Shown here: positions 1-37,961 of the stretch, piece after piece
Position numbering within the stretch: position 1 is the first letter of the stretch
Layout: each line of letters starts with the position of its first letter
DNA from: Bacteriovorax stolpii
GTDB taxonomy: Bacteria; Bdellovibrionota; Bacteriovoracia; Bacteriovoracales; Bacteriovoracaceae
Reading direction: 5' to 3'
NCBI GenBank assembly: GCA_945905815.1
Contig: CAMDQH010000023.1
Coordinates: forward strand, 1-37,961
DNA: 37,961 nt
Notes under the pieces: model-generated
Told to the model about the DNA's origin: nothing
Seen by the model: the letters and a program-made list of their open reading frames with translations, nothing else
The model's database searches: none
Program-made: the position numbers and the translations under genes

Positions 1-38
1 TAAATCTATAAGAATTTCCCAAGTGTCAAAAAGCACCT

Positions 39-68
39 TAGACACGCATTTCCATTCATGGCTATAAT
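39..68 (+). promoter_or_regulatory. Sigma-70 type promoter of the protease pair
   Basis: A -35 box TAGACA (39-44) and a perfect -10 box TATAAT (63-68) are separated by 18 bases. Transcription would begin near 75, leaving a leader of about 27 bases that carries the strong Shine-Dalgarno AGGAGGGG at 91-98. Nothing else is visible in the first 100 bases. Confidence 0.65.
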
Positions 69-101
69 GGTCAAGAGGAAACACAAACCCAGGAGGGGAA
101 T

Positions 102-776
102 GTGAAATTAACAATACCAAGGATTATGGTGATGTTTATGACTACTACTGCGTTAGCGCAAACTGTTGATTGGAGTAATTTTAATTCTAGCCTCGTCATA
201 GAAGTGACAAGACCCGAAGGAAAATTCACTTGTAGCGGCGTGGCCATCAAAGACGATATGGTCCTAACTGCGGCCCATTGTTTAGAAGGTAAAATTCTCG
301 AAATTCGTGTTTTCAATCAAGAATCCTATGACCCCAGCGCAAAATCATGGAAAGTTAAGCATTTTGAACTTCATCCAGAATACAACAAGAGCGAGTCAAA
401 TTTTAAATCAGATCTGGCGCGCATAAAGCTCTCTAGTAAGCTTCCAGCATCTACGACGATTTACCCAATCATGAAAAATGAAAGTAACTTTAAAGGTAAA
501 CTTTTACGCGTTGGCTTTGGAGCGCGTTCTCACTCTAACATCCGAACGCTTATTACCCCTGTATTCAAAGCTCTTAAGACTGAGGAAAAAGTTCTTGAGT
601 TGGATGACATGTATTCATATTCGGGAGATTCAGGCGGGCCGATTTTTATTCAACGCGACGGTCAGATGTATCTGGTAGCGATCCACTCTACTCTTTCTTA
701 TGGACCAGAGGGTAAATTCTCGTATAACCCATTAGTTTCAAGTCAAAAAGACTGGATCTTCGCTAACTGGAATTAA
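102..776 (+). CDS. Secreted trypsin-fold serine protease (copy 1)
   Basis: This is a 224-residue S1-family (chymotrypsin-fold) serine protease, probably exported. The GTG start at 102 follows AGGAGGGG and gives a signal peptide of about 19 residues ending in ALA. The catalytic triad is visible: His59 in TAAHC, Asp104 in SDLARI and Ser177 in GDSGGP. Cys44 and Cys60 can form the histidine-loop disulfide. The position equivalent to trypsin Asp189, six before the serine, is Tyr171, so cleavage after Arg/Lys is not expected. There is no IVGG-type activation site, so it may be active without zymogen cleavage. A paralogue of roughly half identity follows directly, which points to a tandem duplication. 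Substrate is unknown. Secreted proteases are abundant in predatory bacteria, but that role is inference. Confidence 0.93.
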   Translation: MKLTIPRIMVMFMTTTALAQTVDWSNFNSSLVIEVTRPEGKFTCSGVAIKDDMVLTAAHCLEGKILEIRVFNQESYDPSAKSWKVKHFELHPEYNKSESNFKSDLARIKLSSKLPASTTIYPIMKNESNFKGKLLRVGFGARSHSNIRTLITPVFKALKTEEKVLELDDMYSYSGDSGGPIFIQRDGQMYLVAIHSTLSYGPEGKFSYNPLVSSQKDWIFANWN

Positions 777-808
777 AACGTTTTTCAAATCTTTAGTATG
801 CTAGATTA

Positions 809-840
809 GTCTCACCGGAGGTTTCGGTGAGACTTTTTTT
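809..840 (+). terminator. Intrinsic terminator overlapping the next gene's ribosome site and start codon
   Basis: A perfect 9-bp stem pairs GTCTCACCG (809-817) with CGGTGAGAC (825-833) around the 7-base loop GAGGTTT. Seven T residues follow (834-840). This is a textbook Rho-independent terminator 33 bases after the first protease stop. The GGAGG ribosome site (817-821) of the second protease lies across the stem top and loop, and its GTG start (827-829) lies in the 3' arm. Confidence 0.85.
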
Positions 841-1489
841 ATTACTTTGGATCATGACAATGCCTATTTCTAGTTTTGCAAAATCACAAGAATGGGATGA
901 GTTTAATTCAAGCCTTTGCATTGAAGTAACAAGACCGAATGGCGTTTTTACGTGCACAGGTGTCGCTATCTCTTCAAATGTCGTGGTAACTGCGGCCCAC
1001 TGCCTTGATGGCGAAATTTTGAAAGTACGCATTTTCACTGACAGCTTTTATAATAAAAATAACAAATCGCTGCTCGTTAAAAGCTTTAAAACTCATCCAA
1101 ACTACAAACCAAAATCTTCACAATACTTAGCAGATGTTGCAAAAATCTTTCTCGATGAAAAACTACCTTCCCACATAAAGATTCTACCTGTTTTCAGGGA
1201 TACTATTGTGTATGGGGATATTTATCGTTTTGGATTTGGTGAGCGAAATAAAAAGAATATCCGAACTGTTATTACACCAACGTTTAAAATGATGGATCTC
1301 AAAAACAAAACTCTAGAACTAAATGACACATTCTCCTATTCCGGAGATTCTGGTGGGCCAATCTATCTGAAACAAAACAACGAGACTTACGTTCTTGCAG
1401 TCCACTCAACGCTCTCTTTTGGGCCACAAGGTAAGTACTCTTATAATCCTCTTTTAGGCAGCTACTTTAATTGGATATTTGAAAACTAA
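827..1489 (+). CDS. Secreted trypsin-fold serine protease (copy 2)
   Basis: This 220-residue S1-family protease is a tandem paralogue of the gene at 102. The triad is His58 (TAAHC), Asp103 (ADVAKI) and Ser175 (GDSGGP). The primary-specificity position is Phe169, again not the Asp of trypsin. The GTG start at 827 is preferred because GGAGG lies five bases upstream and only this start gives a full signal peptide, with a hydrophobic run encoded by the terminator's T tract. The in-frame ATG at 854 would leave too short a hydrophobic segment. Expression must depend on read-through of, or escape from, the hairpin at 809-840, so it is likely lower or conditional compared with copy 1. No separate promoter is obvious in the 50-base gap. 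Confidence 0.9.
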   Translation: MRLFLLLWIMTMPISSFAKSQEWDEFNSSLCIEVTRPNGVFTCTGVAISSNVVVTAAHCLDGEILKVRIFTDSFYNKNNKSLLVKSFKTHPNYKPKSSQYLADVAKIFLDEKLPSHIKILPVFRDTIVYGDIYRFGFGERNKKNIRTVITPTFKMMDLKNKTLELNDTFSYSGDSGGPIYLKQNNETYVLAVHSTLSFGPQGKYSYNPLLGSYFNWIFEN

Positions 1490-1513
1490 ATCTTTTTTGA
1501 TATACTTTTCCTC
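1479..1513 (+). promoter_or_regulatory. Promoter for a probable leaderless mRNA
   Basis: TTGAAA (1479-1484), a 16-base spacer and TATACT (1501-1506) end seven bases before the ATG at 1514. The start point would fall at or next to the ATG, and TTTCCTC before it is not a Shine-Dalgarno sequence. Confidence 0.55.
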
Positions 1514-2110
1514 ATGGATAAAATCATTTGTTTAGGTAAAAATTATTCTGATCATATTGCTGAGATGAAAGAAGCGGCTCCCGACATGCCACTTTTGTTT
1601 TTAAAACCATCCAGCGTATTCAGAGAAATCAAGAATCAAGAGACAATACCTCTTCCTTGGGAAAGAGGCCTTATCCACTACGAATGCGAAGTGGTATTTA
1701 AACTTTACAAAAAAAATATTATTGGTCTTGGTCTTGGGTTGGATCTCACGTTACGTGATCTTCAGAAACAACTTAAAGAGAAAGGTCATCCATGGGAAAT
1801 GTCGAAAGTATTTAAAAACTCTGCTATCTGCACACCTATTCAAGGCGTACGTGATTTTCTAAACTGGCAGGACACACCCTTTGTTTTAAAAATCAATGGC
1901 GAAGTAAGACAAGAAAGTAAACTCTCAAAGGCCATCTTAAAACCTAATGACATTATTCATTACGTAGATAAGTTTTTTCCCATTTGTGATGGTGACTTAA
2001 TTTTCACTGGTACCCCCTCAGGTGTAGGCCCGTTACATCCTAACGATTTAATTGAGTTACAGTTCGGCCCCATTGAATCAACGTTTCGTCTAGGAAATGA
2101 GAATGGATAA
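1514..2110 (+). CDS. Fumarylacetoacetate hydrolase family protein
   Basis: This is a 198-residue single-domain member of the FAH family (acylpyruvases, oxaloacetate decarboxylases, 2-hydroxyhepta-diene-dioate isomerases), cytoplasmic and metal dependent. GKNYSDHIAEM near residue 8 resembles the family's N-terminal motif. The metal ligands are Glu57 and Glu59 in HYECE and probably Asp77 in LDLTLRD. The C-terminal signature GDLIFTGTPSGVGPL is at 160-174. Length matches the short FAHD1/YcgM-like forms. Substrate cannot be assigned from sequence. No ribosome site precedes the ATG, consistent with a leaderless transcript. Its stop overlaps the ATG of the small ORF that follows. Confidence 0.88.
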   Translation: MDKIICLGKNYSDHIAEMKEAAPDMPLLFLKPSSVFREIKNQETIPLPWERGLIHYECEVVFKLYKKNIIGLGLGLDLTLRDLQKQLKEKGHPWEMSKVFKNSAICTPIQGVRDFLNWQDTPFVLKINGEVRQESKLSKAILKPNDIIHYVDKFFPICDGDLIFTGTPSGVGPLHPNDLIELQFGPIESTFRLGNENG

Positions 2111-2276
2111 TCGACAACTTTCACATGATATTTTAAATATCCTTGAACGTTTACGGATCATGCATGATTTAATTAAAGATAATAATTATGAGCATATTCC
2201 CAAAGATGAGCTACTTACCGACCTAAATGAAAACCTTGATCTTTTAAGAACAAAATTCGATATTCTGTCTCAATAA
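2103..2276 (+). CDS. Small conserved-looking ORF, 57 residues, unknown
   Basis: The ATG at 2103 lies within the last codons of the hydrolase gene (ATGGATAA), an overlap typical of translational coupling, with AGGA about ten bases upstream. The product begins MDNRQLSHDI, is charged and probably mostly helical, and has no membrane segment or cysteines. It ends at TAA 2274-2276, overlapping the end of the convergent apaG by seven bases. I recognise no family. The ORF fills the gap almost exactly, which favours a real gene, but it is short. Confidence 0.55.
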   Translation: MDNRQLSHDILNILERLRIMHDLIKDNNYEHIPKDELLTDLNENLDLLRTKFDILSQ

Positions 2277-2671
2277 CTATCTATGAATTCTTTGGGTACC
2301 GTGAATTTAAATAACGGTGTATCAATTTTAAAACTCTGACCATATTTATTGATCATGTTAAAATGTCCCCACATTTCGCCAGTCATGGTTGGTAGTGGAC
2401 AAAAACTTGAATATTCAAATGACTGTTCAGGCTCAAGGTAAGGTTGTTGTCCAATGACTCCCGGACCTTCAACAAATTTCAGCTCATTTTTAGCATCTTT
2501 AATATTCCACTTACGAGAAAGTAGCTGGGCTGCGACATCGCCCTTGTTGATAATCAGGATTGTGTATTTAAAAAGATATTGAAAATTGAGAGGATTCGAT
2601 TGATCAAAATCAAAATCAGTTTTCACTTCAATACGGAAATTATTGTTTTCAGAAATATAAGAATCAATCAT
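2270..2671 (-). CDS. apaG: ApaG domain protein
   Basis: This is a 133-residue immunoglobulin-like fold protein of the ApaG family. The family hallmark VEGPGVIGQQPYLEPE is followed by SFCPLPTMTGEMWGHF and a C-terminal PLFKFTVP strand. ApaG is linked to Co/Mg homeostasis and Ap4A metabolism in enterobacteria, and its biochemical role is unsettled. The ATG at 2671 is preferred: it has GGGAG five bases upstream and gives the normal length of about 125-133 residues. A GTG at 2710 overlaps the upstream stop as GTGA and would add 13 residues. The gene follows the seven-repeat protein and lies behind a hairpin that contains its ribosome site. Confidence 0.88.
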   Translation of the reverse strand: MIDSYISENNNFRIEVKTDFDFDQSNPLNFQYLFKYTILIINKGDVAAQLLSRKWNIKDAKNELKFVEGPGVIGQQPYLEPEQSFEYSSFCPLPTMTGEMWGHFNMINKYGQSFKIDTPLFKFTVPKEFIDSY

Positions 2672-2676
2672 AAAAT

Positions 2677-2698
2677 CTCCCGAGGGTTGCCTCGGGAG
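2677..2698 (-). promoter_or_regulatory. Hairpin sequestering the apaG ribosome site
   Basis: A perfect 9-bp stem joins 2690-2698 to 2677-2685 around a 4-base loop. On the minus strand the 3' arm ends in GGGAG, the Shine-Dalgarno sequence of apaG, followed by ATTTT and the ATG. The T run is weak, so termination would be poor. The upstream stop codon (2707-2709) lies only eight bases before the stem, so a ribosome ending there would melt it. That suggests translational coupling rather than a plain terminator. Confidence 0.65.
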
Positions 2699-2706
2699 AA
2701 AAGATA

Positions 2707-3552
2707 TCACAAATGCGAAAAAACTGAAATATCAGAAAGCTTGTAATCCAAAGGTGCATTACGAATAGCACCTGAAGCTGAAATAGTAAATAAACGTCCA
2801 TCCTGGGTCGTAAAGAAATTGGTTCCAAGGTCTTTAAAATCACCAAAATCACTAGCAGAAGCAACACTCATAAGTAGACCCGTTTCAGAAACTGAGTAAA
2901 GGCTATTGTGGGCCACAAAGTAGTTACCACCCATTTTAAATTGCCAACCGTTAAAATTGCCCATTTCAAGCTTGGAGTAAACGAATCCATCTGAAGAGAC
3001 AGTAAATAGCTCTCCTTTGAGTGTTGTGAAGTAGTTACCGCCGACATAGTTGATTTGATCTAAATCTAGCCCAGGAACATTTACTTCAATTATTGCACCC
3101 AATTTTGTTATGACAAAAAGAGCAAGAACTTTTTCCATGTGTACTTTTTTTTCTGCGACAACGAAATTTCCCCCATGGTTTTTAATATTTCGAAATTCAC
3201 TTTCTCGGTCGCCTTTATAGACGAATCCTTGCTCATCAAAAGTGAACATCTTTCCAAGTTTTGAAATAAAATAATTCTCACCAAAATATTCAATATTAAC
3301 TGGAGCTTTATCTCCTTTATCTTTTGTGTACATCAAACCGTTATGATCGACAGTTCGAATTATACGGTCCTCATCTATTAGGTATCTACCACCCATTTGC
3401 TTAACCTGATAAGGAAGAAGAAAATTGCCTAAATCGTAAACCATGCCTTGATCATCAATGGTTAAAACTTTGCCAGTGTTCATAACTAGCATCGATTGAC
3501 TAAAGGCCAATGAACTGGTCAAAATGGCAAAAAAGCCTAAAAGTATTTTCAT
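2707..3552 (-). CDS. Secreted seven-repeat protein, probable beta-propeller
   Basis: This 281-residue exported protein is of unrecognised family. A signal peptide ending near LAFS/QS (18-20) is followed by seven degenerate repeats beginning near residues 21, 54, 90, 127, 171, 208 and 243. Their core is GGNYF, about six residues, then LFT(V/I)..(D/S)G.VY. Seven units of 33-44 residues with alternating hydrophobic strands suggest a single seven-bladed propeller filling the mature protein. The ATG at 3552 has GAGGAG seven bases upstream. apaG follows on the same strand. No catalytic residues are evident, and a binding or scaffold role is speculative. Confidence 0.75.
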   Translation of the reverse strand: MKILLGFFAILTSSLAFSQSMLVMNTGKVLTIDDQGMVYDLGNFLLPYQVKQMGGRYLIDEDRIIRTVDHNGLMYTKDKGDKAPVNIEYFGENYFISKLGKMFTFDEQGFVYKGDRESEFRNIKNHGGNFVVAEKKVHMEKVLALFVITKLGAIIEVNVPGLDLDQINYVGGNYFTTLKGELFTVSSDGFVYSKLEMGNFNGWQFKMGGNYFVAHNSLYSVSETGLLMSVASASDFGDFKDLGTNFFTTQDGRLFTISASGAIRNAPLDYKLSDISVFSHL

Positions 3553-3646
3553 CGATTTCTCCTCGAATTAATTCTTAAAGACTATTTAGAATTGATAACA
3601 GCTACCAGCAACTCGAGGGGCGTTGAAAGATGAATTATTTACAGGG

Positions 3647-4042
3647 TCATTCTGGCTTTAGAGGAGTTAATGGCCGAAAATCTAGGGATACCGAGTTTAT
3701 GCACCAGCGTTTTCCCGTTGGTGCAGGTCCATCGTTGAAAACATGCCCAAGGTGAGAACCACACTTTGAACAAAGTGCCTCAATTCGGTGCATATTATGA
3801 GTGTAATCATGTTTTATCTCAACATTTTTAGAATCCACCATGTCAGTAAAGCTTGGCCAGCCGGAGCCTGAATCAAACTTAGTCTCAGAACTAAAAAGCT
3901 CCTGACCACAGGCCGCACATGTGTAAGTGCCTTTTTCGTAGTGTTTATTAAACTTTCCCGAAAATGGGCTTTCAGTTCCACCTAATCGGCAGACATTATA
4001 TTGTTCGGGTGTAAGTTTTTTCTTCCAATCTTCCTGACTCAT
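3647..4042 (-). CDS. msrB: Peptide-methionine (R)-S-oxide reductase MsrB
   Basis: MsrB reduces methionine-R-sulfoxide in proteins, using thioredoxin. The 131-residue single-domain protein has both zinc motifs, Cys42-x2-Cys45 (CAAC) and Cys91-x2-Cys94 (CSKC). The catalytic Cys114 is in RWCINS, and the family strings SGSGWPSF and [10 protein letters not shown] are present. There is no signal peptide, so it is cytoplasmic. No ribosome site precedes the ATG at 4042. A -10 box TACAAT lies seven bases upstream, so the mRNA may be leaderless. It is divergent from the EamA transporter, whose promoter shares the same 40 bases. Confidence 0.96.
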
Positions 4043-4049
4043 AAAAAAT

Positions 4050-4055
4050 ATTGTA
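4050..4055 (-). promoter_or_regulatory. -10 box for a probable leaderless msrB mRNA
   Basis: On the minus strand TACAAT (4055-4050) is followed by ATTTTTT and then the msrB ATG at 4042. The -35 region is poor. This placement puts the start point at the ATG. Confidence 0.45.
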
Positions 4056-4084
4056 CTATACCGGGACCCAACAAAGGAAGCTCT

Positions 4085-4969
4085 TTGAATTCTTTAGAAG
4101 TTTATGCTCTGGGCATAGGCGCTAATCTCGCATACTCCACTGCCAGCATGGCCTACACTATGTATGCGAAGCGTTTTTCTTCTATGTGGATTAATCAAGT
4201 TAAAGCCATTGTTGCGTTGGTGGCCTTTGCCTTGGCGATGTTTTTTTCTCAAAAAATAATTTCAATCGGTACTTATCCTATATTATTGCTTCTTTTGAGC
4301 GGACTTGCGGGATTATGCATCGGAGACATTTTTCTTTTTAGGGCATTTGCAACTCTGGGAACCGGGCGCTCGCTCGTCCTCTACAGTTTTCAACCCTTAA
4401 TGTTAGGCATGTATGGCTACTTTTTTCTGCAGCAGATTTTTTCCTTAAATCAGACTCTCGCCGTTATCTGTATGATGATTTGTGTCTTCATTTTCATGCT
4501 TGAGCGAAATCACTCGACAGGTTCCTGGGACATGAAAAGTTTTATGTGGGCCTTTTTAGGGATTACCCTTGATGCATTTGGTGTCATGCTCACAAGAGAA
4601 GCGTATGAACTCGAACCAGGGCTTGAGACTTTTCAAGTTAATTTTATCCGTTGCATAGGTGCTTTAATCGGGTTTTTGCTTATTAATCCAAAGAGCTACA
4701 TTACTGTGTTTAAAGATGTTGTCGCTCTAAGAAAAAGAGATCAGTCACTTCTTATTGGTTCGGCAATATGCGGCTGTTTTTTATCGCTTACACTTTATTT
4801 GGCAGCATTAAAGTATGCTCACGTAGGTACTTTGACATCGATTGCAATTACGGGGCCTGTTTGGGTGTCTTTACTTGAATGCATTTACCATAAAAAAGCC
4901 CCTAACTTTTATTTGTTAGGAGCTTTTGCATTTTTTCTAACTGGCTTTTACTTAATGATTACTGCTTAG
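4085..4969 (+). CDS. EamA/DMT-family membrane transporter
   Basis: This 294-residue inner-membrane protein has about ten hydrophobic segments in two homologous halves, as in the drug/metabolite transporter superfamily. [17 protein letters not shown] lies in the first half and [18 protein letters not shown], with a last helix [14 protein letters not shown], in the second. The frame is open from 4001, but the TTG at 4085 is chosen because AAGGAAG lies just upstream; earlier codons overlap msrB on the other strand. Substrate is unknown; relatives export amino acids or metabolites. It converges with the OmpA-like gene and overlaps its end by 11 bases. Confidence 0.85.
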
Positions 4970-6425
4970 AAGAATTAGAAGGTGTTGTGTCGCCCTTACC
5001 TTTGGCAGCACCCTTCTCACCGCATTTCATCGTTTCTTTTTTGTACCCTGAAATGTTGATTCTAAAACCTTGGAAGGGTTTGTATTTTACTTGATATAGA
5101 TTACTAAATCTTTTTTCATCTTTTAAGTCATCTGGTGACTTAATTAGCGCTTCTTTTTCCAGAAGGTCTTTGTTTTCAGTATAGATATCCATCACTTTCT
5201 TCTCATAGTCTGGTGAATCTTTTGTTACGAATCGATTATTTAAATCCTTTGCAACAAATGCTGGACCAGCAAGAGCAAACTTTGTTTCAAAGTTAACTTT
5301 TGCTAATTCTAAATTTGAACTTTTAAGATCGTTTAGGGCCTTTGCTGCATACGATGAGCGCTGCTCGGCAAGGTCTAGATTTCTTTTATCACTGTCTGGA
5401 TCAATAACTTTCTTACCACTAGGTCCTGGTTTGTAATATGGGGTTCTTGAAGAATTTGAACTGACTGAAATGTCCGTTATGATCATATTGGGATTCGCCA
5501 AAATAAAGGCATCAATTTTGTTTTTAACGGGGTCAATCTGACTAGCACCAACTTCAGACCGGCCTTCATCAAAATTCAAAGGGACAAATTCACTATATAA
5601 AGAAATTTTCTCTTCCACACATGGAGTTAATTTTGGTTTTTCTTCTTCTTTCTTCACAGGCTCTAGAGCACTGAATGGCTCTTTATATAAATTCATACGA
5701 AGATTAAATACGAAAGGCGATTTTGAACAAATTTCAGGAACGTCCATGGCAAACACTTCAATCGAAGGAACTTTTTTAGTCCCTTTAGTAAAGCCAAGAG
5801 ACTTATGCAAAGTTTTTTTAAGGATTTCATCTGTAACATTATTTAGAGAACTGACTAGCTGATCTGTATACTCTGCACGGGCATCAAGGCCACCTTGAGA
5901 ATAGGTGTCTAGATACTCCCCCCGGTATTTTAATTCAAGCTCACAATGACGGTCATAATTTTTATTATCCATGGGATCTTGTTTCGCATACCCCTTACAT
6001 CCTGGCATATCCGGTCTCAAATTTTCATAATGAAACATTGATGTCGCCATCAATTTTCCACGACACACATTATCAACTTCTGAACATGATTTGTCCGCGG
6101 CAACTTCTCTCATCTCTTTCTCGAAGGCCTCTTTGATTTTTGGATTCTCAGTGAATGCTTTCGAAAATTTCTGGTTAACGAGGTCAATAATTTCTTCGGC
6201 CCTTTTAGAAACGTCCGTAAATGGAGGTTGTGGTCTTTTTAGTTCGGCACACCCAGGTTGTTGACCAGGATATCTAGGTTGATTATAAATATTATCCTCA
6301 ATGAACTGAATTCTCTTTTCCTTCTGAGCTTCATCAAAATAGTAAGAGGCGAATTTTGTCGGTTGCGAGGCCTGCGCCCAAACTGATGCTGGCAAAACAA
6401 ACAAAACTAAAGCTAACTTTTTCAT
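4959..6425 (-). CDS. Secreted protein with possible OmpA-like C-terminal region
   Basis: This is a 488-residue exported protein with a signal peptide ending in VWAQ (about residue 18). The N-terminal half is charged, helical and cysteine containing (CAEL, SCSEVDNVC, GCKG, HCELE). Around 300-400 it has FVPLNFDEGRSEV, a long helix PVKNKIDAFI, a strand and RNLDLAEQRSSYAAKALN, which resembles the peptidoglycan-binding OmpA fold. The match is weak and carries an insertion. The C-terminus is Gly/Lys/Ser rich and disordered. GAGGT lies five bases before the ATG. It is divergent from metH. I do not recognise a named family. Confidence 0.72.
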   Translation of the reverse strand: MKKLALVLFVLPASVWAQASQPTKFASYYFDEAQKEKRIQFIEDNIYNQPRYPGQQPGCAELKRPQPPFTDVSKRAEEIIDLVNQKFSKAFTENPKIKEAFEKEMREVAADKSCSEVDNVCRGKLMATSMFHYENLRPDMPGCKGYAKQDPMDNKNYDRHCELELKYRGEYLDTYSQGGLDARAEYTDQLVSSLNNVTDEILKKTLHKSLGFTKGTKKVPSIEVFAMDVPEICSKSPFVFNLRMNLYKEPFSALEPVKKEEEKPKLTPCVEEKISLYSEFVPLNFDEGRSEVGASQIDPVKNKIDAFILANPNMIITDISVSSNSSRTPYYKPGPSGKKVIDPDSDKRNLDLAEQRSSYAAKALNDLKSSNLELAKVNFETKFALAGPAFVAKDLNNRFVTKDSPDYEKKVMDIYTENKDLLEKEALIKSPDDLKDEKRFSNLYQVKYKPFQGFRINISGYKKETMKCGEKGAAKGKGDTTPSNSSKQ

Positions 6426-6533
6426 GTGTACCTCTTATTTAACAAATTATCGGATAGTTAGAGGACCCTCTTGAGCGCTTTCGTCAGGAATTAACTAAAT
6501 ATATTTCAACTAGCTAGAATTACTACATAATGC

Positions 6534-6562
6534 TTGACCGCGGCGTAAACAAATAATACTCT
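6534..6562 (+). promoter_or_regulatory. Sigma-70 type promoter of metH-metF
   Basis: TTGACC (6534-6539), a 17-base spacer and TACTCT (6557-6562) predict a start near 6569 and a leader of only about 25 bases. That is too short for a cobalamin or S-adenosylmethionine riboswitch, and I see no such element in the 164-base gap upstream. Confidence 0.55.
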
Positions 6563-6595
6563 ACACGCCAATTACATCGATAAGGAAAATTGGCA

Positions 6596-9500
6596 GTGAA
6601 TATACAACAAATACTGAAAGAAAAAGTTTTGATCTTAGATGGTGCCATGGGCACGATGATTCAAAAGTACGACCTCCAAGAAGCAGATTACCGTGGGACA
6701 AGATTTAAAGATTGGAAAAGTTCCCTGAAGGGCAATAACGATTTACTCGTTTTATCCAATCCGAATGTTATTGAAGAAATTCATAATAAATATCTTGAGG
6801 CCGGCGCTGATATTATTGAGACGAATACATTTAGTTGTACCCAAATTTCCATGAGTGATTACAACATGGAAGAATTGGTTCCGGAACTAAACCTCGTAGC
6901 TGCAAAACTTGCAAAACAATGCGCTGATGAATTTACTCGAAAAGATCCGTCAAAACCCCGTTTTGTGGCAGGGTCAATTGGGCCTACAACTAAAACGGCA
7001 TCACTTTCTCCGGACGTGAACAATCCTGGTTTTCGAGCTGTTGATTTTGATATCCTAGTTGCCAACTACTATGAACAAACAAAATATCTCGTCGAAGGTG
7101 GAGTTGATCTTCTCCTCGTTGAAACTGTTTTTGATACTCTCAACTGTAAAGCTGCACTTTTTGCAATTGCTGATTATTTCGAGAAAGAAAATAAAGAACC
7201 TCTACCCGTAATGGTTTCAGGAACAATTACTGACGCTTCAGGAAGAACCCTCTCAGGTCAGACAATTGAAGCCTTTTTATATTCCGTCTCGCACTATCCC
7301 CTACTTTCAATTGGAATTAACTGCGCTCTTGGTGCTGAACTTATGCGCCCTTATATAGAGGTTCTCGCAAAAGAATCACCTTTCTACATTTCTGTTTATC
7401 CTAATGCTGGTCTTCCTAACGAATTTGGTCAATATGATGAAACACCTAAGCATATGGCCGGTACACTTTCTGAATATTTAAAAAACAAATGGGTAAATAT
7501 TGTTGGTGGATGTTGTGGAACAACAAATGAACATATTCATGCCATTGCAGAAACTGCTAAAGGCTACTCTCCAAGATCGATACCTGAAATAGAAAAAATT
7601 CCAAGACTTTCAGGCCTTGAGCCACTCAAAATTTTTCCCGGATCTAATTTTATTAATATTGGGGAAAGAACTAACTTAACTGGTTCAATTGCCTTTAAAA
7701 AACTGATTGTTGAAAAAAACTTTGAGGAAGCACTACGAGTTGCCCGCGAGCAAGTGGAAAATGGTGCACAAATTATTGATGTAAATATGGATGACGGGAT
7801 GATTAATTCCGAAGAGACCATGGTTCATTTTTTAAATCTTATTGCTTCTGAACCAGACATCTGCAAGGTTCCGGTCATGATTGACTCCTCTAAATGGAGT
7901 GTCATCGAAGAAGGTTTAAAACGAGTACAGGGAAAAGCAATTGTTAACTCGATCTCTTTAAAAGAAGGCGAAGCCAAATTTATAGAGCAGGCCAAGCTTG
8001 TCAGAAAATATGGTGCTGCTGTAGTGGTTATGGCGTTTGATGAAAAAGGACAAGCCGATAGCTATGAAAGAAGAATTGAAATTTGTGCTCGTGCCTACAA
8101 GGTTTTAACTACCATTGTTAAATTCAAAGCCGAAGATATTATTTTTGATCCAAACATACTGACTGTTGCGACAGGTATGGAAGAACATAATAATTACGCT
8201 GTAGATTTTATTAAGGCCACAACTTGGATCAAACAAAATCTTCCTTACGTCAAAATCAGCGGAGGGATTTCGAATCTCTCATTTTCATTCAGAGGTAATA
8301 ATACCGTTAGAGAAGCTATGCATTCTGCATTTCTTTATCATGCCATAAAAGCTGGCCTTGATATGGGGATCGTAAATGCTGGGGCATTACCTATTTATAC
8401 CGACATTCCGAAAGAACTGCTTGATCATGTTGAGGATGTAATTTTTAATCGTCATCCTGATGCAACTGAAAAATTAATCGAACTGGCCAGTCGTGTAAAA
8501 GGTCAGGGTAAAGTTGAGAAAAAAGACGAGGAATGGAGATCCTTTCCAGTCGAACAACGTTTATCCCACGCTCTCGTAAAAGGGATTGTTGATTTTATTG
8601 ACGCTGATACTGAAGAAGTTAGGAAAAAAGTAAACAGACCATTAGAAGTAATTGAAGGACCTTTAATGGCCGGCATGAGCATCGTTGGTGATCTTTTTGG
8701 GGAAGGGAAAATGTTCCTACCTCAGGTAGTAAAATCTGCCCGAGTCATGAAAAAAGCCGTTGCATACCTACAACCATTTATTGAGGCAGAAAAATCCGGA
8801 TCAGTTGCTAAGAGAAATGGAAGAATCCTTATGGCAACAGTTAAGGGTGACGTTCATGATATTGGCAAAAATATCGTAGGCGTGGTTCTAGGATGCAATA
8901 ACTATGAAGTTATTGATATGGGCGTAATGGTTCCGTGTGAAAAGATCCTGGAAGAAGCAAAGAAACTTGATGTTGATATGATTGGACTCTCTGGACTTAT
9001 CACGCCTTCTCTAGATGAAATGGTTCATGTGGCTAAAGAAATGCAGCGTCTAAATTTTAAAGTTCCTCTTCTTATTGGCGGAGCAACTACTTCTAGAATA
9101 CATACAGCAGTTAAAATTGATCCTCACTATCAAGGTTCAGTTATTCACGTTTCTGATGCCTCTCGGGCCGTTCCTGTTGTTGAGAAGTTTCTCAATGAAA
9201 ATACAAAGCAAAAACTTCATGAAGAACAGAAAGCTGAGTATATTAAAATGCGCGAACACCACGAAGCGACACAAAAAGCGGAAAAGCTCTTAACCTTAGA
9301 TAGCGCTCGTAAGAACAAAGTTAAAATTGATTGGGCCGCATCGGAGATTAAAAGACCTATAAAACTTGGCTTAACTGTCCTCGAAGATTTCTCCCTTGCT
9401 GAATTAGTACCCTACATTGACTGGACACCTTTCTTTATGACATGGAGATTGCGTGGAGCATATCCTGCAATTTTTCAAGATGAAACCTATGGTGTAGAAG

Positions 9501-10324
9501 CAAAAAAACTTTTTGATGATGCCCAAAATCTCTTAAAAGAAATAGTTAAAAACAAATCATTAAAAGCTAGAGCGGTTTTTGGATTATTTCCGGCAAACTC
9601 AATCGGTGACGATATCGAAATTTACAGTGTGGATGATAAAGTTCACGAATGGACATGCGAGAAGCACGGTAAGCATCAAAAAACACTTCAAGTTGGTAAT
9701 GAAGCCAAAATTCAAACGACTCTTCGGATGCTCCGCTCGCAACGTCAAATGGACGAGGCGACTTCTCCGAATCCGGCCCTCTCAGATTTCGTGGCCCCAA
9801 AAGATCTTGGCAAAGTTGATTACATGGGTGCCTTCTGTGTCACTTCTGGAATTGGCCTGGATGAGCTATGCAAAAAATATGAGGATGATCAGGATGATTA
9901 CTCTTTGATTATAGTAAAATCCCTCGCTGACCGACTCGCAGAAGCGTTTGCTGAGAGACTCCATCAGAAGGTTAGAAAAGAGTACTGGGGATATGTTCCA
10001 ACTGAGGACATTCCTAATTCTGAGCTTGTTAAGGAATTGTATCAAGGTATCAGACCAGCTCCTGGATATGCAGCTTGCCCTGACCACCTTGAAAAGATAG
10101 AACTCTTTAATCTTCTGGATATTGAGAAAACGATTGGTGTTTCCCTTACTGAGTCAATGGCAATGGTTCCACCTTCATCGGTTAGTGGATGGTATTTTGC
10201 CCATCCTGAATCGAGATATTTTAATGTTGGAAGGATTGGCAGAGATCAGTTAGAGGATTATGCTAAAAGAAAAGATAAACCGTTAAATGAAATGGAGAAG
10301 TGGCTTTCAGCTAACTTAATGTAA
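6596..10324 (+). CDS. metH: Cobalamin-dependent methionine synthase MetH
   Basis: MetH transfers a methyl group from 5-methyltetrahydrofolate through cobalamin to homocysteine. All four modules are present in about 1242 residues, close to the usual length. Numbered from the TTG at 6590, the homocysteine domain is 1-325 with zinc ligands Cys245 and Cys308-Cys309 (GGCCGTT). The pterin domain runs about 350-620. The B12 cap and Rossmann domain follow, with lower-axial His756 in DVHDIGKN. The C-terminal reactivation domain carries [12 protein letters not shown] near 1155. The GTG at 6596 is nine bases after AAGGA and is preferred over the TTG at 6590, which is only three bases away. metF follows two bases later in one operon. 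The cell therefore needs cobalamin for this step. Confidence 0.97.
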
Positions 10325-10326
10325 TT

Positions 10327-11283
10327 ATGGCCAAGGTTACCGAACACATAAAAAATGCCAAGGGCACACTTTTCTCATTAGAAATACTTCCGCCTAGTAC
10401 GGGTGAAAGTATCCAAAAACTTTTTGATAATCTTGCGCCCCTAATGGAGTTCAAGCCTAAATTCATTGATGTGACTTATCACAGAGAAGAATTTGTTTAT
10501 AAAAAGATGCCCAATGGTCTTTTGGAACAAAAATCAATCCGTAAACGTCCCGGAACAGTTTCAATCTGCGCAGCTCTCATGCACAAGTTTGATATCGATA
10601 CCGTTCCTCACATCATTTGTGGCGGTTTCACTAAAGAAGAGACGGAATACGCTCTGATTGATTTAAACTTTCTTGGAATTGATAACGTGTTGGCCTTGCG
10701 TGGTGACTGCATCAAGGGTCAAAAGACTTTTGAACCAACTCCTGGTGGCCACCGATTCGCCGATGAACTAGTTCATCAGATACATCAAATGAACAGAGGA
10801 CTCTATTTATCAGATGAACTCCAGAACCCTACTTCGACAAAATTTTGTATTGGAGTTGCCGGGTATCCTGAAAAACATTATGAAGCTCCAAACTTAAAAA
10901 CTGATCTTAAATACCTAAAACAAAAAATTGATAATGGTGCCGAATACGTAGTGACTCAAATGTTTTTTGATAATAAAAAATATTTTGAGTATCTGGAAAA
11001 ATGTCGAGCTGAAGGAATTCATATTCCTATCATACCAGGCCTAAAACCGATTACTACAAAGTCCCAGATCACTAATCTGCCTCGTAATTTCTTCCTGGAT
11101 ATGCCAGATGACCTGATTGATGCTATTGAGAAATGTCGTAATGATGAGGAAGTGAAAAATGTGGGAGTTGAATGGGCAATCATGCAGGCCAAAGAACTTA
11201 TGGAAAAGAAAGTTCCATGTTTGCATTTTTATTCCATGGGTAAATCGAATGCTATACAGCAAATAGCCTCAAAGTTATTCTAA
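10327..11283 (+). CDS. metF: Methylenetetrahydrofolate reductase MetF
   Basis: MetF reduces 5,10-methylene- to 5-methyl-tetrahydrofolate with FAD, supplying the methyl donor for MetH encoded immediately upstream. The 318-residue protein has the single TIM-barrel catalytic domain. FSLEILPPSTGES is at the N-terminus, with the conserved active-site Glu in place. FIDVTYH, LALRGDCIKG, GVAGYPEKH and EYVVTQMFFDN are typical, and IPIIPGLKPITT lies near the C-terminus. The ATG is two bases after the metH stop with no clear ribosome site, so translation is probably coupled. It ends one base before the convergent DCC-family gene. Confidence 0.96.
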   Translation: MAKVTEHIKNAKGTLFSLEILPPSTGESIQKLFDNLAPLMEFKPKFIDVTYHREEFVYKKMPNGLLEQKSIRKRPGTVSICAALMHKFDIDTVPHIICGGFTKEETEYALIDLNFLGIDNVLALRGDCIKGQKTFEPTPGGHRFADELVHQIHQMNRGLYLSDELQNPTSTKFCIGVAGYPEKHYEAPNLKTDLKYLKQKIDNGAEYVVTQMFFDNKKYFEYLEKCRAEGIHIPIIPGLKPITTKSQITNLPRNFFLDMPDDLIDAIEKCRNDEEVKNVGVEWAIMQAKELMEKKVPCLHFYSMGKSNAIQQIASKLF

Positions 11284-11284
11284 G

Positions 11285-11665
11285 TTATTTACGGGGACAT
11301 TGATTGCAATCACTATCTTTTTTTTGCGACAGTTCCCGTAACTCCTCTACTTTCTGATAAAAATAATCTTTTATTTTTTTGCCTTGATCGTTATCTAAAA
11401 GCCAGCCGAGTTTTGAAGCACCTGGTATTCTACCGGCCAAATATTCTACAACTTCTTGTCCCACTAAAATATTCCTATCAGGCATAACCATATGAATTTT
11501 CTCCAAGCACGCCTCTCGAGAAAGTTCTGGAAACTCGACGTAAATGAAATCTTCTCTGGCCGATATGAAACAGAGAGACTTATCCAAATACTCTAGACCT
11601 TGCTTAAATCTTAAACAAAGTGGACATTCAGGATCAAAGAGGACAAGTGGTAAATGGTATTTCAT
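11285..11665 (-). CDS. DCC-family (DUF393) thiol-disulfide protein
   Basis: This 126-residue thioredoxin-fold protein belongs to the DCC family, named for its DxxCxxC motif, here DPECPLC near the N-terminus. The mid-region YLAGRIPGASKLGWLL matches the family's conserved segment. A second pair, CNQC, sits at the extreme C-terminus and could bind metal or act in exchange. The ATG at 11665 is preferred to the one at 11683: a -10 box TACAAT (11679-11674) lies eight bases upstream, as in the other probable leaderless genes here, and there is no Shine-Dalgarno site for either. It is divergent from the ferredoxin gene and both are redox proteins. Substrate is unknown. Confidence 0.82.
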   Translation of the reverse strand: MKYHLPLVLFDPECPLCLRFKQGLEYLDKSLCFISAREDFIYVEFPELSREACLEKIHMVMPDRNILVGQEVVEYLAGRIPGASKLGWLLDNDQGKKIKDYFYQKVEELRELSQKKDSDCNQCPRK

Positions 11666-11701
11666 ACGCCTATATTGTATCATATTAATTAAGAGGTATT
11701 C

Positions 11702-12001
11702 ATGAAAGAAGAAAATCTGAGTTCAAAAATGGAAGTGTTTGTTTGTAATCACAAACGCGATGGCGATGAATGCTGCTTTGATAAGGGTTCCAAGGAACTA
11801 ACCGATAATCTTAAAAAGTGGGCCAAGGAAGACATGAATAGAGAAATCAAGGTTTTTAGAAGTGGATGTCTTGGAAAATGTTCTGAGGGAATAGCTTTGA
11901 CCTGCTTTCCTCAAAATAAGTATATCTTGGAAACTAAAGTGAATGATTTGGAAGAAATAAAAAAGGGCCTCAAAGAGGCCCTTCAGAAACTTAAAACTTA
12001 A
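11702..12001 (+). CDS. Thioredoxin-like [2Fe-2S] ferredoxin
   Basis: This 99-residue protein is of the thioredoxin-like [2Fe-2S] ferredoxin type related to the NuoE C-domain. The ligand set is Cys15 (FVCNHKR), Cys24 or Cys25 (DECC), Cys56 and Cys60 (GCLGKC). It is a probable cytoplasmic electron carrier with unknown partner. The ATG at 11702 follows GAGGT. The last codons encode KKGLKEALQK on this strand and, in antisense, the terminator of the convergent carboxypeptidase. The coding ends overlap by 11 bases. Confidence 0.87.
   Translation: MKEENLSSKMEVFVCNHKRDGDECCFDKGSKELTDNLKKWAKEDMNREIKVFRSGCLGKCSEGIALTCFPQNKYILETKVNDLEEIKKGLKEALQKLKT
11955..11983 (-). terminator. Carboxypeptidase terminator inside the convergent ferredoxin gene
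   Basis: A perfect 9-bp stem pairs 11975-11983 with 11963-11971 around a 3-base loop. Read on the minus strand it is AAGGGCCTC, TTT, GAGGCCCTT, followed by TTTTATTT. It lies just after the carboxypeptidase stop at 11991 and wholly within ferredoxin codons. Confidence 0.85.
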
Positions 12002-13337
12002 CTTCTACTTTTTGACTAACATTTACACTTGATAGCTTCTTCGTCTTAAGACCCTCGAAAGAGAAATCATAAGTACCAGCTTTCAAAATTATATAGAAAC
12101 TTCCATCAGGATTAATTTTATAGCTCTGAAGCTCTTTCGAAGTTCCGGCCTCTAAAATTTTAATTGTCTGATAGTCAGCTGCGCTCACTAAGCCTTGTAA
12201 ACTAGGACCATTTAAGCGAGAAAATAAATGCATCCAACCTGGACGATTTCTTAAGACTGTTTTGTCACGCCAGTTATTAAAACTTGGGTGAAAACCTTGA
12301 GAAGTACTATTCACTTCAATAACAAAAGGAATTACTTGGTGAGTAGTATACATCCAGTCAATATCGCCACCATCAGCATTGTATAAAAGCTCCCAAGCAG
12401 TACCCGGTTTATAATCTAGCTTCTTAGCAATCTCGCTACCGATCGTTTCAACTGCTTCAGTGGTAGGGGTTTTACGAGGACGACAGCCAAATGGATATAT
12501 CACTAATTCTGAATATGAGTGATATGAAATGTTAAAGACAGGCTTGATGCTTCCTACAAAGTTCATCATTGCTTGTGTTTCAGGTTCAGACGCCGGAGCA
12601 GTACCACGGTAATCCTGCGCTGATGTTGATGCGCTAGAACCATTACAAGAGTTCCAACCTGTAGGGTAGTTTCGGTTGATATCAACACCGTAATCATTTC
12701 TAGTGTTTTTTCTCCACATAGAATCTTCATTCCACATTTTATTGTTACCATCTAGGTTAAACATTGGAATAACCCAAATAGCTGTCTCATTTACCCACTT
12801 AGTAACTTCAACTTTCTGACCATAATTTGAAGTCAAATATTCAACCATATCGGTAGTAATTTCTGGCGTCATGATTTCGCGAGCGTGGTGCATCGCATTT
12901 ACGAGAATAGCTGGTTCTGATTCTTCAACCATTGGATTATTAGAAATTTTAAGAGCTAAGATTTCTCTTCCCTCAAGCGTTTTACCAATAACTTTGATCA
13001 TTGTGATATCAGGGTATTTGGCATGGATATCATTAACGAAATCAGTAATCTCGTCTGGGTTTTTGTAACCCTCATCTGGTGCAGCTGCAAGATTCTGTGG
13101 GAATGAAAATTTTATGACAGCAGATTTTTGCGACACAATCTGAGCAAGTTCAGCTTCAGTCAACAAAGCTTCAATTTCGTTTGTTTTATAGTTTACGCCA
13201 GTGATGTCGAATTCATTTGCACGAAGATAAGTTTTCATACCTTCATTTAAATCAAATCTTACGATAGACGAATTTTGTGCCAAAACACTTCCTGAAACGA
13301 GGGCAAGTGCAATCAGGCTTCCTTTCCAATTAAACAT
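11991..13337 (-). CDS. Secreted M14 zinc carboxypeptidase
   Basis: This 448-residue exported metallocarboxypeptidase removes C-terminal residues from peptides. A signal peptide ends near VLAQ and is followed by an N-terminal region of about 90 residues, which could be an activation peptide. The zinc motif HAREIMTPE gives His153 and Glu156 (numbered from the ATG at 13343), with the third ligand His in ISYHSYSELVIYPFG. DINRNYPTGW is the substrate carboxylate-binding motif and FVIEVNSTSQGF carries the catalytic Glu. The last 70 residues resemble a carboxypeptidase-regulatory-like beta domain. The ATG at 13337 is preferred because AAGGAG sits seven bases before it but only one base before the ATG at 13343. 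A strong terminator follows. Confidence 0.92.
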   Translation of the reverse strand: MFNWKGSLIALALVSGSVLAQNSSIVRFDLNEGMKTYLRANEFDITGVNYKTNEIEALLTEAELAQIVSQKSAVIKFSFPQNLAAAPDEGYKNPDEITDFVNDIHAKYPDITMIKVIGKTLEGREILALKISNNPMVEESEPAILVNAMHHAREIMTPEITTDMVEYLTSNYGQKVEVTKWVNETAIWVIPMFNLDGNNKMWNEDSMWRKNTRNDYGVDINRNYPTGWNSCNGSSASTSAQDYRGTAPASEPETQAMMNFVGSIKPVFNISYHSYSELVIYPFGCRPRKTPTTEAVETIGSEIAKKLDYKPGTAWELLYNADGGDIDWMYTTHQVIPFVIEVNSTSQGFHPSFNNWRDKTVLRNRPGWMHLFSRLNGPSLQGLVSAADYQTIKILEAGTSKELQSYKINPDGSFYIILKAGTYDFSFEGLKTKKLSSVNVSQKVEVKF

Positions 13338-13452
13338 ACTCATACTCCTTATAAGTCAATTACATAGAAGGACATCAAATATGGAGGAATTAGTAAAAGG
13401 AGAATGAGCGAAGGTAAGAAGATGTATGAATTAACCCGACAAGAACAATAGA

Positions 13453-14736
13453 CTATGCCGCTTGGATTTCAGGCCAAATCAGAGATAATTCTTCCCGCAT
13501 ATCTTGGATTTTTTCAGGCTTGAAGCCACTTGCCTCCATAGTGGCAAGCAGAACTCTCATGCAATGAATGTCGCGGACTTTTTTGTTGTACAATTCCAGG
13601 CCTTTCTTAACAATGATATGACTTTCAACTTTTATCCCTGCGTCAACCAAAAGATCACAAACCAAGTAGTCTTCTTTCAATCTGTCAGAGGCAGAAAATC
13701 GAGACAAGAATCTTTGAGCATACTCAGCTAAACCTTGGGATACAAGGAATGTGATTACTGCACGATTGAATTTTGTAAATTCAGAACAAGATACAGCGAT
13801 GTTATCAAAGTATTTGTATGCTGTTTGAGAGTCATTGTTCAACAGAAAATGCTTTCCTCCGACGTATAACCCCGCACCCATATAATTCATCAATACAGAG
13901 GTTCTCTCTTCAAGGGTAATAAATATATCATAATAAAACTGCATATCTACGAAATTTTCTGTTCGTACTGCCAGCCTAATAATTTCTCCCAAGCGATCTG
14001 GGTTTGCCGGGAAATATTTAGAAATCTTTTTTACAACCTCGTAGGCTTCGTGAAATTTTTGCTCTCTCAAAAACAATTCATATAATCCAACTAAACACTT
14101 AAAATGGATCGTATTAAATGAAAGCCCCTTAGAGTAAGAACCTTGGGCTTCATCTATGTACTGGCGCATGTATTCTATTTGTCCCAAATAAAACAAGGCC
14201 AGTGCAGGCTTAGCATTTAGTTCCATTGCCTCTGTTAAAATCTCAGCCGCCCTATCCAGATCAGCTGCTCCAATACAGGTTTTAGCTTCATTAATTTTAA
14301 GTGTGTATTCTGAAGGCGAAATTTTGGCCATAATTGTAGCAATTAAACTTTCCTGAATACTCTGTAATGTGTAGGGTTTGATGATGAATGAATCAACGTC
14401 CTCTTCCGCTGCTTTAGCTACAGCTGTCTGGGAAATATTTGAAGTGACCAGCACTAAACATAATTTTTTATTGTCGGGCTGCTGTTGCCTAGTCATTTTG
14501 AAAAGATCAAAGCCTGACCCACCAGCAACAACATAGTCGGATAAGACTAAAGTGATATTTTTTTCTTTTAAAATGTCAGTCGCTTCTACGACCCCACTTG
14601 AAGTGTGTATCATATGACGTTTTGCCCCTAGGTCAGAGACAATTTTAAGAAGGCGATTGCGTGAACCTGGATTCTTATCGACAATCAGGATTTCGCAATC
14701 TTCAATGAATTTTTTAAAAACATCTTTTTTGGACAT
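13453..14736 (-). CDS. Receiver domain plus TPR-repeat protein
   Basis: This 427-residue cytoplasmic protein has an N-terminal CheY-like receiver (about 15-130). The phosphoacceptor is Asp67 (LVLSDYVV), acidic Asp20, switch Ser/Thr near 99 and Lys120-Pro121. The rest is helical with TPR-like repeats (ALALFYLGQIEYMRQY, FKCLVGLYELFLREQKFHEAYEVV) and no DNA-binding domain. It probably acts through protein contacts controlled by phosphorylation. No kinase gene is nearby. It starts 13 bases after the PilZ-like gene and is likely co-transcribed with it, so the two may act in one signalling process. Confidence 0.85.
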   Translation of the reverse strand: MSKKDVFKKFIEDCEILIVDKNPGSRNRLLKIVSDLGAKRHMIHTSSGVVEATDILKEKNITLVLSDYVVAGGSGFDLFKMTRQQQPDNKKLCLVLVTSNISQTAVAKAAEEDVDSFIIKPYTLQSIQESLIATIMAKISPSEYTLKINEAKTCIGAADLDRAAEILTEAMELNAKPALALFYLGQIEYMRQYIDEAQGSYSKGLSFNTIHFKCLVGLYELFLREQKFHEAYEVVKKISKYFPANPDRLGEIIRLAVRTENFVDMQFYYDIFITLEERTSVLMNYMGAGLYVGGKHFLLNNDSQTAYKYFDNIAVSCSEFTKFNRAVITFLVSQGLAEYAQRFLSRFSASDRLKEDYLVCDLLVDAGIKVESHIIVKKGLELYNKKVRDIHCMRVLLATMEASGFKPEKIQDMREELSLIWPEIQAA

Positions 14737-14749
14737 TAAAATTAACTCA

Positions 14750-16978
14750 CTACCCTTTGGCTGCGTTCAAGAAAAAATTAATATTTTCTTGTCTGGTGTT
14801 ATATAGTTTCATAAATGCATCAAAATCTGAAGCATTCTGGGATGAAATTTCAATAATTATATAATTAGATGAACCATGCGTTTCGACTTCAACAACCTTA
14901 CCCTTAAAAACGAAACTCGTAGTCTTATCCATGTAATTAAAATTTAAATCAAGGACAATATCTTTTGATTTTACGATCCCTGTCTGTACAGTTTCAAAGA
15001 TAATAGTTTGTTCAAAAAAATCATCTAAAGTGCAATGAACTTTAATTGAGTCTTGTACAAGAATTGATGTCACGACAGCAGATCTTATAGAGTTTTCAAT
15101 CTCTTTAGTTTCCATTCCTAATGATTCAGTCAAAGCATACTTTTGTTTTTCAGTGAAAGGGATAATTTTTCCTGAAATTTCATTGTCTATTAATTCGCCA
15201 CTCTGCTTCGATTTGGCCTTAGGTAAAGGTAATTTTGAGACATTATCAATTATTTTGTCATCGAATGCCTTGTCATTGGCCGCGGGTTTTACTTTATCTT
15301 TTTTATAGTTTTCTAATTTCTCTTTTCTTAACTTTAGAGATGCAAGCTGTTTTTCAAATTTTCTATCTTCCGTATCGCCATTTAATTCGTTATTTATCGC
15401 ATCTATTTCAGTCGTTGCTGGCCTGTTCTTTTTTGAATCAGGTGAAGATAAGTGACTTGGCAGTTTTTCCGTTGAAGTCTTACCGGCAAAGTCTCCTGCT
15501 TTTTTTTCCTTAGCAATTTTTTCTGAATACCCATTTGGAGAGCTCATGTGCTTTTTAATTTTTTCCGTGGAAGTTTTGCCACCAAGATCAGAGCCTCCCG
15601 CCGCTGAGGATGCTTTTTTGGGGTCGGTTATACCTTTGAGGTTCCCGCCTACCCCATCTTTTGTTATTGAATGACCAAAATCCTTGGGTTCAAAAGTCTC
15701 TGCTTTATTATGATTTTTATAGAAGGTCGAGTGTGCATTTTTAGCTTCTATCGAGAGTTCTGCACCAGGATTTATCACATTATCTACGGGAGCAGCAAGC
15801 TCACCATTTTCATTTTTCTTTTGATACTCATTCTTTCCCTTCCATTGCGAAGAGCTCTTTGATGTCTTCGTTTTCTGAGCATGCGGATCTTGGGAAATTG
15901 AATTTTCATTCGGCTTCAGATTCAGATAAAGAGGATTATTTACGATATTAGAAGTTTTACCCGCACCTGAGAGAGGTTTTTCTTGAATGTTATCTTTCTT
16001 GCTTTTGCCTTCAAGGTTTTTGAAATTGTCTTGTTCATTCTCAAAATTGTTCTTCTCAGTATCAGGAACTAACTCTTTTTTAAAGACAAGATTTTTTTCA
16101 AGACTCTCAATAATGCTCTTTTTCTTTGTCTTCGCAAACTCAGATGTTTTCGCAATCGTAATCTGTTTGTCCTTCAAACATAAACGGGAAAATGTTTGTT
16201 GGTCTTGCTTATAAAACAGCTCGAAAGCACTTCCTGTGAATGACCAAACATTTTCTGCCCATATAAAGTCTGGTTTTTGCTCGCCCCGAAAGAACCAAGA
16301 TCCTTGTCCAGAAATAAATATTGAACTACTATTTTTAAATTCAAACTTCCAGATACCAGGATTGCCAGAATCAACCCAATTTGCAACATACGGACTTGGC
16401 CCCATAAATCGAACAAGCCAACGCGATAGAACTTTTTTACAATCTGTTTCATTTCGAAGAAGCCAAATATCATCTTCACAATCAATTGGGTCAGCCCAGT
16501 TGGCAATTCCTTCAGCAATTTTCTTATCTTGATTTTTTACATTTTCCAGTTTTTTAAGATTTTTTGAAGAATCAGTTTGCTGTTTGTTTTTCATTTGGAC
16601 ATTGATAGACTTCATCGCAAAATCAATCTTAAAACTCATCGCTTTAGGTGAAATGCTCACTTGCAATAAATCAAGATCTAGTTTCCCAACAGCCTGATCA
16701 AAGTGGTAATTACCGGAAAAATTTACGACCAGTATTTTTACTAATATATGAGGGATAGTTTTTTTCAGTGATTTCACTAAAGTTGCAAGCTGGATAAGAT
16801 CATTCTTGTTTCGCAAAGAAACCAAAACGATCCCAGTTTCAGCATAATGTATGTGCGATATCAGATCACTCAGCGAATCCATCGATTCGAATTCATATTT
16901 ATTACCAATGCCTAGCGCGTCAGTGAGCACCTTCCATTCAGAACGAAACATAAACTTTATAAGTGGGACTTTATTCAT
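14750..16978 (-). CDS. Large disordered protein with degenerate receiver-like and PilZ-like ends
   Basis: This 742-residue protein has three parts. Residues 1-125 look like a receiver-type alpha/beta domain without a clear phospho-Asp. A Trp-rich segment follows at about 150-270 (WADPIDCEDDIW, WFFRGEQKPDFIW). Residues 300-600 are Lys/Ser/Asn rich and disordered, with two copies of GKTSTEK(I/L)..H.SSP about 30 residues apart. The last 110 residues form a beta-rich domain (TGIVKSKDIVLDLNF, KGKVVEVE) that resembles PilZ, but the RxxxR and DxSxxG motifs that bind cyclic-di-GMP are not apparent. It is co-directional with the receiver-TPR gene. No obvious ribosome site precedes the ATG. Function is unknown. 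Confidence 0.72.
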   Translation of the reverse strand: MNKVPLIKFMFRSEWKVLTDALGIGNKYEFESMDSLSDLISHIHYAETGIVLVSLRNKNDLIQLATLVKSLKKTIPHILVKILVVNFSGNYHFDQAVGKLDLDLLQVSISPKAMSFKIDFAMKSINVQMKNKQQTDSSKNLKKLENVKNQDKKIAEGIANWADPIDCEDDIWLLRNETDCKKVLSRWLVRFMGPSPYVANWVDSGNPGIWKFEFKNSSSIFISGQGSWFFRGEQKPDFIWAENVWSFTGSAFELFYKQDQQTFSRLCLKDKQITIAKTSEFAKTKKKSIIESLEKNLVFKKELVPDTEKNNFENEQDNFKNLEGKSKKDNIQEKPLSGAGKTSNIVNNPLYLNLKPNENSISQDPHAQKTKTSKSSSQWKGKNEYQKKNENGELAAPVDNVINPGAELSIEAKNAHSTFYKNHNKAETFEPKDFGHSITKDGVGGNLKGITDPKKASSAAGGSDLGGKTSTEKIKKHMSSPNGYSEKIAKEKKAGDFAGKTSTEKLPSHLSSPDSKKNRPATTEIDAINNELNGDTEDRKFEKQLASLKLRKEKLENYKKDKVKPAANDKAFDDKIIDNVSKLPLPKAKSKQSGELIDNEISGKIIPFTEKQKYALTESLGMETKEIENSIRSAVVTSILVQDSIKVHCTLDDFFEQTIIFETVQTGIVKSKDIVLDLNFNYMDKTTSFVFKGKVVEVETHGSSNYIIIEISSQNASDFDAFMKLYNTRQENINFFLNAAKG

Positions 16979-17112
16979 ACCAAGCTGTATCGTAATTTCC
17001 AGGGCAAATCTTAATATTATTTTACTTTTTTGTGCTTATAACTATTTAAAATTATGGCTTTAAAGTACAATTAATCTAATATATACCTAACCTTCTTGAA
17101 GATAATTTATTT

Positions 17113-18519
17113 ATGGCACCCGACGATACAATCGAAATTCCAGAACCCGAGAATCAGGAGCTCCTCCAGGACTTGTCTGAAAAAGGTAATACGGCTGAAC
17201 TTGTTGAAATGTTTGAAGAACTTCCAACCATGGATGTTGCCGAATTCATGGAAGAAAAGCCTATTGAAGAGGTTATTGAGTTTCTTCACAAGCTGGATAT
17301 TGAAGATCAGGGGCGGATCTTTTCAGATTTTTCCCAGACTATTCAGCTCAAGCTTTTTCATGCACTTGACCGTCGCTCTTTTGCAGAAGTTTTTGCTCAT
17401 ATGTTCTCTGATATTAGGGCAGACCTTTATCAAGAACTATCGAAAGAAGAGCAGATTGAATTACTTCCCTATTTAAATAAAAAAGTTCGAGAGGATGTTC
17501 TTATTTTGTCGGCCTATCCCCCAGAAACAGCTGGAGGAATTATGACTACCGACTTTGCGACAATCTTTGCTGATATGTCAGCAGCGGAAGCATTAGAAAA
17601 GATTCGAAAAGATGCTCCATCAAAAGAAATGATTTATTATATATATGTTGTAGACCACTCTATGGTGATGAAGGGATTGGTAACACTTAAAGATCTCGTT
17701 TTGCACAATCCAAAAGATAAAGTGTTAGAAATGCTGAATGAATTCTTTGTTTATGCAGAAGTAAATGAGGACAGAGAATCTGTTGCTCAAAAGATTGAAA
17801 AATATGATCTCGTTGCTATTCCTGTTTTAAACTCGCTAAATCAGCTCGTTGGAGTTGTGTCACACGAAGAAGCGATTGATATTATCAGGGCCGAACAAGC
17901 TGAAGACTTTGAAAAATTCGGTGGAATCATGACCTCGCCGAATGATGATGAATATCTTCAGACTTCATCCTTTCATCATTTCAAAAAAAGAGTGGTGTGG
18001 GTTGTATCACTCGCTGCGATTGGAATTATTTCAGGAATGATCATCAGTGCCTATCAAGGAATTCTTGAAAGTTTTATTATTCTCGCTATGTATATGCCGA
18101 TGATGGCAGCGACAGGGGGAAACACTGGTTCTCAGGCAGCGACAGTGATTATTCGCTCACTTTCTTTGGGAGAAATTCATGATGAAGACTGGCCGAGGAT
18201 AATATTTAAAGAAGTCAAAATTTCTCTCATGCTCTCAATCACTGTTGCGATTCTTACGTATCTCAAAATTGCATTTCTCTCTTATCATGCTCTTCTGCCG
18301 ACAGGTTTCAGCATGGGTTATATTGCATTTACAATTTCTTTGGCCATCGCCATTCAGGTAATCACATCCGCAATTATTGGGGCAGGTCTTCCTTTAATTG
18401 TTAGAAGAATGGGCGGAGATCCAGCAGTCGTTGCTAGTCCAGCAATTTCTACCGTTGTCGATATCACAGGTCTTCTCATCTATTTCTCGGTAGCCTCGTA
18501 TACTTTTGGGATTTCATAA
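17113..18519 (+). CDS. mgtE: Magnesium transporter MgtE
   Basis: MgtE is a homodimeric inner-membrane Mg channel gated by cytoplasmic Mg. The 468-residue protein has the full architecture: an acidic helical MgtE_N domain (about 20-145), two CBS domains (about 150-275), a connecting helix, and five membrane helices. The pore signature is MYMPMMAATGGNTGSQAAT, and DPAVVASPAISTVVDITGLL carries the pore Asp. An acidic N-terminal tail is typical. The ribosome site is weak (GAAG). The 134-base divergent gap to the PilZ-like gene shows no M-box riboswitch. manC follows in the same direction 19 bases later. Confidence 0.96.
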   Translation: MAPDDTIEIPEPENQELLQDLSEKGNTAELVEMFEELPTMDVAEFMEEKPIEEVIEFLHKLDIEDQGRIFSDFSQTIQLKLFHALDRRSFAEVFAHMFSDIRADLYQELSKEEQIELLPYLNKKVREDVLILSAYPPETAGGIMTTDFATIFADMSAAEALEKIRKDAPSKEMIYYIYVVDHSMVMKGLVTLKDLVLHNPKDKVLEMLNEFFVYAEVNEDRESVAQKIEKYDLVAIPVLNSLNQLVGVVSHEEAIDIIRAEQAEDFEKFGGIMTSPNDDEYLQTSSFHHFKKRVVWVVSLAAIGIISGMIISAYQGILESFIILAMYMPMMAATGGNTGSQAATVIIRSLSLGEIHDEDWPRIIFKEVKISLMLSITVAILTYLKIAFLSYHALLPTGFSMGYIAFTISLAIAIQVITSAIIGAGLPLIVRRMGGDPAVVASPAISTVVDITGLLIYFSVASYTFGIS

Positions 18520-18538
18520 TCATTTTTGGAGCATTGTT

Positions 18539-19912
18539 ATGCAAGTTGTAATTCTTTGTGGTGGATCCGGAACTAGACTCTGGCCAATTTCAAGAACTCT
18601 TTTCCCAAAGCAGTTTTGCCAATTATTTGGTGATGAATCACTTTTTCAAAAGACCATTAAAAGAAATATCAATTTGGCTGACTCTTTTTCAGTTGTGATT
18701 AATCAAGAGCAATATTTTATGGGTCTTGATCAAATCGAACAGATAAAAACCAATCGGCCATATCATTTTGTGCTTGAACCAATCGGTAGAAATACTGCTC
18801 CTGCGATAGCAATTGCAGCTCTTGCAGCAAAACCAGATGAAGTTATTTTAGTCGTACCTTCAGATCACCTAATCGAAAAACAAGCAGACTACGAGCTGGC
18901 GATAAAAAAAGCAATTGAGCTAGCTCAAAATGATAAACTCGTAACTTTTGGAATTAAGCCTGATTACGCGGAAACGGGATACGGTTATATTGAGGCCAAC
19001 GGCCATGATGTTAAATCGTTCAAAGAAAAACCAGATACAAAAACAGCCGAAGGTTATCTTGCTGCAGGAAACTTTTTCTGGAATAGCGGCATGTTTTGTT
19101 TTAAGGCCGGTGTTTTCTTAAGTGAATTGAAAAAGCATACTCCAGATATTTATGAATCATCTTTGAAAGCGTTCAATGCAGCTAGAAAAGACAGTGTCTT
19201 TAGAATAAATATGGAGGATATGAAAGAGATCCGATCTGAAAGTATTGACTACGCTGTTATGGAAAAATCGACACTTGTAAAAGTTGTTCCGGCCGATATC
19301 GGATGGAGTGATCTTGGCTCATTTGATTCTCTTTACGATGCTCTTCCAAAAGATCTATCTGGTAATACTAAAAGTGAAAATGTCATTCACCTTGGCTCCA
19401 GAAATAATCTTATCATTGGAGGCAAACGGCTTATTTCAACTATTGATGTTGAGGATTTAATTATTGTGGATACAACTGACGCCATTGTAATTGCGAAGAA
19501 AGGTTCTACCCAAAAAGTAAAAGAATTGGTCTCCGAAGTTAAAAAATTAAATATTGAAATGACTAATGTTCATACAACGGCACATCGGCCTTGGGGAACA
19601 TATACAATTCTTGAACAAAATCCTGGATACAAAGTGAAACAAATTACAGTGAGGCCAGGTGGTAAACTTTCACTCCAATTTCATCACCACCGTTCAGAGC
19701 ATTGGATAGTTGTAAGCGGTATCGCCACAATTACAATTGATGATAAAGTTTTCGAACTCAAGCCGAATGAATCAACTTATATTCCCAAAGAGGCCAAACA
19801 TCGCCTTTTCAATAATCACAAAGAAAATCTTATTTTGATTGAAGCACAGGTAGGATCGTACCTTGGAGAGGATGACATAGTGCGTTTTCAGGACGATTAC
19901 AAACGTAACTAA
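18539..19912 (+). CDS. manC: Mannose-1-phosphate guanylyltransferase / mannose-6-phosphate isomerase
   Basis: This bifunctional type II enzyme makes GDP-mannose for surface polysaccharide; the isomerase half interconverts fructose-6-P and mannose-6-P. The nucleotidyltransferase domain (about 1-340) has GGSGTRLWPISR, the sugar-phosphate motif FKEKP and WNSGMF. The C-terminal cupin (345-457) has RPWGTYTILE and the metal-binding LQFHHHRSEHW. The ATG at 18539 is chosen because GGAG lies eight bases upstream and the product begins directly at the pyrophosphorylase motif; the frame also opens at 18506 inside mgtE. Length (457) is normal. No other polysaccharide genes are in the window. Confidence 0.94.
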   Translation: MQVVILCGGSGTRLWPISRTLFPKQFCQLFGDESLFQKTIKRNINLADSFSVVINQEQYFMGLDQIEQIKTNRPYHFVLEPIGRNTAPAIAIAALAAKPDEVILVVPSDHLIEKQADYELAIKKAIELAQNDKLVTFGIKPDYAETGYGYIEANGHDVKSFKEKPDTKTAEGYLAAGNFFWNSGMFCFKAGVFLSELKKHTPDIYESSLKAFNAARKDSVFRINMEDMKEIRSESIDYAVMEKSTLVKVVPADIGWSDLGSFDSLYDALPKDLSGNTKSENVIHLGSRNNLIIGGKRLISTIDVEDLIIVDTTDAIVIAKKGSTQKVKELVSEVKKLNIEMTNVHTTAHRPWGTYTILEQNPGYKVKQITVRPGGKLSLQFHHHRSEHWIVVSGIATITIDDKVFELKPNESTYIPKEAKHRLFNNHKENLILIEAQVGSYLGEDDIVRFQDDYKRN

Positions 19913-20011
19913 TTGAAACTCAGTTTGACTCTCCCTAAGACTAATCTCAGCTCTAGACTTTTGTTTCAAAGAGTTGATAGATTAATCGCAAGTACATACT
20001 TGAGAGGCAAT

Positions 20012-20077
20012 ATGATTCGATCTGTTTTGATCCTAATAGCGTTTTGTTATGTTCTAACATCGCTTACACAAGTTTAA
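20012..20077 (+). CDS. Possible 21-residue hydrophobic leader peptide
   Basis: The ATG at 20012 follows GAGAGG with good spacing and encodes MIRSVLILIAFCYVLTSLTQ plus one residue, a single hydrophobic helix. Its TAA overlaps the ATG at 20077 of the deacetylase frame as TAATG, the usual mark of translational coupling. It may be a coupled leader or small membrane peptide. It is too short for statistical support. Confidence 0.35.
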   Translation: MIRSVLILIAFCYVLTSLTQV

Positions 20078-20901
20078 TGAAGGCCGGTGAAATGGAATTC
20101 ACCCAGTTCATTAAAACACTTAGTTCTCCTTTTATATGTCATCCTTTAATACCGAAATCATCTCTACCATTTACAATACTTATTCTTTCTCCTCATCCCG
20201 ATGATGAATCAATTATTGGCTCATTACCGCTCAGACTTATGCATGAGAATAATGCTCATATCATTAACATTGCAGTAACCCTTGGCTCAAAAAAAACAAG
20301 GCAAAAACCAAGACTAAAAGAACTTCAAAATGCTTGTACGTTTTTAGAAATGGACTTAGATGTTCTTAGTGAAGACTGGTCAGTAAAAGCAAAAGAACTT
20401 AAGTCCCTAATACAAAAGTATCAACCTCATCTGATTCTTGCACCTCACTTAAAAGATCATCACCCAACGCATATAAAAACAGGGAAGCTTTTAGAAAAAG
20501 TTCTAAAAAATTCTAAATTAAATCTCATGGTTGCATGGACAGAATTCTGGGGAGCAATTGAAAACCCTAATTGCCTGATTGAAGTTCCGAACGAAATTGT
20601 AGAGCTTCAAATGAAGGCACTAGCGATGCACACTGGGGAAATTTCTCGAAGCCCTTACCACTTAAGATTACCGGCCTGGATGATGGATAATGTTCGTCGT
20701 GGCGGAGAAATTATATCAAACGTTGGTGGCGAAGTTCCTCAAATGCCTTTTGGGGTGATTTATCATTTGCAGGTCCTCAAGAAAGGTAAATTATCAAACG
20801 CAAAACTCCCCAGCCCTTTTCTTTCTTCTCTGGCAGATCTTGGTCAGATATTTAATGAAATCTTAGAAGCTGCTTCGGGATCTAAAACTAAAGTAAAATG
20901 A
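20077..20901 (+). CDS. PIG-L (LmbE-like) family deacetylase
   Basis: PIG-L enzymes are zinc-dependent N-deacetylases acting on GlcNAc-containing substrates. The zinc motif HPDDE lies in ILSPHPDDESIIGS, and the distal histidine is in APHLKDHHPTH. The C-terminal LRLPAWMMDNVRRGGEI and a following Gly-rich turn resemble the PIG-L module fused to NagB in some Bacteroidetes proteins. Here NagB is a separate convergent gene, and the coding ends overlap by 58 bases. The start is uncertain: 20077 is coupled to the leader ORF, while 20092 has GGTGA upstream. No signal peptide, so probably cytoplasmic. Confidence 0.85.
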   Translation: MKAGEMEFTQFIKTLSSPFICHPLIPKSSLPFTILILSPHPDDESIIGSLPLRLMHENNAHIINIAVTLGSKKTRQKPRLKELQNACTFLEMDLDVLSEDWSVKAKELKSLIQKYQPHLILAPHLKDHHPTHIKTGKLLEKVLKNSKLNLMVAWTEFWGAIENPNCLIEVPNEIVELQMKALAMHTGEISRSPYHLRLPAWMMDNVRRGGEIISNVGGEVPQMPFGVIYHLQVLKKGKLSNAKLPSPFLSSLADLGQIFNEILEAASGSKTKVK

Positions 20902-21563
20902 GGATGTGACTTTAAAAAAGTTGCAGGACATGACTCATCATCATGATGGTTAAGAAGATATTTAACCGTATTGGCCTTCGATTTACCCGTGACAAGCATT
21001 AGTAATTCCTTACCATCCATAATAGAAGCAATACCCATACTAAGAGCTTTATTTGGCATTTTCTCTTGCCCAAAATGGCTTTGATTTGCATTCTTCGTTT
21101 CATCCGTTAGGTCAACGATTCTCGTTCTGGAATGAATTGAAGATCCTGGCTCGTTAAAACCAATATGCCCGTTAACTCCAATGCCTAATAGCTGCAGGTC
21201 GATTCCACCAATTTGTTTTATCAATTCTTCATAAACTTCGCCTGCAAGATTAGTGGGTGGAAAGGCGAACTGTGATTCTAATAAATTCAAAGGAAGCATT
21301 AAACGCTTCTTGATGTAACTTTTAAAACTCGAAGGATGGTTCTCATCAATACCAATATATTCATCAAGCATGAAAAAGAATGCTTCATCTGTCTTAACTG
21401 AATTTTTATTAATCTTGGATACCAGCTCTTCGTAAACCGGTTCCATCGTTCTGCCAGTAGCTAAACCCAAAACTAAAGAAGGATGAGAAGTTAGCTTATC
21501 CAAAACTATGGTTGTAACGGTATCGACTGCATCTTCGGTGCTTTTGCTTAAAATGATACGCAT
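20844..21563 (-). CDS. nagB: Glucosamine-6-phosphate deaminase NagB
   Basis: NagB converts glucosamine-6-phosphate to fructose-6-phosphate and ammonia, feeding amino sugars into glycolysis. The 239-residue protein has the phosphosugar loop GLATGRTMEPVY, catalytic Asp67 in MLDEYIG, and GIGVNGHIGFNEPGS with His133. PATFLKSHPHFTLVLD lies near the end. Length is that of the short, non-allosteric (Bacillus-like) forms. Its neighbour is a PIG-L deacetylase, which suggests amino-sugar salvage. Upstream, in the gap to the sigma-54 regulator, is a cluster of ATTCGG repeats that may be an operator. Confidence 0.95.
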   Translation of the reverse strand: MRIILSKSTEDAVDTVTTIVLDKLTSHPSLVLGLATGRTMEPVYEELVSKINKNSVKTDEAFFFMLDEYIGIDENHPSSFKSYIKKRLMLPLNLLESQFAFPPTNLAGEVYEELIKQIGGIDLQLLGIGVNGHIGFNEPGSSIHSRTRIVDLTDETKNANQSHFGQEKMPNKALSMGIASIMDGKELLMLVTGKSKANTVKYLLNHHDDESCPATFLKSHPHFTLVLDPEAASKISLNI

Positions 21564-21595
21564 ATAGGTCCAATCGGTTGTAAAACACTGTAAAA

Positions 21596-21632
21596 TATTC
21601 GGATTCGGAATCCAGTGTTTGATATCCGAATA
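21596..21632. promoter_or_regulatory. Nested dyad with ATTCGG repeats, candidate operator
   Basis: TATTCGGAT (21596-21604) and ATCCGAATA (21624-21632) form a 9-bp inverted repeat with a 19-base spacer. Inside it, ATTCGG is repeated in tandem (21597-21608), and GGATTC-G-GAATCC (21601-21613) is a palindrome. It lies midway between divergent nagB and the sigma-54 regulator gene. Confidence 0.45.
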
Positions 21633-21656
21633 AATCTAGATTAAACCTATGGGAAC

Positions 21657-22982
21657 ATGAAATCCAATCTTAGTATTCTAATAATTGAAGATGATAAGTA
21701 TGCCCGTCTTAACCTGCGGGAAATACTTGGGCCATTTGGAATTCTGGACGAGGCAGCTGATACCGAAACCGCTTTTGTTAAACTCAAAGACAACTTCTAT
21801 GACATCGTTATCACTGATATTGAACTGGGTGATGGTTCCGGAGTCGATATCATCCCTACGATTATTAGAAAGGGCTCCCATTGCATTGTAGTTAGCTCTT
21901 ATGAGCATGAAGACGTAATTGAGAAGGCCTATGCTCTGGGAGCTTCTCACTACCTCTCTAAGTTCAAATTACGTGATCAGCTCCCCGTCTATATTCATAA
22001 GTTCTTACAGACTAAAAGCGCTCGTTTTGAGAAATTTCTTAATGAGGAATTTATCACCCAAGACCCTGAAACAATCCAAGAGCTTAGACGACTTTGTGAG
22101 ATCAACTTAAAAAATCAGAACCTATTCATTTCAGGGGCTACCGGAACCGGAAAAAGTCTCCTTGGAAAGCTCATCCATGATATCACCCATCCTGATGCTC
22201 CACTTGTTCATTTAAACTGCTCCGAAATTTCAGAAACACTTTTAGAATCAGAGCTTTTTGGCCATGAAAAAGGTGCGTTTACCGGTGCGGATCACAAAAA
22301 AGATGGAAAACTTAAACTAGCAAACGGTGGGACCTTATTTTTAGATGAAGTTGCGACCATGCCACTTTCAATGCAGCAAAAATTATTAAAAGCACTAGAT
22401 GAGAAAACTTTTTACCCTGTAGGTTCATCAACTCCAATCAGAAGTGACTTCACTCTTATATCTGCAACTTGCGAAGGAATTCTCGAGAAAGTTCAGAGAA
22501 AAGAATTCAGAGAAGATTTATACTTTAGATTGAGTGGATTTCATTTCCATTTAAAGTCAATCTCAGAGAGGCCTGATGATGTCGAGTTACTAATTAAGTT
22601 TTTTCAAAAGAAATCATCACGAAGATTCGTCATAAAAACAGAAGCTATCGAAGCTATGAAAAAATACTCATGGCCTGGTAACGTTCGAGAATTATCAAAG
22701 GTTTGTGACCGTTTCTCGCAAAGCTTATCTGGTATAGTTGATCTCAATCTGGTTAAGAAAACAATTATCCCTCAAGGTCAGATAACTATTCCGAAGGTCG
22801 AAGGATGGGAAGATTACGTTCAAAATCATGGTCTTAGATCATACATCACAAACTTAGAAAAACGGGCCGTCGAAGAGTCGATGAAGAGAAATAAAGGAAA
22901 AATCACAGCCTGTATTAAAGAACTTAAAATCTCCAGCTCAGCTTTCTACCGTATTCTTCAAGATCACCAACTCACTTTCTAA
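21657..22982 (+). CDS. Sigma-54-dependent response regulator (NtrC family)
   Basis: This 441-residue transcription activator works with sigma-54 RNA polymerase. The receiver (1-120) has phospho-Asp54 (ITDIE), acidic Glu11-Asp12-Asp13 and Lys102, which is followed by Phe instead of the usual Pro. The AAA+ domain has Walker A GATGTGKS (160-167), the sigma-54 contact loop GAFTGA (206-211) and Walker B LFLDE (227-231). A Fis-type helix-turn-helix closes the protein (KGKITACIKELKISSSAFYRIL). There is no neighbouring histidine kinase, so it is an orphan. A sigma-54 promoter begins directly after its stop. Confidence 0.95.
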   Translation: MKSNLSILIIEDDKYARLNLREILGPFGILDEAADTETAFVKLKDNFYDIVITDIELGDGSGVDIIPTIIRKGSHCIVVSSYEHEDVIEKAYALGASHYLSKFKLRDQLPVYIHKFLQTKSARFEKFLNEEFITQDPETIQELRRLCEINLKNQNLFISGATGTGKSLLGKLIHDITHPDAPLVHLNCSEISETLLESELFGHEKGAFTGADHKKDGKLKLANGGTLFLDEVATMPLSMQQKLLKALDEKTFYPVGSSTPIRSDFTLISATCEGILEKVQRKEFREDLYFRLSGFHFHLKSISERPDDVELLIKFFQKKSSRRFVIKTEAIEAMKKYSWPGNVRELSKVCDRFSQSLSGIVDLNLVKKTIIPQGQITIPKVEGWEDYVQNHGLRSYITNLEKRAVEESMKRNKGKITACIKELKISSSAFYRILQDHQLTF

Positions 22983-22983
22983 C

Positions 22984-23000
22984 TTGGCATAGCGCATGCA
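22984..23000 (+). promoter_or_regulatory. Sigma-54 (-24/-12) promoter
   Basis: TTGGCATAGCGCATGCA has the invariant GG (22986-22987) and GC (22998-22999) exactly ten bases apart. It matches TTGGCAcgNNNNtTGCA at all but three positions. A start near 23011 gives a leader of about 26 bases holding CAGGAG (23025-23030), six bases before the ATG at 23037. Confidence 0.65.
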
Positions 23001-23036
23001 TTAAGGTCGGCAACTGAACTTAAACAGGAGCCAACA

Positions 23037-23384
23037 ATGACCTTACAACAAAAAACTATTCAGCGTTACCGCCAGCTTTATCCCAATCTACCACTTCGCG
23101 AAATCTCTGCCCGTACGGGCATTCAAATCACCCGCGTTTTCCGACTCTTCAATGGCAAGATCATGAAGGTCGGAGAACTCGAGGCCTTCGAAAAAGCAAT
23201 CAATGCCAAAATTGCAGAGAACCCAAGTTTTGAAAAGTTGACCTCGGTTGTGGAACAAGCATCAACAATATTAACCAATGAGGAACTTGCAAAAGTTGCT
23301 GAATACATTGCAAGAAAAGTATCAGCACGAACTTTCGGTAGATTTTACATTAAACCAAATTATGAATCAGCGATTATCGCTTAA
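23037..23384 (+). CDS. Small helix-turn-helix protein
   Basis: This 115-residue protein has an N-terminal helix-turn-helix (LREISARTGIQITRVFRLFN, about residues 20-39), followed by a helix (KVGELEAFEKAI) as in lambda-repressor-like domains. Residues 60-115 are helical. No ligand-binding domain is seen. CAGGAG precedes the ATG. It is the first gene of a three-gene operon behind the sigma-54 promoter. The next ATG is ten bases after its stop. Confidence 0.75.
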   Translation: MTLQQKTIQRYRQLYPNLPLREISARTGIQITRVFRLFNGKIMKVGELEAFEKAINAKIAENPSFEKLTSVVEQASTILTNEELAKVAEYIARKVSARTFGRFYIKPNYESAIIA

Positions 23385-23393
23385 GGAGCATTT

Positions 23394-23873
23394 ATGAAAG
23401 GTCTATCATCACTTGAAAGAATAATCTTAGAAGGTATTGGGAAGGGCGTATTGGTTTATGAAGAGATTCAAAAACAAACGGGACTGAATGAGAACGTTTG
23501 CTACAACATTCTTCAAGCTCTTATTATACGCGGACTTGTTAAAACAGATGGAATTAAATACCGGATATCTGAATCTCTTTCTCCTCTCATTATTGAAGAA
23601 ATAAACGGAAAAGAAGCTAAAGAAGCCGAATATCTTGAACTTATGGAAGCTGTCGTAGAGCAACAAGAAGACCGTGTCTTTCGTTTACAAAAGATTGCTA
23701 TGGATTCAAGAGACGAAAAGATCTTCGTGGCCATGCTTTCAAACCTTGAGTCATTTCTGGCAGATGCTCATAAGAAAGCCCATGCTTCTGTTTCCGTTAA
23801 AGACCGTAAAGTTGTATTTTGGGGAATGGGAAACGTTGATAAAATCATCACACAAATTGTGACCGGGAAATAA
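23394..23873 (+). CDS. Winged-helix protein of unknown function
   Basis: This 159-residue protein has an N-terminal winged helix (about 1-62: VYEEIQKQTGLNENVCYNIL, then GLVKTDGIKYRI), followed by a charged helical region (70-130) that may form a coiled coil. It ends in a short strand RKVVFWGMGNVDKII. GGAG lies before the ATG. It sits between the helix-turn-helix protein and the lipoprotein, with gaps of nine and one bases. I do not recognise a named family. Confidence 0.75.
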   Translation: MKGLSSLERIILEGIGKGVLVYEEIQKQTGLNENVCYNILQALIIRGLVKTDGIKYRISESLSPLIIEEINGKEAKEAEYLELMEAVVEQQEDRVFRLQKIAMDSRDEKIFVAMLSNLESFLADAHKKAHASVSVKDRKVVFWGMGNVDKIITQIVTGK

Positions 23874-23874
23874 T

Positions 23875-25164
23875 ATGAAATACTTACTAATTATACTTCT
23901 AATCATATCTTGTGGAAAACATAAACAACCTGGGATGCAAGACTATAGAGACAGCGATGGAGACGAAATTCCAAATTTATTGGACTCAAACAAATATGTA
24001 TCAGACGCTGTAAAAAAAATGAAAGTTAATGGTACGCTGACGTTTGACAATGGGTTAAGTATAAAAGAAATTCATTCCTTTGTTCTTACTAGCGAAGTTG
24101 ATCTCACCGAGGTAAGTAAAAAACTCCTTACTCAACACGAAAAGGCTACCAGTGGCTGGAAATTCACTTCTGATTATCTCGTTCTACATCTTAAAGCACC
24201 TGAAACACTGGAACTTAAAGATGAGTCATACTATGTTGATCTAAATCTTGATGCTAATGAAAATACATTTTTGTCTATTAAGTACCTTGAGAAGAACATC
24301 ACGACAGATATGGGACGCTGGACTAGAGGACAAACGTTAAAACTTGAAAAAAGACAATTGCAAGCCTTGCTTAAGAATGAGTCACATTTTGCATTAGAAC
24401 AAATAAAAAGGACTACAAATCATTCTCTTTACGAAGGAAAAACATATAAGCTTATCATTAACGATGGAAACAAAGCTAAACTTTTAAATATCTCACATGA
24501 GCTCCCTATTGAAAAATTTATAAATCTGTATGCCAAAGATGCCAAGCCTTTCATTGCTAAAGATATTTTATATAAGGTATTGAGTGAAGAAGAAACTTGG
24601 TGGGTTCGCAATATGAAAGACTACAAAACTATTGTTTATGCGAGTGAAAAAGAACTCTATGAATCTTACTTGAAAGGTTTTGAGAAAATAAATTTCACAC
24701 TAACAAGAAATAATGGAACTTCTAAATCTTTTCAAATTACAAAACACAATGATGCCATGGTCATTCTCAATATCACGGGAAGTAAAACTATCAATACCTT
24801 TTCTCTTCGAAATCAAAAAATAAAATTTGGGCCTCAATCTAATAATTGTATTTTTTACTATCGTGACGCACTGGAAACTAAAAGTGAGCTACAAATGAAA
24901 GAACTCGCCAATGAAATTGTATTATCGGCAAATAACGCTAACATAAATGAACAAGCAAAAGTAAAATCGACTGATTCTGCCCTTGAGGTAAAGATCGACA
25001 GTAATGATCAAAATATTGATATTTCTTTGGAAGACTTGCCATCTTCTACCTATCAAGAGGTTGGACTATATAGGAGCCCTTGTAATGGTCGAAAAAAAGT
25101 AACATTACTAAGCCAAGAAAATAAACTGGTACTAAATGTGGAAGCACTTGTTGAGAAGATCTGA
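23875..25164 (+). CDS. Lipoprotein with an EF-like calcium motif
   Basis: This 429-residue predicted lipoprotein has a short signal ending in the lipobox IISC, giving Cys13 as the lipidated residue. DYRDSDGDEIPN follows at about 23-34, an Asp-rich loop like thrombospondin type-3 or dockerin calcium repeats. The remainder is a mix of strands and helices with no recognised catalytic motif and only two late Cys residues. It is last in the sigma-54 operon. Position two after the Cys is Lys, which does not suggest inner-membrane retention, so the outer membrane is likely. Function is unknown. Confidence 0.78.
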   Translation: MKYLLIILLIISCGKHKQPGMQDYRDSDGDEIPNLLDSNKYVSDAVKKMKVNGTLTFDNGLSIKEIHSFVLTSEVDLTEVSKKLLTQHEKATSGWKFTSDYLVLHLKAPETLELKDESYYVDLNLDANENTFLSIKYLEKNITTDMGRWTRGQTLKLEKRQLQALLKNESHFALEQIKRTTNHSLYEGKTYKLIINDGNKAKLLNISHELPIEKFINLYAKDAKPFIAKDILYKVLSEEETWWVRNMKDYKTIVYASEKELYESYLKGFEKINFTLTRNNGTSKSFQITKHNDAMVILNITGSKTINTFSLRNQKIKFGPQSNNCIFYYRDALETKSELQMKELANEIVLSANNANINEQAKVKSTDSALEVKIDSNDQNIDISLEDLPSSTYQEVGLYRSPCNGRKKVTLLSQENKLVLNVEALVEKI

Positions 25165-25179
25165 TAAGAAGCTTATAAT
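25151..25179 (+). promoter_or_regulatory. Near-consensus promoter for a leaderless mRNA
   Basis: TTGAGA (25151-25156), a 17-base spacer and TATAAT (25174-25179) are followed by six bases and the ATG at 25186. The promoter overlaps the end of the lipoprotein gene. There is no Shine-Dalgarno sequence. Confidence 0.7.
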
Positions 25180-25185
25180 ATTGAA

Positions 25186-25956
25186 ATGGATCTATGCCTC
25201 ATAACTTGTAATATTCGATTTGATAACCCCGCTGATGAACTGAACTCATGGCAGTATCGGCGGGATTTTCTTACTCAAACACTCTTAAAATACGGGCCTT
25301 CTATTATCGCTACTCAGGAAGGCCGATTTCACCAACTAAATGAATTGAAAGTCCTACTTAATGACTATGATCTATCGGATTACCATCGTTCGTGGATTGG
25401 GGAGCGGATGTATCCTACAATCTTCTTGAAACAAGGTCAGTTTGAACATCTCCGAAGTGGAGACAACTGGCTATCCGAAACTCCCGATGTTGCGGGTAGT
25501 ATTTCGTTTGGAAGTACTTTTCCAAGGCTGATGACTTGGTGTGAAGTGCAAGTTAAGAATTCTGATCAAAAATTTATGCTTATTGATACCCATCTTGATC
25601 ACATGAAAAGCCTGACTCGTGAAGGTCAAGTTGAGGTACTTATTCAGCAGATTCAAAAAATATGGGATCCAAATTCATTTTTAGTGATCATGGGTGATTT
25701 CAATGACAGTCCAGATAGTAAGGTACGAGAGTTACTCACTCATGAGTTCCACTTAACTGATGCTTGGAAATTATTTAATTCAAAAGAAGAAACATCTCAC
25801 CATGCATTTAAGGGTGAAATGCAGAACGGTTCGCGTATTGATTGGATTTTGACTGATCCACGTCTAAAAGTAAAAAGCTGTATCATGGATAAGTCCGTGG
25901 ATGGTGAGGCCTATCCAACTGATCATTTTCCAATCGTATGCACGATTACACTTTAG
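25186..25956 (+). CDS. Endonuclease/exonuclease/phosphatase (EEP) family hydrolase
   Basis: This 256-residue metal-dependent phosphoesterase is of the DNase I-like fold. Motifs in order are the N-terminal CNIRFDNP with the metal Asn, ATQEG with the metal Glu, LIDTHLDH with the catalytic His region, MGDFND with the catalytic Asp-Asn pair, and DWIL plus TDHFPIVC at the C-terminus. All catalytic positions look intact. No signal peptide, so cytoplasmic. Relatives act on nucleic acids, inositol phosphates or phospholipids, and substrate cannot be chosen here. It converges with psd, overlapping by 11 bases. Confidence 0.9.
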   Translation: MDLCLITCNIRFDNPADELNSWQYRRDFLTQTLLKYGPSIIATQEGRFHQLNELKVLLNDYDLSDYHRSWIGERMYPTIFLKQGQFEHLRSGDNWLSETPDVAGSISFGSTFPRLMTWCEVQVKNSDQKFMLIDTHLDHMKSLTREGQVEVLIQQIQKIWDPNSFLVIMGDFNDSPDSKVRELLTHEFHLTDAWKLFNSKEETSHHAFKGEMQNGSRIDWILTDPRLKVKSCIMDKSVDGEAYPTDHFPIVCTITL

Positions 25957-26875
25957 TTGCGACTTCCTGTCCAAGATGCAAGTACGTTTCAATTCCATTT
26001 TTGGTATTTTGAATAATGTCATTTGAAGGTTTCCAGAGACCTTTTTCTCCCATCAAAATGACGGTTGAGCCACCGAAAAGAAAATAGCCCTTCTCTTCCC
26101 CTCTAAGGAAAGGTTTGTTCCAACGATGAGTTTGAACTATTTTGCCGACGCAAATAGCTCCTACTTCGATATATGCAAGACGACCAAAGTTTTCAGTTTG
26201 AAGAATCGAAACGTGTCTTTCATTCTTGATGAAAATTTGATTCTTTTCTTTTAATGCTAAAGGATTAACAGAATCGAACGCTCCTGAAATGGGATAGTGT
26301 TCAACCACTTTTCCATTATCAGGGTAATGATAACGATGGTAATCTACAGGACATAGACGTGCGATGAGAAGTGGTCCGCCTTCAAATATTTTTGCGATTT
26401 GATCGTTACCAATTAAATCTTTTGCTTTGAGATATTGACCCTTAACTGGGTAGACACTCTTTTCTTCAACTGAATCAAACCCGACATAGCGGGCCTCTGC
26501 AAAGGCAGCCATTTTGCTAGCTTCTGGAACAAAAGAGCGCTTTCCTAGTTTAAATTTACGAATAAAAAATTCGTTGAACGATCTGTAGGAATCACTTGAA
26601 TCAAGTGAAGGTCTTGAACCAGGCTCATAATCTTGAATTGGGATATTGAACTTTTCGATAAATGGTTTTACTTTACGATGACTCGAAGGAAGGTCCTGAA
26701 AGGCACCATAAGTCTTACTGAATATCTTATTCGTGAAAATACCACCAAGTTTTTTTCCTGCTTCAGAGCAGTATAGAAACTTAATAAATAAATCCCCATA
26801 AACCTTTTCTACTTCGTTCTTTCCGGTCATACGATTAAAATACTTTATTTCCGGTGAATTGCTGACTCTTGTCAT
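25946..26875 (-). CDS. psd: Phosphatidylserine decarboxylase proenzyme
   Basis: This enzyme makes phosphatidylethanolamine from phosphatidylserine at the inner membrane. The 309-residue proenzyme has the conserved FNEFFIRKFK, the active-site CPVDYHRYHYP, and VGAICVGKI. The self-cleavage motif is FGGST, so cleavage before Ser270 would make the pyruvoyl group on a 40-residue alpha chain. Most family members have LGST; GGST is a mild variant. AGAGGAAA precedes the ATG. A strong promoter (TTGACT, 17 bases, TATAAT) overlaps that of the divergent htrA inside an inverted repeat. Confidence 0.95.
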   Translation of the reverse strand: MTRVSNSPEIKYFNRMTGKNEVEKVYGDLFIKFLYCSEAGKKLGGIFTNKIFSKTYGAFQDLPSSHRKVKPFIEKFNIPIQDYEPGSRPSLDSSDSYRSFNEFFIRKFKLGKRSFVPEASKMAAFAEARYVGFDSVEEKSVYPVKGQYLKAKDLIGNDQIAKIFEGGPLLIARLCPVDYHRYHYPDNGKVVEHYPISGAFDSVNPLALKEKNQIFIKNERHVSILQTENFGRLAYIEVGAICVGKIVQTHRWNKPFLRGEEKGYFLFGGSTVILMGEKGLWKPSNDIIQNTKNGIETYLHLGQEVATKV

Positions 26876-26886
26876 TTAATTTCCTC

Positions 26887-26936
26887 TTGGGTGATTTATC
26901 TAAAAACATTATACTTACCTAGATAAATTCAGTCAA
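26887..26936. promoter_or_regulatory. Overlapping divergent psd/htrA promoters within an inverted repeat
   Basis: Minus strand: TTGACT (26936-26931), 17 bases, TATAAT (26913-26908) for psd. Plus strand: TTGGGT (26887-26892), 17 bases, TATACT (26910-26915) for htrA. The two -10 boxes overlap by four bases. They sit at the centre of the perfect 9-bp inverted repeat ATTTATCTA (26894-26902) and TAGATAAAT (26920-26928), so one dimeric regulator could cover both. Confidence 0.6.
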
Positions 26937-26950
26937 AGAAAGGAGTTATT

Positions 26951-27982
26951 ATGAAGTCAGTTCTGTTGTTTTGCCTGATTTTGTTTTCTGTTTCAAGTTG
27001 GGCAGCAGACCTTCTGTCTGTAGAAACCAAGACCATCGAAATTTATCGAAAAGTTGTTCCATCAACAGTTAACGTATCCAATATGAAATTGGCCAGAACC
27101 TTTAATTATGGGGAAATAGAAGTTCCTCAAGGGGCCGGTTCAGGATTCGTTTGGAATGAGGATGGCCATATTGTTACAAATTTTCACGTGGTCCAAGGTG
27201 GTACCTCTTTTATCGTCACCTTTAATAATGATCCTAAGCAGTACAAAGCAACTCTCGTTGGAACGGCACCTGATAAAGACATTGCCGTTTTAAAACTTGA
27301 TGAAAAGCCAGCAAAGCTAGTTCCTGTTTCCATAGGTTCCTCAAAGGATCTCCAAGTTGGACAATATGCCTTCGCTATAGGTTCTCCTTTTGGACTTGAT
27401 TATTCTCTTTCAACGGGTGTGATTTCGGCTCTTGGAAGAAAAATTGATGGAATTGGTGGAGTGAAGATTAATGACATGATCCAAACCGATGCTGCCATCA
27501 ATATGGGTAACTCGGGGGGGCCACTTTTGAATTCGTCATCAAATCTAATTGGAATGAATACAGTTATATTTTCAACCAGTGGCTCAAGTGCAGGTCTTGG
27601 TTTTGCAGTGCCGGTTGATACAATAAAAATGGTTGTTCCCCAGTTAATAAAGCATGGGAAAATTATTCGTCCGGGACTTGGAATTGGAATCGTACCTGAT
27701 TCCATGAAACGAAGAATAATTCAGTCGTCGAAGGGTATAATTATTTCCTACATTGATGAAAAAGGTGGTGCCGCCGAGGCTGGACTTAAAGGAATGACAC
27801 AAGATCAGCATGGAAGAATTTATATTGGCGATGTTATTTTGAGCGTTGATGATCAACCTGTTAATAATCTGGATGATATATACCAAGTCATTGATAAAAA
27901 GAAGATCGGCGACTTAGTTGATATAATCTATCGCCGTGATGGTAAGACTCTGTCTGCAAAAATTAAACTAAAGGCCCTTTAA
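26951..27982 (+). CDS. HtrA/DegP-family serine protease with one PDZ domain
   Basis: This 343-residue exported protease is of the envelope quality-control type. The signal peptide ends at SSWAA (about 19). The protease domain has His79 (TNFHVV), Asp110 (KDIAVL) and Ser188 (GNSGGP), with the typical SPFGLDYSLSTGVIS loop. One PDZ domain occupies about 245-340, carrying GDVILSVDDQPV. A cleaved signal and one PDZ suggest a soluble periplasmic protein rather than a membrane-anchored DegS. The ATG has AAAGGAG upstream. It is divergent from psd, sharing a promoter region, and overlaps the convergent aminotransferase by 15 bases. Confidence 0.94.
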   Translation: MKSVLLFCLILFSVSSWAADLLSVETKTIEIYRKVVPSTVNVSNMKLARTFNYGEIEVPQGAGSGFVWNEDGHIVTNFHVVQGGTSFIVTFNNDPKQYKATLVGTAPDKDIAVLKLDEKPAKLVPVSIGSSKDLQVGQYAFAIGSPFGLDYSLSTGVISALGRKIDGIGGVKINDMIQTDAAINMGNSGGPLLNSSSNLIGMNTVIFSTSGSSAGLGFAVPVDTIKMVVPQLIKHGKIIRPGLGIGIVPDSMKRRIIQSSKGIIISYIDEKGGAAEAGLKGMTQDQHGRIYIGDVILSVDDQPVNNLDDIYQVIDKKKIGDLVDIIYRRDGKTLSAKIKLKAL

Positions 27983-29119
27983 ATTTTTAATTGCACTCTG
28001 CAGAGTTTCCTCTTTCTTCGCAAAACAAAATCTTAGATATTTTTCTCCTTCGGTGGATTTTAAATAAAATGCCGAAGGAGGAACGGTTGCTACTTTTTTC
28101 TCCGTAATAAGCTTTAACGCGTAATCTACGTCTTTAAGATTGGTATGTTTACTTATTGGAACCATCATGAAGAATGTACCCTTAGGGATCTTAAATTCAA
28201 ATCCAAGCTGCTTCATTTCCTGGTAAAACCAATCACGCTTTTCTTTATAAAGTGTAACAAATCCCGGTAAATATTCGGGCAATTGTTTCAGTCCTTCAGC
28301 AACTGCTTCTTGCATAGGTGTAGAAACTGAAAAAGTTACATATTGATGAACTAAGCGACAAGCATTTGTGACTTTGGGATTGGCACAAATCCAACCAATC
28401 TTCCAGCCAGTAAGGCCAAATGTTTTTCCTGCGCTCGATACGGTAATCGTTCTTTCCATCATTCCATCAAGAGTTGCTGTGGGAAGATGTTTAGTTCCAT
28501 CAAAGACAAGAAATTCATAAACTTCATCTGAAAGAAGATAAAGATCATTCTTTATCGCCACATTGGAAACAGCTAGCAGCTCATCTTTACTCCAAACCTT
28601 GCCAGTTGGATTATGAGGATTATTGAGAATAAGTAATTTTGTTTTTGGAGTGATGGCCGCCTCCAGCTCTTTTTGATCTATGTCAAAGTCTGGGGCATGC
28701 AGCGTAACGGCAACCGGGATTCCTCCGGCCATCTTAATGGATGCCACATATGAATCATAAAATGGCTCCAGGACAATAACCTCATCTCCAGGGTTAATAA
28801 GAGCAGAGATTACAAGATAAATAGCTTCTGTGGCACCAACTGTAACAGTGATTTCCGATTCCGGATTATAATTTAAAGAGTAAAAAGATTTATAATAGTT
28901 AGAAATTTCCTGACGAAGATTAGGCGTACCAGTGAAAGGCGCATATTGGTTGTGACCCTCTTGCATTTTTTTATAGGCAATGTCCTTGAGCCAGTTTGGT
29001 CCATCAAAATCAGGAAAGCCCTGACCTAAATTAACAGCATTATTTTCTCTTGCAAGACGCGAGATCACTCCAAAGATAGAATCTTTAAAACCTGCAATAC
29101 GGAGGGCCGTGTCTTTCAT
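27968..29119 (-). CDS. Class I/II PLP-dependent aminotransferase (YbdL/kynurenine aminotransferase-like)
   Basis: This 383-residue fold-type I aminotransferase has NLGQGFPDFDGP near the N-terminus, as in methionine/kynurenine aminotransferases (YbdL, KAT). NNPHNPTGKVW and LSDEVYEFLVFDG follow, then the PLP lysine in SSAGKTFGLTGWKIGW, and a C-terminal YLRFCFAKKEETL with the carboxylate-binding Arg. It would exchange amino groups between an aromatic or sulfur amino acid and a keto acid; substrate is inferred from family only. GAGGT lies upstream of the ATG. It starts 40 bases after the L,D-transpeptidase fusion, and a -10-like TATATA in that gap may give it its own promoter. Confidence 0.92.
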   Translation of the reverse strand: MKDTALRIAGFKDSIFGVISRLARENNAVNLGQGFPDFDGPNWLKDIAYKKMQEGHNQYAPFTGTPNLRQEISNYYKSFYSLNYNPESEITVTVGATEAIYLVISALINPGDEVIVLEPFYDSYVASIKMAGGIPVAVTLHAPDFDIDQKELEAAITPKTKLLILNNPHNPTGKVWSKDELLAVSNVAIKNDLYLLSDEVYEFLVFDGTKHLPTATLDGMMERTITVSSAGKTFGLTGWKIGWICANPKVTNACRLVHQYVTFSVSTPMQEAVAEGLKQLPEYLPGFVTLYKEKRDWFYQEMKQLGFEFKIPKGTFFMMVPISKHTNLKDVDYALKLITEKKVATVPPSAFYLKSTEGEKYLRFCFAKKEETLQSAIKNLKGL

Positions 29120-29159
29120 AATTTACCTCAATGAAAGGTATATAACATTGATTAAATGA

Positions 29160-31979
29160 CTATTCAATTTTTTGAGCAATTTCGATATAACTCATATTTT
29201 TTCTAAGCTTTTGTACGTAAGTATTGAAATCAGCATTCGCAGGCTCCTTGGCGGATACAAGAGCTCCTTTACGGCCTTGATAAATGTACCCCAGATAATC
29301 CACTAGATTCTCTTTAGTGATCTTAACTTTCTTTGGGTCTTTCGCATTTTCAGATGCAATTTTTTTCAGAGTTTTAACAGCACCTGCGAGATAAGCGATT
29401 GTCGATATCGCAGAATTTTTTGGATCACCCAAAGTATTCTTATTAATTTCTGGATACTGTTTTCTCCATTCACCGTCAGGAAGATCTTTAATTTGAGTAA
29501 ATCCCCGAGAAGTATTTAGAACAGAGCTGTGGAAAGGATTATCGCCATTCAGAAGTCGTTGGGCCGCCTTGAGCAGAACAACATCTCCCTGATCATGCTC
29601 CTTGATCCAATATTTTTTACTTTTACCAAAGTCTGACTCATTACCCATTATCCCGTAAGAGATCGCAGCTAAATCATTATAATCATCGTTATTAAGATTA
29701 AAAATCTTCATGAGCTTAGATTTTTCATTTTCCAAGGCTTTTACGAACGGAATTGAATCATCCGTTTTCCCAGCAGGATCGTTAATGATGATATTAATGG
29801 CTTTAAAAGTTGTTCCATTTTTAGAATAATTATAGTTACTACTATTAACTACTGCCGTAGTTGAAATTAATTCCAGTTTTCCATCTTTGACTACAAATTT
29901 ATTATTTTTTTCTTCAGGAAGAACATACATTTTGCATGTTGGTTTCATCCAATGAGCAACTTCAAGAAAATCACTTTTCTTCATATTTACGCAACCCTGA
30001 GAAACCCTTCTATCTTCAGGGTTTCCGGTGTCAAATGCTTTATACCTCTGACCCAAATTATTAGGAACCTGATGTAAAGCAAAAACTTGCTGACCTTCAA
30101 CCTGAAGAATATTATTGCTGTAATTCTTAGTATAATAATCACCCGTTTTAGGCTTGGCGATAGTGAAGGCTCCGGCCCCTGTCGTATAACTTCCCTGGTG
30201 ATTTCTGTCGTCATATTCAGTCCACCTAGTCTTCTCGTCGGAGGATTTTATTCCAATGAGAACTTCTTTATTAAACACTTTTATTCCAGAAAGAGTATAG
30301 ACGGATATCTCTGCGTTCTTCTTATCAATAATTGCATAATGCTGACATCCATCTTTTCTTGGATTATCCAAGTGGAAATTGATAATCGTTTCTTTATCTG
30401 AGAAGTTTTGATACTGAATACGTCTTTCTTTATTAATTTTTACATCTTCGGTTGAAGCAGTACTTCTAAATGGGGAAGATAAATTTCGGCCAGTTAGCGA
30501 ATCATAAATTTGGTTATTAACTTTAAAATGTGGCTTGTTATTTTTCAAGCCGTCAGCGCGAGCGACCAGATAAAGTGGATTCATTCCCTTATAACGAGAA
30601 GCTGTATAATTTACATCAGTTTTCCGACTCATCTCTTGAGCAATAATCAGTTCTGGACTCAAAGCTTTTCCATCCGTCCCATAGAGACCAGATCCATAAA
30701 TAAAAGTTTTATTTCCATTTACCATAGAAGCTATTTGTTTCGAGATAAAACTGGGATCTTTTGATTTCAGAGAAGCTTTAAACTCTATTGATTTTTTGGG
30801 AGGAAGTAGTTTTACGGCTTCTTCAAATGAAAGACTTTTCCCGGTTTTTCGGCTGTACAGTTTTCCCTTTATTTCAAAAACTTTGTCGTCATTAATTATC
30901 GCATCAGACATTTTCTCCAGGAAAATTGGGTCGAAGCTCTTCCAAGAAGCTGAATTCCTTTTTGGATCATCTTTTATAATAATGCCTACTGGGTCCTCAA
31001 TATAATAGCCAGAATTATTAGAGTAATAATTTTTAACGGGTGAGGTTTTGGTTACTTTTACTTTTTCATCAATCACAGTTGTTGTGTATTGGACATTGGG
31101 GATCTTGCCCTTTTCAGAAACCTTAGATGAGACCTGGCCATTTCCTAGCCAAATTTCCCCATAGGTAAGATTATTTAAAAGAATATCATCACTCTCTAAC
31201 TTATCTGAGAGGCTATCCCAAAAAATATTTTGGATCTGCTCATTTTGAAGAAAAAAGTCGACCATGCTATCTTCTTCACATACATCATCCGTTTTGCACT
31301 GGTTAGGAAGATCAAGTATCTTAATGAATACATTAATTTTCTTTTGGAGGTTACCAATAGTTTTTTCAAGACCCTGAAGTTTCACTTCAACATTCAAAGA
31401 GTTTTCAGTGTCTGTGGTGGATATCTTGTAAGAAGAATTTATGAGCTTAGAAAAATTCAATATGCCTTGTGGAGATTTCTTTGCAAGCATACGTGAATCG
31501 AATTTGCCGTTTTGAGCAGAGCTCTTTTCAAACTTTGATAAAGCGTGCAAAAGTTTTAAATCTGATGCATTTAGAATGAACACTTGAGACTCTTGGCCGA
31601 ATTCTTTAGATAGGACATCCTTGAGATAGGGACCAATTTCAGCTAGTGCAGTACGACTAAGCGGTTGAGCTTCAAACAAATCTCGGGACTTTTTAAAGTC
31701 CGGATCAGTTGCAGTATATTTTTCATCCAAAAGTGTCAGAATCGTTCTTTCGACATTCTCAAGCTTATTGCCTTGATCACCCTTCTGAGCTTTAAGATAG
31801 GCCCATGCCATTCTGTGCAAAGTCAGATCTCCCTGAACCTTTAAAAAATTTGAAGCCTGATCCTTTGAAACATTTTCTGCAAATAAAGTTTTAAGCGCAG
31901 ATTCACATTCGTCGCTAACTTTAGCAAGCGCAGGAAAAGAACAAAGAAATAGAATGAACAAAAGGCATTTTAATACCAT
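29160..31979 (-). CDS. Secreted L,D-transpeptidase fused to a lysozyme-like domain
   Basis: This is a 939-residue exported protein. A signal peptide (about 1-19) is followed by a long helical and mixed region (20-530) of unknown role. A YkuD-type L,D-transpeptidase domain lies at about 545-685, with His636 (FALHQ) and nucleophile Cys663 in RRVSQGCVN; SQGC replaces the commoner S(H/R)GC. The C-terminal region (about 755-939) looks like a transglycosylase/lysozyme fold: ISYGIMGNESDFG with candidate catalytic Glu781, SRGFTQIKD, and ISTIAYLAG. The enzyme could cross-link or edit murein and also cleave its glycan. It lies 24 bases after yejE, where yejF is usually found, and is probably last in that operon. 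Confidence 0.85.
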   Translation of the reverse strand: MVLKCLLFILFLCSFPALAKVSDECESALKTLFAENVSKDQASNFLKVQGDLTLHRMAWAYLKAQKGDQGNKLENVERTILTLLDEKYTATDPDFKKSRDLFEAQPLSRTALAEIGPYLKDVLSKEFGQESQVFILNASDLKLLHALSKFEKSSAQNGKFDSRMLAKKSPQGILNFSKLINSSYKISTTDTENSLNVEVKLQGLEKTIGNLQKKINVFIKILDLPNQCKTDDVCEEDSMVDFFLQNEQIQNIFWDSLSDKLESDDILLNNLTYGEIWLGNGQVSSKVSEKGKIPNVQYTTTVIDEKVKVTKTSPVKNYYSNNSGYYIEDPVGIIIKDDPKRNSASWKSFDPIFLEKMSDAIINDDKVFEIKGKLYSRKTGKSLSFEEAVKLLPPKKSIEFKASLKSKDPSFISKQIASMVNGNKTFIYGSGLYGTDGKALSPELIIAQEMSRKTDVNYTASRYKGMNPLYLVARADGLKNNKPHFKVNNQIYDSLTGRNLSSPFRSTASTEDVKINKERRIQYQNFSDKETIINFHLDNPRKDGCQHYAIIDKKNAEISVYTLSGIKVFNKEVLIGIKSSDEKTRWTEYDDRNHQGSYTTGAGAFTIAKPKTGDYYTKNYSNNILQVEGQQVFALHQVPNNLGQRYKAFDTGNPEDRRVSQGCVNMKKSDFLEVAHWMKPTCKMYVLPEEKNNKFVVKDGKLELISTTAVVNSSNYNYSKNGTTFKAINIIINDPAGKTDDSIPFVKALENEKSKLMKIFNLNNDDYNDLAAISYGIMGNESDFGKSKKYWIKEHDQGDVVLLKAAQRLLNGDNPFHSSVLNTSRGFTQIKDLPDGEWRKQYPEINKNTLGDPKNSAISTIAYLAGAVKTLKKIASENAKDPKKVKITKENLVDYLGYIYQGRKGALVSAKEPANADFNTYVQKLRKNMSYIEIAQKIE

Positions 31980-32003
31980 AGCTTTCTTATCGGAATAATA
32001 AGC

Positions 32004-33026
32004 CTAATCTTTAGGATCCATGGCGTCTCTAACCCCTTCACCAATGAGAGATAGCATTGTGAGGGTTAAAAAGAGCGCAAGTGATGGATATACCGCAAGC
32101 CACCAGCCTTCAGTAAAGTGTTTTTGCGCCTGATTCAATAACTCTCCCCAGCTCGGAGTAGGAGGGGAAAGACCGAATCCAAGATAATCTAAGCTCGCAA
32201 GGGAGGTGATATTTCCTGCAATAACAAATGGGGAGAAAGTAATAATCGGCGATAAAGAATTGGGAAGTAGGTGCTTGAAAAAAATCCGCGTATGGCCCGC
32301 ACCTAAAGCGCGAGCAGCTTCTATAAATTCTTTTTTACGGTTTTTTAAATATTCGCCACGAACGTAATAACTGATGCTGATCCAGCCAAAAATGCTGGAA
32401 AGAAAAACGAGGAGCACAAGAGTGGGTTTAAAAATCGAGATAATAATAATGAGTAGAAAGAACTGAGGCACAGTGGAGAGGACTTCTACCACGCGCTGGC
32501 CCCAAAAATCCAACCGACCTCCAAAATACCCCATCAAGCCGCCTAAAACAGTTCCCACTACGAAGGTAATAATCCAAACCATAAAAGCAAAACTTATCGA
32601 GTAGCGAAGCCCATAAAGAAGTCGCGTAAGTATGTCCCTACCTCGGTCATCTGTTCCCATCCAATTATCACTCGAAGGCTCGGATGGATATGATTCAACT
32701 TGTTTATTAGATTCATATGGATTCCATTTAACAAAAGGCCAAATAACAAAATCGCCCCTTCCATCTTCAAGTTCCAAAGCGCGATAATTTGTGACTAAAG
32801 TATGCTCATCACCAAAAAGACTTGGATGATAATCTTTTAAGATGGGGTAAAAATATTGATTATTGTACTTTAAAATTAAGGGACGACTATTGGCCCAGAA
32901 TTCTGCTGAAAAACTCATGACACAGGCAATACCAATCATCCAACATGAGACAACTGCAAGTTTTCGAGACTTGAATCTTCTCCATTTTTTTAGAGTATCA
33001 TCGTTCTGGATTAGTTTTTCAATCAT
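32004..33026 (-). CDS. yejE: ABC transporter permease YejE
   Basis: This 340-residue inner-membrane permease belongs to the Yej peptide/murein-peptide importer group. It has the long N-terminal extension after the first helix that marks YejE (SAEFWANSRPLILKYNNQYF, FPIL-like KDYHPSLFG). NWMGTDDRGRDILTRLLYG then leads into the permease domain. The EAA loop is EAARALGAGHTRIFFKHLLPN. It overlaps yejB by four bases (ATGA), so the two are translated together. The partner ATPase YejF is not encoded downstream or elsewhere in the window. Confidence 0.92.
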   Translation of the reverse strand: MIEKLIQNDDTLKKWRRFKSRKLAVVSCWMIGIACVMSFSAEFWANSRPLILKYNNQYFYPILKDYHPSLFGDEHTLVTNYRALELEDGRGDFVIWPFVKWNPYESNKQVESYPSEPSSDNWMGTDDRGRDILTRLLYGLRYSISFAFMVWIITFVVGTVLGGLMGYFGGRLDFWGQRVVEVLSTVPQFFLLIIIISIFKPTLVLLVFLSSIFGWISISYYVRGEYLKNRKKEFIEAARALGAGHTRIFFKHLLPNSLSPIITFSPFVIAGNITSLASLDYLGFGLSPPTPSWGELLNQAQKHFTEGWWLAVYPSLALFLTLTMLSLIGEGVRDAMDPKD

Positions 33027-34060
33027 GTGAAATCTATCCTTGGATCAACTAGAACATAAGCAAAATCTGAAATAATATTACCTAATAAGAATAAGGCACT
33101 TTGAATAAAAACGAGTCCCATAATAACGTTATAATCACGAGACAGAACGCTTTTATAACTTAAAAGACCAATGCCATCTAATTGAAAAATTGTTTCAAGT
33201 AATAGTGATCCAGCAAAGAAAACGGAGAGGAAGCCACCAAGACCAGTGACGATAGGAATCAAGGCATTTCGTAAAGCATGCTTCATATAGACTACTTTTT
33301 CGCTGACACCTTTTGCACGGGCCGTTCGAATGTAATCCTTTTTAATTTCTTCAATTAGTGAATTCTTCATAAGAATTGTTAAGCTCGTAAAGGAACCTAT
33401 CGTGTAGCACACTAGTGGTAGTGTAAAGTGATATACACGATCCATAAATTGTCCCCAACCACTTAGATCATCATACATTTCAGACTGTATTCCCCCTATG
33501 GGAAATATCTCCAGGAAGCTTCCTCCAGAAAAAACCACAATAAGAAGAATCGCGAGCATGAAAGAGGGAATAGAGTAAAAAACAAAGAGAACGAAACTTG
33601 AGGAAACATCAAAAAAGCTGCCATGCCTAATGGCCTTCAAGATTCCGAGAGGTATTGAAATTAAATAGCTTAACAATAAAGAAATAATTCCAAATTGTAG
33701 AGAAACAGGAAACTTGCTAATGATGACATCAAGGACCGGCTCTTCATAAGTAAAACTGTCACCAAAATTGAGAGTCGCAATATTTTTTATCCACAGGAAG
33801 TATCGCTCGTGTAAAGGTTTATCAAATCCGTACTGCTTTTTGAGAGCTTCCATGATTTCATTTGAAACACCTTGAGTTGAACCACGATTACTTGAGTTGG
33901 CGGGCGCCCCGGAACCATCTCCTCCACTAAAACGCATCTGCTGAATTCTTTGCTCTATTGGACCGCCAGGGGCCATATTAATAATAGCAAATACAACGAT
34001 TGTAACCCCTATTAGGGTTGGTATCAAAATAGCTAGACGACGTAGGAAGTATTTTAGCAT
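33023..34060 (-). CDS. yejB: ABC transporter permease YejB
   Basis: This 345-residue permease begins MLKYFLRRLAILIPTLIG, typical of the DppB/OppB/YejB family. After PGGPIEQ comes a Gly/Ser-rich insertion (about 45-65), characteristic of YejB. The EAA loop is RTARAKGVSEKVVYMKHALRNALIP, with six or so membrane helices. It forms the channel with YejE. It is separated from yejA by one base and overlaps yejE by four. Confidence 0.92.
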   Translation of the reverse strand: MLKYFLRRLAILIPTLIGVTIVVFAIINMAPGGPIEQRIQQMRFSGGDGSGAPANSSNRGSTQGVSNEIMEALKKQYGFDKPLHERYFLWIKNIATLNFGDSFTYEEPVLDVIISKFPVSLQFGIISLLLSYLISIPLGILKAIRHGSFFDVSSSFVLFVFYSIPSFMLAILLIVVFSGGSFLEIFPIGGIQSEMYDDLSGWGQFMDRVYHFTLPLVCYTIGSFTSLTILMKNSLIEEIKKDYIRTARAKGVSEKVVYMKHALRNALIPIVTGLGGFLSVFFAGSLLLETIFQLDGIGLLSYKSVLSRDYNVIMGLVFIQSALFLLGNIISDFAYVLVDPRIDFT

Positions 34061-34061
34061 G

Positions 34062-35672
34062 TTACTTTAAAGACCAGTATTGTTGTCCAAGACTATACTG
34101 AAAAGTATCCTTAGGTTTAACTACTCTCTTAGTAGTGGCATATAGAGTAGAACTTTTATTAAAAAAGAAAATATATGGGTATTCAGATGCGATAATCGCA
34201 TGGGCTTTTTGCAGCAATGGAATACGATCCTTTTTCTCATAAATTTTTCTATATTGATCAATCAAACGATCAACTTCTTTATTCGAGTAACTGATAAAAT
34301 TAGAGCCTGCCCCGCTAATTGAGCTGGTATGCCAAATTTGCTTCAGGTCTAGGTCGACAGTTCCGCCACCCCAGGCCAATCGAACGGCATCAAAGTTCCT
34401 TTCTTCGATTAGCTTTACGAATGAGTTCCACTCAACGTTCTTGATATTAATTTCGACACCGGCCTTAGATGCATCTTCCTTGAAAACGGTTAAATACTTC
34501 ATCATCATTTCAGTGGGTTCAAGAATCGTAAAAGAGAGGTCAATTTTTTTGCCACCGATAATTTTATCCAAGATTCCATTTTTATCTGAATCTATCCAAC
34601 CTGAATCTTTTAGTATTTTCAATGCTGCTTGTGGGTCATAGGGAACTGCTTTCACATCATGGTTAGCATAGTCCGACTGGATATAAATGGGTCCAGTCGC
34701 AGGATCAGATAAATTATACTCAAACTTATCCTGCATTAAAGGACGGTTAAAAAGCATACTTAAAGCTTTACGAACTTGGAGATCTTTCAAAACAGGGTTT
34801 TTGAAGTTAAAACCAATGAAGTTGTATCCCTTAGGAGTTTTATTTTCGGTTTTAACCTTAATTATTTTTTCATCCCAGATTTTACCAACAGTTTTTTTCA
34901 TAAACCCATCAGCTTGGAGACCCATGAAATCTATGTCACCCTTTTTTAAAAGTTCAAGCGTAACATTCTCTTCTGATGAAAATCGTAAAACGACTTTGGG
35001 AATGGTGTTCTGACCTTTTTGACTTTCATCTGTATTACCCCACCAGTTAGGATTCTTCACAAGAATAATTTTCTGCCCCTTGTCGTACTTGGTGAACATG
35101 TATGGGCCAGTTCCGACTAATTTCTTACCAAACTCTTTTTTGTTTTCTGGGTTTGTATAAAAATGTTTAGGTAGTAACGTCATGCCTGCGCAAACTTCAA
35201 AATTCCCAAAGTAATCATCTTTAAGAATAAATTTAACTCTGAATTTATCAACAATTTGAACTTCTTTAATTGCTTCAAAATATGAACGTGCCTGGACGGC
35301 TTTATAATCATCAGTAAAAATAACATCATATGAATACTTCACATCTTCCGCTGTAAACTCAACGCCGTCGTGCCACTTAACCCCTTCGCGAATTTTAAAT
35401 TCAAAAGTTCGTTTATCTTCAGAAACTTTCCACTCCGTGGCCATTGCCTGTTTCCACTCATAAGTTTCTGGGTCACGATCAAGAAGAGCTTCAAAAACAT
35501 AGGCATGAACAGAAGTTGAATAGCCATCAGTTGAAGATAGTGGACTTAACGTGGTAGGCTCCCCACCGATATTAAAATATATTGTGTTGTTCGACTTTTT
35601 GCTCTTATCCTGGCAAGAAATAAGAATGAGTAGCACAACAATAGAAACAAGCTTCATGCTTGCAGGGAACAT
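34062..35672 (-). CDS. yejA: Extracellular solute-binding lipoprotein YejA-like
   Basis: This 536-residue family 5 solute-binding protein is the substrate receptor for YejBE. It is a lipoprotein: signal LVSIVVLLILISC gives a lipidated Cys at residue 20. GGEPTTLSPLSSTDGYS and VFEALLDRDPETYEW are followed by WKVSEDKRTFEFKIREGVKWHDG, the SBP_bac_5 signature. Enterobacterial YejA is periplasmic; the lipid anchor here keeps it at a membrane. AAGGAG five bases before the ATG at 35672 supports this start over the ATG at 35657. In Agrobacterium a Yej transporter has been linked to muropeptide uptake, while the E. coli system imports microcin C and peptides. Confidence 0.9.
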   Translation of the reverse strand: MFPASMKLVSIVVLLILISCQDKSKKSNNTIYFNIGGEPTTLSPLSSTDGYSTSVHAYVFEALLDRDPETYEWKQAMATEWKVSEDKRTFEFKIREGVKWHDGVEFTAEDVKYSYDVIFTDDYKAVQARSYFEAIKEVQIVDKFRVKFILKDDYFGNFEVCAGMTLLPKHFYTNPENKKEFGKKLVGTGPYMFTKYDKGQKIILVKNPNWWGNTDESQKGQNTIPKVVLRFSSEENVTLELLKKGDIDFMGLQADGFMKKTVGKIWDEKIIKVKTENKTPKGYNFIGFNFKNPVLKDLQVRKALSMLFNRPLMQDKFEYNLSDPATGPIYIQSDYANHDVKAVPYDPQAALKILKDSGWIDSDKNGILDKIIGGKKIDLSFTILEPTEMMMKYLTVFKEDASKAGVEINIKNVEWNSFVKLIEERNFDAVRLAWGGGTVDLDLKQIWHTSSISGAGSNFISYSNKEVDRLIDQYRKIYEKKDRIPLLQKAHAIIASEYPYIFFFNKSSTLYATTKRVVKPKDTFQYSLGQQYWSLK

Positions 35673-35686
35673 ATAGACTCCTTAAA

Positions 35687-36394
35687 TTATTTTCGTATAT
35701 AAAGCGCAGGATCAAGTGACCATCTATCAAGCTTTAAATTATGGTCTTCAACTCTGTAAGTTTCAATTTTTGTATCAATTTCATTCACCCGTGCCTCTGA
35801 GCTTTTAAATTCAGTAAAAGAGACCGCTTTATCTTCTTCAACTGAAGCAAGTTCTTTTTGCCATTCAATTTCCAGTTTTTGTCTAAGAATCTCATAACGT
35901 TTATTAACAACATCCACTTTTTCCACGTAACCATCAAGCTCACGTTGATGTCTTGTTTTTTTGGCGTTCATGGCAAGGCGTTTTTTCAAAAGTATTTCAA
36001 TCAGTTCTTTGGCAATTTTTATAGAGTTCTCTAGATCTGGACTTTCAAAATGCAAATATGTTCCGCTTGTAAAATGGACTTTGCGAATGCAGGTATCATA
36101 CTGAGGAATTCGAATCAAAAAATAATCATTTGTCCGCCCTTCAATCAAGGCCAAACATCTGCGCTCAGGATAAGTTTCATTCCAAAATTCCACTCGATCT
36201 TTGCGGTTAAGGAATTTAATATTGGCAAAATCTGTTCTAATCCTTGCTAACTTTGCAGGGCCATTTAAACGAGAAATCCTACCAGAAAAGATTGTGCCAT
36301 CTTCGTCTTGTTTCTTTTCATTAGACTGTGACCAACCAAGGCAAGTTGAAAAGAGAATCATAAAAATTAATAACAGATTAGGCATATCTTTCAT
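35687..36394 (-). CDS. Secreted coiled-coil protein, unknown
   Basis: This 235-residue exported protein has a signal peptide ending near LGWSQ (about 23). A beta-rich domain (35-125) follows, with SGRISRLNGPAKLARIR and two cysteines (RRCLAL, DTCIRK) that could pair. The C-terminal half (130-225) is a long charged coiled coil. It ends in LYIRK, 14 bases before yejA in the same operon. The layout resembles periplasmic adaptor-like proteins, but I recognise no family and assign no function. Confidence 0.7.
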   Translation of the reverse strand: MKDMPNLLLIFMILFSTCLGWSQSNEKKQDEDGTIFSGRISRLNGPAKLARIRTDFANIKFLNRKDRVEFWNETYPERRCLALIEGRTNDYFLIRIPQYDTCIRKVHFTSGTYLHFESPDLENSIKIAKELIEILLKKRLAMNAKKTRHQRELDGYVEKVDVVNKRYEILRQKLEIEWQKELASVEEDKAVSFTEFKSSEARVNEIDTKIETYRVEDHNLKLDRWSLDPALYIRK

Positions 36395-36433
36395 TATGCC
36401 ATGGAGAGAGCTATTTGAAAGAGAAAAGGACCG

Positions 36434-37102
36434 CTACTGTTTCATTAGAATTATACTTGAGCGAAACTCTTTTTCATGGAGCGGCTCTTGATATTTGAGT
36501 ACTCGCATTCCTGGGAAAAACTTTAAAAGCTCCTCCTCTCGAAGGTAGTTATCATCCAATGGGTCAGAACGTTTGCCTGGGTCACGCTGTTTTTCACGCA
36601 AAGTGTAAGCTTCGTAAATCAGGACCCCTCCTGGTTTAAGCCATGCTTTGATTTTTTCGACCATGCCCCGATCAACCCAATAAAAACATATTATGGCATC
36701 AAATGTTCCTGGATTAATTTTATAATCCTTTAACGACGCCACGACCCCTTTAATTTTTACTCCAAACTCCTGAGCTAGAAGATATGACTTTTTCACCGCA
36801 ACTGAACTTAAATCAACTCCTGTTACCTTATAACCCTTTTGGGCAAGGAATACGGCATTTCTGCCTTCTCCCATTCCCATATCTAGAACCGAGCCTTCAT
36901 AAGGAATATATTGATAGTTTTCTGACAAAAATTGGGCCGGTGATTTACCAAAAATAAAAGTTGGTCGAGAATAACGCTCATCCCATTGAGTTTTTGAATC
37001 TTGTGAAACTTTGACGCCTGAAAGCTGTTGAAATCTACTACCCGAAATGGGATCTCTCCCATAAGCACTTAAAGTAAATAGAATGAGAAGAAGTATTTTC
37101 AT
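36434..37102 (-). CDS. Class I methyltransferase with an N-terminal signal peptide
   Basis: This 222-residue protein has the Rossmann methyltransferase core: VLDMGMGEGRNAVFLAQKGY is the SAM-binding motif I, then VTGVDLS (acidic motif II), FDAIICFY and LKPGGVLIYEAYT. It resembles TehB/thiopurine-type enzymes. The unusual point is the N-terminus, MKILLLILFTLSAYGRDP, a clear export signal. The ATG overlaps the upstream stop by ATGA, so this start is well supported. S-adenosylmethionine is not expected in the periplasm, so either the signal acts as an anchor or the protein has another role. It lies 39 bases before the coiled-coil gene. Confidence 0.82.
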   Translation of the reverse strand: MKILLLILFTLSAYGRDPISGSRFQQLSGVKVSQDSKTQWDERYSRPTFIFGKSPAQFLSENYQYIPYEGSVLDMGMGEGRNAVFLAQKGYKVTGVDLSSVAVKKSYLLAQEFGVKIKGVVASLKDYKINPGTFDAIICFYWVDRGMVEKIKAWLKPGGVLIYEAYTLREKQRDPGKRSDPLDDNYLREEELLKFFPGMRVLKYQEPLHEKEFRSSIILMKQ

Positions 37103-37587
37103 GTCTTTTGAGAATTATCATCTTCGAAATCAATTGGGAAGTTATTCTCAACGACATCAGGTTGGTCTATAAACATTGGCTCATCCATCTTTACGGGTTC
37201 ATCACTTTGAATACCCAACTCAGCATCAAGATATAGATTCAACGTCGCAAGTGACTTTTCCATTTTACGGATTTTTCGGTCAATGAAGTCTTCAACCGTA
37301 TTAGGCATATCTTCTGTTTTAAACAGATACCACTTCATTTCTTCAACTGGTATGTAGAACTGATCAAGAGTTGTGATTAATTCGGTACTACAGTTACTCA
37401 AGTGTTCCAATGAAGTCGACTCATAGCGATTATTAAAAATCATTGGAAAGTGTTCACGAGTTCTACGAAGTGCAAAAATTTCAAGATATTCTGATTTTCG
37501 TTCTTTAATTCGTTTAAAAACGCTATTTGCATCTAGCTTCAGGAGCATCAATACTCTCTGGGTGATTTCATTGTTTCGACTTTTCAT
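37099..37587 (-). CDS. Uncharacterised acidic-tailed helical protein
   Basis: This 162-residue protein is of unrecognised family. It is mostly helical, with a basic first half (KRIKERKSEYLEIFALRRTR) and a long central helix (VEDFIDRKIRKMEKSLATLN). A very acidic, Pro-containing tail (about 125-160) is likely disordered. No signal or membrane segment. Both ends overlap neighbours by ATGA (37584-37587 and 37099-37102), so it is translated with the truncated upstream gene and the methyltransferase. A chaperone- or regulator-like role is possible but unsupported. Confidence 0.7.
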   Translation of the reverse strand: MKSRNNEITQRVLMLLKLDANSVFKRIKERKSEYLEIFALRRTREHFPMIFNNRYESTSLEHLSNCSTELITTLDQFYIPVEEMKWYLFKTEDMPNTVEDFIDRKIRKMEKSLATLNLYLDAELGIQSDEPVKMDEPMFIDQPDVVENNFPIDFEDDNSQKT

Positions 37588-37961
37588 GCGACCCCGGCCC
37601 CAATTGTCGCCCTCTTCCCACCTGGCCAGATCGTGTGTTGCTCTTTTTTAAGAGCATGGTACTTGCTGATTTTGAAAGAAAGTTGTTTTGCGTTCAATGG
37701 GTATCTTAAGAAGTAATAATTTTTTTGAGTTACCAGATTTTTTTGATCATTTAGTTTTGCAAAGCTCGAAAAATGCATAAATGTCAGACGCTTGGATTTT
37801 AATATGAATTTCAAGAATTTGCGTATCTTATCGTTGTAAAGTTTGTATTCCCGAACATTAGTGACTGAACATAGTACAATGACTTGTTCTTGTTCACTTG
37901 AAGCAACTAAGATTTGAAGTTGATCAATTTTTACTGGAACCAGAATAAATCCTAGTTCTTT
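37584..37961 (-). CDS. 3' part of a gene cut by the window edge, unknown
   Basis: On the minus strand the frame ending at 37584 is open all the way to the right edge. It gives at least 125 residues with no stop: the visible part begins KELGFILVPVKIDQLQILV. The TTG at 37814 is therefore probably internal and not the start. The visible part alternates short strands with basic segments (FLKFILKSKRLTF) and ends in GGKRATIGAGVA. Its stop overlaps the next ATG (ATGA), making it the earliest visible gene of the Yej operon. I do not recognise the family. Confidence 0.6.
   Translation of the reverse strand, partial: KELGFILVPVKIDQLQILVASSEQEQVIVLCSVTNVREYKLYNDKIRKFLKFILKSKRLTFMHFSSFAKLNDQKNLVTQKNYYFLRYPLNAKQLSFKISKYHALKKEQHTIWPGGKRATIGAGVA

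Follow-up and report, generated by a model that had tools for sequence, protein, structure and literature searches.

A hairpin over the ribosome site of a tandem protease gene in an uncultured Bacteriovoracaceae bacterium: a possible read-through insulator with a predicted transcription start inside its 5′ arm

Results

A stable hairpin covers the Shine-Dalgarno (SD) sequence and the start codon of the second of two tandem protease genes in the genome of an uncultured Bacteriovoracaceae bacterium (3.0 Mb, 141 contigs). We lean slightly towards reading it as a read-through insulator at the 5′ end of the second gene (copy 2), which would itself be served by its own start within the 5′ arm. The window, that is the whole stretch of DNA analysed, is contig 23 of this genome and comprises 37,961 nt; the genome is named G000 in the comparison within the genus. 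The features discussed are as follows:

39..68, + strand: predicted promoter of copy 1, TAGACA-18-TATAAT, with the box CAAAAAGCACCTTNGACAC upstream
102..776, + strand: copy 1, trypsin-family protease with an N-terminal signal-like segment and a GTG start (open reading frame list; PF00089, E 4e-18)
799..807, + strand: predicted extended −10 of copy 2, TGCTAGATT (TGnTAnnTT in 5/5 hairpin species)
808..819, + strand: 5′ arm of the hairpin (stem search, fold)
814..814, + strand: predicted transcription start of copy 2, inside the 5′ arm (hexamer start + 12)
817..821, + strand: Shine-Dalgarno GGAGG of copy 2, in the stem top and loop, its first base 10 nt before the GTG
823..834, + strand: 3′ arm of the hairpin, which holds the GTG start codon (stem search, fold)
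827..1489, + strand: copy 2, trypsin-family protease with a signal peptide and a GTG start (open reading frame list; PF00089; genus-wide orthologues)
834..840, + strand: T7 run, terminator-like, doubling as signal-peptide codons; unconserved in G014, with comparable runs in hairpin-less species
2676..2699, − strand: second hairpin of the same layout, with GGGAG, the apaG ribosome site, in its 3′ arm (ATG at 2671); kept in G021 and G004

The two protease genes and their start codons

Copy 1 and copy 2 are arranged in tandem, are 49% identical and are both assigned to PF00089 (trypsin family). The pair is present in 21 of the 26 genus genomes. In the gene tree each copy forms one clade of its own (support 100/100), so the duplication is older than the diversification of the genus. 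Copy 1 was found without copy 2 in the stretch searched of G024 (L022/L038) and G006 (L024/L037), two close relatives that appear to have lost copy 2. In several species (L007–L010) an in-frame stop interrupts copy 1 immediately ahead of MT(T/N)LIDW, and this copy 1 apparently has no signal peptide, unlike copy 1 of the window. The true start of copy 2 is most likely the GTG at 827–829, since this is the sole in-frame start that leaves the full hydrophobic signal segment, and since the residues after it are conserved across relatives whereas the frame ahead of it is not.

A stable hairpin covers the copy-2 ribosome site

The strict stem AGTCTCACCG/CGGTGAGACT is extended by G-U and A-U closing pairs to 12 pairs, which gives a full hairpin at 808–834 made of AGTCTCACCGGA, the loop GGT and TTCGGTGAGACT, followed by the T run to 840. 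A first-pass annotation of the window had placed the stem, the GGAGG (817–821), the GTG (827–829) and the T run (834–840) here, and all are present. The fold of 800–845 has a free energy of −19.2 kcal/mol compared with −7.0 kcal/mol in shuffles (z −5.6), and none of 200 shuffles was as stable. In a long transcript the 12 pairs cover both the SD and the start codon of copy 2 at an opening cost of 16.4 kcal/mol; for read-through RNA the SD-to-start cost ranks second among 942 SD-bearing genes, the median being 5.4 kcal/mol. Among the 968 gene starts of 1.24 Mb of the window's genome, just 7 have a stem of at least 8 pairs over the ribosome site, and 2 of these 7 also have a T tract, both inside this window; the hairpin thus exceeds chance. 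The stop codon of copy 1 ends at 776, 31 nt 5′ of the stem, in agreement with the earlier proposal that a ribosome ending copy 1 is too far upstream to melt it.

Searching Rfam at gathering thresholds gave 0 matches, and nothing convincing appeared at E ≤ 1, only weak sub-threshold matches to unrelated sRNAs and leaders. We also considered a CsrA site in the loop of the copy-2 hairpin and rejected it, as no ANGGA is present there.

The stem is conserved, the T run is not

The hairpin over SD and start codon is kept in five species: G000, G019, G021, G025 and G014, the last with TTG as the copy-2 start codon. They form a clade in both gene trees (support 97/92 for copy 2 and 99/94 for copy 1) and thus share ancestry rather than being five independent observations. 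Compensating base changes in orthologous loci, proposed by the first-pass annotation as a check, are present in two relatives when the structural rows are aligned by hand from the sequences, and the paired changes stem from two lineages: the outer pair is changed from G-C to A-T in G025, and two inner pairs are changed in G014 (C-G to A-T and C-G to G-C), which also carries one mismatch.

The T run has a different history. T-rich tails are also found in G019, G021 and G025, whereas G014 retains the stem and has no T tract, and the signal-peptide codons of G001 and G010, two hairpin-less species with short gaps, include T7 runs. We therefore ascribe the T run to hydrophobic signal-peptide codons in an A+T-rich genome. 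Stem and U tract do not persist together as one unit across relatives. Selection looks to have kept the stem for hiding the ribosome site, not the T run, and termination at the T run may be an added effect.

In the window the GC-rich stem with the U tract immediately after it is shaped like an intrinsic terminator, as had been pointed out before. The hairpin could be a plain terminator of copy 1 that overlaps the start of copy 2 through the short gap, the overlap having no regulatory role. Short-range stems exist elsewhere, and the number of terminator-like sites in this stretch (3 found) is that expected from shuffles (3.0). We consider this quite unlikely, as the overlap is found at so few starts (2/968), as the G014 stem survives without a T tract and with compensating changes in its arms, and as T tracts show no enrichment at strongly hidden ribosome sites genome-wide (19% versus 17%).

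A predicted promoter in front of copy 2

Promoter spacing in this genus can be read from genes without an SD. Ahead of SD-less genes of the window's genome a −10-like hexamer peaks exactly 12 nt before the start (33 versus about 8), and with stricter matching in 2.0 Mb of G000 there are 28 at this distance over a background of about 5; a stretch of the G015 genome displays the same 12-nt spike (TAnnnT) ahead of SD-less genes. TANNNT about 12 bp upstream is a known signature of leaderless genes (PMC3160421), and the spike in G000 and G015 indicates that the genus has leaderless mRNAs. It also sets the spacing from −10 to start, which would place the copy-2 start at A814.

Each of the five hairpin species has TGnTAnnTT directly 5′ of the hairpin at a nearly constant distance; in four of them the predicted start coincides with the A of a conserved CACC (C then A). 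The hexamer of the copy-2 −10 sits 25 nt ahead of the start codon, inside the zone enriched for SD genes of the window's genome; a recognisable −35 was not found for the predicted copy-2 promoter. Among species with a gap of 18–21 nt, TAnnnT is found 11–13 nt before copy 2 in 8 of 11, with 0.6 in shuffles and a maximum of 5 in 5000. This count uses a G015 copy-2 match that begins at CTG; it becomes 9/11 if the ATG 3 bases 5′ of the CTG is used, TAGCAT then being in place. We predict from these sequences that copy 2 has a promoter in most species of the genus, usually a leaderless one, and that in the window's clade an SD hairpin sits between this promoter and the start codon.

The first-pass annotation had envisaged a fixed ratio of the two genes and had itself named a separate promoter for copy 2 as counter-evidence. 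With a separate copy-2 promoter predicted (the extended −10 in 5/5, TAnnnT at 11–13 nt in most short-gap others), a fixed expression ratio from one transcript is unlikely and the claim is doubtful. In its full form it would have a single promoter upstream of copy 1 and a hairpin that ends most transcripts and blocks copy 2 on the rest, giving a low fixed ratio or a response to a regulator. The terminator shape of stem and T7 and the T-rich tails in G019, G021 and G025 fit such an arrangement, which we nevertheless hold to be unlikely: relatives keep a −10-like sequence ahead of copy 2, G014 has no T tract, G001 and G010 have T7 but no hairpin, and copy 2 would be nearly silent in five species, yet its protein is conserved.

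The predicted start would lower the cost of opening the ribosome site

In G000 the SD-to-start opening cost decreases from 16.4 to 6.7 kcal/mol when the RNA begins at the predicted start. Comparing upstream-started RNA with RNA from the predicted start, we obtained 16.4 and 6.5 kcal/mol for G019, 14.1–15.2 and 6.5 kcal/mol for G021, and 12.7 and 7.4 kcal/mol for G025; G014 displays only a small drop from 8.6 to 7.9 kcal/mol. The ribosome site of the short transcript is thus computed to be accessible in four species (6.5–7.4 kcal/mol), the gain in G014 being small. A residual cost of about 6.6 kcal/mol corresponds to the 85th percentile for short leaders of the window's genome.

Two further species do not fit a simple model with the start inside the hairpin. 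G020 carries a similar SD hairpin (CACCGGAGGTTCTGGTG), for which the nearest −10 candidate would leave the hairpin within the message, and in G003 the SD seems able to pair with downstream codons, which any transcript would retain. Hiding of this kind would suit a ribosome-site hairpin that is present on all copy-2 transcripts and opened in trans by temperature, a protein or a small RNA, as would the residual structure in the predicted short message. We regard opening in trans as decidedly unlikely: no family reached the Rfam cut-off, and at moderate temperature a thermometer would have to melt far more readily than a stem of 16 kcal/mol.

Under the read-through insulator that we favour, RNA entering from copy 1 would contain both arms, and the ribosome site and start codon would fold into the stable stem. 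Translation of copy 2 from this RNA would be blocked, an effect that the first-pass annotation had suggested and that computation and conservation now back; where a T run follows the stem, part of the read-through RNA might also terminate. Copy 2 would be transcribed from its own extended −10 (799–807), with a start near A814, within the 5′ arm; its own message, being devoid of the outer 5′ arm, would have an accessible ribosome site.

The upstream region of copy 1

The box CAAAAAGCACCTTNGACAC (window 27–68; L157–L165) lies upstream of copy 1; 9 of the 26 genus genomes have it, each a single time, and it is found 5′ of a TATAAT wherever copy-1 upstream regions were read. It may be the site of a dedicated regulator. 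In other species the copy-1 upstream regions (L007–L010, L019–L021 and L023) contain GGCAC/T-N5-TTGC instead. This resembles a sigma-54 −24/−12 promoter and suggests that, within the genus, copy 1 has changed from one promoter class to another. In many species, and in the window at 85–130, the copy-1 leader contains a small hairpin whose loop is, for example, ATGGA or AGGAT, and a conserved AAGGATG follows close to the start. Of the 26 genus genomes 24 have CsrA, and control of copy 1 by CsrA is possible.

The apaG hairpin and a genome-wide survey

The second hairpin of the window lies in the apaG region (window 2671–2710, minus strand) and is terminator-like; the relatives' loci compared were L134, L135, L136 and L138. 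TGATAnnnT precedes apaG in G000, G021 and G004, and also in G025 and G014, where the hairpin is absent. By the 12-nt ruler, apaG transcription would begin past TCTCC(C), which is the SD-hiding strand.

For a wider survey we compared the SD-to-start opening cost of SD-bearing genes in their real upstream sequence with that in its dinucleotide shuffles, using stretches totalling 2.0 Mb of G000 and 0.4 Mb of G015 and gene starts from a simple custom caller rather than curated annotation. Genes lying 20–120 nt behind a same-strand neighbour have an excess cost of 0.97 ± 0.20 kcal/mol (n = 192), compared with −0.05 ± 0.09 kcal/mol for gaps below 20 nt and 0.07 ± 0.10 kcal/mol for an upstream neighbour on the opposite strand (P 0.001 and 0.002 in rank tests). 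G015 repeats the 20–120 nt excess (0.91 ± 0.37 kcal/mol, n = 59, P 0.03), and a small E. coli sample gave no excess (−0.32 ± 0.48, n = 34). For 38 of the 52 strong cases, the distance from the upstream stop to the start of the pairing strand is at least 15 nt, beyond the reach of a terminating ribosome. Overlapping terminators were rejected as the source of the genome-wide signal, since strongly hidden genes have T tracts as often as weakly hidden ones.

The survey supports a genome-wide excess of upstream pairing over ribosome sites, for which read-through insulation is only a proposal. A −10 placed for a start inside the 5′ arm showed no significant excess genome-wide at score 4 or 5, and at score 6 there were 5 versus 1.2 expected (P 0.004 for one of three thresholds); as this result is weak, we do not claim a general mechanism. 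We judge it improbable, if with some chance of being right, that the genus uses read-through insulation widely. In that case genes close behind a same-strand neighbour would carry an upstream strand complementary to their ribosome site, in many instances at their own transcription start or a little ahead of it, and translation would be confined to the message from their own promoter. Further G000 genes, at C25 7849 (−), C40 19343 (+), C38 6083 (−) and C12 54676 (+), have a stretch between the −10 and the predicted start that is complementary to the gene's own ribosome site.

Discussion

Single stems that terminate or sequester an SD are familiar from the expression platforms of riboswitches and attenuators. 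Like these, the copy-2 stem could terminate as well as hide the SD; unlike these, it was seen with no ligand-binding domain or competing anti-terminator and had no Rfam match. Hairpins in read-through RNA also hide the ribosome sites of the IS10/Tn10 and IS50 transposase genes and, with the operator hairpin, of lacZ, rendering external transcription harmless; the transcripts of these genes' own promoters begin within the 5′ arm. Copy 2 would resemble them in its ribosome site, hidden in read-through RNA, and in its own predicted start within the 5′ arm. In those systems a transposon or an operator-controlled gene is protected, whereas the neighbour of copy 2 is a paralogue.

In phage T4 the ribosome sites of gene e (lysozyme), soc, gene 49 and I-TevI are hidden in early read-through RNA and freed in late RNA; long early transcripts of gene e form an inhibitory structure, and late ones without the 5′ strand are translated well (PMC3014915, PMC2988022). 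As in this group, the long transcript of copy 2 would fold its SD and start codon into a stem, and a start at the proximal promoter, predicted here, would drop the 5′ strand and yield a translatable message. Copy 2 differs in lying on a bacterial chromosome next to a tandem paralogue; its predicted extended −10 is sigma-70-like, and its T tract might also terminate. T4 has an early/late switch, whereas copy 2 is not known to have a temporal one, and the copy-2 hairpin is likened to the T4 cases by its logic rather than assigned to their class.

Read-through insulation by RNA folding is well documented in phage T4; to our knowledge, it has rarely been described between ordinary chromosomal genes. 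If the proposal for copy 2 is true, tandem paralogues could be separated without a perfect terminator, leaked transcription being silenced at the level of translation. The genome-wide excess in this genus, not seen in the small E. coli sample, would then turn into a testable question whether genes of compact, read-through-tolerant genomes are insulated by RNA folding.
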